Source: Cyanobacteria bacterium FACHB-471 (lineage in GTDB: Bacteria > Cyanobacteriota > Cyanobacteriia > Elainellales > Elainellaceae). From it: DNA of 64,000 nucleotides. The notes beneath the pieces are model-generated. The model had not been told where the DNA came from. It worked only from the letters and a program-made list of their open reading frames with translations, and did no database searches. The stretch's first letter is position 1, and every line of letters begins with the position of its first letter. Shown in pieces: positions 1-64,000 of this stretch. Both the position numbers and the translations under genes were made by a program. The stretch covers positions 1-64,000 of the forward strand of contig JACJOC010000065.1 of assembly GCA_014695345.1 (NCBI GenBank), given 5' to 3'.

Positions 1-743
1 CTCAATCGTGGGCGTAATTAAGGTGAATTCTCGCAGTTGCATAGAGGTGGCGGGGCTGAAGTTGGTAGAACTGCCTGTAATCTATCAACTTCAGCCTTAA
101 CCGAGAAGTATTGCCTTACTAAGCAGATAAACTATTTCTGAATCGGTAGACCGGTTGACTACTGTACTCATCTCATTGCCCAACTTTTATACGCTAACTA
201 ATCCCTCAAATTGCTTGGGTAGAAGTGGGTTTGTAATTGCAGCGATCGCCAGAAAGTAGCAACTTCTATTCTGTAATCCTAAACACTAACCAATCACATT
301 TATAGATTTTTCTTCAAAGCTTTCTTTAATTAAGCAACATGCATTTTAATTGAGCAAAAAGAAACCGTAAAGTCTCGACCCTAGTCGTATTATTAGTGAC
401 TTATGGCGACTATTACTAAAGTAAGGGGCAATGAGATTGAACTGTTCCTTTTCCCTGATTTTGAAGCTGGGTTAGCGCGTTATTCCATATCATCCGCAGC
501 TTTTGTCAGGAAAGGATCTACAGGTAGTGTTGCGATCCGACTTTGAGATTTTGTCACGTTCATAGTTCTCAGAGGATGCCTGAGAAGTAAGAAAGTTTCT
601 AACCTTCATCTCCTATCTTTCCAGTGAAGGGAGGCTAGTTTCTGGTTTCCTTTGCACTGGAAGATAACCAAAGTGAAGGGAATTCAACCTTCGGTTTCAT
701 ACTTTTCCAACAACCTCTCACACGATAACTTTGTTGGTACTTT
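1..743. other. Upstream non-coding stretch with one doubtful small ORF
   Basis: No convincing gene is seen. An ATG frame at 403-546 would encode 47 residues (starting MATITKVRGNEIELF) but has no clear ribosome site and no family I recognise. An imperfect stem (about 614-625 paired with 655-665, one bulge) lies in the leader of the oxygenase gene that starts at 744. Confidence 0.4.
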
Positions 744-1628
744 ATGCTGCAAAAAATCCACACACTTTCTCCTAAGTCCTCAGTTGAGCGAGTTTACGCC
801 GCAATCCTTTCCAGGCGAAGGCAAGAAGTAAACTCCCTCTCCGAAAAAGACAACCAAATTGTCGATACCCTTCGCCATGAGGGAACTTGTATTACGTCTT
901 TGAATGATCTGTCGTTTCCTGCTAACTCACGCTTACTAGACGCAACTAACCGCATTCTGACTAAAACCAAGTCAGAGAATGGTAAAACCTTTCCTTTACG
1001 AGTAGGCAAACGCCAAATTGTGGCTGAATATCCTGAAATATTTCTATGGGGATTAGAAGAGCGGCTCCTATGCATCATTGAGAGTTACTTTGGCTATCCC
1101 GCAGCCTTTTTGGGGGTATCACATCGGGTAGAAGTGCCAGACGGGCAGCAAACTGGGACAAGACTATGGCACTTAGATGGTGAAGATCACTGCATGATTC
1201 GAGTCATTGTCTACCTGACTGATGTTGGGATAGAAGGTGGCCCGTTTGAGTACATTCCTCGCTCTATTCGTCCTACTCAAGCTCCTTTGCATCGCCTTTA
1301 TTGCCAAATTTTTGATCAGGAAAAGTTCGATCGCATCTACCGCAAAATCAGCGATGCAGACATGCAGAATATGGTGCCAAGTAAACATTGGATACCTTGC
1401 ACAGGTATGCAGGGCACAGTCGTGCTCACCGATACGGCAAACGTGTTTCATCGGGGTAAAGTGCCTCAACCCAATCATCCTGCTCGTTCGGCTTTGTTCT
1501 TTACCTACACTTCCAGGCACCCTAAGCGCCTTAAGCTTTCTAAGCAAGTGTTTCCTGAAGAACTATTGTTGCTGATGGCAGATCGTTTCACACAGCGGCA
1601 ACGGGAATGCGTTTTGGACTGGCGGTAA
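744..1628 (+). CDS. Phytanoyl-CoA dioxygenase-like Fe(II)/2-oxoglutarate oxygenase
   Basis: The 294-residue protein has the facial triad of non-haem iron oxygenases. His143 and Asp145 sit in WHLDGED, the distal His236 is in NVFHRGK, and Arg248 in ARSALFF fits the 2-oxoglutarate carboxylate anchor. A jelly-roll core is inferred for residues 120-255. The length matches the phytanoyl-CoA dioxygenase (PhyH) superfamily, whose members hydroxylate many kinds of small molecules, so no substrate can be given. The ATG start lies after a long non-coding leader. A glutamine amidotransferase gene follows 86 bp downstream on the same strand, but a functional link is not evident. The fold call is firm; the substrate is unknown. 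Confidence 0.75.
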   Translation: MLQKIHTLSPKSSVERVYAAILSRRRQEVNSLSEKDNQIVDTLRHEGTCITSLNDLSFPANSRLLDATNRILTKTKSENGKTFPLRVGKRQIVAEYPEIFLWGLEERLLCIIESYFGYPAAFLGVSHRVEVPDGQQTGTRLWHLDGEDHCMIRVIVYLTDVGIEGGPFEYIPRSIRPTQAPLHRLYCQIFDQEKFDRIYRKISDADMQNMVPSKHWIPCTGMQGTVVLTDTANVFHRGKVPQPNHPARSALFFTYTSRHPKRLKLSKQVFPEELLLLMADRFTQRQRECVLDWR

Positions 1629-1714
1629 CCGGAACTAGCAGTAACAAGGCGCGCAACATTACCCTACTCCAAGGCGATACATTAGGTAGAGATAAATGAG
1701 ACTTCACCCTGTAG

Positions 1715-2431
1715 TTGGTGCTTGTGAGCAAGATTCTTTTGATTGTGCATCAGGAAACGTCTGAGCCGGGTCTGGTTGGGCAGATATTGCAGGCTAGAGG
1801 CTATGAGCTAGATATTCGCTGTCTCGCTGGGGGCGAGCGCCTCCCAACCGGAACCGATGAGCATCAGGGCACCGTAATTTTTGGTGGACCTATGAGTGCA
1901 AATGATGACAACATTTTGCCGTTCATTCGGACTGAGATGGATTGGATTTCCGTCGTTCTCAATACAGGAAAACCATTTTTAGGAATTTGTTTGGGGGCAC
2001 AGCTTTTAGCCCGGGTGTTGGGTGCTACAGTTGCTCCCCACCCTGATGGCATTGCTGAAATTGGTTATTTCCCTGTGCAACCAACATCAGCTAAGCAAAC
2101 CGAATTGGCTCTACCAAACGCTCTACCAAACTATGTTTATCACTGGCATCGAGAGGGATTTGAACTGCCTCAAGGGGCAACCTTGCTAGCTCAGGGAGAA
2201 ACGTTTACTAATCAAGCATTCTGCTATGAAAACGCCTACGGGCTACAGTTTCACCCGGAGATGACCCTGGGAATGATTGATAAGTGGACAACATTGGGAG
2301 CCGAACAATTAACTCTGGTAGGTGCTCAAACTCGGCAGCAGCAGCTTGAAAAATATCCTATTTATGCTCCTGCGATTGCCACCTGGCTAGAAAAATTCCT
2401 CTCTCAATGGCTTGCTAGTTCAAACAATTAG
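1715..2431 (+). CDS. Class I glutamine amidotransferase domain protein
   Basis: This is a stand-alone glutaminase domain of about 238 residues. The nucleophile Cys92 lies in FLGICLGAQLLA and the His180-x-Glu182 pair in GLQFHPEM, completing the class I triad; the oxyanion-side motif FGGPMSAND is at 56-64. The family resembles the GuaA-type glutaminase and gamma-glutamyl-hydrolysing relatives, but there is no synthetase domain, so it is not GMP synthase itself. The start is uncertain: TTG at 1715, GTG at 1718 and GTG at 1724 are in frame, and the last (reading MSKILLIVHQE) gives the most typical N-terminus. Partner and substrate are unknown. Confidence 0.75.
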   Translation: MVLVSKILLIVHQETSEPGLVGQILQARGYELDIRCLAGGERLPTGTDEHQGTVIFGGPMSANDDNILPFIRTEMDWISVVLNTGKPFLGICLGAQLLARVLGATVAPHPDGIAEIGYFPVQPTSAKQTELALPNALPNYVYHWHREGFELPQGATLLAQGETFTNQAFCYENAYGLQFHPEMTLGMIDKWTTLGAEQLTLVGAQTRQQQLEKYPIYAPAIATWLEKFLSQWLASSNN

Positions 2432-2454
2432 TTCTAGCTACTCGTTTCTAACTG

Positions 2455-2667
2455 CTAGAAATACTGATATTCTACCGAGCTTTGCACTTCTCTAGATTCT
2501 TGGTGAATGTGCCCTTTCATGGCGGCCTGCTGCAGATGAAGGAAAGCGTTTAGGTCTTCCCAATCGTATTGAGTCTTTTGGAGAAGGTGTCTTAGCTGAT
2601 CTTCTGCCGATACGCTCAGATACCCCGTCTCTAAGGCACAGCGGACAATTTCACGGATAGAAGTCAT
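2455..2667 (-). CDS. Small conserved-looking hypothetical protein (70 aa)
   Basis: A 70-residue soluble protein beginning MTSIREIVRCALETGYLS, with a hydrophilic helical pattern, no membrane segment and no metal motif. It starts at ATG just downstream of a 337-bp gap. I know similar short proteins with this N-terminal pattern from cyanobacteria but cannot name a family. It converges with the amidotransferase gene, 23 bp apart. Function unknown; coding status is likely but not certain. Confidence 0.55.
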   Translation of the reverse strand: MTSIREIVRCALETGYLSVSAEDQLRHLLQKTQYDWEDLNAFLHLQQAAMKGHIHQESREVQSSVEYQYF

Positions 2668-2778
2668 ATCAGCACCCCTAGTAAAGCAACGGAACTAGTG
2701 TTCAGCCATCAACACATCTTAAAGAATTCAAAAAAATGTAAATATTTAACCAAAAAAATACTACTTCCAAAGCTGGAT

Positions 2779-2807
2779 GAAAATCCCCCTTCCAGGTGAG
2801 GATTTTC
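2779..2807. repeat. Short inverted repeat in the 2668-3004 gap
   Basis: GAAAATCC (2779-2786) pairs with GGATTTTC (2800-2807) around a 13-nt loop, upstream of the small gene at 2667. Apart from this and the terminator at 2892, the gap holds nothing recognisable. Confidence 0.4.
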
Positions 2808-2891
2808 TACTTAAAATTTATTACTTAAACTCTGCCTCTAGAAAGATACCGGACTGCTAGTGTCGTCACAACGCTGGTTGTCAATAATAAA

Positions 2892-2912
2892 ACCCGGCAG
2901 CGAGTGCCGGGT
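2892..2912 (-). terminator. Intrinsic terminator after the cheR-cheB-hybrid kinase operon
   Basis: An 8-bp GC-rich stem (ACCCGGCA / TGCCGGGT) with a 5-nt loop is followed, on the minus strand, by TTTTATTATT. It lies 93 bp past the stop codon of the hybrid kinase gene ending at 3005. Confidence 0.75.
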
Positions 2913-3004
2913 GTCGTGCTGAGTGCTGTCAGTGTGGGTACATCTTCACAGCATCTTGGAGTTAATTCATCTCTCGATAGGTAGGCCATCGCAAACTAAA
3001 CTTT

Positions 3005-5083
3005 TCAAACGGATGAAGGAGCGATCGCTTGTTCGCTGAGAGTGGCGATCGCTTGCAACAGTTCTGTTGCCTCAACAGGTTTAGAAACGTGCATCTGAAA
3101 GCCTGCGGATAACACTTTCTTACGGTCTTCTTCGCGAGAATAGGCCGTCAGCGCCACCGCTGGAATAGACCCACCCTCTGCTGGCGATAACCGCCTCACC
3201 TGTCGAATTAGACTATAACCATCTTCTCCGGGCATTCCGATATCACTGACCAACAGCTTAGGCTGCCAAGATTTCAGTACTTTTAGGGCTTCCTGAACTG
3301 AGGCAGCCGTCGTTACCTCAATTCCAGATTCTGCTAACGTCACCGCGAGCACTTCCCGCGTGTCGGCTTCATCATCAACGACCAATACTTTGATGCCGTC
3401 AAAGGCATCAGGCAAGGATGAGGCATGAAGAATGAAGGATGAAGGATGAAGGTTTTCTTCTAAGGGGTTTGAAGCTAGGGCGTGAGCTGAGTTGAGTTGT
3501 TTTGCATGGTCCTCTTGCCCTTCGCTCTGGCGCAATAGGGGAATCTGAACGGTAAAGGAAGCTCCTCGCCCTTCACCCTCACTTGCTGCCTGCACGGTGC
3601 CGCTGTGTAGCTCAATGAGGTGACGGACGATCGCCAGCCCCAGTCCCAAACCGCTATGGGGACGGGTTGTAGTTCCGTCTGCCTGGCGAAAGCGATCAAA
3701 CACGTGAGGCAAAAATTCAGGCTGGATGCCAATTCCAGAATCTGTTACGCGCAGTTGGGCTTGCTCCTCCTGCTGGGTCAACTCCACCACGATGCGTCCT
3801 TGCTCTGGAGTAAATTTGATCGCGTTGGTTAGCAGATTCCAGACGATCTGCTGAAGTCGAGTTGGATCGCCACAGACTAGGATTGCAGAGTTCGCCACGC
3901 TCATTTCTAGCTGAAGTGCCTTGGCTTCAATCAGGGGACGCACTGATTCGACCGCCTGCTCCACAACTGAAGCAAAATTAATGGGGCACAGGTTGAGCCG
4001 CAGCTTGCCTCGCACAATCAGCGAAACGTCAAGAATGTCTTCGATCAGTTGGGCCTGAGAGCGGGCATTGCGTTCAATTGTTTCCAGGGCACGAGCGGTG
4101 GTTTCTTCGTCAAACTTTTTGGTTCGCAATAGCCGTGCCCAGCCCATCATCGAGTTGAGCGGCGTTCTCAATTCGTGTGAGAGCACTGCCAAAAACTCAT
4201 CTTTCATTCGGTTGGCAGCTTCGGCTTGCTGGCGGGCTGCCTGTTCATGAATGATTTGGACGCGGGCGGCTTCGGCGTTTTTGCGTCCGGTGATGTCTTC
4301 AACGGTGCCAACGTGCCCCATCAATTCACCGGTGTTAGAAAACATGGGTGATGAGCGAACGTGAGTCCAGCGGACTTCACCTGACCGAGTTTGAAAGCGA
4401 AATTCATTAGAATATTCTCGAATTTCTCGCGTGTAGGCGAACCAGTCGGCTATGACCTGCTGCCGATCTTCAGGATGAACGGCTTGTAGCCATCCGTCCC
4501 CTAGTGCGTCAGGTAGCGTCAAGTCACAGATTGCCTGAAATCGAGGGTTAGTGTAAGTGCAAGAACCATTCACATCGGTCAAAAAAATGCCGACCGGAGA
4601 GCAAGCGCTGAGCAACCGAAACCGTTCTTCACTTTCTCGCAATTCGGTGTTGATGCTAGCAAGCTGCCTGGCCTGTCGCTTTACCTCTTCGGTTTTCTTG
4701 AATAGCTCGACAAATACGCCGACTTTTGAGGTGAGAATGTCGGCTTCGATGGGTTTAAGCAAATAGTCTACTGCACCGAGGGAGTAGCCTCGAAATACTA
4801 AATTGTCATTGGTGTTAAAAGCAGTCAGAAAAATGATCGGGGTGTGGCGCGATCGCTCTCGACTGCGAATCAACGTTGCAGTTTCAAACCCATCCATCCC
4901 CGGCATCTGCACGTCTAGCAAAATCACCGCAAAATCCTGATGCAGCAAGGATCGCAAAGCTTCTTCACCAGAATGAGCCTTGACCAAGTTTCCTCCCAAT
5001 GGATCTAAGATGGCTTCCAGAGCCAGAAGATTTTCTGGATGGTCATCCACTAGGAGAATGTTGACGGTGAGTTCAGACAGCAT
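3005..5083 (-). CDS. Hybrid histidine kinase REC-PAS-HisKA-HATPase-REC
   Basis: A 692-residue cytosolic two-component protein with no membrane segment. It starts with a receiver (about 8-125, phospho-acceptor Asp57 in LLDVQMPGMDG), then a PAS/PAC sensor (about 150-270), a HisKA domain with His303 in [10 protein letters not shown], an ATPase domain (Asn420 in the N box, DSGIGI at 448-453, GLGLGL near 478-483) and a second receiver (about 563-685, Asp614). The linker at about 530-560 is low complexity and overlaps a 7-bp tandem repeat at 3425-3452. It starts 4 bp after the cheB stop, so it is the last gene of a cheR-cheB-kinase operon. The N-terminal receiver may stand in for the one missing from this CheB. 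The signal is unknown. Confidence 0.9.
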   Translation of the reverse strand: MLSELTVNILLVDDHPENLLALEAILDPLGGNLVKAHSGEEALRSLLHQDFAVILLDVQMPGMDGFETATLIRSRERSRHTPIIFLTAFNTNDNLVFRGYSLGAVDYLLKPIEADILTSKVGVFVELFKKTEEVKRQARQLASINTELRESEERFRLLSACSPVGIFLTDVNGSCTYTNPRFQAICDLTLPDALGDGWLQAVHPEDRQQVIADWFAYTREIREYSNEFRFQTRSGEVRWTHVRSSPMFSNTGELMGHVGTVEDITGRKNAEAARVQIIHEQAARQQAEAANRMKDEFLAVLSHELRTPLNSMMGWARLLRTKKFDEETTARALETIERNARSQAQLIEDILDVSLIVRGKLRLNLCPINFASVVEQAVESVRPLIEAKALQLEMSVANSAILVCGDPTRLQQIVWNLLTNAIKFTPEQGRIVVELTQQEEQAQLRVTDSGIGIQPEFLPHVFDRFRQADGTTTRPHSGLGLGLAIVRHLIELHSGTVQAASEGEGRGASFTVQIPLLRQSEGQEDHAKQLNSAHALASNPLEENLHPSSFILHASSLPDAFDGIKVLVVDDEADTREVLAVTLAESGIEVTTAASVQEALKVLKSWQPKLLVSDIGMPGEDGYSLIRQVRRLSPAEGGSIPAVALTAYSREEDRKKVLSAGFQMHVSKPVEATELLQAIATLSEQAIAPSSV
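3425..3452. repeat. Heptanucleotide tandem repeat (ATGAAGR x4) inside the kinase gene
   Basis: Four consecutive 7-mers read ATGAAGA, ATGAAGG, ATGAAGG, ATGAAGG on the + strand. They resemble the short tandemly repeated repetitive (STRR) heptamers known from cyanobacterial intergenic DNA, but here they encode part of the linker before the C-terminal receiver (residues HPSSFILHASS). Confidence 0.75.
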
Positions 5084-5087
5084 GAGT

Positions 5088-5657
5088 TTACTTCCACATG
5101 GGCTGGCAAAGGTTGATCAAATGTGGGGCAATTTTTGGAAGCGGTAAAATCCAGTCTACGACAGCAGTGGCGATCGCTGCTGCTGGCATGGTCGCACTTT
5201 CGGCCGTTGCTGGTTCTTGAACGATCGTTGACCCACCCTGAGCCTTGATTGCAGCTAACCCTTTTGCCCCATCCTGGTTAGCGCCCGTCAAAATTATCCC
5301 GATGACAAACTCGCCATATACATCTGCCGCCGATTCAAACAATACATCAATAGACGGGCGAGCATAGGATACGGGTTCGTCAATAGAGAGCGTGAAATAG
5401 CCTACATCAACCAGCATGTGATAATCTGCTGGGGCGACATACACTGTTCCGGGCAGTAAGTCGTCTTTGTCCACTACTTCTCTAATGGATAGGGTGGCAT
5501 GAGGCTGTAGGAACGAACTCATCATATCTTCGGAGTCTTTGTGTCGGTGCTGTACGACAGCGATCGCTACGGGAAAATTGGCGGGTAGCCCAGATAGCAA
5601 CACCTTTAGAGCTGATAGCCCGCCCAGCGAGGTACCGATGACAACCAGCTTGAACAC
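5088..5657 (-). CDS. cheB: CheB-type protein-glutamate methylesterase, catalytic domain only
   Basis: This 189-residue protein is the CheB catalytic domain without the usual N-terminal receiver (full CheB is about 350 residues). The triad residues are visible: Ser10 in IGTSLGG, His37 in VVQHRHKD, and the Asp in LTGANQDGAKG. CheB removes methyl groups from glutamates, classically on chemoreceptors. The start is GTG at 5657, 2 bp after the cheR stop; the next gene, a hybrid kinase with an N-terminal receiver, begins 4 bp downstream. The three are almost certainly cotranscribed. No chemoreceptor, CheA or CheW is in the window, so the methylated target is unknown. Confidence 0.88.
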   Translation of the reverse strand: MFKLVVIGTSLGGLSALKVLLSGLPANFPVAIAVVQHRHKDSEDMMSSFLQPHATLSIREVVDKDDLLPGTVYVAPADYHMLVDVGYFTLSIDEPVSYARPSIDVLFESAADVYGEFVIGIILTGANQDGAKGLAAIKAQGGSTIVQEPATAESATMPAAAIATAVVDWILPLPKIAPHLINLCQPMWK

Positions 5658-5659
5658 CG

Positions 5660-6490
5660 CTAGTGAATCCTCCGAAAAAGCTTTTCACTTCCTGCTAGCT
5701 CTTCATAGTAGGCTTCGTAGGGTGTAAATTTCAGCGTTTCCTGTCGCCCCAACCCCAGAATGCCAAACGGACACAGGCTGGCGTGAAATAGCTCATAAAC
5801 TCGCTTTTGAAGAGTTTTATTGAAATAGATTAAAACGTTGCGGCAGAGAATTACGTTGAATTCGTTAAAGGAGCTATCTGTTGCCAAGTTGTGCTGCGAG
5901 AAGACAATATTTTCTTTTAGGGAAGCGCGAAAGATTGCACTATCGTAAGCTGCTGTATAGTATTCGGAAAACGAGCGTTTTCCCCCTGCCTTGAGATAGA
6001 GTTGCGTGTATTCTTGCATCAATTGCAGCGAAAAAATTCCGCCTTTTGCCTGTTTCAATACCATCTCGTTCATGTCGGTCGCGTAGATGCGGCAGCGCGG
6101 GTAAAGCCCCTCTTCTTCTAACAAGATTGCCATTGAATAGACCTCTTGCCCGGTTGAGCAGCCTGCGTGCCAAATCCGAATAAAGGGATAGGTCCGTAAA
6201 ATTGGTACGACTTTTTCTCGAAACGCCAGGAAAAAGTTGGGGTTGCGAAACATCGCGGTGACGTTGACCGAAAGCCCCAGTAAAAAGCGATCGAGGCAAG
6301 CCGGATCGTGCAGCACTTTCTCTTGAAGTGCCGAAACGTTGGGCAATTTTTCAGAGCAAAGGATGTTCCAGATACGTCGTTTGAGGGAAGAGGGCGCATA
6401 GTTACGAAAATCAAAGCCGTAATAGCGATACACCCCTTCAAGGAGTAACTGAACTTCAATATCCTCCAGTTTGGGTCTTGCTAAAGTCAT
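5660..6490 (-). CDS. cheR: CheR-type protein-glutamate methyltransferase
   Basis: A 276-residue protein with an N-terminal helical CheR_N region (about 10-75, including YYGFDFRNYAPSSLKRRI) and a SAM-binding methyltransferase domain. The glycine motif HAGCSTGQEVYSMA (about 108-121), the acidic ATDMNE and the NVILCRNVLIYF motif are typical. It methylates glutamates on a partner protein using S-adenosylmethionine. It is the first gene of the cheR-cheB-hybrid kinase operon. Upstream lie an unusual 21-bp tandem repeat and, beyond it, the 3-prime end of a larger hybrid kinase gene on the same strand. Substrate not identifiable from the window. Confidence 0.9.
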   Translation of the reverse strand: MTLARPKLEDIEVQLLLEGVYRYYGFDFRNYAPSSLKRRIWNILCSEKLPNVSALQEKVLHDPACLDRFLLGLSVNVTAMFRNPNFFLAFREKVVPILRTYPFIRIWHAGCSTGQEVYSMAILLEEEGLYPRCRIYATDMNEMVLKQAKGGIFSLQLMQEYTQLYLKAGGKRSFSEYYTAAYDSAIFRASLKENIVFSQHNLATDSSFNEFNVILCRNVLIYFNKTLQKRVYELFHASLCPFGILGLGRQETLKFTPYEAYYEELAGSEKLFRRIH

Positions 6491-6803
6491 AATCGGTTAA
6501 TCGCTACAGAACTGAGGACTGAGACAAAACTGAGAACTTCAGAGCTGGAGCAAGTTTTTTAAACAAATTGAATCGTCGTTCATAAATGAGGTCGCGATCG
6601 CACCCCTACAAGCGCTAAGGGTTGCAAACTCAACCTATACACTTGTTTACATGATGCCGTACGACGAGTCATTAGTCCTCAGTCTTAGGCTAGGAGTAGA
6701 CCTCAGGATAGACAAAGGGTTGGAGATGAAGGGGAAGATGCAGCTGTAGGGTTAGATCTCTTGAAGTTAAAAGCGATCGCTTTTGTTCCAGTTCCCCAGA
6801 TTT

Positions 6804-7055
6804 CAAGTTTAAAAGGCAAAGTTTCAGGTTGAAATGACACAGTTGTGGGTTGAAACAGCAACGTTGTGCGTTGAAACACCAAAGTTCCGATCTGAAACGG
6901 CAACGTTGTAGGTTCAAACGACAACGTTCTAGTTTGAAACAGCAAAATTCTAGGTTCAAACAGCAACGTTCCAGTTTGAAACGACACAGTTCCGATCCGA
7001 AATGGCAATGTTCCAGGTTGAAACAGCAACGTTCCGAGTTCAAACAGCAACGTTT
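6804..7055. repeat. Tandem array of twelve 21-bp units
   Basis: Twelve contiguous, gap-free 21-bp units cover 252 bp in the gap before cheR. The consensus is close to YAGGTTGAAACAGCAACGTT plus one base, with GAAAC/CAAAC and AACGTT as the best-kept parts. Units differ at several positions but never in length. Because 21 is a multiple of 3, long frames stay open on both strands and give heptapeptide-repeat translations; I do not call these genes. 21 bp is also two helical turns, so each unit presents the same DNA face. Confidence 0.9.
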
Positions 7056-7126
7056 CAGGTTTAGGGGCGATCGCTCCTATTTCAACCTAGAAAATTCTAA
7101 TCGCAGTGGCACGGCAAGTCTAAAGC

Positions 7127-7210
7127 GTTGGGTTTCGCTCTGCTCCACCCAACCTACAGCTCTACTAGCTGTGATTTGTGTAGGTTGGGTGAAGTGCAAC
7201 GGAACCCAAC
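7127..7210. repeat. Dispersed inverted repeat of the GTAGGTTGGGT family
   Basis: Two arms (7127-7157 and 7180-7210) carry GTTGGGTTTCGC...CCACCCAACCTAC and its inverse around a 22-nt spacer. The same arm sequence recurs at 15369-15445 and 22283-22360, and in part at 17877. It is an intergenic repeat family with hairpin potential. Confidence 0.8.
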
Positions 7211-7272
7211 ACCCCAAGCTTGACATGCCAGTAGGACAGGCAAAGCCAAACGTGCCCATCCTCCCTCATCCC

Positions 7273-10200
7273 CTATTGATATAGCCAAACCCGCAGCAGG
7301 GAAAGCAATTGCTCGGTATCAATCGGTTTGCTGATGTAGTCAGAAGCTCCGGCTTCGATGCAGCGATCGCGATCGCCCTGCATTGCTTTTGCGGTGAGGG
7401 CGATGATCGGCAAATCACGAAAGGCTTCCTGTTCTCGAACTGCACGGGTTGCATCGTACCCATCCATTTCAGGCATCATCACGTCCATTAAGACGACATC
7501 AACATCAGAATGGGTTTGCAGAACCTCAAGTCCTTCTCGACCGTTTTCGGCATATAGCACTTCTATGTCGTAGCGCTCTAGTAGTCCGGTGAGGGCAAAG
7601 ATATTTCGCACGTCGTCGTCTACAATCAGCACCTTTTTGCCTGCCAAAATTGGGTCACTTTGGTGAAGCTGTTCTAGTATTTGCTGCTTGGGCTGTGGCA
7701 GGTTTGCCTGGACACGATGTAAGAAAAGGGCGGTTTCGTCGAGCAGGCGTTCTGGCGATCGCACATCTTTAATGATGATTGTTTCTGCCATTCGCTTGAG
7801 CTGAGTCTCTTCCTGCTTGGTCAACTCCTTGCCTGTGTAGACAATGATTGGCAAGTTTGCCAGGCTGTCTTGCTGTTTGATCTGCTCAATTAGCTCAAAG
7901 CCACTCATGTCAGGCAATCCCAGGTCTAGCACGACGCATTCAAAGTGCCCTTGACGCAAAGTTTCCAGTGCTGCGGCTCCGGTGGCAACCGTTGTGGTTT
8001 GAACGTCGCCATTGCCGATTAGCTCTCGAATGCTTTCAGCCTGAGTGATGTCATCTTCAACAACGAGCAGGTTTCTTACCTGTCGTTCGACAAAGCCTTT
8101 GATGTCGGTGAGCGCCCGAGTCAACGTTTCGGGGGAAACGGGCTTTTGCAGATAGGCGATCGCTCCCAGTTGCAGCCCACGCTGCTGGGACTCCTCCACC
8201 GAGAGCAGGTGAACCGGAATGTGGCGAGTGGTTGGGTCATGTTTCAGTCGGTCAAGCAGCGTCAACCCATCCATATCGGGCAGGTGAATGTCTAGCATAA
8301 TCGCGTCAGGCTTAAACTCGCGCGCCATTGCCAACCCTGGATTGCTGCGTAGCGCCACTAATCCCTTAAAGCCTTGTTCTCGCGCCATTTCTAGCAGGAT
8401 TCGAGCAAAGTTGATGTCGTCTTCGATGATTAGCAGGGTGCGATCGCCCGGTTGAAGGTTGTGGCGATCGTCGGGGAGGAGGGGGTTGGGGGCTGGAGAA
8501 GGGGCTAGGGGCTGAGGGCTGGGGGCTGGGGGTTCAGAAGTGGGATGGGATGGGAGAGTGGGTTTTGGAGTTTGGGTCTTGGAGATTGTAGTTTGGGCGA
8601 CTGGAGCGGGAGCAGTTTGGGGCAGGTAGAGGGTGAAGGTGCTGCCTTGCTCGACTTGGCTGGTCAGGTGAATTTTGCCGCCTAGCAGTCGAGCGAGTTC
8701 GCGGCTGATCGAGAGCCCTAAGCCAGTGCCGCCATATTTGCGGCTAGTGGTACCGTCTGCTTGCTGGAAGGCTTCAAAAATGATTTGCTGTTTTTCGGGT
8801 GAGACGCCAATGCCTGTGTCGCTGACGGCAAAGGCGATCGCATCCACTGTTTTGCCATCCTCCTGCTTTAGTCCCTGGGCAATCGACGTGATTCGCAGTG
8901 TCACCCGTCCATGCTCAGTGAACTTCAACGCATTAGAGAGCAGGTTTTTGAGCACTTGTTGCAGGCGCTTTGAATCGGTGGCGATCGCTCCTGGCAGCGA
9001 TTCATCCAGTTCAACGGTAAAGCCCAGTCCTTTACTCTCAGCAATTTGTTGGAAAGTTCGTTCAATGTAGCCTTTCAAATCATCAAACTGAACGGGCTCA
9101 AACTCTAGCGAAATCGTGCCCGACTCGATTTTTGCCAAGTCAAGAATGTCGTTGATTAACTCCAGCAAGTCCGTTCCGGCAGAGTGAATTGTTTTGGCGT
9201 ACTCAACTTGTTTGCTGGTGAGGTTGCCATTGATGTTGTCCGTTAGCAGCCGCGCCAAAATTAGCAAACTGTTGAGCGGCGTTCGCAATTCGTGCGACAT
9301 ATTGGCCAAAAACTCGGACTTGTAGCGCGAACTTAAAGCCAGTTGCTCTGCCTTCTCCTCTAATTCTTGACGGGCGTATTCAATTTCCTGATTTTTGCGT
9401 TCTACCTCACGATTCTGAGAGGACAAAAGCTTAGCTTTTTCTTCCAGTTCCTCATTGAGTTGCTGCAATTCCTCGTTGGTTTGCTGCAATTCTTCCTGCT
9501 GTTGCTTCAGCATTATCTCTGATTCGCGCAAGGTCTCAGCCTGTTCTTCAAGCTGCTGGTTGCTGGCTTTTAGCTCCTCTTGCTGGTTCTGTAGCTCTTC
9601 GGTCAGGGTTTGTGATTGTTGCAGCAGTTTAGCCGTTCGCATATCAGCGGCGATCGTGTTTAATACAATTCCCAAGCCTTCTGTCACCTGGTCGAGCAAC
9701 GTCAGGTGAATCGACCTAAATTGCTGAAAAGACGCTAGCTCAATTACTGCGATCACTTCCTGCTCAAACAGAACGGGCTGCACCAAAATATTCAGCGGCG
9801 GCGCTTGCCCCAGTCCAGAGCTAATGCGAATGTAGTCACTGGGAACCTCCGTCAGCAGAATTTTTTGCTTTTCCAGGGCACATTGCCCGACCAGCCCTTC
9901 ACCCAGTCGAAACCGATTCGCCAGATGTTTTCGTTCCTGATAGGCATAGGTGCCCAATAGCTTTAGGGTCGGCTGCTCATCTTCGACCTGCATTAAATAA
10001 AACAGCGCTTGACTTGCCCCAACCAGCGGTGCCAGATCAGACAAAATCATTCTGGAAACCATCTCCATGCTGCGCTGACCCTGCAACATGCGGGTGAACT
10101 CTGTCAGGTTAGATTTGAGCCAACCCTGTTCCTCGTTTTCGCGAGTGGTGTCTCGCAGGTTGGCGATCATCTGGTTAAAGGTCTGGGTCAGCACGCCGAT

Positions 10201-10923
10201 TTCATCGTGGCGATCGCTCTCTGGCAAACTAACCGCTAAATTTCCATCGGTTAAGTCCTCTGCTGCATCTGAAATTTGCTTCAGCGGTCGAGAAATGTTT
10301 TTCGCCAGGAAAAAACCCAGCAACGCCAACAAAAGGGAATAGAGCGGAATGCCAAAAGCCACACCGTAGAGCATTTGCCGGGTGGCTAAATCTGCCTGGG
10401 CGGTGCGCTGGTCCAGCAGTTCTGTCTCTGTGGCTTCCATCTCTTCAATCAGGTCCCGAATCTCATTCATAACCTGCCTGCCCTGGTCAACCTGAACCAC
10501 TTCCAAAGCGGTATCAAATCCCTGGGTACGCCGAATATCAATGACCCGCTGCATTACTTCAAGACGATTTGCTACCAGTGGCACAAGCCGATCAAGCTGT
10601 TGCTGCTGAACTGGATTGTCCTGCGTTAAGTCTCGAATCTGCTCAATTCTTCCATCCAGCGTGCTGATTGCCGCAGTGTAAGGCTCCAGATAACTCTCCT
10701 GCCCTGTGATGATGTAGCCTCGCTGTCCCGTTTCAGCATCTTTGATAGTAGAAATTAACCCCTCAAGCTCATTGAGAACCTGGTAAGTATGGCTTTCCAT
10801 CCGAGAGGCTGTTCTAACCTGAAGCGCACCTCGATAGGAAAACCAACCCAATGCTGCAAAAATCGCTACACCTGTTGCAAAACTGATGCCTATCTTGGTG
10901 CCAATTCTTAACCTGTTCAGCAT
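7273..10923 (-). CDS. CHASE3-HAMP-GAF hybrid histidine kinase with three receivers
   Basis: A 1216-residue membrane kinase. TM1 is at about 12-30, a periplasmic CHASE3 sensor at 40-180 (with [14 protein letters not shown]), TM2 at 186-207, HAMP at 208-262 and GAF at 280-425. A Gln/Glu-rich signalling coiled coil runs about 432-530. HisKA has His544 in [10 protein letters not shown]; the ATPase domain has Asn664, DTGIG at 702 and GGTGLGLSI at 731. Three receivers follow with Asp878, Asp1000 and Asp1147. A Pro/Ala linker (about 782-815) encoded by a 7-bp repeat separates ATPase and first receiver. It lies upstream of the cheR operon on the same strand but 782 bp away, so separate transcription is likely. 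The ligand is unknown. Confidence 0.92.
8473..8537. repeat. G-rich heptanucleotide repeat array within the kinase gene
   Basis: About nine 7-bp units related to GGGGCTG/GGGGGCT encode the Pro/Ala/Ser linker between the ATPase domain and the first receiver on the minus strand. Nine heptamers are 63 bp, which keeps the frame. This is an STRR-like repeat within coding sequence. Confidence 0.7.
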
Positions 10924-11103
10924 TTGTAGCGTTTACTCACCTGTATTCATGAACGATCTTGCCATCTTTAGCAAGACCTTTGCTGGGAATGGATGGAGAA
11001 CTCACCTTCGGGCAGATGAGCAAATTCGAGTCCGAGTAGTGACACGTTTATTCACAATGCTTTACATTACATAACATCACCGTATCTGTAGGTAGCAAGC
11101 GCG

Positions 11104-11553
11104 ATGGTAGGTTTCATCAAAGGGTTTTTCGGTTCTAAGAAAAAGAAGCAAAGTGAGGAACAGGTGGATTTAACTCCATCAGAAAAGGCTGCTAAGGCGC
11201 AAGCGTATTTTTTGGATGCGGACTCAGCAAAGACATTTGGCGATCTGGAGTATATGCGGACTGCTAAAGCTGTGAGACGCACGTTTCCTAAGACATTGGC
11301 TAATCCAAAAGGGTTTGAGAAGATCAACCAGATTTCCTCTATTGCACAACTAGAAGCAATGAAGGAAGTTGCTGCCTCTGTTGCACCAGAAGCGATCGCC
11401 AAAATTGATGCTCAAATCGAAGCCGTCAAGCAAGACAACGCTTCTCAAAACGGTCAGGCACCCAGCAGCCAAACCGGTTCTAGCGATCGCCGTAGTGCTG
11501 ACACCAGCATGGATATTTTCCGCAACATGGCGCGTGATATCAAAAAGCCATGA
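11104..11553 (+). CDS. Hypothetical protein with conserved-looking core (149 aa)
   Basis: A soluble 149-residue protein. A basic N-terminus (VGFIKGFFGSKKKK) precedes a helical core, about 25-105, containing YFLDADSAKTFGDLEYMRTAKAV split over residues 35-57; the tail is Gln/Ser rich and ends NMARDIKKP. The pattern is familiar from cyanobacterial proteins of unknown function, but I cannot attach a family name. The N-terminus could be an amphipathic membrane-binding helix. It stands alone, divergent from the hybrid kinase gene, 180 bp apart. ATG start. Confidence 0.7.
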   Translation: MVGFIKGFFGSKKKKQSEEQVDLTPSEKAAKAQAYFLDADSAKTFGDLEYMRTAKAVRRTFPKTLANPKGFEKINQISSIAQLEAMKEVAASVAPEAIAKIDAQIEAVKQDNASQNGQAPSSQTGSSDRRSADTSMDIFRNMARDIKKP

Positions 11554-11692
11554 TTGCGTAATGTAACGTCGCAGAAAAACTTAAGAACTGGCAAGCAGGG
11601 CATCCATCTACGGGTAGATGTCGGAAGTAGTAGAGCAGAAATAAGACTGGGAGGATTATGCCCCCTATTCTCTCGCTACTGGAGCCTAGAAG

Positions 11693-13276
11693 ATGAAAGC
11701 CCTGCTGCTCTATCCCCAGTTCCCAAAAACTTTTTGGTCATACGATCGCTTCATGGAAATGGCCAGCCTGAAGGCGACCATTCCTCCTCTAGGCATTCTT
11801 ACCGTCGCTGCGCTGCTGCCTCAAGACTGGGAAATTCGGTTTCGCGATCGCAATGTTACTCCCGAAACGGATGCTGATTGGGAATGGTGCGACATCGTCA
11901 TTCTGTCGGCCATGCTGGCGCAAAAGCCAGACTTTCACGCGATGATTTGCAAAGCGGTGCAGTTGGGCAAAAAGGTTGCGGTGGGCGGCCCATACCCAAC
12001 CTCCGTGCCGCAGGACGCGCTGGACTCCGGAGCCGATTATCTGATTTTGGATGAGGGCGAAATTACGGTGCCAATGTTTTTGGAGGCGATCGCCCAAAAC
12101 CAGTCCCACGGAGTTTTTCGCGCCACAGAGAAACCCGATGTCACCCTCAGTCCCATTCCCCGGTTTGACTTACTCCAGCGCGATCAATACCTGATGATGG
12201 CAATCCAGTTTTCGCGCGGCTGTCCGTTTAACTGCGAATTCTGCGACATCATCAGCCTCTACGGTCGCAAACCCCGCACCAAGTCCCCAGAGCAAACCCT
12301 GGCAGAGCTACAAACCCTCTATGACCTGGGCTGGCGCGGCTCCATCTTCGTTGTAGATGACAACTTCATTGGTAATCAGCGCAACGTCAAGCTCATGTTG
12401 CGGGAACTCATTCCCTGGATGCAGCAGCGGCAATATCCCTTCACTTTCCTCACTGAAGCCTCTGTCAACTTAGCCGAAGATGCCGAACTGCTGGACTTGA
12501 TGGCAAAAGCAGGCTTTTATGGCGTGTTCCTGGGAATTGAAACGCCTGATCAAGACAGCCTCCAGGTGACTCGCAAAGTACAAAACACGCGCAATCCATT
12601 GGTTGAAGCCTGTCGCACGATTAACCAGGCAGGACTGATGATTTATGCCGGATTTATTCTTGGGTTCGATGGGGAACGGACGGGGGCGGGCGATCGCATC
12701 CAGGCATTTGTCGAAGCCACCAGCATTCCTCAGCCAATGCTAGGCATCCTCCAGGCACTTCCTAACACTGCCCTCTGGGATCGACTCAAGCAAGAACAGC
12801 GGCTATTCCAAAATCAAGGCGTCACCGAAGTAGGCGACCAAAACTGTCTGATGAACTTTACGCCAACTCGACCCTTAGCAGAAGTCGCCAAAGAATATGT
12901 CCAAGCACTCTGGACAATGTACGAACCCTCAAATTACCTCAAACGCTGCTTCCAGCACTGTTTGAGCATCACCCCTAACCCTCAACTCCAGCAAAACGTA
13001 TACTTCCCCCCTGGCAAAAGCTTCAAGCTGGTAGCGCGTCTACTCTGGCTACAAGGCATCAAGCGGGCTGGAAATCGAGTTCAGTTTTGGCAGCAACTCT
13101 GGACAATTTTTAGAACAAAACCTCAATTCCTCAACATGTACCTTGGCTTGTGTGCCGCTGGTGAACATTTTTTGGAATACCGCACCATTGCCCGCCAGCG
13201 AATTGTGCAACAGCTAGGCTATGACCCTCTGGTTACGACTCCTCCAGAGAAAGTATTGGTCATGAGTAATGGGTGA
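11693..13276 (+). CDS. B12-binding-domain radical SAM protein
   Basis: A 527-residue enzyme with an N-terminal cobalamin-binding-like Rossmann domain (about 1-140, with GGPYPTSVPQ and a DEGE segment) and a radical SAM barrel from about 160. The cluster motif CxxxCxxC is in FSRGCPFNCEFCDI and is complete. The C-terminal region (about 370-500) resembles the DUF4070 extension of this group. The DxHxxG cobalamin motif is not obvious, so B12 binding is by family only. Members modify lipids, tetrapyrroles or natural products; the substrate here cannot be read. Possible hopanoid methylase or related roles are not supported by neighbours. Confidence 0.8.
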   Translation: MKALLLYPQFPKTFWSYDRFMEMASLKATIPPLGILTVAALLPQDWEIRFRDRNVTPETDADWEWCDIVILSAMLAQKPDFHAMICKAVQLGKKVAVGGPYPTSVPQDALDSGADYLILDEGEITVPMFLEAIAQNQSHGVFRATEKPDVTLSPIPRFDLLQRDQYLMMAIQFSRGCPFNCEFCDIISLYGRKPRTKSPEQTLAELQTLYDLGWRGSIFVVDDNFIGNQRNVKLMLRELIPWMQQRQYPFTFLTEASVNLAEDAELLDLMAKAGFYGVFLGIETPDQDSLQVTRKVQNTRNPLVEACRTINQAGLMIYAGFILGFDGERTGAGDRIQAFVEATSIPQPMLGILQALPNTALWDRLKQEQRLFQNQGVTEVGDQNCLMNFTPTRPLAEVAKEYVQALWTMYEPSNYLKRCFQHCLSITPNPQLQQNVYFPPGKSFKLVARLLWLQGIKRAGNRVQFWQQLWTIFRTKPQFLNMYLGLCAAGEHFLEYRTIARQRIVQQLGYDPLVTTPPEKVLVMSNG

Positions 13277-13331
13277 TGGGGATTAGGGGGTTAGGGATTG
13301 GGGGTTGAAGATTGAATGATAGATAATGAAG
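13268..13331. repeat. STRR-like heptanucleotide array after the radical SAM gene
   Basis: The stretch reads in 7-bp steps related to GGGGATT, GGGGGTT and GATTGAA, starting in the last codons of the radical SAM gene. It is the intergenic counterpart of the arrays found in the two kinase linkers. Confidence 0.55.
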
Positions 13332-13466
13332 TATCCAATTTCATTCTCGTTTGAGAGGGAAGCGGGGGCGATCGCCCTCACCAGGATAAAACCCTTCTCC
13401 AAAACCTCCCGTCAAAACTCCTAAGCTAAAAGCAGACTTCCCTTCCCCCAACCCCCACCTCCCGCC

Positions 13467-13928
13467 ATGCTATCTACCTCCCAATCCTCACCATCGCTGC
13501 AGCAGGGAATGTTGCGTCGAGTTCACCACATTGCCTTGAATGTCAAAGACATGCAGGCATCTCGCTACTTTTATGGCACCATCTTGGGACTTCGTGAACT
13601 CCAGGGAGAGGAAGTTCCAGAAACGCTAAAGGCTTTGTTTGAAGCAGGTGAAGCAGCGAACTTCGTCACGCCTGACGGCACAGTGATAGACCTCTTTTGG
13701 AAGCCTCACCTAGAACCTCCTCACCCTGACCCCGACAAAACCTTTACTCGCACTGGACATCTAGCGTTCGACATTGAGCCACATCTATTTGACCAGGCAG
13801 TTGAAGTAATTCGCCAAAACCAGATTCCGATTGATCACGGACCAGTTAGCCGCCCCACAGGACGAGGAATTTACTTCTACGACCCAGACGGTTTGCTAGT
13901 TGAAATTCGTTGTGATCCAGTACTTTAA
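13467..13928 (+). CDS. VOC-superfamily (glyoxalase/dioxygenase-like) protein
   Basis: A 153-residue single-unit VOC protein. Residues about 17-145 make the paired beta-alpha-beta-beta-beta modules, with HHIALNVKDMQAS at the start, GHLAFDI in the middle and GIYFYDPDGLLVEIRC at the end. The His of HHIAL, the His of TGHLAF and the Glu of LLVEI fit metal ligands. VOC proteins include glyoxalase I, dioxygenases and resistance proteins, so the reaction is open. Start ATG at 13467; a start near LRRVHHIAL is also possible. A small gene follows 26 bp downstream. Confidence 0.75.
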   Translation: MLSTSQSSPSLQQGMLRRVHHIALNVKDMQASRYFYGTILGLRELQGEEVPETLKALFEAGEAANFVTPDGTVIDLFWKPHLEPPHPDPDKTFTRTGHLAFDIEPHLFDQAVEVIRQNQIPIDHGPVSRPTGRGIYFYDPDGLLVEIRCDPVL

Positions 13929-13954
13929 GTAAAAGGCTTCGATGTAGGGCAACA

Positions 13955-14329
13955 ATGACAACTAATGAATCTTCTGTCTCTCTCTCTATTCCTGACGAAT
14001 TGCAGCAGGCTTTAGAGAAATATCGGCAGGAAAACAGAATTGAATCTACTTCGGACGCAATCAGGGATGTGCTTCAAAAGTTTTTTGAAGGGAAGTCCAA
14101 CACTCCAACCTATGCCTCTGTTAAACAGGTTGAAGCATTAGAAAACTGGGTGAAGAATCTAGCGGAGCAGGTTACTGCGATTAATCAATCAGTCAAGTAT
14201 TTGTCTGTAACACGTTCTATAGCCAGTTCTGTTATTCCTTTAAATTCTGTTGATTTAGAGGAAGACGAGATTGAGGATGAGCCTGACGAAATCCTATTTG
14301 ATTTTTTGCCTGATGCAGACAGGTATTGA
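13955..14329 (+). CDS. Small protein with ribbon-helix-helix-like N-terminus
   Basis: A 124-residue protein. Residues 6-48 (SVSLSIPDELQQALEKYRQ, then SDAIRDVLQKFF) have the strand-helix-helix pattern of CopG/Arc-type DNA-binding proteins; about 55-90 is helical and may be a coiled coil; the C-terminus is very acidic. No toxin gene lies beside it, so it need not be an antitoxin. It follows the VOC gene by 26 bp and may be cotranscribed. The DNA-binding role is inference from the pattern. Confidence 0.6.
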   Translation: MTTNESSVSLSIPDELQQALEKYRQENRIESTSDAIRDVLQKFFEGKSNTPTYASVKQVEALENWVKNLAEQVTAINQSVKYLSVTRSIASSVIPLNSVDLEEDEIEDEPDEILFDFLPDADRY

Positions 14330-14402
14330 GCAACAAGTTAGGGCTTTCCTGCATTCTCTAAATTTCCTAATCTAGTCGGACTGGCGATCGCCCCCTCCCT
14401 CA

Positions 14403-15386
14403 CTACGCCTCAGACTTCAAATCCCTTTCCATCAGAGCTTCTACTGCTTGCTGTGGCGTAATTTTACCGTTGAGTAAGCGATAAACTTGCAGCGAAACGG
14501 GAACTGGAATATTTTCTCGTCTAGCAATATCAATTAGCACATTGGCAGTATTCACGCCTTCGGCTGTGCCTTGCAGTTCTGCCAAAATTTGCTCTAAAGA
14601 ATTGCCTTGAGACAGCCTGAAACCCACTTGGTAGTTTCGGCTGAGCGGACTGCTACAGGTTGCTAATAAATCGCCCAAACCTGATAAGCCAAAAAATGTT
14701 TCGGTTTGTCCACCAAGGTGAGTGCCGACGCGAATAATTTCAGTTAAGGCGCGGGTGATTAGGGCAGATTTGGCGTTGGTGCCAAGCTGAAGCCCATCAC
14801 ATACTCCAACGGCGATCGCGATTACATTCTTTAGCGTTCCGCCCAGCTCAGTTCCAATCGGATCGGTGTTTGTGTAGACCCGAAAGCGATCAGACGAGAA
14901 AGCAGTTTGCACCGTTTCGGCAGCAGCTTTGTTTGCGCTAGATACCACTGTGGCAGCAGGAAGCCCTTGCCCAATTTCTTTGGATAGATTTGGCCCAGAC
15001 AGCACCACTACTGAGTTTTGTGGAAAACCTTCCTGCCAGATTTGCGAAGGGGTGCGACTGGTGGTAGCGTCCAACCCTTTTGTTGCAGTCACCAAAATTG
15101 TGTGAGCAGGAAGCTGACTAGCCTTGACCTGCTTCGCAACTTCTGACACACCTTTCATGGAAATCGCAGAAATTACGATGTCTGCTTCTGTTAGACAATC
15201 TGCCAAAGATACCTCACCTTGACGCGTCCACAGATTCACCTGATGTCCCTTCTGACTGGCTAGCTTTGCCAGTATGGAACCCCAGGCACCCGCGCCCAGA
15301 ACAGCAATTTGGTAGATGTGATGATTAGACAAGGGGAAAGGATGGGGAATAAGGAATGAAGCTAACTCGTAGGTTGGGTGAAGCAA
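14403..15386 (-). CDS. gpsA: NAD(P)-dependent glycerol-3-phosphate dehydrogenase
   Basis: Reduces dihydroxyacetone phosphate to sn-glycerol 3-phosphate for membrane lipid synthesis. The Rossmann motif VLGAGAWGS lies near the N-terminus, followed by SGPNLSKEI and the catalytic segment GTLKNVIAIAVGVCDG with its lysine; FGLSGLGDLLATCSS is diagnostic. The 327-residue frame is a little long because its first codons run into a dispersed repeat at 15369-15445. The more likely start is TTG at 15332, reading SNHHIYQIAVLGAG and giving about 309 residues. It is monocistronic by spacing, with the small membrane protein gene upstream on the same strand. Confidence 0.93.
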   Translation of the reverse strand: MLHPTYELASFLIPHPFPLSNHHIYQIAVLGAGAWGSILAKLASQKGHQVNLWTRQGEVSLADCLTEADIVISAISMKGVSEVAKQVKASQLPAHTILVTATKGLDATTSRTPSQIWQEGFPQNSVVVLSGPNLSKEIGQGLPAATVVSSANKAAAETVQTAFSSDRFRVYTNTDPIGTELGGTLKNVIAIAVGVCDGLQLGTNAKSALITRALTEIIRVGTHLGGQTETFFGLSGLGDLLATCSSPLSRNYQVGFRLSQGNSLEQILAELQGTAEGVNTANVLIDIARRENIPVPVSLQVYRLLNGKITPQQAVEALMERDLKSEA

Positions 15387-15445
15387 AGCGGAACCCAGCA
15401 GGATCTTTGCAAATGTTGGGTTTCACGTTGTTCCACCCAACCTAC
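15369..15445. repeat. Dispersed inverted repeat of the GTAGGTTGGGT family
   Basis: GTAGGTTGGGTGAAGCAAAG at the left end is matched by an inverted copy ending CCACCCAACCTAC at 15445. It overlaps the extreme 5-prime end of the long gpsA frame, which argues for the internal TTG start. Confidence 0.8.
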
Positions 15446-15466
15446 AGCGGACGATGCCTCTGTCTC

Positions 15467-15661
15467 TCAGGGCGAGAGGGGTGAGGAGCTTGAAGCTGGT
15501 TGAACTAACGCAGGTTGAGAGCCATCAACCTCAGACAGATCAACCGGAGCAGGCAACATTTCGCCGCGAAAGTCAAGGAGTTGCACCATGACTAGGTAGG
15601 CGATGCCCAGGAGGAGGGCGATCGCCCCCGTAATCACAGCCACAATCTTTGAGCGGTCCAT
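15467..15661 (-). CDS. Small single-span membrane protein
   Basis: A 64-residue protein from ATG 15661 (MDRSKIVAVITGA), with a GAGG motif upstream. One hydrophobic helix spans about 5-28, followed by a proline- and serine-rich tail. A longer frame from TTG 15691 would add ten residues. It begins just after the dienelactone hydrolase stop codon, so the two are probably cotranscribed. I recognise the type from cyanobacteria but no function is known. Confidence 0.6.
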   Translation of the reverse strand: MDRSKIVAVITGAIALLLGIAYLVMVQLLDFRGEMLPAPVDLSEVDGSQPALVQPASSSSPLSP

Positions 15662-15694
15662 AGTCCTGACATCCTCAATGGGTGATTTCAAACG

Positions 15695-16585
15695 CTATTT
15701 GAGATGTTGTTCCAGGAAGGCAGTCGTGCGCTCCCAGGCGTCTTCAGCCGCTTCTGGGTCATAGTTCATGCCAGAGGGGTTAGCAAAAGCATGGTCTGCA
15801 CCGGGATAGACATAAATCTCAACCGACTTGTCCAGAGACTTGAGAGCAGACTCAAACTCACGCACGGTTTCAACGGGTGGGTTGTCATCGAGTGCGCCAA
15901 AAACTCCCAAAATAGGCATTTGTAGGCTGCTGAGACGAGCCGGATCAGTTTCTAGCTGTCCACCATAGTAAATGACTGCGGCATCGAGTTGATCAGGCAA
16001 AAGCAGTGCTGTGTTGAGCGACCAACTTCCCCCAAAACACCAGCCAAGGCTGGCGATCGCCGTTGCTGACTGCTCATCCAAATACTGGTAAGCCTGACGC
16101 AGATTTTCCTGAGCCAGTTGAGGATTTTGGGCAACTGCATCTACCAAACGGCGTGCGGTCTGAGGATCTTCTGCAAATTCTCCGTTGTATAGATCGACTG
16201 CCAGCGCTGTGTAGCCTTCACCAGCCAAACGCTCGGTCATCATTCTAATGTTGTCGTTTAGCCCCCACCATTCGTGGATCACAATCAGTGCAGGCAGCGG
16301 CTCGGTTGCATCAGCCGGACGAGCCAGATAGCCCGTTACAGGGGTGCCATTAATGGTGGCATAGGTGACTTCTTCAGTTTCAACGGCGGTCGCGGGAGCT
16401 TGAGCCACAGCATCCGAAGCAATGGGTAAGTCAGCCCGGTGAGACTCCATCAGCCGGCTAGCGTAATCCCGGTTTGACTCTTGGGCAACTGAAAGGCGAT
16501 CGCTAAGGGGATTAAACAGCGCCCATAGCAACACCAAAAACATCGTTATGATGGCAATTCCGAATAGTTTACGCGGTTTACGCAT
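15695..16585 (-). CDS. Exported dienelactone hydrolase family alpha/beta hydrolase
   Basis: A 296-residue protein with an N-terminal hydrophobic segment (about 8-26), so it is secreted or membrane anchored, then a dienelactone-hydrolase-type alpha/beta hydrolase from about residue 70. The nucleophile is a cysteine in SLGWCFGGSWSL, with the acid in GALDDNPP and the base in GADHAFANP, the Cys-Asp-His triad of the family. ALIVIHEWWGLND is the conserved early motif. The substrate (an ester or lactone) is not known. The small membrane protein gene follows immediately. Confidence 0.85.
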   Translation of the reverse strand: MRKPRKLFGIAIITMFLVLLWALFNPLSDRLSVAQESNRDYASRLMESHRADLPIASDAVAQAPATAVETEEVTYATINGTPVTGYLARPADATEPLPALIVIHEWWGLNDNIRMMTERLAGEGYTALAVDLYNGEFAEDPQTARRLVDAVAQNPQLAQENLRQAYQYLDEQSATAIASLGWCFGGSWSLNTALLLPDQLDAAVIYYGGQLETDPARLSSLQMPILGVFGALDDNPPVETVREFESALKSLDKSVEIYVYPGADHAFANPSGMNYDPEAAEDAWERTTAFLEQHLK

Positions 16586-16769
16586 GATAGCTCTGCTAAT
16601 TCCTTCAATTTCAAGCTGCTAGTGAGACTTTGTAAACTTTTGCCTCAATTTTTAACCTAACATTGACTGCGCTGGTGTTGCTGACTGGTAGTGATTTGCG
16701 AAATGGGGACTACTATACTCAGTTAGTTACTATCAACGTGACTGCGACGATTCAATAGCTTTGCATCTC

Positions 16770-17750
16770 ATGGATACTGCCTCTCAACCCACAGCCGAAT
16801 CTGCGATTGCCAAACGTCTGGCTGTGGTGCAGATTGCCGAATTGCGAAAGGTCTATCGCACTGGTTTTTGGCTCAATCAGAAAGTGGTGCCGCTGAAAAG
16901 CTGTTCGCTTGAAGTCTTTCAAGGCGAAACGTTTGGCTTACTTGGACCGAATGGAGCAGGCAAGACGACAATACTCAAGATTCTGCTAGGAATTGTCCGA
17001 CCGACTCAGGGGAAAGCCTCTCTACTGGGAAAACCATTGGGCGATCGCACCGTCAAACAGCGAGTCGGCTACCTGCCTGAAAATCCCTACTTCTACGACT
17101 ACCTGACGGGCTGGGAGTTTTTGCAGTATGCTGCCGGATTGTTTCAAATTCCTGCCTCAGTTCAACGAAAGCGAATCCCAGAACTCCTAGAACTGGTTGG
17201 GTTAGCGCAGTCTGCCGCCCGCAAAAAACAACTGCGGCAATATTCTAAAGGCATGTTGCAGCGAATCGGACTGGCTCAGGCACTTATTAACGATCCAGAA
17301 CTGGTGTTTTTGGACGAGCCAATGTCTGGACTTGACCCACTGGGACGTTACCAAATTCGCGAGATCATTCTGTCGCTCAAGGCTCAGGGCAAAACGATTT
17401 TCTTTAACAGCCACGTCTTATCGGATGTCGAAAAGATTTGCGATCGCGTCGCAATTTTGGCCCAAGGCGAACTGATCTGCATCGGCTCACTCACCGAATT
17501 GTTGGGCAATCCCGAAATCTATCACGTCAAAGTCAACGGCGGCAGTTCAGAAGTATTGAAGCAATGGATTTCTGACTTGGAGCTTCAAGATGGCTACTGG
17601 CAAGGGCACCTCAAAGGACATCCCCAAGACTTCATGGCAAGTCTTCGCCTGATGAATGCTCAACTGGTTTCAATGAACCTGTCTCGCCCTTCGCTAGAAG
17701 AATTTTTTGTCAACCAGCTTCGGCAACGCGGCATTCACACTAGTAGCTGA
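16770..17750 (+). CDS. ABC transporter ATP-binding protein
   Basis: An ATPase of about 326 residues in the CcmA/gliding-type drug or lipid exporter group. Walker A is GPNGAGKTTILK, the signature YSKGMLQRIGLAQAL, Walker B LVFLDEPMSGLDPLG, and the switch histidine lies in FNSHVLSDVEKI. A C-terminal extension of about 80 residues, ending in SLEEFFVNQL, is usual in this group. An upstream in-frame TTG exists at 16761; ATG 16770 is preferred. No permease gene is adjacent, which is odd for the family, so its membrane partner must be encoded elsewhere. Confidence 0.88.
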   Translation: MDTASQPTAESAIAKRLAVVQIAELRKVYRTGFWLNQKVVPLKSCSLEVFQGETFGLLGPNGAGKTTILKILLGIVRPTQGKASLLGKPLGDRTVKQRVGYLPENPYFYDYLTGWEFLQYAAGLFQIPASVQRKRIPELLELVGLAQSAARKKQLRQYSKGMLQRIGLAQALINDPELVFLDEPMSGLDPLGRYQIREIILSLKAQGKTIFFNSHVLSDVEKICDRVAILAQGELICIGSLTELLGNPEIYHVKVNGGSSEVLKQWISDLELQDGYWQGHLKGHPQDFMASLRLMNAQLVSMNLSRPSLEEFFVNQLRQRGIHTSS

Positions 17751-17772
17751 AATGTAGCAGATGTCCCTGTAA

Positions 17773-17836
17773 GGGCGTAGCATTCGGCAGGAAGTCCCTG
17801 AAATAGACCCAAAATTATTGCCCGAATGCTACGCCC
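17773..17836. repeat. Inverted repeat with 15-bp arms
   Basis: GGGCGTAGCATTCGG (17773-17787) is repeated in inverse at 17822-17836 around a 34-nt spacer, between the convergent ABC ATPase and pdeM genes. It looks like a degenerate mobile or hairpin element. Confidence 0.7.
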
Positions 17837-17885
17837 CTACAAGACCTTCGGGTTACAGGTCAGTAAAAGTAGAACCGTAGGTTGG

Positions 17886-17924
17886 GTGGTTTGGCGAACC
17901 CAAGCCTTGAGTTCGCCAAACCAC
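17886..17924. repeat. 14-bp perfect inverted repeat, probable terminator or repeat relic
   Basis: GTGGTTTGGCGAAC pairs perfectly with 17911-17924 around an 11-nt loop; the left flank begins GTAGGTTGGGT like the dispersed family. It sits between convergent genes and may end both transcripts. Confidence 0.6.
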
Positions 17925-17938
17925 TACGACTCTTGCCA

Positions 17939-18589
17939 TCATCGTTCTAAAGAAACAACGCAATCATCAGCAATGACATAAGCGGTTGAATTGCGTTTAA
18001 GTGCAACCTCGTAAGCGCCTGTAAATTCTCCAAAAGAGGGCAGAACTAAAAGATTTTGAGTGCGATCGAGATAAAAACAGGGCAGCCGTAATTGGTCTAA
18101 TTTCTCCTTGAGATTGACACAAGGATGGATATGACCACAGATATTTAGGAATCTAGGCTGAGGAGAAGGCTCATGGCTCAACAGCAAGTTACCGACTTCA
18201 ATAGCATGAGTTAAATATTGAATTGAAGTGTTCTTTAAGGTTTGAATCAAGCGGCGATCGTGGTTGCCAACAATCAATACAACCTCTGCATCTACAGCGG
18301 CTTGAAATCGTGACCAGCTATCTAAAACTTCATTTACCAGCGCATATCTAGAATGAAACAGATCGCCTAAGATAAACAGCTTTTGAGGTTTAAATTTAAA
18401 GCAAAGCTGTTGCAGCCGATCCAGAGTTGTTTGATTCACTTGATTCGGAATTGGGATTCCCAGGGATTGAAAAGTTTCTGATTTGCCTAAATGAATATCA
18501 GCAACTAAAAGAATTTGATCTCTTTCCAGGTAAACTGCCTTTTCTGCAAGGAGCTGAAGCCGCACCCCCAGCACGTTAATTTCTTTCAT
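17939..18589 (-). CDS. pdeM: PdeM-type metallophosphoesterase (ligase-associated DNA repair)
   Basis: A 216-residue calcineurin-like phosphoesterase with every metal motif: ADIHLGKSE, GDLFHSR, GNHDRR, SHEP and GHIHP. This short form partners a DEAD/H helicase in the ligase-associated DNA-damage-response module of bacteria. Here its ATG overlaps the helicase stop by 4 bp (18586-18589), so the two are translationally coupled. The ATP-dependent ligase and the exonuclease that complete the module elsewhere are not in this window. Confidence 0.88.
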   Translation of the reverse strand: MKEINVLGVRLQLLAEKAVYLERDQILLVADIHLGKSETFQSLGIPIPNQVNQTTLDRLQQLCFKFKPQKLFILGDLFHSRYALVNEVLDSWSRFQAAVDAEVVLIVGNHDRRLIQTLKNTSIQYLTHAIEVGNLLLSHEPSPQPRFLNICGHIHPCVNLKEKLDQLRLPCFYLDRTQNLLVLPSFGEFTGAYEVALKRNSTAYVIADDCVVSLER

Positions 18590-21024
18590 TTATTCATCCA
18601 CTGCTGCTTCAAGCGCTCAATTCTATCTAACAAACTTTCGTTAGACATACGCGAGTTGAGCCGTTCTACTAATAAAGGGAAGGCAAAGGGCGAAGGGCGC
18701 TTTGTTTCTTTCCAAACTACGTTTAATTGACTCAGGCGATCGAGCGTTTTAGTTAATCGATGGGTTTCTAGCTGATCGCGTAACACTTCCTGTTCAGCCT
18801 GTTTCAGCAGCAGGTTATCTGGCTCATATTTTGAGAAAACGTCATAGAGCAATGAAGAACTAACCTGCAATTGATTTGCGTCTTTTCGAGCCGAAGGATA
18901 TCCCTTAAAAACTAAGCCTGCAACTTGAGCAATGCCGCGAAATTTGCGTTGGGTTAATTCAGAAATATTTAAGCCTGACCTGATATTTTCGTAGAGATTT
19001 TCTAGATCAAAGAAGCGATCGCCAAATAACTGTTTAAACGGATAATCTTTGGGCGCTAAAATCTCAAACCCATAATCATTCACTGAAATAGTAAAAGTCG
19101 CTTTCTGCTGACTGGCAAAGCGATAGCCCCACAGAAAACCTAAACCCTCATGCACAAATCGCCCTTCAAACGGAAAGACATAGAGATGCTGTCCTTCTCT
19201 TGTCTTACAAACTTCAATCAATAGTTCATTCGATGCAGGTAGATGAGAAATTCTCTGTTGAGTAGAGGCGATCGGCAACATACACTCCAACTCTTGATTC
19301 AACTTCTGCTTTGAGCTTGCATCCGGTTGAAATTTCTCAATTTCAGATCGAAGATGCATACTCAACGAATCGGATATGGCTAAATTTCCTCCTCCCCAGG
19401 TTGGCGTAACAGTAGATTTTTGAGTGGTGTTTTTGACATAAACCACCATGTCTTTCATCATGAAAAACTCTAGCTGCCGACCCGCAAAGAAAAACACATC
19501 ACCCTTCTTCAATCTCGATACAAAATTTTCTTCAACTGTGCCAATTCTCCTCCGATTCGTATAGACAATTTGCACTGCCTGATTCGATGTAATCGTGCCA
19601 ATACTCATCCGATGCATTCGAGCAATCTTTTGATCGGCTACCTGATAAAGCCCTTCCGTTTGAACTACCTTCTGATAGCGAGGATAGGCACCCAAACATT
19701 TCCCACCTTTCTCAATAAAGTTGAGTGTCCAATCAAATTCCTCATCGGTCAACTGTGAATAAGTCACCGTTTGTCGAATCGTTTCTAAGCATTCGTCAGC
19801 CTTAAATCCATCTCCACAGGCTAACGTCACCAAATGTTGAGCTAGCACATCGTAAGGCTTTTCTAAAGGTCGTCTTGTTTCGATATCTCCCGCTGTTAAA
19901 CCGCTACGAAAGGCTGAAATCTCAAGTAGTTCTAAAGCATTGGTGGGAAGAAACAAAATTTCAGAAGTGCCTTCAGGGACATGAGCCGATCGCCCCGCTC
20001 TTTGCAATAACCTTGCCAGATTTTTTGCACTTCCAATCTGCACCACTCGCTCGACAGGCTGAAAATCTACGCCCAAGTCCAGCGACGACGTACACACCAC
20101 CCATTTGATGTGTCCCGCTTTAACACCTGCCTCGATCGCCTCCCGTTCCTGCACATCGATCGAGCCGTGATGCAGCGCAATCCGGTCAACATATTCTGGA
20201 ACTGCAAACAAAAGTGCCTGAAACCACCGCTCTGCCTGAGCGCGAGTGTTGGTAAAAATCAGCGTTGAACGATCGATGTCCAACGCATCCACCAACTCTT
20301 GAAACATTCGTAATCCCAGATGTCCCGCCCAAGGAAAACTATCCACAGAGTCAGGCAAAATGCTTTTGATGATCGTTTGCCGCTGCAAATTTGATTGAAT
20401 AACTACAGGCTCACAGCCCAGTCCTACAGCAGCGTGCGCCGCTTCTCGAACATTGCCCAATGTCGCTGAAACAGCCCAGGTTTTAAGCTGAGGCTGAAGC
20501 TGCCGCAGATGAGACAGGCACAGTTCTGTCTGAGTGCCACGCTTGGAACTGAGCAACTCATGCCATTCATCTAAAATGATTGCCCGTAATGACTGAAACC
20601 GCTCCTTCGCGCCTTTGTAGGACAGCATCACTGCCAGAGATTCGGGCGTTGTGATCAGAATGTCGGGCATGTTCTTGAGCTGTTTGCTCTTTTTGGAAGA
20701 ACTGGTGTCTCCCGTGCGCGACTCTACCCGCAAATTCCAGCCCATTTCCTGAATCGGACGCAAAACGGACTGCTGAATGTCTCGTGATAGTGCCCGCAGT
20801 GGCGTAATGTAGAGCAACTTTAGCCCAGGGTTGGGAGCTTGCAGCATTTCTAGAATGGCTCCCATGACGGCGGCATAGGTTTTGCCGGAACCCGTCGGCA
20901 CCTGAATCATGCCGCTTTTACCGTCAAGGTAAGCTTGCCATGTTTCTAGCTGAAAGGGCAGCGGCTGCCATCCCTGTTGCTCAAACCATTCCAGAGCAGG
21001 TTTTAGGCGATCGCCATCAGCCAC
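18586..21024 (-). CDS. Lhr-type ligase-associated DEXH helicase
   Basis: An 812-residue superfamily 2 helicase. Motif I is VPTGSGKTYAA (about 40-50), motif Ia TPLRALSRD, motif II DEWHELLS, motif III SATLG, and the second RecA domain has TNTRAQAERW, SSLDLGVDF and QRAGRSAH. A winged-helix and C-terminal Lhr-like region follow (about 400-780). The length matches the ligase-associated subfamily, about half of full E. coli Lhr. The start is GTG at 21024. The gene is upstream of and overlaps pdeM. It is likely an ATP-driven DNA unwinding enzyme in repair; the cellular lesion is unknown. Confidence 0.88.
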   Translation of the reverse strand: MADGDRLKPALEWFEQQGWQPLPFQLETWQAYLDGKSGMIQVPTGSGKTYAAVMGAILEMLQAPNPGLKLLYITPLRALSRDIQQSVLRPIQEMGWNLRVESRTGDTSSSKKSKQLKNMPDILITTPESLAVMLSYKGAKERFQSLRAIILDEWHELLSSKRGTQTELCLSHLRQLQPQLKTWAVSATLGNVREAAHAAVGLGCEPVVIQSNLQRQTIIKSILPDSVDSFPWAGHLGLRMFQELVDALDIDRSTLIFTNTRAQAERWFQALLFAVPEYVDRIALHHGSIDVQEREAIEAGVKAGHIKWVVCTSSLDLGVDFQPVERVVQIGSAKNLARLLQRAGRSAHVPEGTSEILFLPTNALELLEISAFRSGLTAGDIETRRPLEKPYDVLAQHLVTLACGDGFKADECLETIRQTVTYSQLTDEEFDWTLNFIEKGGKCLGAYPRYQKVVQTEGLYQVADQKIARMHRMSIGTITSNQAVQIVYTNRRRIGTVEENFVSRLKKGDVFFFAGRQLEFFMMKDMVVYVKNTTQKSTVTPTWGGGNLAISDSLSMHLRSEIEKFQPDASSKQKLNQELECMLPIASTQQRISHLPASNELLIEVCKTREGQHLYVFPFEGRFVHEGLGFLWGYRFASQQKATFTISVNDYGFEILAPKDYPFKQLFGDRFFDLENLYENIRSGLNISELTQRKFRGIAQVAGLVFKGYPSARKDANQLQVSSSLLYDVFSKYEPDNLLLKQAEQEVLRDQLETHRLTKTLDRLSQLNVVWKETKRPSPFAFPLLVERLNSRMSNESLLDRIERLKQQWMNK

Positions 21025-21102
21025 AAATCAGCACTCCCAGCAAAAGACACCGCTTACAGATACAGATATTGTAAGCTCGGCCCTCTGGCGCAGTTTAGGT
21101 TA

Positions 21103-22086
21103 TCAAGTGCGGGCTTTGGGCGATCGCTTCTTTGTCACGCCCATGATGATGTAGTAGTAAATCGTGAAAACTACACTCATGAAGATTTGGCTGCCCCAGG
21201 AACCGTGCCAGAAGTCAAACCAGTATTGTCCCCAATAAACAGACGCGAGGGTAACCAGCGTAATGCGTGGAATGTTGAGAATCAGCGCTAAACCCGCGCC
21301 AAACGCCATGATCAGGAGTACCTTTTGCCAACTTTGCTTGAGCAACAACCCCATCACCAAACCAGCCATTGCAATATTCACCGCCATGCTGAAGCCGTTA
21401 CAGCCCCAGCCCACTTCTACGGCTCCCTGCGGCAAAGAGACGAACGCCCCTTGCACTTCAACGGTTTGACCGATTGCTTTTAACGTCAGGCTACCTGCCC
21501 AAGCCATGAAATGATCTAGCGCTCGATAAGGAGTCACCAGTTCCCACAGCAAACGGGTGGTTTCCCCCGGTCTAGGATAGACGCTCAACGCCATGAGCAG
21601 AGTAGGAATCGTGTACTTGCGAAAGAAACTAATTCCCCAAGAGCTACACGCAATGCCGATTAGAACGATCAGCCAGATTAGAGACTGTGACCAGATGGCG
21701 GTGCGGTAAAACGGGAAGAAAATTACTCCGCTGACAATCAAAATGTGTCCCAACAGTCGATCTTCATCAGCAACCGTTTCCTTCGCAAGCTGAGTCCGTT
21801 TCTTCCAAAGCTCATGCAGCGCCAGACCCACGACTCCCAGCATCAGCGGCAAACCTGGTGAACCCTGAAAGGCTCTCTCAATCAAAACACCTAACCACAT
21901 TGGGAAATAGCACAGCCCCACCAGCAGACCAGACAAGACGATCCGACCGTGAGTTGTTTTCAGGCTCTCCTGCAAAAAGCTCTGAAGCACTTTGCCTATT
22001 TTTTGCTGTCGTTTCTTTTGCTCAGATACTGGCATTGGCAAGTTCAGCTTTGACCGCTGTGGACTGTGATCAGGGATAGGACTCAA
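21103..22086 (-). CDS. Cyanoexosortase-family transpeptidase
   Basis: An integral membrane protein of 327 residues with about eight hydrophobic spans between 48 and 318. The exosortase triad is present: Cys229 in GWGCNGFSMA, Arg274 in LNIPRITLV and His294 in FWHGSWG. Exosortases cleave PEP-CTERM-type tails and attach or release exported proteins. The start is either TTG 22086 or ATG 22035 (MPVSEQKK). I cannot assign subtype A, B or C. No partner protein or PEP-CTERM substrate is recognisable next to it. Confidence 0.82.
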   Translation of the reverse strand: MSPIPDHSPQRSKLNLPMPVSEQKKRQQKIGKVLQSFLQESLKTTHGRIVLSGLLVGLCYFPMWLGVLIERAFQGSPGLPLMLGVVGLALHELWKKRTQLAKETVADEDRLLGHILIVSGVIFFPFYRTAIWSQSLIWLIVLIGIACSSWGISFFRKYTIPTLLMALSVYPRPGETTRLLWELVTPYRALDHFMAWAGSLTLKAIGQTVEVQGAFVSLPQGAVEVGWGCNGFSMAVNIAMAGLVMGLLLKQSWQKVLLIMAFGAGLALILNIPRITLVTLASVYWGQYWFDFWHGSWGSQIFMSVVFTIYYYIIMGVTKKRSPKART

Positions 22087-22200
22087 ACACCTATCAACAC
22101 TGCAGTTATTCAGTCACTTGCTTGAAAAGACAGGACGCATCCCCCGGAATTCACAGCTTTTTTACACACTAGACTTCCTGCATGAATACTGTTCTGAAAA

Positions 22201-22239
22201 CGTGAATCGTTGCGCGGCGGAGCCGCGCAACGATTCACG
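22201..22239. repeat. Perfect 18-bp hairpin with GGA loop
   Basis: CGTGAATCGTTGCGCGGC, a GGA loop, then the exact inverse. It lies downstream of the DUF2141 gene on the minus strand and may end its transcript, but it has no T-run. The same stem-3 nt-stem layout appears at 33600 and 40590. Confidence 0.85.
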
Positions 22240-22282
22240 CAGGAGGTTAACTACTGCGCTTGCTTTAATGCTTGGAGTAGAT

Positions 22283-22360
22283 GTAGGTTGGGTGGAGCAA
22301 GGCGAAACCCAACTCCTGCCTCGGTTCTGTTGGGTTCCGCGATTGCTTCACCCAACCTAC
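22283..22360. repeat. Dispersed inverted repeat of the GTAGGTTGGGT family
   Basis: Left arm GTAGGTTGGGTGGAGCAAGG and an inverted right arm ending CACCCAACCTAC, as at 15369-15445. Together with the hairpin at 22201 it fills much of the 370-bp gap between the exosortase and DUF2141 genes. Confidence 0.8.
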
Positions 22361-22456
22361 GAGATATCAGTGGTTTTAGGAGTTTTGTCAGTCAACCAGC
22401 ACAGCGGGTGCTCCTACACAAAAATGCATCCTAGAGTATGTGCTTAGTGCTACACC

Positions 22457-22927
22457 CTACTGGGGATATCTCATTTGAATGGGAACAGTGGTGTTATTTC
22501 CTAAGAAAAAGACAGCATCTTCAAACCGAGCAGGCCCCGTCACAGCAGGTGCATCATTGGAAAATCCATAGCCCTCTACAGGGATTCCCAATGCGCCCCG
22601 ATTGAGCTGTTCGTCCCCGTTGCTGTCGTGGTAGATAGCAACCCCATAGCTACCCGCTTCTAGATCTTCAAAGGTGTGGGCAAATGGGGCTTCAGGGTCT
22701 TCGGGTAAATTGTCGGCGATCGCCACACACGCTCGCGTCACTGCACTATCGTTATCGTTGGGGAAACCCGGACTGCCAGAAAAAACTTTGAAGCAAACAT
22801 TTCCTTCCTGGCTCTGCAAACCGCTCACTTCTACGGTCAGATTGCCTGTAAACTGTGCCCTGGCATTGCCTGAAAACCAGAAACTTCCTGCTGCCAGCAG
22901 CGCTACCATGCCCCATTTCTCAACCAT
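22457..22927 (-). CDS. Secreted DUF2141-type protein
   Basis: A 156-residue protein with a signal peptide (hydrophobic 7-20, probable cleavage after GNARA) and a single beta-rich domain. The pattern VEVSGLQSQEGNVCFKVF, then GSYGVAIYHDSNGDEQLNRG and GIPVEGYGFSND, matches DUF2141. Two cysteines (about 44 and 66) could form a disulfide. The molecular function is unknown; the family is extracytoplasmic. No PEP-CTERM tail is visible, so it is not an obvious substrate of the nearby exosortase. Confidence 0.78.
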   Translation of the reverse strand: MVEKWGMVALLAAGSFWFSGNARAQFTGNLTVEVSGLQSQEGNVCFKVFSGSPGFPNDNDSAVTRACVAIADNLPEDPEAPFAHTFEDLEAGSYGVAIYHDSNGDEQLNRGALGIPVEGYGFSNDAPAVTGPARFEDAVFFLGNNTTVPIQMRYPQ

Positions 22928-23054
22928 AGAACTCCTGTGTAATACGGTCTGTAATTTAGCCGGCGATCGCTTCGTATCATGATAGCCTGATAAAAAAATC
23001 GGAAGCGCAGCATCGCCACACTTCCGTCTTGAAGATTGAAATTAAGGAATTTCC

Positions 23055-24293
<1,239 letters not shown>

Positions 24294-24530
24294 TCAATAA
24301 ATCCTGAACCCAACTGAGACACACAGAAGTCGCGTGCCATTGATCACGCCCCAGCCAAACTACGGATTTTAGTCCGAAGGTTAGAGCTAGTCTGTATTAG
24401 CGTAGCATTGCAAGACGACACTCACTCATCAAAGGCAGCAAGTTTGGCATAAAATCCTGCACTTGCCACTGTTCTACGATAACGAGCAATTCTTTGAGAG
24501 AATGTCAAGGTCGAGCAATTTCATTATTTC

Positions 24531-24550
24531 TAAATGCACAATTGCATTTA
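24531..24550. promoter_or_regulatory. Perfect 8-bp-arm palindrome, possible operator
   Basis: TAAATGCA and TGCATTTA flank CAAT, about 245 bp upstream of petH and 345 bp upstream of prk. The 20-bp AT-rich symmetry would suit a LysR-type or similar dimeric regulator; no regulator is known for it. Confidence 0.35.
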
Positions 24551-24644
24551 GCATGGTGATATTAACGGTGCTATTGAGCAGCAAGATTCAATTCAGGCGA
24601 ACCTTGTAGGGAGGATCGCATTCTGGTAGGATCTAGTGTATCCG

Positions 24645-24658
24645 GTAGTACTAAATAC
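24645..24658. promoter_or_regulatory. NtcA-type site GTA-N8-TAC
   Basis: The sequence GTAGTACTAAATAC matches the NtcA consensus exactly. petH is a known NtcA target in other cyanobacteria. No TAN3T -10 box at the usual 20-24 bp is seen on either strand, so this is only a candidate. Confidence 0.3.
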
Positions 24659-24894
24659 TTACCAAAATAAAGCATGGGTCTTCTTCCGCTAGGCGGTACC
24701 TGAGTTCGTGCGCCCCTTCGTCGTTGTCTTCGTACTTTGACTGAAGGTTTAAGGCAGCAAGGAAACGCTTGACGGTCTATAGGGAGAGTCTCACTTCAAA
24801 TTGGCGAGAAATTGGCGGGACGGCCCTAACTTGTGGGTTTAGTCGGCTCGGGTTTCAGTTTATTGAATTGTTTTAACTTCGTTAGAGGGTACCT

Positions 24895-25911
24895 ATGACC
24901 ATTAAGCCAGACCGTGTGGTTCTAATTGGCGTAGCCGGAGACTCCGGATGCGGTAAATCGACTTTCCTGCGCCGATTGGCAGACCTGTTTGGGGAAGAGC
25001 TGATGACTGTCATTTGCCTGGATGACTACCACCGTCTGGACCGGAAGCAACGGAAAGAGGCTGGGGTAACGGCGCTAAATCCAGAGGCAAACGACTTTGA
25101 CCTGATGTATGAGCAAATCAAAGCGCTCAAAGAAGGTCATCCCATTGACAAGCCTATTTATAACCACGAAACGGGGATGATTGACCCCCCCGAACGGGTG
25201 AATCCAAACCGGATTGTGGTAATTGAAGGGTTGCATCCGATGTATGACGAGCGGGTGCGATCGCTGCTTGACTTCAGCGTTTATCTCGATCTAGATGACG
25301 AGGTGAAGATTGCCTGGAAGATTCAGCGAGATATGGCTGAGCGTGGGCATCGCTATGAAGACATCTTGGCTTCAATTAACTCTCGCCGCCCTGACTTTGA
25401 TGCCTACATCGATCCGCAAAAGCAGCACGCTGATGTAGTCATTCAAATCCTGCCAACGCGCCTGATCAAAGACGACACGGAGCGTAAAGTGCTGCGCGTC
25501 CGCCTGATTCAAAAAGATGACGTAGAGGGAATGGAACCCGTCTATCTGTTTGACGAGGGTTCCACGATCGATTGGATTCCTTGCGGTCGTAAGCTGACCT
25601 GCTCTTATCCTGGCATTCGGATGTTCTATGGGCCGGATGAGTACTACGGCAACAGCGTCTCTGTGCTGGAAGTCGATGGTCAGTTTGATCGGTTGGAAGA
25701 GGTGATTTACCTTGAAAGCCACCTCAGCAACACATCCACCAAGTTCTATGGTGAAATGACTGAACTGCTGCTCAAGCACCGCGAATATCCTGGTTCAACC
25801 AATGGTACAGGTTTGTTCCAGGTGCTGGTTGGCTTGAAGATGCGCGCAACCTACGAACGTCTGATTTCCGCTACTGAGGCACCTGTGGCAGCGAAAGCGG
25901 CTGCAAACTAG
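24895..25911 (+). CDS. prk: Phosphoribulokinase
   Basis: A 338-residue Calvin-cycle kinase that makes ribulose 1,5-bisphosphate from ribulose 5-phosphate and ATP. The P-loop GVAGDSGCGKSTF is at 12-24. The redox pair Cys19 and Cys41 (VICLDDYH) and the C-terminal pair near 232 and 238 (WIPCGRKLTC) are all present, so thioredoxin/CP12 control is expected. IVVIEGLHPMYD is the conserved substrate region. It is preceded by a long non-coding leader and diverges from petH. The tail ends in an Ala-rich segment. Confidence 0.97.
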   Translation: MTIKPDRVVLIGVAGDSGCGKSTFLRRLADLFGEELMTVICLDDYHRLDRKQRKEAGVTALNPEANDFDLMYEQIKALKEGHPIDKPIYNHETGMIDPPERVNPNRIVVIEGLHPMYDERVRSLLDFSVYLDLDDEVKIAWKIQRDMAERGHRYEDILASINSRRPDFDAYIDPQKQHADVVIQILPTRLIKDDTERKVLRVRLIQKDDVEGMEPVYLFDEGSTIDWIPCGRKLTCSYPGIRMFYGPDEYYGNSVSVLEVDGQFDRLEEVIYLESHLSNTSTKFYGEMTELLLKHREYPGSTNGTGLFQVLVGLKMRATYERLISATEAPVAAKAAAN

Positions 25912-26022
25912 TCGCACTCAGGTTAGATTCGAAATTCAGGAGTCAGAATTTAGCAGTGATATGATGCTTCTGCTGAATTCTGGCTCCTAATTTTATTGAT
26001 ATTTGTTGCTTTAGAGATTGTT

Positions 26023-26652
26023 ATGACTCTTGCAGAAGACCTGTGGCAGGCAAATCAAGATTTGGCGATCGCTTCTCTCAACAATCCGTTTGTCCAAGGC
26101 ATTGGTAATGGGACGCTAGCTAAGTCTAAATTTGCCTACTACGTCGGTCAAGATGCCTTTTTTCTGGAAGCCTTTGCCCGTGCCTACAGCATTGCTGCCG
26201 CTAAAGCCCCTGATTGGGAAGGGTTCGGTACTTTTCACAATCTGGCAGCCGGGGTCTTACAAGAACTTCAGCTCCATCAAAGCTATGCGGCTCAGTGGGG
26301 AGTCAACCTTCAGGCTATTGAGCCTGGGGCGGCAACTCGTCGCTATACCGATTTTCTGCTAGCCACCGCCTGGAGCCAGGAAGCGGGTGTGACTACAGCG
26401 GCAATGCTGCCCTGTATGCGGCTGTATGCTTTTATTGGTCAAAAGCTAGCCCAGCCACAAATTCCAGATCACGCCTATTCAGACTGGATTCGCACTTACA
26501 GCAGTTCTGAATTTGAGCCTTTAGCAGACCAGCTTGCTCAACTCGCTAACCGATATGCTGCAATGACTGAAATAGTACGGTCAACTTATCGCTACGCCAT
26601 GCAGTGTGAACGCGACTTTTTTCAGGCAGCATGGGAAGTTGAGCACTATTAG
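26023..26652 (+). CDS. tenA: TenA family thiaminase II-like protein
   Basis: A 209-residue all-helical protein starting MTLAEDLW at ATG 26023; an upstream in-frame TTG at 25996 is less likely. Residues that form the TenA active site are recognisable: YVGQDAFFL near the N-terminus, Cys with Tyr four residues later in [10 protein letters not shown], and a Glu in the C-terminal AAWEVEHY. TenA hydrolyses aminopyrimidines in thiamin salvage, although some homologues act elsewhere. No other thiamin gene is near. It lies between prk and purM on the same strand, with 111-bp gaps on both sides. Confidence 0.82.
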
Positions 26653-26762
26653 CGACTGGTTGTAAAGCTAGGAGGCTGGCGATCGCCCCTCCCATACTTT
26701 CCCAAAACAAACTCCAGGATTGCTATAAAATACATCCTGCACGGCATGGGGTTAGGGAACGT

Positions 26763-27785
26763 ATGGATTATCGAGCGGCAGGGGTAGACGTTGAGGCGGG
26801 TCGGGCATTTGTGCAGCAGATTCGCAGCCTGGTAAATAGCACCCGTCGCCCGGAGGTTTTGGGTGGGTTAGGTGGCTTTAGTGGGCTGTTTCAGCTTCCG
26901 ACTGGGTATCGAGAACCTGTGTTGGTGTCGGGCACCGATGGGGTGGGGACTAAGCTGAAACTAGCGCAGAATGGCGATCGCCATGACACCGTCGGAATTG
27001 ACCTGGTTGCGATGTGCGTCAACGACGTTCTCACCTGTGGGGCAGAGCCGCTGTTTTTTCTAGATTATCTGGCGACAGGCAAGCTAGAGCCTGACCAACT
27101 GACTCAAGTCGTTGCCGGAATTACTGAAGGATGCCGACAGTCAGGTTGTGCCTTGCTGGGCGGAGAAACGGCTGAAATGCCAGGATTCTACCGGCCAGGA
27201 GAATATGATTTAGCAGGCTTTTGTGTGGGTATTGTGGAGAAGAGCCAGATTTTGGATGGTTCTCAGGTTGAAGTTGGGGATGTGGCGATCGGGCTAGCGA
27301 GTCAGGGCGTTCACAGCAATGGGTTTAGTTTGGTGCGGAAGATTATTGAGACGGCAGGTGTGAATGTGGGCGATCGCCCCTCCCTGCTTGATAAGACTCT
27401 GCTTGAAGAATTGCTGACCCCAACCCGTATCTACGTCAAATCGATTTTGACCGCCCGTCAGTCTGAACTCGCGATTCATGGAATGGCACATATTACGGGG
27501 GGTGGTTTACCCGAAAACTTGCCTCGCTGTTTGGGAGAAAACCAGTCGATCCAAATCAATTCGCAAAGTTGGACAATTCCCCCTATTTTTGAATGGCTAG
27601 CTGCTACAGGTTCCGTTAATCGGGCTGAGATGTTTAACACCTTTAATATGGGGATTGGCTTCGTGCTGCTGGTTCCCCCGGCTCAGGTTGAGCAAACGAT
27701 TCAATGGTTTGAAGCTGAGAATTTACCTGCATGGGCGATCGGTGAGGTGATCGAAGGAAATGGTGAGTTGAGCTTTTCAGCTTGA
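26763..27785 (+). CDS. purM: Phosphoribosylformylglycinamidine cyclo-ligase
   Basis: A 340-residue AIR synthetase that closes the imidazole ring in step five of purine synthesis using ATP. It begins [13 protein letters not shown], the standard N-terminus. [38 protein letters not shown] and [14 protein letters not shown] are diagnostic and complete. ATG start. The upstream gap carries no clear motif and no purine riboswitch is seen. Confidence 0.96.
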
Positions 27786-27879
27786 AACAGTTCACCCTAC
27801 GAGAATGGCGGCGCAGCAAAGCCACACCGCCAGTTCAATTATTTCTGTGAGATAAGGCGCAGATTAGAACCGTTTGGCT

Positions 27880-28674
27880 CTATCGATCTCTTCTTACTGT
27901 ATTAGATGCGCGATTCCAGGCATCCTGGACGGCATATTTTGCTTTGTCCCAGGCTAGTCCAGCACCGCCATGCCGCTGCTCATAGTCGTGCCGCAATTCG
28001 GGTTCAACCTGGTCAAACGTTCTACCACTCGTAGAATAGCGACCGTAGCTGTCATAGCCCATCTGGTAAGCAGGCTGATAGGTTTCGTAGGTTGTTCCCT
28101 GGCTGTAGTAAGGGCGGGAGGTGTAGTTGCTCCGCCAGTAATCGTCTTCACCTACGTACCGTGTGTTGCGGTCTGCCCGATCCCAAGCATCGCGGGTTGC
28201 ATGACGAGCATCATCCCAACGCAAACGTGAGTTGCTGTAGTTGGTTTCGTAGTCGCGTCGCAGATCTGGCTCGACCTGATCAAAGGTAGTGTTGCGATCG
28301 CGATAGCGAGTGTATCCTTCATAACCCGTTCGGTAGGCAGGGTGGTAGTCATCGTAGGTGTGACTAGACTTGGCATAAGGGCGGGAAGTGTAGTTCTGAC
28401 GCCAATAGTCATCTTCGACCGTTGGATTGACTGCTTCAGCAGCACTCTTACCCACCAAGCCACCGACCACACTGCCGATCGCAGCTCCAATAACCGATCC
28501 GACTGGTCCACCGACTGCACCGACCGCAGCCCCGACTGCACCTGCACTTGCTGCTCCAATTCCAGTTCCAACCGGATGTGCCCCTGGCTCACCCGTAATC
28601 GGGTCACGGTTTGCATCTGCGTTCGCTGGATCGTGGTTTCTTTTATCCATTGGATCGTGGTTCTTTCTATCCAT
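27880..28674 (-). CDS. Glycine-zipper protein with two about 75-residue repeats
   Basis: A 264-residue protein with three parts: a charged N-terminus with MDRKNHDP and MDKRNHDP repeated (1-16), a glycine-zipper segment about 36-78 (alternating Gly/Ala/Val), and two copies of an aromatic repeat at about 86-165 and 176-255. Each repeat has YWRxNYTSRPY, a YExYxPAY-type stretch, FDQVEPxLRxDYE and AWDRA. The glycine zipper suggests membrane insertion or oligomers. The proteins I know of this style occur with stress genes. It follows the alcohol dehydrogenase operon but behind a terminator. Function unknown. Confidence 0.75.
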   Translation of the reverse strand: MDRKNHDPMDKRNHDPANADANRDPITGEPGAHPVGTGIGAASAGAVGAAVGAVGGPVGSVIGAAIGSVVGGLVGKSAAEAVNPTVEDDYWRQNYTSRPYAKSSHTYDDYHPAYRTGYEGYTRYRDRNTTFDQVEPDLRRDYETNYSNSRLRWDDARHATRDAWDRADRNTRYVGEDDYWRSNYTSRPYYSQGTTYETYQPAYQMGYDSYGRYSTSGRTFDQVEPELRHDYEQRHGGAGLAWDKAKYAVQDAWNRASNTVRRDR

Positions 28675-28983
28675 AATTACCTCGTTGTTATGGTCGGGTT
28701 GTCAAACGGCTGATTTCCCCAAGGTAGTTTTAATAGAGAATACATTCTTCTCCCTGCGGTTATAAGTATGGACTCTACTCCTTTTGGGGGTTAACTATAG
28801 CCAAAGGTAGAGTTATTTGATTTGTCAAATGCTTTTTCTTTGGCTGTTTAAGCTGTTGCAAATTGTTCTGAGAATAGGATCAGCTAAGCAAGGTTTCGCT
28901 TAAAAAAACATCCTCAGGTTTTGCCTGAGGATGAAATTAATGATGTTAGGTCAAAGAGTTTGCTTTCAAATTTCAGAGAAATT
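28675..28983. other. 309-bp gap
   Basis: It contains the leader of the glycine-zipper gene and the terminator at 28909-28933; nothing else is recognisable. Confidence 0.5.
28909..28933 (-). terminator. Intrinsic terminator of the SRPBCC-adh operon
   Basis: A 10-bp stem CATCCTCAGG / CCTGAGGATG with loop TTTTG is followed on the minus strand by a run of seven T, 51 bp after the alcohol dehydrogenase stop. Confidence 0.85.
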
Positions 28984-30156
28984 TTAGAGCGGATCAAGCA
29001 CAACTTTGATGCAGTTATCTTTCTTCTGCTTGAAAATTTCGTAGGCCTTAGGTGCGTCTTCTAGCTTCATCCGGTGAGTGATGATGTATGAGGGGTCAAT
29101 GTCACCGTTTTGGATATGTTCCAGTAAAGGACTGAGATAACGGTGAACGTGGGTTTGCCCCATTTTGAAATTCAACCCTTTGTTGAAAGCGGCTCCAAAG
29201 GGAATCTTGTCGAGCAGTCCGCCATAAACTCCAGGTATCGAGACGGTGCCACCTTTGCGACAGGCAACGATGACCTGGCGTAGGGCTGTAGGGCGATCGG
29301 TTTCCAAACGCACCGCTTGTTTCACTCGGTCATAGATGGCGACAGCATCGGTGCCGTGTGCTTCCATGCCGACTGCGTCAATGCAGGCATCGGGGCCGCG
29401 TCCACCCGTCATTTCTTTCACCGCTTCGCCTGCGTCTACTTCTTCGTAGTTGATAACCTCAGCTTTGCCAAACTCTTTTGCCAATTGCAAGCGTTCTGGA
29501 ACCCGATCGATGCCAATGACTCGATCCGCTCCCAACATGTAGGCACTCTTAATCGCAAATATTCCAACTGGACCACAGCCCCAAACGGCTACGGTGTCGC
29601 CAGGTTGAATGTTGCAGTTCTCAGCAGCCATGTAGCCCGTGGGGAAGATGTCTGTGAGAAACAGGACTTGCTCATCAGTTAAGCCGTCTGGGATTTTGAA
29701 CAAACCGACATCTGCAAAGGGAACGCGGGCATACTGTGCCTGCCCTCCAGCATATCCACCAAAGATGTGAGAGTAGCCAAATAACCCAGCGGCTGAATGT
29801 CCGTAGAGTTTCTCGGCGATCGCCGCATTCGGATTCGAGTTATCGCACAGCGACCACAGATCTCGCTGACAGAAGAAGCAATTGCCGCAAGAGATGGTGA
29901 ACGGAACAACGACGCGATCGCCGATCTTGACCCGTTTAACGTCACTACCAACTTCAACCACCTCGCCCATAAATTCATGACCGAGAATGTCACCTGACTG
30001 CATCGATGGAATAAATCCATCGTAGAGGTGCAAATCTGAGCCACAAATTGCAGTTAGCGTAATTTTGATAATGGCATCATGCGGATTGATAATTTTGGGG
30101 TCGGGTACGTTATCTACTCGAACATCTGTTGCGCCATGCCAGCAAACAGCTTTCAT
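28984..30156 (-). CDS. Zinc-dependent alcohol dehydrogenase (formaldehyde-dehydrogenase-like)
   Basis: A 390-residue medium-chain dehydrogenase. Catalytic zinc ligands are in ICGSDLH and GHEFMGEV; structural zinc cysteines are in [15 protein letters not shown]. The Rossmann motif [14 protein letters not shown] is near 178-191. The long form with the extra loop around 245-285 is closest to glutathione-independent formaldehyde dehydrogenase relatives. A strong ribosome site AAGGAG precedes ATG 30156. It lies 10 bp after a small secreted-protein gene and is the last gene of the operon. The true alcohol or aldehyde is unknown. Confidence 0.88.
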
Positions 30157-30166
30157 TCAATTCTCC

Positions 30167-30574
30167 TTATCTTCCTACGGCTCTTTCTGCGCCTTCGACT
30201 GTGTCTTCAACCTTGTCTTTTACGTCGTTGATAAACTCTTTTGTGCCTGGATAAATTGGCTGATCAAGGTTGAGTTTTTCACGGACATTATCGGCAACAC
30301 CCTTCAACCCTTCTTGCGTTTCCACCTGGGGGCTATTTTCGATGGCAGCACCCGGACTATTGTTTCTGCCACTATAGTCAGCCTGTCTTCTGGTACCCGG
30401 TTCACTAATTTCGTTGTTGTAATTGCCCCGGTCGTAGGTGGTCGCCTGTGGTTTTTCGACGGGGTTGGCGATCGCTTCACTTCCACCAAATGCACCAAAG
30501 CTAGCCGTCAGAAATAGAATTCCGGTTAGAAAAACAAAGACAACTTGTTTCAATCCGTTCAACACCTGTTTCAT
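30167..30574 (-). CDS. Exported small hypothetical protein (135 aa)
   Basis: From ATG 30574 (with AAGGA upstream) it reads MKQVLNGLKQVVFVFLTG, a signal peptide to about residue 35 (SEAIA-NP). The mature part is hydrophilic with YDRGNYNN, PGTRRQADYSGRN and a helical C-terminus NVREKLNLDQPIYPGTKEF, followed by KDKVEDTVEGAERAVGR. The last part resembles amphipathic stress proteins with VEG/DKVED repeats. A longer TTG start at 30598 is possible. It lies between the SRPBCC and dehydrogenase genes in one operon. Confidence 0.7.
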   Translation of the reverse strand: MKQVLNGLKQVVFVFLTGILFLTASFGAFGGSEAIANPVEKPQATTYDRGNYNNEISEPGTRRQADYSGRNNSPGAAIENSPQVETQEGLKGVADNVREKLNLDQPIYPGTKEFINDVKDKVEDTVEGAERAVGR

Positions 30575-30632
30575 GTTCTCGTTCCTTCTTGTTTTCAAAT
30601 TTCAAACTTCGATAAACCTTTTCCAGGGTCTC

Positions 30633-31343
30633 TTAACTGCGGCCGCTGGGTTGCCCTTCAGTCGTTGCAATCTCGCCTGCTTCCATGAGTTGCTTGAAGC
30701 GGCTCAGTTCTGCCCCGATTTGTTGTTCTGGTTCTTCGCCAAATAGCTTCGCTAAGGCTCCGGTCAAGGCTCCACCCGGTGGGTTGTATTCCAGCACGAC
30801 TTTGACTTCAGTGCCACGTCCTTGGGGAGCAGGTTGAAAGCGAACAAAGCCAGAGTTGTCTACATCAGCGCCTTCTACTGAAGCCCAAGCAATTAGGCGA
30901 TCGGGCTGGTCGCTGACGATTTCTGCATCCCATTCCACTGATGCTCCCAGAGGCGCGGTTGCGATCCAGTGAGAGCGTTTGTCGTCGTGCACTTTGACGG
31001 ACTTGAGATGCTGCATGAAGGTCGGCAGATTCTCAAGGTCGTGCCAAAAGTTGTACAGGTCAGAGGCTGAGCGATTGATGGTGACGGTCTTTTCAACGCG
31101 AATGCTCTTGTTGATGCCTGTAGCATCTGCGATGGTTGCAGGTAGGCTCTTTTCACTCTTTGCCCCGTGCAATGCTAAGCTGCCACCTGCGACCGCCATC
31201 AGTGCGCCCCGCAAAGAACGCTGTTGCAGACCCATTAACACCATTGCGCTGCCACCAATAATCGAAGCCCAGCGCTCGCTCTCACCTTTGCTGTCCGATG
31301 CTGATTGGCTTTGTAGATTCGACTGATTTGTTACTTCTTCCAT
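30633..31343 (-). CDS. SRPBCC (START-like) family protein
   Basis: A 236-residue protein. Residues about 25-65 are a glycine-rich hydrophobic segment (GGSAMVLMGLQQRSL, AVAGGSLALHG), a likely membrane region; about 78-220 form a SRPBCC hydrophobic-pocket domain with VEKTVTINRSASDLYNFWHD, LENLPTFMQHLKSV and GRGTEVKVVLEYNPPGG. These proteins are recurrent in bacterial stress clusters with zinc dehydrogenases. The ligand is unknown. First gene of a three-gene operon; diverges from an SDR gene across 508 bp. Confidence 0.82.
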   Translation of the reverse strand: MEEVTNQSNLQSQSASDSKGESERWASIIGGSAMVLMGLQQRSLRGALMAVAGGSLALHGAKSEKSLPATIADATGINKSIRVEKTVTINRSASDLYNFWHDLENLPTFMQHLKSVKVHDDKRSHWIATAPLGASVEWDAEIVSDQPDRLIAWASVEGADVDNSGFVRFQPAPQGRGTEVKVVLEYNPPGGALTGALAKLFGEEPEQQIGAELSRFKQLMEAGEIATTEGQPSGRS

Positions 31344-31851
31344 AATGTTTGTTTAGGTTTTTCGCTTTGGATTCCTTGATGATTAAAGTGATTAGAAATG
31401 CCCCAAATTGATCAAAATCACTCTCTCTAAAGTATTTTCATTTCAATAGACCAACCCAAATACTCAGAGATTAAACTTGAGCCTCAATTCCTGGCGAAAT
31501 GAATGATTGAAATAGCATAGCTATCTGTGACAGCTATTTTGCAATAGCTATTTGCGGCTATTTATGGCTGTTAACCTACCGTCAGATGCTTTTTAGAGTG
31601 CTTTTTAGGCAATTCCTAACTCATTGCTGGTGACTTCAGCTTAGGAATGTGAGCGAAAGAAATTCTTCAATCTAAAGGGATAGATCAGGGGACAAACTTT
31701 TTCTCTCAATTGCTTTTCAGCCCATTTGAAGATTTTGAATTTCCCTGGTTTTTCGTAGGACTTCCTCAGCCAAAAGAAGGATGTTGTTAGCGGTCTAATT
31801 TTGCCTACTGAGAAAAGAGATTCAATTAACTTTTTTGAAGGGAAATAAGAG
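31344..31851. promoter_or_regulatory. 508-bp divergent control region between two stress-type operons
   Basis: No gene. A cluster of GCTATTT-type repeats lies at about 31512-31570 (AGCTATC, AGCTATTTTGC, AGCTATTTGC, GGCTATTT), roughly evenly spaced. Both operons may be controlled from here; the binding protein is unknown. Confidence 0.35.
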
Positions 31852-32886
31852 ATGCAATTAAAGCCAATTCATCAGCAGGTGGTTGCCGTTGTGGGGGCTT
31901 CAAGCGGCATCGGTCGTGAGACAGCGCTACGGTTTGCCCAACGGGGGGCAAAAGTCACGGTTGCGGCCCGCAGTGAGGTCGGGCTACAAACCCTAGTTGA
32001 TCAAATCAAGAGTGCAGGCGGAGATGCACTGGCGATCGTTGCGGATGTAGCCGAATTTGAGCAGGTGAAGGCGATCGCCGACAAAACTGTTGAAACCTAC
32101 GGACGGCTCGATACCTGGGTTCATGCAGCGGCGACGGGCGTTTTAGCACCGTTTGAAAAGATTACGCCAAAAGAATTTCAACGCGTCGTCGATGTCACGC
32201 TGATGGGGCAGGTACATGGTGCTATGGCAGCACTGCCCCACCTCAAGCGCGAAGGCAGAGGGGCACTGATTCACATTTCCTCGGTAGAGGCACGGCGTGG
32301 TATACCACTACAAAGCCCCTATTCTGCTTCAAAGCATGGAGTAGAGGGGTTTCTGGAAGCGCTGCGGGTAGAGCTACAGCACGACAACATTCCCATTAGT
32401 GTGACTAATATCTTGCCAGCAGTAATTAATACGCCCTACTACAACAAGGCGATGACCAAGTTGGGCGTGAAGCCAACTGGAATTCCGCCTTACTATGAAC
32501 CGAGTTTGGTCGCGGATGCGATTTTGCACACCGCGGAGCATCCAACTCGCGACTTTATCGTGGGGGATGTAGGCAAGATTGTGGACGTGCTGCAACGGTT
32601 GTCGCCACAGTTGGTGGATATGCTGCTGTCGGCGATCGCTTTCCCACTCCAGCGAACCGATGAACCAAAGTCTGAAAATGATCCCAACAACCTGTTTGCT
32701 CCGGCTGATCCAGCAGCAGGTTATGACCGCGTAGAGGGCGATTTTGGTAATCTCACGATTCCTAGTGTCAGCGATTGGTTTGACCGCAATCCGACCGTGA
32801 AGTGGGGGGCGATCGCCAGCGCTGCAGCCTTAGCCCTACTAGCAACTCAGGCATTTACGGGCGGACCATCCGCAGGAGAGCTGTAA
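31852..32886 (+). CDS. Short-chain dehydrogenase/reductase with C-terminal membrane tail
   Basis: A 344-residue classical SDR. The cofactor motif VGASSGIGRE is at 15-24, the catalytic Ser in HISSVEA and the YSASK motif follow at about 143 and 157-161. Residues beyond about 250 are an extra tail with a Pro-rich part and a hydrophobic end (GAIASAAALALLATQAF), which could anchor it to membrane. This type is common in stress clusters with SRPBCC and zinc dehydrogenase genes. The substrate is unknown. The next gene starts one base after its stop. Confidence 0.88.
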   Translation: MQLKPIHQQVVAVVGASSGIGRETALRFAQRGAKVTVAARSEVGLQTLVDQIKSAGGDALAIVADVAEFEQVKAIADKTVETYGRLDTWVHAAATGVLAPFEKITPKEFQRVVDVTLMGQVHGAMAALPHLKREGRGALIHISSVEARRGIPLQSPYSASKHGVEGFLEALRVELQHDNIPISVTNILPAVINTPYYNKAMTKLGVKPTGIPPYYEPSLVADAILHTAEHPTRDFIVGDVGKIVDVLQRLSPQLVDMLLSAIAFPLQRTDEPKSENDPNNLFAPADPAAGYDRVEGDFGNLTIPSVSDWFDRNPTVKWGAIASAAALALLATQAFTGGPSAGEL

Positions 32887-32887
32887 A

Positions 32888-33532
32888 GTGACTTATCCTC
32901 AAGCACCTTGGACGCTTCAGGGCTATTCTATCCAAAGCCTTCAACCTATCGATGTTGAGCAAGTTCGTCCGCTAATTCCGTCTGAGCTAGAAATTGTTTC
33001 AGTCTTTCCGGGTAAAACTTTGGGCGGTGTTTACGTTGCCTCCTATGGCACAGGCTCAACATTGCTCTACAACGAGCTAATTGTGGTGGGTGCGTTGACT
33101 CGCTATGAGAACCAGGTTGGCAGTTGGGTGTCGCACATTTATGTAGACAATCCTGATTCTGTTGCCGGGGGGCGAGAAATTTGGGGGCTACCCAAGCAAC
33201 TGGCTCAATTCACCTGGGAGCAGGGCTCCCAAAAACGGGTGTCGGTCTATCAGGAAAATCAGTTGCTCTGTCGGTTTGAATACAGTTGGCAGATCCCAGC
33301 ATGGCGACAGCCTCTCAAGGCGACAAGCTTTAGTACGCTGGATGCCGATTTACTCTCATTTGAAGCAGAGGCATCAGCCAACTTTAGTTTGGTGGGCGCT
33401 GACTTACAGGTGCCAAGTGGCAGCCCTTTTCACCATCTCTGCCTTGATCAACCTCGGTTGGTTTTCTATGCTGACCAGTTGCGTCTGTCGGTTAGCAGTC
33501 CTCAGCGGCTGATAACTCGTGTGAAATTCTAG
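32888..33532 (+). CDS. Acetoacetate decarboxylase-like protein
   Basis: A 214-residue protein with the ADC fold pattern: PWTLQGYSIQSLQPID at the start, GGVYVASYGTGSTLLYNELI and SHIYVDNPDSVAGGREIWGLPKQLA in the middle (two pieces of the family hallmark, split here by position about 52 and 82). The Schiff-base lysine of true decarboxylases should lie in the GREIWGLPK segment, and a Lys is present there. The start is GTG 32888, one base after the SDR stop, so the pair is cotranscribed. The activity is untested; many homologues are not decarboxylases. Confidence 0.75.
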   Translation: MTYPQAPWTLQGYSIQSLQPIDVEQVRPLIPSELEIVSVFPGKTLGGVYVASYGTGSTLLYNELIVVGALTRYENQVGSWVSHIYVDNPDSVAGGREIWGLPKQLAQFTWEQGSQKRVSVYQENQLLCRFEYSWQIPAWRQPLKATSFSTLDADLLSFEAEASANFSLVGADLQVPSGSPFHHLCLDQPRLVFYADQLRLSVSSPQRLITRVKF

Positions 33533-33599
33533 GCATCTATTCTGTAATGTCTGTTTTCAGGTTGGATAGAGTACGGCGGAACTAAAATTTGGTGAACAT

Positions 33600-33640
33600 G
33601 CAAAGAAGTATCGCCCGCAATGCGGGCGATACTTCTTTGC
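33600..33640. terminator. 19-bp perfect hairpin, probable bidirectional terminator
   Basis: GCAAAGAAGTATCGCCCGC, loop AAT, exact inverse. It lies between convergent genes (ends 33532 and 33696). A second stem, GCGCTGTTTCAAC (33639-33651) with its inverse at 33665-33677, overlaps it by 2 bp. Confidence 0.75.
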
Positions 33641-33695
33641 GCTGTTTCAACTACATGTTGTGTGGTTGAAACAGCGCTATTGAATTTTCCTAAGT

Positions 33696-34361
33696 TTAGG
33701 AACTGGACTTTTCAGCGACGACTTCTTCGCTGGCTTCTTCCGAAGTTTGCGTTGGTGCTTCGGAAGAAGATTCAGATGTAGAAGCAGGTTCAGGGGTTTC
33801 TTCAGCCGCTACTTCAGTCGGTGCTGATGCCGCTTCGGTGACTGGTTCTGTTTCTACGGTAACTGCTTCAGCCGATTCAGTTGCCGCCTCGGCCACTGGC
33901 TCAGTTGGTTCTGGGGTTTCAGGAGCTACTTCAGCCACAGAAGTGGCTTCCGTCGATTCTTCAGCCGCTACTTCCGTTGTTTCCGCTGATACCTCCAAGG
34001 TTTCTTCTGGAGTTTCTTCTGGAACTTCTTCGACGGGTGGCTTGGGTTGGGTGGGTCTAGGCCCACGCATCAAAGCAAGATTTGCGGGTGCAGGACGTTC
34101 GTCTCTGCTGCGATCGCCTTTCCCTTTTCCTTTCCCCTTGGAGCGATCTTTGTCTCTGTCTCTACTCCGACCTTCTTTGCCTTCGGATGAATGCAAGGCA
34201 TTCCGTTCTTCGGGCGATCGCTTCACTGGAGCGGGAGCGCGTTTTGCCGGAGCCCGCTCGGGCGGAGACTCGGCTACAGCTTCAATCGCCACTTCACTTG
34301 ATTCAACAGTCTGAGACTCGACTGCCTGACGCTCAGACTTCTTAATAGGACGTTCTACCAT
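33696..34361 (-). CDS. Acidic low-complexity protein with basic centre
   Basis: A 221-residue protein, almost without hydrophobic core. Residues 1-60 are mixed, about 62-88 are a basic Arg/Lys/Asp/Gly tract (RSRDRDKDRSKGKGKGKG), then the segment PANLALMRGPRPTQPKPP, and from 110 to the end a Glu/Thr/Ala/Pro-rich acidic tail. Intrinsically disordered in appearance. The PANLALMRGPRP piece looks like the conserved part and I recall it in cyanobacterial proteins of unknown role. The basic tract would suit nucleic-acid binding, by inference only. An antisense frame of 158 residues is a shadow of this composition. Confidence 0.65.
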   Translation of the reverse strand: MVERPIKKSERQAVESQTVESSEVAIEAVAESPPERAPAKRAPAPVKRSPEERNALHSSEGKEGRSRDRDKDRSKGKGKGKGDRSRDERPAPANLALMRGPRPTQPKPPVEEVPEETPEETLEVSAETTEVAAEESTEATSVAEVAPETPEPTEPVAEAATESAEAVTVETEPVTEAASAPTEVAAEETPEPASTSESSSEAPTQTSEEASEEVVAEKSSS

Positions 34362-34532
34362 GATTCAGCATTTTTGTTTACCTGTTATCCTATCTCGAAC
34401 CCGGGGGGCATTGCTGGTTCAAGGAGGAATTTGGATAAGGATTTTAGGCGATAGAGAAACAATCCCTGCCACCCAAAATCCTGTTTTGTTTTGGTCTCAG
34501 GCTATTTGCCGAATACTATACGCCCAAGGAAA

Positions 34533-35618
34533 CTAATTTTGGCTGTTGCCCGACCTCGTCATTGAAAGAACACGCCCGTTGTTGACAAAGCGCTCAGATA
34601 GCACCTGACGATAAACTGCTTCGTAGCCATCAGTCATGCGTTGCACACTAAAGCGAGTTAAAACATGTTCTCGGCAGGCGTGGCGGTCAATTTCGGGGAG
34701 ACGGGCGATCGCCTTCACACATTCCTCAGTGTTATGGCACAAAAAGCCCGTTTTACCGTGAACGATCACTTCAGACGTAGACCCTAGCTCCATTGCGATC
34801 ACAGGAGTGCCAGCCGCCATCGACTCGATCATCACTAGCCCAAACGGTTCGCGCCAGGTAATCGGAAACAGCATTCCAACTGCATTACCCAGAAGTGCGT
34901 TTTTCTGGAAATGGTTTGCCTCACCCAAATACTGGATTTGCTCACCGTCGACCAACGGCTTGATTTCCTGCTCAAAGTAGTCCACATCCACCACATCGAC
35001 CTTGCCCGCCATCTTCAGCTTCCAGCCTGTTTGCTTGGCAATAGCGATCGCCAAGTGCGCTCCCTTCTCAGGCGATATACGCCCTAGGAATGCCAAATAA
35101 GGTTCCTCATCTGGCTGAGGATAAAACCGATGGCTGTCGGGATCAATGCCGTTGTAAACCGTTGCGACGCAGTTTAGGTCTAACCGTGGCTCCCGTTGAG
35201 CCTCAGAGATGCTGACGTAGGGTTGGTTTTTGGCGTAGCCAAACATCTTTTCATTGTCAGGCGTAAAGATGCCATGAAGTGTGTGAATCGTTGGAGTTTT
35301 GACCAGATTTGCAAAGGGCAGTGCAGAGCAGCCCATGTGAGAGTGAATAATGTCAAATTCCTGCGCCCGTTCGTATACCTGACTCAGTTGCAGCATTTCA
35401 TAGATGCCGTACTCCTTCACGTTAGGAGCCAGACGCAATGCTTGAGGGCAAACAGATTCAAGCTTAGCCAGACTAATGGAATCTCCCGATGCAAATAGCG
35501 TCACCTCATGTCCCCGCCGAACCAGTTCATCGGTCAGCAGTCCAACAACTAGTTCAACGCCGCCATAAGCCGGGGGGGGAACTCTCTCCCATAACGGGGC
35601 AATTTGAGCAATCCGCAT
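34533..35618 (-). CDS. GT4-family glycosyltransferase
   Basis: A GT-B glycosyltransferase of 361 residues starting MRIAQIAPLWERVPP at ATG 35618, preceded by a near-perfect AAGGAGG; an upstream ATG would add 19 residues without such a site. The N-terminal half has PPAYGGVELV and RGHEVTLFASGDS; the C-terminal half has FLGRISPEKGAHLAI and the EPFGLVMIESMAAGTPVIA nucleotide-sugar motif. The sugar and acceptor are unknown. It diverges from the Hsp20 gene. Confidence 0.88.
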   Translation of the reverse strand: MRIAQIAPLWERVPPPAYGGVELVVGLLTDELVRRGHEVTLFASGDSISLAKLESVCPQALRLAPNVKEYGIYEMLQLSQVYERAQEFDIIHSHMGCSALPFANLVKTPTIHTLHGIFTPDNEKMFGYAKNQPYVSISEAQREPRLDLNCVATVYNGIDPDSHRFYPQPDEEPYLAFLGRISPEKGAHLAIAIAKQTGWKLKMAGKVDVVDVDYFEQEIKPLVDGEQIQYLGEANHFQKNALLGNAVGMLFPITWREPFGLVMIESMAAGTPVIAMELGSTSEVIVHGKTGFLCHNTEECVKAIARLPEIDRHACREHVLTRFSVQRMTDGYEAVYRQVLSERFVNNGRVLSMTRSGNSQN

Positions 35619-36108
35619 TACAAACCTCCTTAAGGAATATAAGACTTGAGCTAAAGTGACCAGCCCTTCGTCCACGGAGTGCTTTCAAGCGACCATTTGC
35701 TTGAGAGCTTATACATTACAAATCGTTAAGCAAGTTTTAATAAAACCTAAAACTTGTGACGAAGTGTCTGAAGTGTATGAATGATTTAAGTTTTTTGACA
35801 ATGGGTATACCTACCCTCATATATGCGGGAAATCCACACTTTTTGAGCGCGTCAATTGATACAGAAACGTTGCCTGGTAAGACATCTAAAGCGATCGCCC
35901 GCAAATCCCAAGATCCTTCTCCAGGAAGAGTTTCAGTAGCGGCAAGATGGGCGAGAAAGTACGACTTCGGGGTGAGGTTCTCCTGACTCGCATTGAGCAG
36001 GGAATTGGGTGAATATAAATCTGTAAGCAAAAGCAGTTACGAACCGCACTGCTCTAAAAACTGTTCAAGATCCAAGAATTGTTGAAGGATTGTTGTAGAG
36101 GTGACACT
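35619..36108. other. 490-bp gap upstream of the Hsp20 gene
   Basis: No gene is seen; reading frames on both strands have no recognisable protein pattern. It contains the candidate promoter at 35795-35825 and would give Hsp20 a leader of about 275 nt. Confidence 0.45.
35795..35825 (+). promoter_or_regulatory. Candidate sigma-70 promoter with internal palindrome
   Basis: TTGACA at 35795-35800 is followed after 17-19 bp by CATATATG. The spacer holds GGGTA-TACC-TACCC (35803-35816), an operator-like palindrome. It points towards the Hsp20 gene 284 bp downstream. Confidence 0.35.
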
Positions 36109-36603
36109 ATGATGATTCGCTACTGGCAACCTTTTCGTGAGATCGAAACTCTGCGTCGTCAGCTTGATCAAGTGTTTGATGAACTCGCTAGCTCTCAGAG
36201 CGATTCACCTGCCGCTTGGGGACCTGCAATCGAGATGCAGGATCATAGCGCCAATCTGATTCTCAGAGTGCAGCTACCCGGTATTGAAGGCAAGGATTTA
36301 GATGTTCAAGTAACTCGTGATGCAGTCGCCATTGCAGGCGATCGCCCACAACCCCAAGAGGCAAATTATCTCCACTCTGAGTTCCGTTATGGCAAGTTTC
36401 AGCGTGTAGTCAACCTACCCGTAGCCGTACAAAACGATCAGGTGAGCGCAAACTTTACCAACGGCATTTTGACGCTGACCTTACCCAAGGTGACAGAAGC
36501 GCGTAACCGAGTCGTTAAAGTCAATCTGGGTGAACTGTCAGGTGCATCAAACCCAACGCTAGAAGCTAGCACCAACTCCGTTGCAGAGAACAGCAACAAC
36601 TAA
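36109..36603 (+). CDS. Hsp20 / alpha-crystallin small heat-shock protein
   Basis: A 164-residue chaperone from ATG 36109 (GAGGTG lies just upstream), reading MMIRYWQPFREIETLRRQLDQ. The alpha-crystallin domain spans about 40-140 with GPAIEMQDHSANLILRVQLPG, and the hallmark FRYGKFQRVVNLP and NGILTLTLPK. The C-terminal I-x-I/V anchor is not obvious; VVKVNL follows the domain. It holds unfolded proteins under heat. A strong terminator at 36625 follows. Confidence 0.93.
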   Translation: MMIRYWQPFREIETLRRQLDQVFDELASSQSDSPAAWGPAIEMQDHSANLILRVQLPGIEGKDLDVQVTRDAVAIAGDRPQPQEANYLHSEFRYGKFQRVVNLPVAVQNDQVSANFTNGILTLTLPKVTEARNRVVKVNLGELSGASNPTLEASTNSVAENSNN

Positions 36604-36624
36604 TTGGTAACTAGCTAGACCTAT

Positions 36625-36649
36625 AGGGTGGGCATTGCCCACCCTTTTT
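36625..36649 (+). terminator. Intrinsic terminator of the Hsp20 gene
   Basis: AGGGTGGGC, loop ATT, GCCCACCCT, then TTTT, 22 bp after the stop. Confidence 0.9.
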
Positions 36650-36761
36650 GCGTATCTGCACTGGCTGCCCCTTGGGTTCACAAGCTTGTTGCTTCGTAAA
36701 CTTGCGTAAAGTAGAGATAGGATCGTACTTTGCGCCTGAACTAGCCACTAATTCGCTAACA

Positions 36762-37298
36762 ATGGATATTCCCGTTCTCTCCTCTACTGTTTTGCTGACG
36801 CTGTTGCTTTCGGTTGGGCTGTTTTTCTTTATTCGGGCTTCGACTAAAGACCGAATTCAAGTTGCCAAACTAGTTACAGAGCAACCCGAAGAGTCTTTGC
36901 TAGAGCAGCTACAGGCGTACTTTACACAGCGGGCTTATCGAATTGCAGCAGTAGACGCAGCTAAGAATCAGGTGACGTTTGAAGGATTTGTTCGCCCCAG
37001 TGTGTTTCTAGCTGTTTTCCTGACGCTATTGGCGGCAGTTGGTTTGCTTTGCTTGGCGTTGGTTTTGGCGCTGCTATTGCCCGATTGGGCAAACATCTTG
37101 CCGATTTTAGTCGTGTTTTCGCCGATTGCAGGCATCTTTTACTGGCGTAAGTCTGCCCGTCCTGAGCAGGTTCGGCTGCAGGTCGCAAAGCTGCAAGGGG
37201 ATGAGTCTATGCAAAACCTGGTGACGGTCACAGCCCATCGAGACGAACTAGCAGAGCTACAGCGAAGCCTGAATTTGAAACCTTTAGAGGAAAGCTGA
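36762..37298 (+). CDS. CCB1-like b6f cofactor-assembly membrane protein
   Basis: A 178-residue protein from ATG 36762 (MDIPVLSSTVLLTLLLSVG). Membrane spans: about 7-25, 86-110 and 115-133. The segment between (LLEQLQAYFTQRAYRIAAVDAA, in two parts, then VTFEGFVRPSVFLAVFLT) matches what I know of the cofactor assembly of complex C subunit B family (CCB1, formerly DUF3529), which helps attach haem c-n to cytochrome b6. petA and petC lie 10 kb away. The family call is from memory of the pattern. Confidence 0.72.
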   Translation: MDIPVLSSTVLLTLLLSVGLFFFIRASTKDRIQVAKLVTEQPEESLLEQLQAYFTQRAYRIAAVDAAKNQVTFEGFVRPSVFLAVFLTLLAAVGLLCLALVLALLLPDWANILPILVVFSPIAGIFYWRKSARPEQVRLQVAKLQGDESMQNLVTVTAHRDELAELQRSLNLKPLEES

Positions 37299-37431
37299 AT
37301 ATGGGCCGGATGCAGAGTCTTTTAGCTCAAGCCGTACAAATTCTGCTCAAATTCTGGTAGATTTGCTTGCAGTGAAGGGTCTAACCCCTCTAAAGATATA
37401 GTTGAGACAGCCTTGAATTTTAAGGGAATGG

Positions 37432-38775
37432 GTGGGGCGATCGCCCTTTTCCCGCCCTTTTTCCTCTCCTCCTCGCGCTACCAGAGGTGTGGTGATCAGC
37501 AAAGCAAAACTGGCTGTACTCAGGACGTGGCTCGACCAACTTAGCCGGGAACAGTCGACTGACCCGGCATATAAGGCATGGCGAAAACGGTTTCTGCAAC
37601 AGCGCTTACAGCTAGGGTTACAGCTTGCTGTTGCGGCTTATCTGAGTTTCATTTTGCTAGAACTGGTGCTGACTGCCGCTCAGATCAAAGTGTGGGACCC
37701 GGGCTGGCTAGTTATGGCCAGTGTCGCGGAGCTAGGACTGATCACCTGTTTAGTGGGAGTGCGATCGCCCCAAGGCAAGCACCGATTGGGACTGCTCTTT
37801 TTAGGGGGGTCCTGGTCAATCACGCTAGTGGAGCAAGTTTGGGCAACGCTCAACGGATTTGCTTTTCCGGGGCTTTTTGCTTGGACTTTGGTGTTGTTGA
37901 CTCAGGCGACTCTGGTACCTGTCCGCTGGTATTTACACCTGATCTCTCAGGTTGGTTTACTGGCCTACTACTTCGGCGTAAACACCATTCTGAATCTTTA
38001 CCCCAACGACGGTCAGCCCCTGTGGGACCCGATCCAGGTGCTTTACTTGCTCTGGTTTTGTGGCATCTGTGATCTGGCTGTTTTTTTGTATGAGCGACTG
38101 CAAAGAACTGAGTTTCAGACGCGACGTGAGTTAGAGGCTGAACAGGAGAAGTCAGAGCGGCTGTTGCTCAACATTTTGCCAGAAGCGATCGCCCAACAGC
38201 TTAAACAAGACCATCGCACGATCGCAGAAAGCTTTGCCGAAGCAACAGTTTTGTTTGCTGATATCGTTGGCTTTACCCAGATTTCAGCCGGAATTCCGCC
38301 CCGTGAACTGGTGACGCTGCTCAACCAAATTTTTTCCACTTTTGATCAACTGGCGGAACAACACAATTTAGAAAAAATTAAGACGATTGGGGACGCATAC
38401 ATGGTGGTTGGAGGGTTGCCCATTGAGCGAGGCGACCATGTGGAGTCGATTGCTAGCATGGCACTAGATATGCAAGCGGCGATCGCCCAGTTTAAAACCC
38501 GGCAAGACCAGCCTTTCCGCATTCGCATTGGGATCAACACCGGCCCCGTTGTAGCAGGCGTAATTGGCAGAAAGAAATTTATCTATGACCTTTGGGGCGA
38601 TACTGTAAATATTGCCAGTCGGATGGAATCTCAAGGATTACCGGACTGCATTCAGGTGACAAAATCCGTCTATGAGCGGCTGCAAGACAAATTTTTGTTT
38701 GAAGAGCGCGGCATCTTGGAGATCAAAGGAAAAGGCAAAATGCAGGTTTACTTATTACAAGACAGATTGTTGTAG
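37432..38775 (+). CDS. Membrane-bound class III adenylate cyclase
   Basis: A 447-residue reading with about six membrane spans (62-220) and a cytosolic class III cyclase domain (about 262-445). Metal-binding Asp277 (LFADIVGFT) and Asp321 are present, as are transition-state Asn393 and Arg397 (TVNIASRME). Purine selection uses Lys317 (KIKTIGDAY) and Asp386 (YDLWGD), the ATP pattern, so the product should be cAMP. The helix ERLLLNILPEAIAQQL precedes the domain, as in many bacterial cyclases. The start is GTG 37432 or, perhaps better, GTG 37489. A Crp-family regulator lies at 61911. Confidence 0.9.
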   Translation: MGRSPFSRPFSSPPRATRGVVISKAKLAVLRTWLDQLSREQSTDPAYKAWRKRFLQQRLQLGLQLAVAAYLSFILLELVLTAAQIKVWDPGWLVMASVAELGLITCLVGVRSPQGKHRLGLLFLGGSWSITLVEQVWATLNGFAFPGLFAWTLVLLTQATLVPVRWYLHLISQVGLLAYYFGVNTILNLYPNDGQPLWDPIQVLYLLWFCGICDLAVFLYERLQRTEFQTRRELEAEQEKSERLLLNILPEAIAQQLKQDHRTIAESFAEATVLFADIVGFTQISAGIPPRELVTLLNQIFSTFDQLAEQHNLEKIKTIGDAYMVVGGLPIERGDHVESIASMALDMQAAIAQFKTRQDQPFRIRIGINTGPVVAGVIGRKKFIYDLWGDTVNIASRMESQGLPDCIQVTKSVYERLQDKFLFEERGILEIKGKGKMQVYLLQDRLL

Positions 38776-38802
38776 GACAGACGTTAGGTTGGCTCCTGCT
38801 GA

Positions 38803-39165
38803 CTATTCAAACGCGGAGTTTTTGGCTAACGCATACCCACAATAAAAACAGGTACTGCGTTTTGAACTGACTTTCCTGCCGCAGTTAGAACAAACCAAAA
38901 CCTGTCGCCCAAGTCTGCCGTCTAGCTTGCCGTCCCGCAGGTCAATCTCGGTCATCTTTACAAATAGTTCTTCTTCCGTCAGCTCTGTATTGTCTCTAAT
39001 TAACTCCCACATTGCCTGACAGCTCAAAGAAAGTTTCTCAACCTTCTGCTGTAGAGAATGCATCTCGTCAGCCAAATTTTCTATTTTGTTGGCTACTCTG
39101 TGAACTTTAGAGTCTGTCTCTGTTCTCGCCGCTTCTTGTCGTCGCTCCAGGTTTCCAAAATCCAT
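38803..39165 (-). CDS. Coiled-coil protein with C-terminal zinc ribbon
   Basis: A 120-residue protein. About 8-60 forms heptads (NLERRQEAARTETDSKVHRV, then KIENLADEMHSLQQKVEKL), and about 90-112 carries two CxxC knuckles, CSNCGRK and CFYCGYA, a four-cysteine zinc ribbon. A nucleic-acid or protein adaptor is possible. No family name recognised. Converges with the cyclase gene. Confidence 0.65.
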   Translation of the reverse strand: MDFGNLERRQEAARTETDSKVHRVANKIENLADEMHSLQQKVEKLSLSCQAMWELIRDNTELTEEELFVKMTEIDLRDGKLDGRLGRQVLVCSNCGRKVSSKRSTCFYCGYALAKNSAFE

Positions 39166-39517
39166 AGCTACAAGAAGTCCTTACTGATGGCTTACCCTTA
39201 TTCTAGGATCTGCTTATGGGGGGCGTAGGTGAAGTTGCGGTATCTAGGGAAGGGCGATCGCCTCCGCTAGACCATCCGAATCAATTTCTGATACCAATTT
39301 AATTTGAAGATGTTGCAAATGTGGGTAGGGGCGCGTCGCGATGTGCCCTTACAGAAGTTGATGAATCGCAAAATCCATTTAATATCGGTACAAAATTCTA
39401 ATCAGCGATAATGGAGTACTGGGTGCCTGTAGCTTTTGATTCGCTTATTAGAGGGATCTAACAGAATGTAAAGATGATAAATTTTTAAGGCGGAAGGACT
39501 TGGTTTCGTAGAGCGTG
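39166..39517. other. 352-bp gap with a degenerate inverted repeat
   Basis: No gene. About 39291-39395 looks like a decayed element: GATACCAATTTAATTTG near one end, a GTAGGGGCGCGTCGCGATG core, and a poor inverse ATTTAATATCGGTAC near 39392. The rest is the crtR leader. Confidence 0.4.
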
Positions 39518-39518
39518 T

Positions 39519-40526
39519 ATGCAAAACGAAACATTAGGGGAAAGTGTTATAAAAAAGCGTTACATGAAAACAGCGTTACGTGAAAGCAGTATAGAAGTTG
39601 AAGAGAGTGAGGTTACGATGTCGGAGGCAGAAAAGCCCCTGACAGTGCCTAAAGAATTTCTAGGTGCGCCAGGTGACTTTAACCCCACGCTGCTGATGTT
39701 TCTAGCAGCAGTTGTGATGGTTGTGATCTCAACGTTGGGATATTGGCGCTGGCATTGGGTGGACTGGTGCTGTTTTGTGATTAATGTGATTGCCTTACAC
39801 ATGGTAGGGACGGTGATTCATGATGCCTCGCATCATGTGGCACACCGCGATCGCATCGTCAACGCTGTGCTGGGACACGGTAGCGCTTTAATGTTGGGGT
39901 TTTCCTTCCCGGTGTTTACGCGAGTTCACATGCAGCATCACGCGAACGTAAACGATCCGGACAATGATCCCGATCATTTCGTTTCAACTGGCGGTCCGCT
40001 ATGGCTGATTGCAGCTCGGTTTTTCTACCACGAAATTTTCTTCTTTAAACGCAAGCTCTGGCGCAAATATGAGCTGCTGGAGTGGTTTTTGGCGCGTTTG
40101 GTTGTTATTTCAATTGTTTATGTCTCTGTTCAACACCATTTCCTGGGCTACGTTCTCAATTTTTGGTTCTCCCCAGCAGCGGTGGTAGGGCTGGCGTTAG
40201 GGCTATTTTTTGACTACTTGCCCCATCGCCCGTTTCAAGAACGCGATCGCTGGAAGAATGCCCGAGTCTATCCCAGTTCCATTCTCAATCTGCTGATCAT
40301 GGGGCAAAACTATCATCTGATTCACCATCTTTGGCCCTCAATTCCCTGGTACAACTATCAGCCTGCCTACCGCGCAACTCAGCCTTTGCTCGATGAAAAG
40401 GGCTGTCACCAGTCGTTAGGGCTGCTCCAGGGCAAAGACTTTCTTAGCTTCCTTTACGACATTTTCTTGGGAATTCGCTTTCACGGTCATAAACCGAAGC
40501 CTCAAGTGGAACATGAGGTTCCTTGA
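39519..40526 (+). CDS. crtR: Beta-carotene hydroxylase (fatty-acid-desaturase fold)
   Basis: A 335-residue di-iron membrane enzyme that adds 3-hydroxyls to beta-carotene rings, giving zeaxanthin. Histidine boxes: HDASHH at 101-106, HMQHH at 137-141, a further His in FDYLPHRPF and HLIHHLWPSIPW. The residues FFFKRKLWRKYELLEWFLAR are typical of cyanobacterial CrtR. The start is uncertain: GTG/ATG-type starts upstream, or ATG 39618 (MSEAEKPLTVPKEFLGAPGD) after GAGTGAGG, which fits the family better. A MITE-like element begins 9 bp after the stop. Confidence 0.92.
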   Translation: MQNETLGESVIKKRYMKTALRESSIEVEESEVTMSEAEKPLTVPKEFLGAPGDFNPTLLMFLAAVVMVVISTLGYWRWHWVDWCCFVINVIALHMVGTVIHDASHHVAHRDRIVNAVLGHGSALMLGFSFPVFTRVHMQHHANVNDPDNDPDHFVSTGGPLWLIAARFFYHEIFFFKRKLWRKYELLEWFLARLVVISIVYVSVQHHFLGYVLNFWFSPAAVVGLALGLFFDYLPHRPFQERDRWKNARVYPSSILNLLIMGQNYHLIHHLWPSIPWYNYQPAYRATQPLLDEKGCHQSLGLLQGKDFLSFLYDIFLGIRFHGHKPKPQVEHEVP

Positions 40527-40535
40527 AGCTATTCC

Positions 40536-40680
40536 AATAAATCTATAACGGTGTAGCAATCTAATACCAATTCCACAAATTAGGGCTACAGATGGAAGGG
40601 CACCTCGCTCCGCGAGGTGCCCTTCCATCTGAGAGATAACGTTATAGCTAGTCGTGTTGCGACACCGTCATAGATTTATT
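40536..40680. mobile_element. MITE-like element, 145 bp, 24-bp terminal inverted repeats
   Basis: Ends 40536-40559 and 40657-40680 are inverted copies matching at 22 of 24 positions, starting AATAAATCTAT. Inside is a 41-nt perfect hairpin (40590-40630). No transposase. No clear target-site duplication. The right repeat overlaps the 3-prime end of the PrsW gene and supplies its last codons and stop. Confidence 0.8.
40590..40630. repeat. 19-bp perfect hairpin with TCC loop
   Basis: AGATGGAAGGGCACCTCGC, loop TCC, exact inverse, in the centre of the MITE-like element between convergent crtR and prsW genes. Could also end both transcripts. Confidence 0.85.
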
Positions 40681-41933
40681 TTTACTCCTCGATAGCCCAT
40701 CTCTGCTTTTTGCATTTCTTCCACCATTTGTTTGCTGCGGCGAATATAGGTGACAAACAGCAGAATCGAGAAGCCAATGACGAGCAGCCCCAAAACGTTG
40801 CCCGCAAACGTGTTGTAAAAACCATGCAAGGCAGCAGCGATCGCCACGCCAATGAAAATAATGGCGCTGCGTCGTGAGGGGTTGATTGCTGCCAGTCCCA
40901 TAAAATAGCCGACAATCCCGGCGAGAATGGCATGAAAGAGCGGCAGGGAAACAAAGCGAATCGTATTTGCGATGACGTAGGAGCCAAAGTCTAGATCTCC
41001 TCTGGTCAAGCTAAAGCGGTAGAGCAATGAGTAGGTTGCTCCTTCAGCCATCGCAAACCCTAATCCTGATGCTGCCCCATAGAAAGCAGAGGTAAGCGGG
41101 TCTTGCAGCTTTCCTGGACGCAGCAAAAACAGGTATACGGGTAAGGCTTTGCACAGTTCTTCTAAAACCCCTACACCCAACACGAAACCAATCATCCGGG
41201 GAATCATCCCTGCCCCAATCACGGCGTAGAAGGCGTTAAACGGCGGCACCTGCTGAAAAAACAGCAACATTGGAATGCCGACAAAGGCAGTAAACAAAAC
41301 ACACTTCAACGTATCGCGCCAGGAAAATTGGGGTGGCTTGATCAAGTTGTATAGCACCACGCCCCAAATTGAGGCGTAGTAGATTCCTAGCATCCAGGCT
41401 GTTTGCTGAAGGCTGGCTTTGTCAGGTGTCACCAGATCCACAACTAGAGGAAATAAGCCAAAAAACAACAAAATTTTGACTAAGTGGTTTTGGTACAGCC
41501 CTAGACTGATCACGTCTCGATAGGGAAAAACGGCCGCAAATTGAAACGTTCTTAGCGTTGCCAAAAAATCGTTGGTTTCGGGGCGAGGTTTTTCTAGCTC
41601 TGCTAGCTCTAGTTCTGACAAAAGTTCGGACGAATCATCAAACAGAGGTACAAATTCTGCGTACCAAGTAGGTACGTCTTCGCCGATCTGCTGCCCATAA
41701 ACTTTGACTAATTGAATCGACTTGGCTCCATAGTCGCTAATCTGACGGTTGAGGAAGGAGACAAAAGTCTGCTGCGCAAGCGGACGAGTTGATGAAAGCA
41801 AGACTTGCAGACAGCTATCCATCAACAAGACTTTTGCCATCACCCCTCTGGGCTGTAAGGCTTGATTGAGCAGCGTGGCGATCGCCCCAGGATCACCCTG
41901 CTGGGCAAGTTCGACAAGACTGAATTGGGTCAT
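40668..41933 (-). CDS. PrsW-type intramembrane glutamic protease with extra N-terminal domain
   Basis: A 421-residue protein. Residues 1-95 are a soluble domain (LVELAQQGDPGAIATLLNQAL) shared with the next gene upstream. About 150-410 is membrane: at least eight spans. The PrsW motif EExxK is at 258-262 (LEELCK), with histidines later (FHAILAG, LHGFYN) suited to the active site. PrsW cleaves membrane anti-sigma factors in Bacillus; the target here is unknown. The last four residues KINL and the stop codon come from the terminal repeat of the MITE-like element, so the natural C-terminus may have been replaced. Confidence 0.85.
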   Translation of the reverse strand: MTQFSLVELAQQGDPGAIATLLNQALQPRGVMAKVLLMDSCLQVLLSSTRPLAQQTFVSFLNRQISDYGAKSIQLVKVYGQQIGEDVPTWYAEFVPLFDDSSELLSELELAELEKPRPETNDFLATLRTFQFAAVFPYRDVISLGLYQNHLVKILLFFGLFPLVVDLVTPDKASLQQTAWMLGIYYASIWGVVLYNLIKPPQFSWRDTLKCVLFTAFVGIPMLLFFQQVPPFNAFYAVIGAGMIPRMIGFVLGVGVLEELCKALPVYLFLLRPGKLQDPLTSAFYGAASGLGFAMAEGATYSLLYRFSLTRGDLDFGSYVIANTIRFVSLPLFHAILAGIVGYFMGLAAINPSRRSAIIFIGVAIAAALHGFYNTFAGNVLGLLVIGFSILLFVTYIRRSKQMVEEMQKAEMGYRGVKINL

Positions 41934-42016
41934 GACCGACGAGTCCGCTGGGTCAAAGGGGGTTTAACTCAAAATATCTCATGCCTGGTAGAGCCTGGTA
42001 GGGACACAAAGCCATT

Positions 42017-43891
42017 CTAATTAGAGCCAGCTGAGTTGGGGCTAGCGGGCGGACTGCCTGCCGGGCGAGTGGGGCTAGCTTGTGGTTCAGTGGTTGGACT
42101 GCCTGCCGGGCGAGTAGGACTAGCTTGTGGGCTAGTGGTTGGACTGTCCGCTGGGCGAGTGGGGCTAGCTTGCGGGCGGGCTGGGCGAGTTCCTGAGCTT
42201 GAACGATCTAGCGTGACGGGGGCTTCGATCCGCTGAGGTTCTGAAGCTCCTTCTGGTGTCCAAAATACGGCTTCCACATTGACGGTTGTAACGTCTGGGT
42301 TAATAGTAAACGAACTTCTAAAGGGCACCGTTTCTCCTGGCTCTAGGGCAGCAACGCCCAGACTACTATAGCCACCTTGAAACAAGTTGGGATTTTCAGC
42401 GGAGCCACCTCGGTAGGAAACCGACACGTCACTAACGGTCTGGTCGCTATGATTGGTAACGCATCCGACTACAAAATTACCGCCATTTTCAGACGCTTCA
42501 GGATCAAACTGCACATTCGTCAACTGAACGGGGTCAGACTCAGGAGTAGACTCCACCTCACGGCAAGTTACCTGATTGGAGACGGTGATGCTTGATGTGG
42601 GTGCCGATGCGTTAGTGTTAGCAGGAAGATTGGCGGCTTGCTGTTGAGCAGCGGCTAGACTCTGCTGATAGGCAGGCAAGCGGTTTCGGGCTGTGGCATA
42701 GTCTGGGCTATCGGCGGGTACTGCTTGCAAGAGGGCGATCGCCTGCTCCCACTGGCTAACAACCAAACCCCAATCATCGGCAGATCGGGCTGTTTCTGCC
42801 AGCGTTTCTGCCTGCTCCGCGCGACTGGCTGCATCCTCTAAAGGATTTTCTGAGAGGGGTTGCTCAATTTTATCTTCGTCGGCATCCAGTTCGGCTGCGG
42901 GATCAGGCGCAATCTCAGATGCCGAAGGCTGCAAGGACCTTTCCTGGCGCGAATACCAAATTGAGAAGCCAACAATCGCAGCAATCCAGCTTGCTACGAC
43001 CAACAAAATTAGGTAAAACCAGGGCGATCGCCCCGTCCTCGTCGGACGCTCTGGTACAGGTGCGTCTACCGCGTGTTCCACCCCATCTGCATCCGTCCAG
43101 GTCAGTTGTTCTGCAGGAGCGGTAGGTTCAGCGTCAACAGGTGGAATATTAGGTTCTTCGTAGGCAACATATTCCAACGATTCGTCTGGGGTGAAGTTAA
43201 CCTCATCATGGGCTGGAGTGACTACAGATGCAGGTTGGTCATCCAGGCGATCGCCAGTCCCAGATCCTGAATAAATTACCGGATCGGGAGCTAAAGTTTC
43301 TTCCTCTACTACCGCAGGTTCATTAATAACCGCAGGCTCATTTACAAGGGGAGATTCCTCTAAGTCCGCAAGGTCTTCTACAACTACAGGCTCAACTGTT
43401 GCACGGGGTTCTACAGGGGCTGCTCCGTTGCCAATGCGGTCAGCCGCAACCGGAGGGGGGGATACAGGTTCCGCTGGTGGCACTCGGCGGGGTGGGGGTG
43501 GAGGTGGGGGTGCCGCAGGTCGCCTGGAGACAGGAGGCTGAATTGAAGTCGTAGGGACAGAAGCAGACTCCAGGTCTGGTGGAACGGGTGTAGTGGGTGG
43601 CTTCAGAAAAATTTCTTCAGTCCAGACGGGGGAAGGGTTCCCAACTTGCCGACTGGCAATTTCAATCGATTGAATAGATTGGAGTCCCAGACTGGTGATC
43701 CCGTTTCGGACAAACGCAATCATGGCTTGTCGATTCGGAATTTGAGCAGACTCCAGCAAAACCTTTAAGCGATCGCCCTGCAAACCCACCGAAGCAGTCA
43801 TCCCTTTCGGCTGAAGCGAGCGATTCATCAGGGTGGCGATCGCCTGGGGATCACCCTGCTTTGCCAGTTCTAGAAGATTCGACTGTGTCAT
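42017..43891 (-). CDS. Proline-rich single-span membrane protein with tandem tail repeats
   Basis: A 624-residue protein. Residues 1-95 (LLELAKQGDPQAIATLMNRSL) parallel the N-terminus of the PrsW gene; about 100-280 is Pro/Glu/Ala-rich, with a run of prolines; one membrane span at about 290-310 (WFYLILLVVASWIAAIVGF). Beyond it lie a helical, TPR-like part (350-420), a beta domain of about 440-560 with FxAM/CARDB-like features (VTNHSDQTVSDVSVSYRGG), and a C-terminal tail of SPTRPAxSPTT repeats. Function unknown. Same strand as, and 83 bp before, the PrsW gene, so likely one unit. Confidence 0.7.
   Translation of the reverse strand: MTQSNLLELAKQGDPQAIATLMNRSLQPKGMTASVGLQGDRLKVLLESAQIPNRQAMIAFVRNGITSLGLQSIQSIEIASRQVGNPSPVWTEEIFLKPPTTPVPPDLESASVPTTSIQPPVSRRPAAPPPPPPPRRVPPAEPVSPPPVAADRIGNGAAPVEPRATVEPVVVEDLADLEESPLVNEPAVINEPAVVEEETLAPDPVIYSGSGTGDRLDDQPASVVTPAHDEVNFTPDESLEYVAYEEPNIPPVDAEPTAPAEQLTWTDADGVEHAVDAPVPERPTRTGRSPWFYLILLVVASWIAAIVGFSIWYSRQERSLQPSASEIAPDPAAELDADEDKIEQPLSENPLEDAASRAEQAETLAETARSADDWGLVVSQWEQAIALLQAVPADSPDYATARNRLPAYQQSLAAAQQQAANLPANTNASAPTSSITVSNQVTCREVESTPESDPVQLTNVQFDPEASENGGNFVVGCVTNHSDQTVSDVSVSYRGGSAENPNLFQGGYSSLGVAALEPGETVPFRSSFTINPDVTTVNVEAVFWTPEGASEPQRIEAPVTLDRSSSGTRPARPQASPTRPADSPTTSPQASPTRPAGSPTTEPQASPTRPAGSPPASPNSAGSN
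42053..42187. repeat. 45-bp tandem repeat in coding sequence, three units
   Basis: Units at 42053-42097, 42098-42142 and 42143-42187 encode the 15-residue SPTRPAGSPTTxPQA repeat in the C-terminal tail of the proline-rich protein. Confidence 0.85.
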
Positions 43892-44013
43892 AACTGATCC
43901 AATCTATCAATCGTTTTGTTTATCTTTTGCTCTACAATCTTGGCAACGGCTCAACCCGTCCAGCTTGCCTAGTTCCGTCTCCAGCTTGTCATTTTCCCGT
44001 ATCTTTCAGCCAT

Positions 44014-45603
44014 ATGAGTATTGGATATCTTGCCCTCGTCCTCCACGCCCATTTGCCTTTTGTTCGCCATCCTGAAAGTGACTATGTTTTAGAAGAAGAA
44101 TGGCTGTTTGAAGCCATTACCGAAACCTATATTCCCTTACTCCTGGCATTTGAAGGGCTGAAACGAGACGGGGTCGATTTCAAAATGACCATGAGCATGA
44201 CTCCGCCACTGATTTCCATGCTCCGCGATCCCCTGCTGCAAGAACGTTATGACGCGCATCTGACTCAACTGGAAGAGCTGGCAGAGATGGAAGTTGAGCG
44301 CAATGTTCATAACGGACATCTCCGCTATCTGGCAGAACATTATGCCAGTGAGTTTAACAAGGTGCGAGAGGTATGGGAGCGTTACGACCATGACCTAGTT
44401 ACTGCCTTTAAACAGTTTCTAGATAGTAATAACCTGGAGATTATCACCTGTGGGGCAACTCATGGCTATTTGCCCCTGATGAAAATGTATCCGCAGGCGG
44501 TCTGGGCGCAGATTGAGGTTGCCTGTGAACACTACGAACAGAACTTTGGTCGCCCGCCTAAAGGCATTTGGTTGCCCGAATGTGCTTACTTTGAAGGGTT
44601 AGAGCGAATGCTGGCAGACGCGGGTCTGCGCTACTTCCTCACTGACGGCCATGGAATTCTCTATGCCCGTCCTCGCCCTCGATTTGGCACCTATGCACCT
44701 ATCTTTACTGAAACGGGTGTTGCAGCCTTTGGACGGGACCACGAATCTTCTCAGCAAGTGTGGTCTTCTGAAGTTGGCTACCCAGGCGCAGCCGAGTACC
44801 GAGAATTTTACCGAGATTTGGGCTGGGATGCCGAATACGAATACATTAAGCCCTACATCATGCCCAATGGTCAACGTAAAAATACGGGCATCAAATACCA
44901 CAAGATTACGGGCAAAGGCTTAGGGCTGGGTGATAAGACCTGGTATGACCCTTACTGGGCGCGAGAAAAAGCTGCGGAACATGCCAGCAACTTCGTCTTT
45001 AACCGGGAGCGTCAGGTTGAGCATCTTTATGGGATCATGCAGCGTCCGCCAATTATTGTTTCACCCTACGATGCAGAACTGTTTGGGCACTGGTGGTACG
45101 AAGGTCCCTGGTTTATCGACTACCTGTTCCGCAAAGCCTGGTTTGACCAGGGCACGTTTGAGATGACGCACCTGGCAGACTATCTGCGAATGCACCCAAC
45201 ACAGCAGGTGTGTCGCCCTTCTCAGTCAAGTTGGGGGTTCCGTGGTTTCCATGAATATTGGCTGAACGAAACCAACGCCTGGATTTATCCGCACCTGCAC
45301 AAAGCAGCAGAGCGAATGATCGACTTATCAAAGCGTGAACCTGTTGATGAGCTAGAGTGGCGGGCGCTCAATCAGGCAGCCAGGGAATTGCTATTGGCGC
45401 AGTCGTCAGACTGGGCCTTTATCATGCGTACTGGAACGATGGTTCCCTATGCGGTACGTCGGACGCGATCGCACTTGATGCGCTTCAACAAACTGCGCGA
45501 CGACATTCTTCAGGAAAAGATTGACTCTGGCTGGCTAGAAAAAGTCGAAAAAATCGACAATATCTTCCCTCAAATTAACTATCGAGTTTATCGACCGCTC
45601 TAG
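44014..45603 (+). CDS. GH57 1,4-alpha-glucan branching enzyme
   Basis: A 529-residue GH57 enzyme from ATG 44014 (MSIGYLALVLHAHLPFVRHPE). HAHLPF is GH57 motif 1; the nucleophile Glu is in GIWLPECAYFEG; the acid Asp is in SPYDAELFGHWW; the C-terminal helical domain has SSWGFRGFHEYWLNE. The full pattern is that of the GH57 branching-enzyme subfamily (often named AmyC-type), which makes alpha-1,6 branches in glycogen. The usual GH13 GlgB is not in the window. A longer frame beginning at 43927 lacks a good start. Confidence 0.92.
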   Translation: MSIGYLALVLHAHLPFVRHPESDYVLEEEWLFEAITETYIPLLLAFEGLKRDGVDFKMTMSMTPPLISMLRDPLLQERYDAHLTQLEELAEMEVERNVHNGHLRYLAEHYASEFNKVREVWERYDHDLVTAFKQFLDSNNLEIITCGATHGYLPLMKMYPQAVWAQIEVACEHYEQNFGRPPKGIWLPECAYFEGLERMLADAGLRYFLTDGHGILYARPRPRFGTYAPIFTETGVAAFGRDHESSQQVWSSEVGYPGAAEYREFYRDLGWDAEYEYIKPYIMPNGQRKNTGIKYHKITGKGLGLGDKTWYDPYWAREKAAEHASNFVFNRERQVEHLYGIMQRPPIIVSPYDAELFGHWWYEGPWFIDYLFRKAWFDQGTFEMTHLADYLRMHPTQQVCRPSQSSWGFRGFHEYWLNETNAWIYPHLHKAAERMIDLSKREPVDELEWRALNQAARELLLAQSSDWAFIMRTGTMVPYAVRRTRSHLMRFNKLRDDILQEKIDSGWLEKVEKIDNIFPQINYRVYRPL

Positions 45604-45769
45604 AGAGAATTGGTGTAAGGCTAGAACTTTAGAAGAACTTTGAAGACTATAAAAGTCCCGTGAACTCGCGAAGAAAAGTTGGCATCCCCCTAAAGGAGTA
45701 TGTGATATTTTATGTATTCCTACGGAATCGTTTCTCATACTTCATCAGGCGAACATCTCTAACTCCTTC

Positions 45770-45833
45770 CCGTAGATTCTCTCAAGCTGCTGACTCAGAC
45801 AATCAGTTGAACTTAGAGAGATCTACGGTTTTT
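45770..45833 (+). terminator. Stem-loop with T-run after the branching enzyme gene
   Basis: A 17-nt arm CCGTAGATTCTCTCAAG pairs imperfectly (14 of 17) with the end of the region to 45828, then TTTTT. Also just before the converging pyruvyl-transferase gene end. Confidence 0.5.
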
Positions 45834-45841
45834 CAATGGAG

Positions 45842-46723
45842 CTATGTTTGAGGACTAGTAAAATAGCCTGCGGCAACATCATCTTTAACCTGTTGCAGTC
45901 TTTCTTCCAATTGGACAGTTCGTTGTTCAATCAGGTTATCAGTACTAAGGATGGGGCCCGATCGCAGCGCTAGCTGCTTCAGCCGTGATGCCGCAGATTT
46001 AATTCTTAGCCAGTGTCGAACAGTGGATATAGGTGTTAGCAAGTCTGTCTTCTTGCGAGGATCAAAGACACGCTGGGTTTGCACGGGCTGATATTCAACG
46101 CCGACTGACGCACACCAGTCTTGCCACTTGAAAGACAAAATAGTTGGGCTGGTGACAACTGGCACCCAGGGAACCCGCAAAGCATCCGCTACGATCGCCC
46201 CATGCATTGCCTCTGCTAGCACAACTTCGGTTTGCCCAATTGCAGTAATCACGGCTTCGGTTGTCCAACGTGGGTCAATATAGCCAAACCCGATTGCCTC
46301 ACAGACCGATTTCCAGCCTTCTCCTGCCAGTTCATAGTGAGGCATGAAGGCAAATTTATAGCGTTTGCGATCGCCAGGTTTAACCAATCGTCTGAGCAGC
46401 ACTGCTCCGTCTGTCACAGCCAACTCGTCTGCCAGACCTAAAGCTTTGGTTGAAAGCGGCCCACGTAGACAATAAATTTTGTAGGAATCGTCAACCGCCG
46501 GAACGCCTTTGGCATAGCCTACCCCTGTTCCAAATACAGCTCTTTTGCGGGCGTGACGAGTTCGGTCAGGCAAAGTGTTATTAAACAAAGTGCCAATTCC
46601 TACAAACGCAGTGGTTGGGTCGTCATCCAACACCCCAGGAAGCAACTTTTCCCAGAGCCAGGGGTTTAAGTTGTCACCAAAATTTTGCGCTCCGTTAGGT
46701 AACTTGTAGTAGCAAAGCTTCAT
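45842..46723 (-). CDS. Polysaccharide pyruvyl transferase family protein
   Basis: A 293-residue protein of the CsaB/WcaK-type family. N-terminal NGAQNFGDNLNPWLWEKL is the family opening; TAFVGIGTLFNN and FGTGVGYAKG form the nucleotide region; VVLAEAMHGAIVADALRVPWV is the conserved C-terminal motif with the key His. Such enzymes put pyruvate ketals on exopolysaccharide or cell-wall sugars using phosphoenolpyruvate. It follows a glycosyltransferase-like gene by 9 bp on the same strand, supporting a surface-polysaccharide role. Confidence 0.82.
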   Translation of the reverse strand: MKLCYYKLPNGAQNFGDNLNPWLWEKLLPGVLDDDPTTAFVGIGTLFNNTLPDRTRHARKRAVFGTGVGYAKGVPAVDDSYKIYCLRGPLSTKALGLADELAVTDGAVLLRRLVKPGDRKRYKFAFMPHYELAGEGWKSVCEAIGFGYIDPRWTTEAVITAIGQTEVVLAEAMHGAIVADALRVPWVPVVTSPTILSFKWQDWCASVGVEYQPVQTQRVFDPRKKTDLLTPISTVRHWLRIKSAASRLKQLALRSGPILSTDNLIEQRTVQLEERLQQVKDDVAAGYFTSPQT

Positions 46724-46732
46724 CGGTTAGGT

Positions 46733-47578
46733 TTACCAGTAATAAAATTTGAAATTTTCCAGCGTCGTTAACCTGAGACGCAGTAGGCGATAAACCTTCT
46801 CCAAGTTTCTGCGCACAAATAGCACACGTTTTTCTGATTTTGAGAGTTTAGGATGTTCGAGTGCTTTTTGCCGATCAAAATAGGCAAGCTTTTCGGTTGG
46901 ATCAGCTTGCCCTTTAGAGATTCTGATTTTTTCAATCCGATCTTTAAAGAAGGGAAACCGATCCTCCGAATCAAACTGAACGGAGAGTTCAGCTTTTGCA
47001 GCAGCAAGCCCTATTGCGTTTCCTTCCCCTAAATAAACGCCGTTTAATTCAAAAAAAGCGGCGATCGCGTCCCAATGTTTGAGGAATTCAATTTCGCGTC
47101 CAGCAGAGCTTTTAACCGTGAATAAGAACTCGTGGACGAACTTGACGTTTTCTAGATTTAACTCTAGCTTTTCTGCAACTTTTGCAATAACCTCAAAGTC
47201 TCGCTTTTTCTCTTGGTTATGCTTAATAATGCCAGAACCTGATCTGGCTGTGATGCCGCTACACCAGTTAATTTCATCTGGTACTTGTCCTAAGATTCGC
47301 ATATCTGCATCGATAAAAATGCAGGTCTCAAATCGGGCGATCGCCTCTGCAATTACAAACCTCTTATCGTGATAAGGGTAAACTCCCTGTTGCTGATGTT
47401 TTATTGCCAAAACGTGAGAACAATGTGCAAAGTCGCTGGGTTTGTCCGTCAGCACAACAAAAGTAGTGCCGGGAGAATATTGCTGAATATCGGCTGCTAA
47501 ATCTAATGCAAGAGAGCGATATTTCTGTCCTAAAGCTAACGTACCAAAGCAGATATCCTTTACCTCTGACTTCACCAT
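46733..47578 (-). CDS. Putative glycosyltransferase (GT-A type)
   Basis: A 281-residue soluble protein. ALDLAADIQQYSPGTTFVVLTD and CIFIDADMRILG give the GT-A core with a DxD motif (DAD) for metal and sugar nucleotide. The rest is not similar to a family I can name; GT8-like is plausible. Cotranscribed with the pyruvyl transferase. Located just before petA on the same strand but separated from it by the petA terminator. Confidence 0.65.
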   Translation of the reverse strand: MVKSEVKDICFGTLALGQKYRSLALDLAADIQQYSPGTTFVVLTDKPSDFAHCSHVLAIKHQQQGVYPYHDKRFVIAEAIARFETCIFIDADMRILGQVPDEINWCSGITARSGSGIIKHNQEKKRDFEVIAKVAEKLELNLENVKFVHEFLFTVKSSAGREIEFLKHWDAIAAFFELNGVYLGEGNAIGLAAAKAELSVQFDSEDRFPFFKDRIEKIRISKGQADPTEKLAYFDRQKALEHPKLSKSEKRVLFVRRNLEKVYRLLRLRLTTLENFKFYYW

Positions 47579-47786
47579 TCAGTCACCTGCTTTTGCACTA
47601 AACTTAGTTTTACTTAACTATCCAGAATAATGATTATTACGCCAACTCAAAAGTTCCCCATTAATATATCAACTTTGATTGGTTTGAGACAAATTCAACC
47701 TGAACATAAAATAATGAAAGATGATCGAAAAAAACTATGTTTTATCGTTATTTCAAGCAGCTAAAAATTCCTCCAAAAAGAAAAAA

Positions 47787-47817
47787 TAGAGGGTATCTCG
47801 GTTGGAGATGCCCTCTA
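47787..47817 (-). terminator. Intrinsic terminator of petC-petA
   Basis: A 13-bp stem with one G-T pair and a 5-nt loop, followed on the minus strand by TTTTTT, 28 bp after the petA stop. Confidence 0.85.
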
Positions 47818-47844
47818 CAAATTAAGAGTTAACGTCAGAAGAAA

Positions 47845-48831
47845 CTAGAAGTTCATTTCGGCTGCCTGAACTTTTTCAACCTGCTTCTTCTTCAGAACTA
47901 GCAGAATTTGTGACAGCGTTACAGCTCCCATAAAGGCTAGCAATCCTTTAATCCGGTTAGGGCTTTGCAGCACGATTTCAACGTCTTTTTGTCCGAAACC
48001 ACCCACATTAGGATTAGAAGTTAAGGCACTGCCCGCTGCTACGGTTTCACCCTCAGAGACAACTAGCTCTGGACCAGCAGGAATCGTATCCACCACTGCT
48101 TCGCCCTGATCTGGTTGAATCTTGACCTGGTATCCACCATCTTCAGCTTTGGTGACCTGAGCGATTGTGCCAGCAACAGAAGCGTTGTAGACCGCATTGT
48201 TGCTCTTTTCACCCGTTGGGTAAACTTGTCCTCGACCACGATTGCCGCCTACATGGATTTGATATTTACCAAAGTAAACGGACTTGTCAGAACCAGGATC
48301 AGGGGCAAGGACAGGGAAAACAATTTCCTGATATTGCTCACCCGGAAGTGGCCCTACCAAAACAATATTCTCTTGAGTCTCACTGTAAGGCTGGAACAGA
48401 TAGCTCTCTCCAACCTCTTCCTTCATCTCTTCAGGAATTCTTTCAGGTGGAGCAATCTTGAAGCCTTCTGGCAGCATTAGAACTGCGCCGACGTTTAACG
48501 GACCTTTCTCACCATTGCCCTGAACTTGCTGGACGCTGGTGTCGTAGGGGATCTTTACGACGGCTTTGAAAACCGAATCGGGTAGAACGGATTGCGGTAC
48601 CTCAACCTCGGTAGGTTTCGCTCCCAGGTGACAGTTGGCACAGACAATTCGCCCTGTTGCTTCGCGAGGGTTGTCGTAGTTTTGCTGTGCCCAGAAGGGA
48701 TAAGCAGCAGCAGTTTGAGGGAAAGCAAAGTCACTCGTGACTAGAAGAGCTAGCGTGGCGATCGCTACCAGCATACTTTTAGCAATTGCTCTGCCGCTCT
48801 GCGGCAAGATCGACCAGAAAATGGATTTCAT
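47845..48831 (-). CDS. petA: Cytochrome f
   Basis: A 328-residue b6f subunit with a signal peptide to about 43. The mature chain starts YPFWAQQ, whose amino-terminal Tyr is the haem ligand; the c-haem motif CANCH is near 59-63. [13 protein letters not shown] and [15 protein letters not shown] are conserved cytochrome f pieces. A C-terminal TM span lies at about 290-312 ([18 protein letters not shown]). It carries electrons from the Rieske protein to plastocyanin or cytochrome c6. Second gene of petC-petA, 48 bp after petC. Confidence 0.97.
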
Positions 48832-48879
48832 GGGTTAAAGGGCATCAGTAAATGTCAAAGGATCGGGAAGGGGATTGGC

Positions 48880-49422
48880 TTAAGCCCACCAGGGGTCTTC
48901 TCCGGTACGGAAGTCAGTCTCCGTCCAGGGAGTCAGAGCAATTTTGCCATCTTCACTCACGTCAGCATGAACGAGCGCCAGCGACAGGGGCGCAGGTCCA
49001 CGCACAACTTTGCCTTCGTTGTTGTATTGAGAGCCGTGGCAAGGGCACATGAACTTGTTTTCAGCCGCGTTCCAGGGAACGACGCAACCCAAGTGGGTAC
49101 AAACTGCGTTTAGCCCAAAACTTGCAATCTCGCTATCACTTTCGACAACCACATAGGTCGGATCGCCCTTCAAACCCTGGGTTAAGACGCGATCGCCCAC
49201 CGCATGACTATTCAAGAAATCGCTGACAATCACATCGTTGCCGAGTGCGTCTTTGGCAGTTACTCCACCGCCACCTGCGCTGCTAGAAGGAGGAAGAAAA
49301 TACTTCACGACTGGGTAGAGAGCGCCCAAGGCGGTGCCTGTGATCGTCCCAAACGTGAGCAAATTCATGAATTGACGACGACCCATATCGGGTACGTCCG
49401 GGTTTCCAGAGAGTTGAGCCAT
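48880..49422 (-). CDS. petC: Cytochrome b6f Rieske iron-sulfur protein
   Basis: A 180-residue b6f subunit. [18 protein letters not shown] is a twin-arginine-type membrane anchor, left uncleaved in the family. The 2Fe-2S ligands are in [11 protein letters not shown] and CPCHGSQYN, with the disulfide cysteines present. It accepts electrons from plastoquinol. It is first in petC-petA. tatC, whose product moves Rieske proteins across thylakoid membrane, is 700 bp upstream. Confidence 0.97.
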
Positions 49423-49779
49423 GAGTTGATCTGAAGTTATGCGTCAGGAATGAGCTTAAGTGAACGGTTCTATACGTGATCTAGGCGTGAAATTGTAACT
49501 TTTTAAGCCTGCTTTTTAAGCTAAAGCATTGCAGAGGATAGCATGATTGCGAATCAAATCGCCGCCCGTCAATGCAACACGTCCAGCAAGTCGATGACGA
49601 ATTGCTATGAGTGGCGCAACAACGGCAGTTCACGTTTTTCTAAAAGTATTATTACATCTCTAGAATCAGTATCATAGCTTTAAGCAAAGGAGCCGTTTCT
49701 TTGTAAAGAAAGGTAAATAGATGATCCTAAAAGCGTCGCTTTTGCAACGAGTTGTGAAGCATTTAACCTGAAGGGAGCT
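49423..49779. other. 357-bp divergent region between petC and the DUF3067-like gene
   Basis: No gene or clear motif; the promoters of both genes should be here. Confidence 0.45.
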
Positions 49780-50097
49780 ATGACCGGACAAGACCTACAC
49801 CAGCTATTGCTGAGCAAATGGGGACGCTCTTACGACATTCAACTGCGGCGGACGCAAGGCAAAATTTTTGTCCAGGTCATGTGGAAGTACCTGGAGCAGG
49901 CTTCTTTCCCAATGACGGAGCCCGACTACCTGGCGCACCTGAACACGGTGGCAGACTATCTAAATGCCTGGGGTAGCACTGAACAAGTGCAGGATTTTAT
50001 TGAGCAAACCCGCGATCGCCCTCGCCTGGGAAAAGCGGTGAACATCCCAGTTGACTTGGGCGATCGCGCCTCCGAGTGGATTCTGGAAGAATTCTAA
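49780..50097 (+). CDS. DUF3067-like small protein
   Basis: A 105-residue soluble protein starting MTGQDLHQLLLSKWGRSYDIQL, with KIFVQVMWKYLEQASFPM and a C-terminal DRASEWILEEF. It matches DUF3067 as I know it, a family found in cyanobacteria and chloroplasts. Its placement between petC and tatC hints at thylakoid or b6f biogenesis; this is inference. Ends 20 bp before the convergent tatC stop. Confidence 0.72.
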   Translation: MTGQDLHQLLLSKWGRSYDIQLRRTQGKIFVQVMWKYLEQASFPMTEPDYLAHLNTVADYLNAWGSTEQVQDFIEQTRDRPRLGKAVNIPVDLGDRASEWILEEF

Positions 50098-50117
50098 ACG
50101 GGTTAATATCCTGTCGG

Positions 50118-50948
50118 TCAACGTCCAGTCAGCATCACCATTCCAGCACCGCCAAAATATAGCCCTAGCACTGCGCCTGCCAGCAGACTCTGCGTAACTG
50201 GGTCGGTTGATGGAGTCAGCACTGCGCCGAGAACAACCGCTCCCAACAGCACATAGCGCCAGCCCGATAGCATCTGCTTGGACGAAACCACTCCAACCAA
50301 ACCCAACAGTAGCTGAATCACCGGAATTTGAAAGGCTAACCCCGTACTGAATAGCAACAGCAACACAAACTCAAAGTAGCGATCGATTGACCAAAGCTGT
50401 TCGACCACCCCTTCCCCATAATTGATGAAGAAATTCAGCGCGGCTGGAATCAGGGCTAGATAGGCAAATGCCAAACCTGCCACAAACAAAATTGTGGAGC
50501 CGAAGACGATCGGTCCAATAAACCGTCGCTCTCGTCGAGTTAACCCTGGCAGCACAAACTGGACAATCTGGTAAAGCACAAACGGACTGGCGACCAGCAA
50601 GCCGCTGTATCCGGCTACCTTGATCGAGACAAAGAAATATTCGCCTGGGGAAAGCTGCAAGAATTTAGCGCCTTGCGCAGGAACCTCCAGCAGTTGAACA
50701 ATTTTGTTCACCACTGTAAAGCAGCCGATTACACCCAACACCACTGCAACCAGAGCATAAAAAATCCGCTGCCGCAGTTCTTCCAGATGGTCAAATAGCG
50801 ACATCTCAACGTCGTCTGGAACTTCGTCGGAGAAATCGTCATCGTCCGAAGCAGCCATAGCTTTACGAGCTTGAGCCGTTTTAGCGGTAGAACCGTTCGT
50901 GTTCAACTCTTCTGAGGATGAAGTCTCTAGTTCTGAAGGGGCAGTCAT
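50118..50948 (-). CDS. tatC: Sec-independent protein translocase TatC
   Basis: A 276-residue protein with six membrane spans in about 62-275. The N-terminal [18 protein letters not shown] is the diagnostic TatC motif, and [20 protein letters not shown] is the second. The first 50 residues form a disordered acidic extension. It recognises twin-arginine signals; the Rieske precursor encoded nearby is a likely client. Confidence 0.95.
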
Positions 50949-51547
50949 AGATTAACGTAAGTCAGACCTTTGCTAATCATTGTATCTGCCTTACCGAGGA
51001 ATCCATTCTTCTAGAAGACATCCTATTGACCAATCTGTCTGAATCCTCTGCGGCAAGAAGAGCATAGAGGCGCAAAATTCCTTCGCCCTTTTACCCCAAT
51101 CGTGGGAAAGCTACATTTTTGCCGAACCAGGAAGTGTTCACCGCTTTAGAGGATTGCAACGAAGGAAATATAAAGCTGAGTATTTACATCGCTCTTAACG
51201 CAGTTCTAAGTAGCCAGCACTATATATTCAAAATTCTCGCTGCACAGATCAGGAACTAAGGCGACCAGAGTTTTACTTTTCTCTGAAGGTAAGCAATGTA
51301 AAAAGTAGGTGAAGCCACGTAGGTGCTTCTAAAAAGAAAGCTTTAAGATCCAAGCTTCTAGAGCGTTTAGCGGTTGTCCTTTTACTCTGTTTGAGGATAG
51401 CATTTCAGGTGGCATTCACGGCTCCTTCTCTCTTGCTCTCTCTAAATGCAGTCTTGGATTCTGCAACAGAATGCTCAAATTTTCGTCAGAGTTATGTGAA
51501 TTCGTTGAAGGTTTTTAGAATCACAAAGGCTAGCTATTAGACAGGAT
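50949..51547. other. 599-bp gap without recognisable genes
   Basis: Reading frames on both strands are short and lack conserved pattern. It separates tatC from the glycosyltransferase group and probably holds promoters for both. Confidence 0.45.
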
Positions 51548-52504
51548 ATGAGCATCAGAACCGTAGGCATGATTACTGGATACCAAAGCGTCACTCAGAG
51601 TGATTGGCTGTGGCAGCAGACTCCAAACCCCTTTGGAATTTGGGGCAATATCCAAATGCTCGCGAAAGAGCCGCAGCCTGATTTTTTGCTGATGTATCAG
51701 TTTGACTTCAAACGTAGAGTTTCTGCTAAACAATCCTGGTTATCTAGATTTCAAAATAAGCAGGTTAAAACGGTAAATGTTGAACCGGATCTTAGAGGTG
51801 TCCCAAAAGAAAGAGTCATTTATTTGATGCGAGAACCACCCTTAGAAGAGGTGGTCAAGAGCAACCAGAAAAATTACAAAGCAGCTCAAAACTATTGTGG
51901 GTATATTTCAGGACCAGATGATTTTGCTCCTGTGCCCGATTATATGCCAGCTATCTGGTACCACTCCAACTCCTTTCGTGACCTGAATGAAATGCCTCCT
52001 CCGGTCAAGGTCAGCTCTTGTAGTTGGATTACTTCGGGAATCAACCGCACTGCTAATCACCGAAAGCGCTTAGATTTCTTACAGAATTTGCGCTCCAATG
52101 AGATTGACTTTGATCTCTATGGGCGTAATTTGCCAGAGACAAGTAATAGCTCGGGGGAGCTAAAGAACAAATGGTACGGAATGGCACCCTACTATTACAA
52201 CCTGGCGATCGAAAACTATGCTGATAACGATTGGTACGTCAGTGAAAAACTGTGGGACTCTCTTCTAGCCTGGTGTCTGCCAATTTACTATGGTGGGCCT
52301 GCGGCTGATCGGCTTTTACCAGAAGGAAGTTTTCTACGATTGCCGAGTTTGGACGAAAAAGGAATAGCTTATATCCAAGAAGTTACCTCTACTCCAGATG
52401 CTTGGTATGCCGCCAAACCAGCGATCGCAGAAGCTCGGCAGATCATTCTACACAAGCTGAATCTGCTGAACTGGCTATCTGAATTTGTCGAAAAATTTGA
52501 CTAA
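51548..52504 (+). CDS. GT10-like (alpha-1,3-fucosyltransferase-type) glycosyltransferase
   Basis: A 318-residue protein whose C-terminal half has the GT10 pattern: NDWYVSEKLWDSLLAWCLPIYYGGP, split here by position about 228 and 240. The N-terminal half is variable, as usual. GT10 enzymes transfer fucose or related sugars from GDP-sugar. First of four surface-glycan genes on this strand. Confidence 0.78.
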   Translation: MSIRTVGMITGYQSVTQSDWLWQQTPNPFGIWGNIQMLAKEPQPDFLLMYQFDFKRRVSAKQSWLSRFQNKQVKTVNVEPDLRGVPKERVIYLMREPPLEEVVKSNQKNYKAAQNYCGYISGPDDFAPVPDYMPAIWYHSNSFRDLNEMPPPVKVSSCSWITSGINRTANHRKRLDFLQNLRSNEIDFDLYGRNLPETSNSSGELKNKWYGMAPYYYNLAIENYADNDWYVSEKLWDSLLAWCLPIYYGGPAADRLLPEGSFLRLPSLDEKGIAYIQEVTSTPDAWYAAKPAIAEARQIILHKLNLLNWLSEFVEKFD

Positions 52505-52560
52505 CTGCAATGAGTTGTTCTTGTTAATTCTCGTTCAAAAGAAATTGAGAGCCTAACACC

Positions 52561-53556
52561 ATGGACGGAATTTGTACTCTCGCTAATGATTATGTGTATG
52601 ACCAGTTAGTCGCTTTGCTAAATAGCATTGAGGCAATTGCAGGTTCAGAGATGCCCGTCTGTGTTTACCCTTATGACAATAAGACTGAACGAATAGCGGC
52701 AGAAATTGCTCGTCGTCCTAATGTGCAGCTTTATGATGATCAAGATTCAATCCAGCATTGGGACCAGTACGTCTGCAAGATTTGGGATGCTCACCCTACG
52801 GCTCGCGATCGCTGGCAAAAAGCGGGTTATGAACCCTACCATCGTGTCGGTACTCATCGTCGCTTTTGTGCTTTTGACGGACCGTTTGACCGATTCTTGT
52901 ACATGGATGCAGACACGTTGCTAATGAGTCCGGTCAAGCCAATTTTCGAGCAACTAAACAATGCTGATTGGGTTGTTTACGACTTCCAACACAAAGATCC
53001 AAGCCATGTCTACGATCTGTCCTCAAAGAAACTGAAGCAGGTATTTCCACAAGAGCGTATCAAGTCTGAAATTTTTTGTTCTGGATTTTATGCTTCTAAA
53101 AGAAACGTTTTTAGTCCAGAAATGCAGAGCTGGCTACTCACAAAATTACGCGATGGAGAAGCAGGAATTCTCTATGATATGGCTCCTGACCAAACCATTC
53201 TTAACTATATGGTGATGCGTTCAGGCATTTCAAGCTACAACTTTTCACTCCGTTTACCTGCTGAGGCTAGAACAGGTTGCTGTGTAACCTCACAAAATTT
53301 TAGTGAGCAAGATCATCTCCTTTATGATCGGGGAAATCGATTAACTTATATTCACTACATTGGGCTTAAATCCAAACATTTTGCTCGATTGTGTCAGGGT
53401 GAAAATGTTAATTTTCCTTATCAAGATCTTTTTCTTCACTATCGTTTTCTGCACGAGCCAGAGAAAAAACCTGTGTTGGTTGATGTCTCCAGACCTCAAA
53501 AGTCTTCTCCCAACTTAAAGAAACGAGTTTTACGCAAGCTTGGACTATCTTACTGA
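52561..53556 (+). CDS. GT8-like glycosyltransferase, first of a tandem pair
   Basis: A 331-residue protein opening MDGICTLANDYVYDQLVALL, with DRFLYMDADTLLMSPV containing the DxD motif at about 117-119. GT-A fold is inferred. I recall database names of the type Npun_R2821/Npun_R2823 for this cyanobacterial family, unverified here. The next gene is a paralogue with the same opening layout. Sugar and acceptor unknown. Confidence 0.72.
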   Translation: MDGICTLANDYVYDQLVALLNSIEAIAGSEMPVCVYPYDNKTERIAAEIARRPNVQLYDDQDSIQHWDQYVCKIWDAHPTARDRWQKAGYEPYHRVGTHRRFCAFDGPFDRFLYMDADTLLMSPVKPIFEQLNNADWVVYDFQHKDPSHVYDLSSKKLKQVFPQERIKSEIFCSGFYASKRNVFSPEMQSWLLTKLRDGEAGILYDMAPDQTILNYMVMRSGISSYNFSLRLPAEARTGCCVTSQNFSEQDHLLYDRGNRLTYIHYIGLKSKHFARLCQGENVNFPYQDLFLHYRFLHEPEKKPVLVDVSRPQKSSPNLKKRVLRKLGLSY

Positions 53557-53566
53557 GGATTGCCTA

Positions 53567-54478
53567 ATGAGTCGCGGCATATATATCACGGCTAATGACC
53601 GAGTGACCGAACAGGCGATCGCCCTGCTCAACAGCATTCGATTTTACGATCCTGAAACACCCGTTGTGCTGATCCCTTATGACGATCAGTATCATGCTGT
53701 TGCTAATACTTTAAATCAGTTTTATGGGGTACAAGTCTATGAAGATCTAGAATTCATAGATCGGCTGTCTAAGAAACTGCATCAGTGTTTTGGCGAGAAG
53801 TTTTTTGCTCGCCCCAATCAGTTTCGTAAACAGGCTTGCTGGTTTGGCCCCTTTGATGAATTTGTCTATATCGATACTGATGTCGTTGTCTTTGAAAAGA
53901 TTATTGACAACACCAACTATCTAGCTGAGTACGACTTCATTTGCTCTGATTATCAGCACGCTGGTGGCATTACTAATGTCTTTACATCTAGGGTAATCGA
54001 AGATCAGATTTTTACTGAAGATGAGCTAAAGGGCATTTTTAATGGTGGATTTTGGGGATCGAAGAAGAATCTAATTTCTGAGGAAGATTTGTATAAAACT
54101 TTCGCAGAGTGTGCGGCTCATCCCGAATACTTCGATTTTTCTCAAAAAACGTCAGATCAGCCAATCATCAACTACATGATTCTGAAGCGCTTGCCTCGGC
54201 GCTTTAATATCGTTCGCAAACCTGGTAGAGGTCCAGGCAATTGGGCAGGAAGCCGTCACTTTGTCCGTCAGGGAGATATTTTAGTTGATCCGAATTTGAA
54301 CCAGCCACTGCAATATTTGCATTGGGCAGGCATTCGAATGGAACCAGGCTGCCCCTACTGGGATATTTGGGAACATTACCGCCACCTGGATGGGCCTGAA
54401 CCAGCCCAACCGTTTGTCAGGAAGCCTGAGGACCCGCTCTGGCGGAAGGTTGTCAATCAAGTTAAGCGTGCTCTCTAG
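53567..54478 (+). CDS. GT8-like glycosyltransferase, second of a tandem pair
   Basis: A 303-residue protein from ATG 53567 (MSRGIYITANDRVTEQAIALL), 10 bp after the previous stop. EFVYIDTDVVVFEKI holds its DxD at about 107-109. It parallels the preceding protein in order of motifs but is clearly diverged, as in an old duplication. Likely cotranscribed with the GT10-like and epimerase genes for a surface glycan. Confidence 0.72.
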   Translation: MSRGIYITANDRVTEQAIALLNSIRFYDPETPVVLIPYDDQYHAVANTLNQFYGVQVYEDLEFIDRLSKKLHQCFGEKFFARPNQFRKQACWFGPFDEFVYIDTDVVVFEKIIDNTNYLAEYDFICSDYQHAGGITNVFTSRVIEDQIFTEDELKGIFNGGFWGSKKNLISEEDLYKTFAECAAHPEYFDFSQKTSDQPIINYMILKRLPRRFNIVRKPGRGPGNWAGSRHFVRQGDILVDPNLNQPLQYLHWAGIRMEPGCPYWDIWEHYRHLDGPEPAQPFVRKPEDPLWRKVVNQVKRAL

Positions 54479-54538
54479 TGCATCTACCCGATTGTTTCAA
54501 GGTTTGTGCTTTTGTCGTACTTGTAAATCGCAAAAATT

Positions 54539-55489
54539 ATGACAACTAGTATTGTGACAGGTGTTGCAGGATTTATCGGTTCTCACCTTACAGAAGCCCT
54601 GCTAAATCGGGGGGAGAAGGTGATAGGAATTGACCAATTTAACGATTATTACGACCCAGCCTTGAAGCGGAAGAATGTCCACTCTTTCGCAGCTAATCCT
54701 AACTTCCAGTTGATTGAGGACGACATTCAGTTAATCGATTGGTCAACACTGCTGACAGATGTTGAGTTTGTCTATCACCAAGCGGCTCAGGCTGGCGTGA
54801 GAGCGAGTTGGGGAGGTGGATTTCGCGCTTACACCGAACGCAACATTAACGCAACGCAAATTCTTCTGGAAGCCGCCAAAGAAGCCAAGCATTTGAAGCG
54901 ATTAGTATTTGCTTCTACCTCTTCGGTCTATGGTAATGCTGAAACCCTCCCTACCGCAGAAACGATTTGTCCCCAGCCTGTCTCGCCCTATGGAATTACT
55001 AAGCTAGCGGCTGAGCGGTTGTGCTGGCTCTATCATCAAAATTTTGATTTGCCTGTAACGGCTCTGCGCTACTTTACGGTTTATGGTCCTCGGCAGCGTC
55101 CAGATATGGCATTTCACAAATTCTTTAAAGCTGTACTGGAAGATCAGTCGATTCCAATTTACGGTGACGGGCAGCAAACGCGAGATTTTACCTTTGTCAG
55201 CGATGCTGTCGCCGCTAACCTTGCTGCAGCTACAGTTCCAGAGGCGATCGGTGAGGTATTCAATGTCGGCGGTGGTAGCCGAGTTGTGCTGACCGAAGTG
55301 ATTGATACGATGGAGGCGATCGCCGGTCAACCCATTCGCCGTAACCACATCGGTTTAGCAATGGGAGATGCCCGCCATACAGCCGCTGACGTTTCCAAAG
55401 CAAAGAGAATCCTGGGCTACCAGCCCCAGATTTCTCTGAAGGAAGGTCTGACTCAAGAATGGCAGTGGATTAAATCGCTGTACGCCTAA
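54539..55489 (+). CDS. NAD-dependent nucleotide-sugar epimerase
   Basis: A 316-residue extended SDR. GVAGFIGSHLTEAL binds NAD (8-21); the catalytic Ser/Tyr/Lys are in ASTSSVYG and YGITKLAAERL; LRYFTVYGPRQRPDMAF and GDGQQTRDFTFV are sugar-nucleotide motifs. This pattern is closest to UDP-glucuronate 4-epimerase-type enzymes, though UDP-glucose or other sugars remain possible. It supplies the adjoining glycosyltransferases, by context. Confidence 0.88.
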   Translation: MTTSIVTGVAGFIGSHLTEALLNRGEKVIGIDQFNDYYDPALKRKNVHSFAANPNFQLIEDDIQLIDWSTLLTDVEFVYHQAAQAGVRASWGGGFRAYTERNINATQILLEAAKEAKHLKRLVFASTSSVYGNAETLPTAETICPQPVSPYGITKLAAERLCWLYHQNFDLPVTALRYFTVYGPRQRPDMAFHKFFKAVLEDQSIPIYGDGQQTRDFTFVSDAVAANLAAATVPEAIGEVFNVGGGSRVVLTEVIDTMEAIAGQPIRRNHIGLAMGDARHTAADVSKAKRILGYQPQISLKEGLTQEWQWIKSLYA

Positions 55490-55549
55490 AATCAGCTTGC
55501 TGTTTTCGAAGCAACCATCTTAGGTGACCTGACCGAGAACCTTTCAACA

Positions 55550-55583
55550 AAAAAGCGCACCTCTGAATAGAGGTGCGCTTTTT
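55550..55583. terminator. Bidirectional terminator between epimerase and transketolase genes
   Basis: AAAAAGCGCACCTCT, loop GAAT, exact inverse ending TTTTT. Works for both converging genes. Confidence 0.9.
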
Positions 55584-55595
55584 CATTCCGAAAAA

Positions 55596-57602
55596 CTAGC
55601 CCAGCACAGACTTAGCTTGAGCCACTACGTTTTCAACTGTGTAGCCAAACTTCTCAAGACAAACTTCTCCGGGAGCCGACGCACCAAAGCGATCGATGCT
55701 AATCGATCGGCCCTCATTGCCCAGGTAGCGGCACCAGCCAAAACTGGAACCTGCTTCTACTGCCAATCGCTTCGTTACAGCCTTGGGTAGAACAGACTCG
55801 CGATAAGCTTCATCTTGAGCATCAAACAGTTCCCAACAAGGCATGGAAACAACTCGCACTTTCTTACCTTCGCCACGAAGCTGCTCTGCTGCATCAACAC
55901 ACAGGTGCAGTTCGCCGCCCGTACCAATCAAGATCAGGTCAGGCGTACCTTCACTGTCTGAGAGGATGTAAGCCCCTTTAGCAGTGTTTTCTATTGAACT
56001 ACCCGCCAAGTTAGGTAGATTTTGACGAGATAAAGCAATGAGGGTAGGCGTTTCACGGCTTTCTACCGCAACTTTGTAAGCACCAGAGGTTTCGTTGCCG
56101 TCCGCAGGACGCATCACGTTTAGGTTAGGAATCACCCGCAGAGCCGCAACGTGTTCGACGGGTTGATGAGTTGGCCCATCCTCGCCCAGCGCAACAGAGT
56201 CGTGGGTCATGACGTAAATCACGCCAGCACGCGACAGAGCGGAAAGTCGGATTGCTGCGCGCATATAGTCGGTGAAGACCAGGAAGGTTGCACAGTAAGG
56301 AATTAAGCCTGAATTGTGCAGCGCGATGCCGTTGCAGATTGCGCCCATGCCATGCTCACGGACCCCAAAGCGCAAGTTGCGATTTGCATATTGTCCTGCC
56401 TGGAAGTCGCCGGATGACTTCAACAATGTTTTGTTAGAAGGAGCCAGGTCAGCAGAACCGCCAATTAGCTCAGGTAAAGCGCCTGCGATCGCATTTAAGG
56501 TTTTACCCGATTGGTTACGCGTCGCATCCGCTTTGTCATCGGGAGTGTAGGTGGGTAAGCTCTTTGCCCAATCTTCGGGTAGCTTGCCACTAAGCATCCG
56601 CTCTAGTTCAGCCGCTTCTTCTGGATACTCGGACTTGTAGTGGGTGAAGAGTTGATTCCACTCGGCTTCCAGATCTGCACCTCGCTGTACCGCTTTGCGG
56701 AAATGATTCAAGGCATCTTCTGGAATCACGAAAGGTTCGTATTCCCAGCCCAAATTTTCACGGGTGGCCTGCACTTCTGCGCTGCCTAATGCAGAACCGT
56801 GAACATCGTGGCTGTTGGCTTTGTTGGGTGAACCGTAGCCAATGGTGGTCGTAACTTTGATGAAGGAAGGCTTATCTGTAACCGCTTTTGCCGCTTCGAT
56901 CGCCGCTTTCACTGCATCTAAATCGGTGTTTCCACCCTCGACGTGCTGCACATGCCAACCGTATGCTTCAAACCGCTTGGCTACATCTTCTGTAAACGAG
57001 AGGTCTGTGGAACCGTCAATAGAGATATGGTTGTCGTCGTAGAGCGCAATCAGTTTACCTAAGCCCAGGTGCCCTGCCAGGGAGCAAGCTTCGCCGGAAA
57101 CTCCTTCCATGTTGCAGCCATCACCTAAGATCGCGTAGGTGTAGTGGTCAACGATGGTGGCATCGGGCTTGTTGAAACGGGCAGCTAAGTGAGCTTCTGC
57201 CATTGCCAAACCGACTGCGTTAGAGATTCCCTGACCAAGTGGACCAGTGGTCACTTCTACCCCAGGAGTCATGAAGTTTTCCGGGTGTCCTGGCGTGCGA
57301 GATTCCCACTGGCGGAATTGCTGAATGTCGTCAATGGTGACACTGTCGTAACCCGTCAAATAGAGCAAGGCATACTGCAACATGCAGCCATGACCAGCAG
57401 ACAAGACAAAGCGATCGCGGTTAAACCAATATGGATTTTTAGGATTGAACCGCAGGAATTGATCCCACAGCACAAAGGTCATTGGCGCTGCGCCCATAGG
57501 TAGCCCTGGATGACCAGATTTAGCTTTTTCTACAGCGTCAATTGCCAAAAAGCGAATTGAATTAATGCAAAGTTCTTGGAGGGATTGAGTTGCGACAGCC
57601 AT
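55596..57602 (-). CDS. tkt: Transketolase
   Basis: A 668-residue thiamin-diphosphate enzyme of the Calvin cycle and pentose-phosphate pathway. The thiamin-binding [21 protein letters not shown] region (about 155-175), the FKPDAT-type start [12 protein letters not shown], and the C-terminal [18 protein letters not shown] and [14 protein letters not shown] are all typical. Third in acpP-fabF-tkt; 286 bp separate it from fabF, so it may have its own promoter. Confidence 0.96.
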
Positions 57603-57888
57603 GATCTCTTTTACTCAACGACGGGTTATCACTTGGATCAGAATGAGCTAAAACTGGGTACTCTGGATCGCCTTAAAGCTGTATGTCCATCATCCCACTA
57701 GCCGGATCGACGGGCAAGAATCTCTCAAAATAGAAGCAATGTACAGGGGAAGGCAAATACGAAGCAATATAAACAGTTATGAGCAATAAGCAATTCTACT
57801 TACTGCTCATAATCTCAAGTCTATAGCTTACTGGGCAATTGATCTAGGGATTTGTCGAAGCCCTAACTCCAAAGCTTGCAGCTTTTTG

Positions 57889-59148
57889 CTACTGTCTGAA
57901 TTTCTTAAATGCTAGCGTTACATTGTGTCCACCGAACCCAAAAGAGTTAGAAAGAGCAACTTCTACTGCCTGTGCCCGACTGTGGTTTGGCACATAGTCC
58001 AAATCGCACTTAGGATCAGGGTTTTCCAGGTTGATAGTGGGAGGAAGTTGGTCATTGGCAACTGCCAGAACGGCCGCAACAGACTCAATTCCACCGGAGC
58101 CACCCAGTAGGTGTCCGGTCATGGATTTGGTTGAGCTAACAGCAATTTTGTATGCGTGTTCGCCCAGCACAGTTTTAATCGCAGACGTTTCATTCGGATC
58201 GTTGACAGGTGTACTGGTGCCGTGAGCATTGATGTAGCTCACCTGGTCAGGAGTCAAGCCTGCATCTTTCAAACAAAGGGAAATTGCTCTGGCGGCTCCT
58301 TCTCCTTCTGGGGCAATGTTGGTCATGTGGTAAGCATCGCAAGTCATACCATAGCCAACAATCTCGGCGTAGATGCGGGCATTGCGGCTAAGCGCGTGTT
58401 CGAGTTCTTCAATCAGAAGGATGCCTGAACCTTCACCCATGACAAAGCCATCGCGATCGCGATCAAAGGGACGGCAAGCGTGAGCCGGATCATCATTTCG
58501 GGTCGAGAGGGCCCTAGCTGCAGCAAACCCTGCTAACGACAGGGGCGTAACCGCCGCCTCAGTGCCGCCGCAGATCATAGCCTGAGCATAGCCTCGCTGC
58601 ACTAAACGAAAGGCATCACCGACAGCATTAGAGCCAGAAGCACAGGCTGTCACTGGGCAGGAGTTTGGCCCTTTTGCACCTACATGAATAGCAGTCAGCC
58701 CAGCTGCCATGTTCGCGATCATCATCGGGATCATGAACGGGCTACAGCGGTCAGGTCCGCGAGTCAGGTAGACCTCCTGCTGGTCTTCCAAGACTTTTAG
58801 ACCGCCAATTCCAGTGCCGATAATGACGCCAACCTGCTCGGCATTGAGATCGTTGATTGCAAATTTGGCATCGGCGATCGCCTGCTTGCTGGCAGCCAGA
58901 CCAAACTGGGAAAACCGATCCATCCGCTTTGCATCTTTACGATCCATGTAGTCATGCGGATCGAAGCCCCTAACTTCTCCTGCAATTCGGCAATCATGCC
59001 GCGAGGGGTCAAACAGGGTAATCGGACCGATGCCGTTGCGTCCGCTTAGCAACCCCTCCCAGTACTCGGCTAGGGTGTTGCCAATTGGCGTAACTGCACC
59101 TAAACCCGTTACGACAACACGCTTAAACTCAGAATCAGAACTACTCAT
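57889..59148 (-). CDS. fabF: 3-oxoacyl-ACP synthase II
   Basis: A 419-residue elongating ketosynthase. The Cys-His-His set is complete: Cys in VTACASGSNA, His in NAHGTSTPVNDP, His in STKSMTGHLLGGSGG. It condenses malonyl-ACP with acyl-ACP in fatty acid synthesis. It lies 102 bp after acpP on the same strand. Confidence 0.96.
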   Translation of the reverse strand: MSSSDSEFKRVVVTGLGAVTPIGNTLAEYWEGLLSGRNGIGPITLFDPSRHDCRIAGEVRGFDPHDYMDRKDAKRMDRFSQFGLAASKQAIADAKFAINDLNAEQVGVIIGTGIGGLKVLEDQQEVYLTRGPDRCSPFMIPMMIANMAAGLTAIHVGAKGPNSCPVTACASGSNAVGDAFRLVQRGYAQAMICGGTEAAVTPLSLAGFAAARALSTRNDDPAHACRPFDRDRDGFVMGEGSGILLIEELEHALSRNARIYAEIVGYGMTCDAYHMTNIAPEGEGAARAISLCLKDAGLTPDQVSYINAHGTSTPVNDPNETSAIKTVLGEHAYKIAVSSTKSMTGHLLGGSGGIESVAAVLAVANDQLPPTINLENPDPKCDLDYVPNHSRAQAVEVALSNSFGFGGHNVTLAFKKFRQ

Positions 59149-59250
59149 GACACCAGCTTCAAGGGTTCAAGTACCCAGGCACAAAATGACGAATAAAGAT
59201 TGGAAGTAGGGGGCTTGGAGCGTTCACCCTGCTACTTAATAAACATAGAT

Positions 59251-59496
59251 CTATGCCGCAGCCTTGCTGTTGATGTAGTCTACCGCAGCCTGAACCGTCG
59301 CAATTCCTTCTGCGGCTTCATCAGGAATTTCAATATCAAACTCTTCTTCCAGCGCCATTACCAACTCAACGGTGTCTAAAGAATCGGCACCCAGGTCATT
59401 TGCAAAGCTAGCTTCTGGCTTGACTTCGGTTTCTTCAACACCAAGCTGCTCAGACACGATTTTCTTAACTTTCTGAAAGATTTCTTCTTGACTCAT
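59251..59496 (-). CDS. acpP: Acyl carrier protein
   Basis: An 81-residue four-helix acidic protein. The phosphopantetheine Ser is in [19 protein letters not shown], at about residue 39. It carries acyl intermediates; the partner enzyme FabF is encoded immediately downstream. Confidence 0.96.
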
Positions 59497-59962
59497 AACA
59501 ATTTCCTACTTGTTCCTAGTTAAGTATGGTGAACACACAGATTGTTGACCCAAATCCTCTGGTGCTGCAAGCAAACTTTTACTCACTCCAAGCCAGCCTA
59601 CAGGGTCATTACTTAGCAGCAAACAGTTTCTAGTAGAAGCGGGTACGAAACTATCGTGACCTGATCTACAGATTCACCAGATTTTTGAGCATCTCTTCAT
59701 CTTATCGGAAAGCGTCACCGGGTTAGCGGTATGCAACAGATGATTGTTGGCGATCGCTCTCTACCCCCTTACTTTTATCTCAAGGCAAGCAGTTTATGTC
59801 GCTTCTATAGACAGGTCTGAAACCTGCCTAAACCTGCCCATCGCTTTTAAGAAAAGCTTTGATACAAAGTCAGGCCCCCAGTGCCAGGTAAATAAGCGAT
59901 GATAAATTTAGGGCGACACTCAAATCCATCGAGTGTGTCAATTTAACCCCTGTCCGTTATCC
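59497..59962. other. 466-bp divergent gap between acpP and the HdrB-like gene
   Basis: No gene recognised. Promoters for both directions are expected; no conserved site stood out. Confidence 0.45.
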
Positions 59963-60871
59963 ATGACGCTTAAATACGCTTACTTTCCGGGTTGCGTGGC
60001 TCAAGGTGCCTGCCGCGAACTATACCTTTCAACTGCGGCGCTGACTCAAGCTTTAGGAATTGAGTTGGTGGAGCTGAAAAAGGCCGCCTGCTGCGGTTCT
60101 GGCACCTTCAAAGAAGATTCTCAGCTTTTAGAAGATACGGTCAATGCCCGCAACATTGCTTTGGCAGAAGAATTAGACCTACCGCTCTTGACTCATTGCA
60201 GCACCTGTCAGGGCGTAATTGGGCGGGTCGATGAACGGCTCAAAGCGGCCCAGCAGCATGATCCTGGTTACATCCATCAGGTCAATGGACTGCTTGAGCA
60301 TGAGGGATGTTCTCCTTATAAAGGCAGCACAGAAGTCAGACATTTACTCTGGGCATTGGTCGGTGACTATGGACTAGAGGCGCTTCAGCAGCGAGTCACC
60401 CGTAAACTATCGGGTCTGAAGTGTGCTGCCTTTTACGGCTGCTATTTATTGAGAACGCAGAAGCACTTACCCTACGACGATCCCTATAGCCCGGAGTCAA
60501 TGGAGAATGTATTTCGGGCAGTTGGGGCAACGCCAATCTACTATCGAGGGCGAACTCAATGCTGTGGTTGGCCGCTCTCTAGCTACGCTACTACTCAAGC
60601 TTTTGAAATGGCGGGAGGACATATTCAAGAGGCGATCGCTGCGGGTGCTGACTGTATCGTGACACCCTGTCCCCTCTGCCATCTCAATCTAGACTCTCGC
60701 CAACCCGAAGTTGAGCAAGTCATTGGCAAGAAGTTAGGTTTACCCATTTTGCATCTACCGCAGCTCGTTGCTCTTGCTTTAGGAATTAGTCCTAAGCAGC
60801 TTGGGCTAGATCGTCATATCGTCTCGACTCAATCTGTTCTACAAAAGATAGAGAAGGCAGGAGTTACTTAG
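59963..60871 (+). CDS. Heterodisulfide reductase subunit B-like (CCG-domain) protein
   Basis: A 302-residue protein from ATG 59963 (MTLKYAYFPGCVAQGACREL). It has two CCG modules: CVAQ, then KKAACCGSGTF and CSTCQG; and CAAFYGCYLL, RTQCCGWPLSS and CPLCHLN. The layout is that of HdrB and the C-terminal half of GlpC-type proteins, which bind non-cubane 4Fe-4S clusters. No HdrA, HdrC or flavoprotein gene adjoins. Redox partner unknown. Confidence 0.82.
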   Translation: MTLKYAYFPGCVAQGACRELYLSTAALTQALGIELVELKKAACCGSGTFKEDSQLLEDTVNARNIALAEELDLPLLTHCSTCQGVIGRVDERLKAAQQHDPGYIHQVNGLLEHEGCSPYKGSTEVRHLLWALVGDYGLEALQQRVTRKLSGLKCAAFYGCYLLRTQKHLPYDDPYSPESMENVFRAVGATPIYYRGRTQCCGWPLSSYATTQAFEMAGGHIQEAIAAGADCIVTPCPLCHLNLDSRQPEVEQVIGKKLGLPILHLPQLVALALGISPKQLGLDRHIVSTQSVLQKIEKAGVT

Positions 60872-61144
60872 GTGAAGTATGGCTAGTTGTATATTAATTT
60901 ACTCATTCTAGCTACTCTTCTCCTGTCGATTTCAAAATTTGGCTGTCTGTAGCTTGCCAAGAGCAGTAGGGAGCCAGCTTCAATTCAATATTTCTTGGTC
61001 TGGATTGACTAACAAGTTTTGATGCCGATTTAAGCGGAATTTTCGGCAAATCGAAGTTTACAACGAGGGCAGCGTTGCTAGGTCAGCATGGGAACCTGCT
61101 GCAACTCAATTTAACTTAGTCTGAAGTTGCTTATTTGAGAAGCA

Positions 61145-61241
61145 TTACAGCCATTTTCGGATGGGTAAGCCATGGCGTAGGGGCAGTTCGCGAACTGTCC
61201 CTACAGGGATTTGTGATTCATCCAAGTGGAAATGGCTGTAA
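61145..61241. mobile_element. Short MITE-like inverted repeat
   Basis: TTACAGCCATTT at the left end is repeated in inverse at the right end (about 61230-61241). An inner 14-bp stem lies at 61177-61204 (GTAGGGGCAGTTCG with one mismatch). Directly followed by a further stem, AGTCCCCTTTTT with AAAAAAGGGGGACT at 61267-61280. Confidence 0.6.
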
Positions 61242-61338
61242 GTCCCCTTTTTCTGCAAGGCTCTACAAAAAAGGGGGACTCAATCTCTTTCTAGGGAAAC
61301 TTTGTCCTAGTGCAAGCTCAGATCAAATTGGTATAAGC

Positions 61339-61358
61339 TAGTAAAAATTATTACTAGT
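61339..61358. promoter_or_regulatory. Palindrome upstream of the MarR gene, candidate operator
   Basis: CTAGTAA and TTACTAG flank AAATTA, ending 5 bp before the ATG at 61364. MarR regulators usually bind palindromes of this size near their own start, so self-repression is plausible. Confidence 0.45.
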
Positions 61359-61363
61359 CAGCT

Positions 61364-61852
61364 ATGGTTCCTCAGTCAACCAACCCAGAGATTAGCCAAA
61401 AATCTTTGAGGCAGTGGCAGCATGTAATGGCTCCTTATGGTTTAGGCTACCGCATCAAGCTGCTCTCCCAACTGATGGCACGAAAATTTCAAGAGCGCCT
61501 AGATCCATTCGGGCTGACTCCATTCCACTGGGTAGTGTTGTGTTGCCTATGGGAGGAGAATGGTCTAGCGACCTCTAGCATTGGTGAAAAATTGCAGCAG
61601 GTTGGTGGAACTCTGACAGGCGTTCTAGACCGCATGGAAGAACGAGGTCTGGTACGACGAGAGCGCGATCGCCAAGACCGTCGAATCTGGCGAATCTGGC
61701 TAACTGAAGCCGGAGATCAACTCAAGCAAGAGCTACTGCCGATCGCCCAAGACATTCGAGAAGAAACTTTGGAAGGAATGTCTGAAACAGAGTGCCAAGT
61801 GCTATCAGGGCTAGTTGATCAGGCGATCGCGAATCTATCAAAGACTCACTAG
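61364..61852 (+). CDS. MarR-family transcriptional regulator
   Basis: A 162-residue winged-helix regulator. LTPFHWVVLCCLWEENGLAT starts the DNA-binding domain, IGEKLQQVGGTLTGVLDRMEERGLV is the recognition helix region, and RRERDRQDRRIWRIWLTEAG is the wing. The ligand and regulon are unknown; a palindrome lies immediately upstream. Confidence 0.88.
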   Translation: MVPQSTNPEISQKSLRQWQHVMAPYGLGYRIKLLSQLMARKFQERLDPFGLTPFHWVVLCCLWEENGLATSSIGEKLQQVGGTLTGVLDRMEERGLVRRERDRQDRRIWRIWLTEAGDQLKQELLPIAQDIREETLEGMSETECQVLSGLVDQAIANLSKTH

Positions 61853-61910
61853 AGTACCGTTGATGATTGCGCGGTTGGCAGCTTCGGTATCGTTAAAATC
61901 AACCCAAAAA

Positions 61911-62594
61911 TTAGCCTTTTCCGGCTAGGTGAGCAAGCTGCTTCATGTTGACTAGATGAAGCGCATCGCGATGCGGATCAGTCGCAATCCACCCCTTACT
62001 TTCCAGCTTTTCCATGATTTTGGTTGCTTCTTCAACGCTGACATCTGTTACCTCCGCCAAATCTTTAAGCGGAACGTTGAAGATCTCGGTGCCCTGCTCA
62101 GAAGGATGACCATAGTCTTCGCCGAATGCAACCAACGTATTGGCCAGCTTAATAGCGGGTGGCTGATGCCGTAGCTGAAACCGAAGATTGTTTTGCCGCA
62201 GCCGCTTCACCATCAGTTGCAGCATTCGATGATGGAGCTGCGAATCTTTGAAAAGAGTTTGAATAAACCGTTGAGCGGAAATACTCAGCAACTTGACTTG
62301 AGAAAGCGCCACAACATCGGTTGAGCGAGGCGACTCGTCTAAAATTGCCATTTCGCCAAAAAAATCGCCCTGACCCAAGATTGCCAGCGTTACGACCTCT
62401 TCACCTGCATGACGACGAACCTTAACCCAGCCCGACTCAACAAAATAAACTGCATTTCCCCAGGCATCTTCCATGAGAACGGCTCTGTCTGCTGGGTAGT
62501 CGTGCTCAACAGCAATAGACAGCAGCCATTCTAAAGTTTCTGGGCTAGCGGCGTTAAAGAGCGGGAAAAGCTCACTAAAAGCTTCGGTCTGCAT
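61911..62594 (-). CDS. Crp/Fnr-family regulator with cyclic-nucleotide-binding domain
   Basis: A 227-residue protein. The cNMP domain (about 10-125) ends in the phosphate-binding cassette FFGEMAILDESPRSTDVVA, which retains the Glu, Arg and Ser/Thr used for cAMP. The C-terminal helix-turn-helix (about 170-215) includes VPLKDLAEVTDVSVEEATKI. Closest in layout to cyanobacterial cAMP receptors. Ligand preference is inferred. An adenylate cyclase is encoded at 37432. Confidence 0.88.
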   Translation of the reverse strand: MQTEAFSELFPLFNAASPETLEWLLSIAVEHDYPADRAVLMEDAWGNAVYFVESGWVKVRRHAGEEVVTLAILGQGDFFGEMAILDESPRSTDVVALSQVKLLSISAQRFIQTLFKDSQLHHRMLQLMVKRLRQNNLRFQLRHQPPAIKLANTLVAFGEDYGHPSEQGTEIFNVPLKDLAEVTDVSVEEATKIMEKLESKGWIATDPHRDALHLVNMKQLAHLAGKG

Positions 62595-62762
62595 GAAAGG
62601 CGCTTAGGTAAAACTGACCGGACATTGATTATCTGACTATGCTACCCAAAAACATCTAAAAACTTCTAGCTCTTGAGGATCATAGATACCCGTAAGCTGT
62701 CAACTAGATGTTACAGATTGCCTGCACCACTAGAATATCACGGGGTTGATGTGTCGCCACCT

Positions 62763-63656
62763 TTACGGTTGGCTCAGCAAGACGGCTTTTTGTAGCCGCG
62801 ATCGCAGCGCTTCTACATAAGAAGCCCAACCCACGACGATTGACTGGCAATGCGTCAGTGTTTCTGGCTCAATTGCATCAGGAGTAAAATGCAGTGGATT
62901 ACCTGCTAAGTCGCAGCAAACTAAGCCTGCGGCTCTTGCTAGAGCAATCGGTCCAACGGTATCCCAAAGCTTGACTCGCCCACTTAGATAGACATAAAGC
63001 CCTGCTCTGCCACAGACAACTTCCATCACCTTCAGTCCAAAACTGCCAATGGAGGTAAACTGGGCTTCTGGAATCAGGTGAGTCATCGCTTCCTCATAGC
63101 GTCGGCGATCGGTGCTGCCAATCAGTACCGGACAAAACGTTTGAGAAGGAGGAGTTGGCTCCTTGAGAATTAAAGGGTTTTGAGTGATTTGATCAATTGA
63201 AGTAACTGCATCAGTCGGAGTACGCCCCGTACTCTGAAACAGCCCCAAACCCAATCCACCCCAATACATCTGGTCTAAAGCGGGAGCGTAAATCCAACCG
63301 GCTGTAGGTTGGTTTGCTTCTAAAAGTCCTACCATAACGGCATAGTGAGGCTTGCCGTGAATGAAGTCGCTGGTTCCGTCGATTGGATCAATAAACCAAA
63401 ACCGAGAATATTCTGACCGAAAGGATTGTCTGGAGTGAGCGTTTTCCTCTGTGATGATGCCATCTTGGGGAAATAAGTTGCCAATTCCTTCAGAAAGCTG
63501 CTGGTCTAGCAGGCGATCGACGTTGGTTACGTAGTCGTGGCGGCTTTTCTCAAACACCTGCAGGGGTTGAGTCGCCATTTGTTTTGCTTGCTGTCCACAA
63601 CCTTGCACCAAGTGGTGAATTTTGAGAAGTCGCTCAGCATCCATCGTTATAGTCAC
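62763..63656 (-). CDS. Inositol monophosphatase / CysQ-type phosphatase
   Basis: A 297-residue Li-sensitive-type phosphatase. EENAHS and WFIDPIDGTSDFIHGKPHYA carry the metal ligands; WDTVGPIALARAAG is the C-terminal motif. It may hydrolyse 3-prime-phosphoadenosine phosphate or an inositol phosphate. The start is GTG 63656, overlapping the upstream gene by 4 bp (ATG 63644 is an alternative). Confidence 0.85.
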   Translation of the reverse strand: MTITMDAERLLKIHHLVQGCGQQAKQMATQPLQVFEKSRHDYVTNVDRLLDQQLSEGIGNLFPQDGIITEENAHSRQSFRSEYSRFWFIDPIDGTSDFIHGKPHYAVMVGLLEANQPTAGWIYAPALDQMYWGGLGLGLFQSTGRTPTDAVTSIDQITQNPLILKEPTPPSQTFCPVLIGSTDRRRYEEAMTHLIPEAQFTSIGSFGLKVMEVVCGRAGLYVYLSGRVKLWDTVGPIALARAAGLVCCDLAGNPLHFTPDAIEPETLTHCQSIVVGWASYVEALRSRLQKAVLLSQP

Positions 63657-63949
63657 GGTTGATCCAGTCTGGTGAACAGGTAAACATCATCTTGCTGGTA
63701 GCTAAGCTGAAACAATTCTAAACTTTTGAGCTGGCTTAGCAGGCTAGCAGAAAATTCTCGATTTTCTCGCTTGCGCCTACCTCCAGGGTGGCGCAAGTTT
63801 AGCAAGATGGACTTGAACTCTGTCAGATCCGCTGTAATGGTAGGGATGTTAATTCGTTCAATTAAGACACGGTGGGTAAGGTGAGGGGCGATCGCCGCTG
63901 TCGTCAGTACCCCTCCAGTTAGCTGCACCTGAGCGATCGCTGTCCGCAT
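63653..63949 (-). CDS. Small hypothetical protein coupled to the phosphatase gene
   Basis: A 98-residue protein. It opens MRTAIAQVQLTGGVLTTAAI and has a basic middle part (RHPGGRRKRENREFS). It overlaps the phosphatase start by 4 bp, a sign of translational coupling. No family recognised; ATG start 51 bp from the window end. Confidence 0.6.
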   Translation of the reverse strand: MRTAIAQVQLTGGVLTTAAIAPHLTHRVLIERINIPTITADLTEFKSILLNLRHPGGRRKRENREFSASLLSQLKSLELFQLSYQQDDVYLFTRLDQP

Positions 63950-64000
63950 AGATCCAGTAGGACAACGTCAACGGGTACAAAACCCAGGCTGCATGATCGC

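Follow-up and report, generated by a model that had tools for sequence, protein, structure and literature searches.

Between the convergent genes crtR and prsW an inverted repeat lies across the stop codon of prsW, at positions 40536-40680 of the window (the whole 64,000-nt stretch of DNA analysed). The question raised by this locus is whether a mobile element brought that stop codon with it, or whether the stop is older than any element now found there. The features on which the answer depends are:

39519..40526, plus strand: crtR, beta-carotene hydroxylase (fatty-acid desaturase superfamily), convergent with prsW (NF045688, 576.7 bits, cut-off 475; PF00487)
40668..41933, minus strand: prsW, a PrsW family intramembrane protease gene (PF13367, 94.4 bits, cut-off 23.5)
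40668..40670, minus strand: the prsW stop, TGA, found at the same codon in two relatives that lack the palindrome
40536..40559, plus strand: 5′ arm of the outer palindrome, putative stem of the crtR terminator; complementary to 40657-40680 at 22/24 positions, with the relatives' shorter hairpin pairing at the same place
40657..40680, plus strand: 3′ arm of the outer palindrome, antisense to the final codons of prsW and its stop
40675..40683, plus strand: T-run TTTATTTTT, ending the 3′ arm, for crtR transcripts; conserved in the two relatives

The interval consists of two distinct features, one nested inside the other. We are fairly confident that the outer one is a crtR terminator overlapping an older prsW stop, and that the inner one is a MITE that transposed into the terminator loop. 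The structures described by an earlier, sequence-only reading were all recovered: the arms, 24 nt each and spaced by 97 nt, are 92% complementary (22/24); a perfect 20-bp hairpin with a 3-nt loop lies between them (40589-40608/40612-40631); and the right arm, read on the minus strand, gives ...(K)-I-N-L-TGA, ending at the PrsW stop. The predicted fold of the full insert, in which the outer arms are paired around a self-closed inner hairpin, reached –71 kcal/mol (shuffles, –33 ± 4), which is beyond chance, while the outer arms alone, with the inner element removed, folded at about –26 kcal/mol (shuffles, –11 ± 3). An Rfam search returned no match above chance.

The same reading had taken the whole 145 bp to be a single MITE bounded by 24-nt terminal inverted repeats, the insertion of which at the 3′-end of prsW supplied the last residues and the stop codon and so rewrote the C-terminus. 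The near-perfect repeats and the element-like size agree with such an origin, as do the absence of the structure from relatives and the difference in the last two residues. The same-genus comparison involved three genomes including this one, two of them MAGs; the relatives were Leptolyngbyaceae cyanobacterium RM1_406_9 (G001) and SM1_4_3 (G002). The PrsW protein ends in GYRGVKINL* here, and in GYRGIKIER* and GYQGIKIER* in the two orthologues, which lack the structure. The corresponding DNA is GGA-GTA-AAA-ATA-AAT-CTA-TGA here and GGA-ATA-AAA-ATA-GAG-CGA-TGA in both G001 and G002. All three genomes thus agree in the stop, in the length past the conserved GY(R/Q)G and in the KI codons, the NL found here being ER in the relatives. 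Of the 13 nt between the supposed edge of the element and the end of the stop, 10 match without gaps (P ∼2 × 10–4 for random 13-mers), and when the first four bases are left aside 6 of 9 do so (P ∼0.01). Such a 13-nt match is not what an insertion starting at the arm should produce, and it counts against a supplied stop. Since the KI codons and the stop occupy the same codons, ungapped across the supposed insertion, in relatives without the arms, the prsW stop is, as judged from this alignment, ancestral and older than any insertion here. KIER-TGA and KINL-TGA being colinear at the stop, neither a supplied stop nor a C-terminus rewritten by insertion was borne out for PrsW, which differs in its last two residues only. 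PrsW homologues at 67% and below, being more distant, had tails that could not be aligned and different downstream sequence.

The search for further copies of the 24-nt ends pointed the same way. With the MITE removed, the outer arms had no second copy in the 7.15-Mb genome and none in 35 family genomes, and no direct repeat flanks them in the sequence, the only repeat being a palindromic TA within the arms. As, in addition, the interior is explained by an independent multi-copy element (see below), a single 145-bp MITE is highly improbable. The outer palindrome might instead be an older, unrelated single-copy insertion, or a decayed pair of IS ends, that resembles the relatives' prsW end by chance only. 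In favour of this, nothing in the relatives clearly corresponds to the innermost half of the arms (ACGGTGTNGCAA), but the 10/13 ungapped match, the in-frame stop at the same codon and the lack of a duplication make this very unlikely.

Two further observations were made around prsW. In G002 the prsW-crtR gap is interrupted by contig ends on both sides, one lying in the gap (L046, G002:C256:1) and the other apparently within the end of crtR (L186, G002:C397); hairpin-like CAAGGGGCTTAAGCCCTT at the prsW-side contig end suggests a repeat there too. At 43610-43891 (minus strand) the gene beside prsW begins with a domain that shares 44% identity with the N-terminus of PrsW over 94 residues, and this domain has further copies elsewhere in the genome.

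If the outer arms are not the ends of an element, what they represent is suggested by the relatives, in which the same place is taken by a shorter hairpin with the same T-run after it. On the plus strand, G001 has AATAGAG-TAT..CATCGCTCTATTTTTAT and G002 has AGTAGAG..CTCTATTTTTAT, i.e. a hairpin of the form AATAGAG...CTCTATT followed by TTTAT. In the three-sequence alignment, the arms form an 11-bp stem in which 93.8% of cells are paired (25-53% with the arms slid), and in two of the pairs both partners have changed (A-T/G-C and T-A/G-C). With three sequences the column-shuffle control for this covariation was weak (53/500); when the fold of the whole region was compared with shuffles, G002 gave a z of –3.0 and G001 one of –1.0 (not better). 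Given the shorter hairpin and T-run at the same place, and the two compensatory pairs, the outer palindrome is best read from these alignments as an intrinsic terminator of crtR that overlaps the prsW stop. Its stem, stable without the MITE (∼ –26 kcal/mol), is directly followed by the T-run on the plus strand, and the pairing is conserved in the relatives, three sequences being a small sample. A terminator scanner with loops restricted to 3-8 found nothing at the outer palindrome. The earlier suggestion that a hairpin here terminates both converging genes survives in altered form: the outer arms carry a T-run, mainly for crtR, while the inner hairpin has none. As a canonical terminator the inner hairpin was ruled out, there being no T-run and no consensus terminator found by the scanner. 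Bidirectional or overlapping intrinsic terminators at convergent bacterial genes likewise combine a stem and a T-run overlapping a coding end; the outer palindrome differs from them in its unusually long, AT-rich stem and in a loop that holds a mobile hairpin. Elsewhere in the window, another convergent pair (55550-55583) has a stem AAAAAGCGCACCTC...GAGGTGCGCTTTTT ending in a run of T, and long near-perfect palindromes without T-runs, possibly other hairpin repeats, lie in other convergent gaps at 17886-17924 and 33600-33640.

Both the terminator and the prsW stop would be older than any insertion, the stem being longer in this lineage, with base pairs changed on both sides. Through a template switch at replication, which would have created or perfected the outer palindrome, one arm of the older short hairpin might have been copied over the other, so that the stem lengthened and the ER/NL codons changed in one event; this would refine the terminator reading rather than compete with it. 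Template switching has been documented to produce clustered compensatory changes in hairpins, as seen in rRNA genes (PMC8794818), and here too the two both-sides changes are clustered in one stem that is far longer than in the relatives and near-perfect. The rRNA cases, however, were drawn from large trees (PMC8794818), whereas the present comparison has three sequences and lacks an outgroup by which the change could be polarised; ordinary compensation, step by step, would fit equally well, and the interior arm bases are untraceable. As a route to the long stem template switching is plausible but unproven on these comparisons, and as an account of the locus we judge it unlikely.

The inner feature is of a different nature, and comprises:

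40565..40644, plus strand: inner hairpin MITE, an 80-nt degenerate copy of a ∼91-nt family, without the consensus stretch TAGCCTCTTTTT
40562..40564, plus strand: left target copy, TAA (3-bp TWA duplications are family-wide)
40645..40647, plus strand: right target copy, TAG, with one mismatch to the left TAA
40589..40631, strand not assigned: perfect 20-bp MITE hairpin, with no T-run on either side

When positions 40500-40720 were compared with the whole genome, many matches were obtained, all to the inner part. This genome carries at least 41 copies of the family, a lower bound since not all candidates were scored; the family consensus is [TWA]TACCAATTCCAAAAATTAGGGCTACAGATGGAAGGGCACCCCGC..GCGGGGTGCCCTTCCATCTGTAGCCTCTTTTTAGAGAAACGTTA[TWA]. 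Identical 3-mers flank 15 of the 41 copies (TTA/TTA in eight, TAA/TAA in six, TGA/TGA in one), against 8.4 expected as the permutation mean (P = 0.003), and inverted flank matches were found in only two. The pairing of TTA with TTA and of TAA with TAA indicates a target duplication and not an inverted end. The window copy has degenerate ends (TACCAATTC versus TAACGTTTC, read inward); copies in G018 have clear terminal inverted repeats (TATCAATTC...GAATTGATA), and in G001 and G002 copies are fewer and more diverged, some of them at shared loci. In G015 and G018, which belong to two other genera (L117, L122, L118, L123 and others), the MITE ends are shared (TAYCAATTCC.AAAA.TT.GGGC) and the interiors are different. 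A MITE is thus present in the interval, as first proposed, but it is the hairpin element at 40565-40644 and not the structure bounded by the 24-nt arms, which is single-copy and without a target duplication. Among the PF01609 transposase loci of G000 and G018 (the only family tried as autonomous parent), none had the MITE ends as IS termini. The TWA duplication is reminiscent of IS5-family groups.

A hairpin MITE that expanded in this lineage, duplicating 3 bp at TWA, would accordingly have transposed into the loop of the crtR terminator, perhaps through an IS5-like enzyme. Its self-folding would leave the outer arms pairing beside the T-run. Termination of crtR was probably kept despite the MITE, since in the predicted fold the element closes on itself and the outer arms can pair next to the T-run; both actual termination and tolerance of the insertion are inferred from this model. 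A more elaborate account, in which template switching rewrote the last codons of prsW while the stop was kept, and the terminator loop offered a harmless, fold-preserving landing site for a palindromic MITE, is in our view decidedly doubtful.

A stop codon supplied by a MITE, although not the case at prsW, was found elsewhere in the family. Among the at least 41 copies, five contain the stop of a gene:

Threonine synthase: ..GN|TNSKN*
Sensor histidine kinase: ..GSY|PTSKN*
Polysaccharide deacetylase-like protein: ..SN|TNSQD*
HemW-like protein: ..DFT|TFL*
TPR protein: ..RQIS|YLQ*

In about five more genes (dnaX, those for an MFS transporter and a CHRD protein, and two others) the duplicated TAA is itself the stop; copies of one or the other kind include L146, L172, L166, L150, L157, L159 and L169, and at L166 one copy holds or adjoins the ends of both convergent genes. 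Two of the five have empty-site relatives with different ends. In the histidine kinase gene (L161, G000:C85:78806-78893) the MITE copy lies at the old stop, and the element supplies YPTSKN and a new stop; the relatives without it (L191, L192) end in PATS* (G002) and PAAS* (G001), and in both of these empty sites the TTA target lies across the old stop, AGTTAG. For HemW (L164; relatives L224 and L225), the relatives without the MITE end in FICL* (G001) and FASLKQCSQRSDT* (G002). For threonine synthase, the search for an empty site in the genus yielded only homologues of 37% identity, which could not serve for the comparison.

The inner element is a new MITE family with a known kind of effect. 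In Coxiella burnetii, the small hairpin MITEs QMITE1 and QMITE2 overlap the 3′-ends of functional genes, where they can contribute C-terminal residues or adjoin the stop (PMC5896051). The present family resembles them in being a small hairpin MITE at gene 3′-ends, and differs in sequence and host, while the copy at prsW supplies no stop. When RU-1, a small mobile sequence of enterobacteria, became fused to an ORF at its 3′-end, the original stop was lost and a new C-terminus and stop were gained (PMC2759123); RU-1 is, however, 127 bp long, of other sequence, and adds a long fused peptide, compared with 3-6 residues in the family described here. Nezha (Zhou et al. 2008, cited in PMC10969869) is, like the inner MITE, a non-autonomous cyanobacterial element. 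MITE transcripts have also been proposed to act as terminators (PMC10969869).

The analysis corrects a tempting misreading, in which an inverted repeat at a stop codon is taken for a stop brought by insertion, and tells the host terminator apart from the mobile element nested in it. With 41 or more copies of a single small hairpin, some of which verifiably replaced stops and short C-termini, this cyanobacterium offers a natural series in which the cost of such changes would be measurable.
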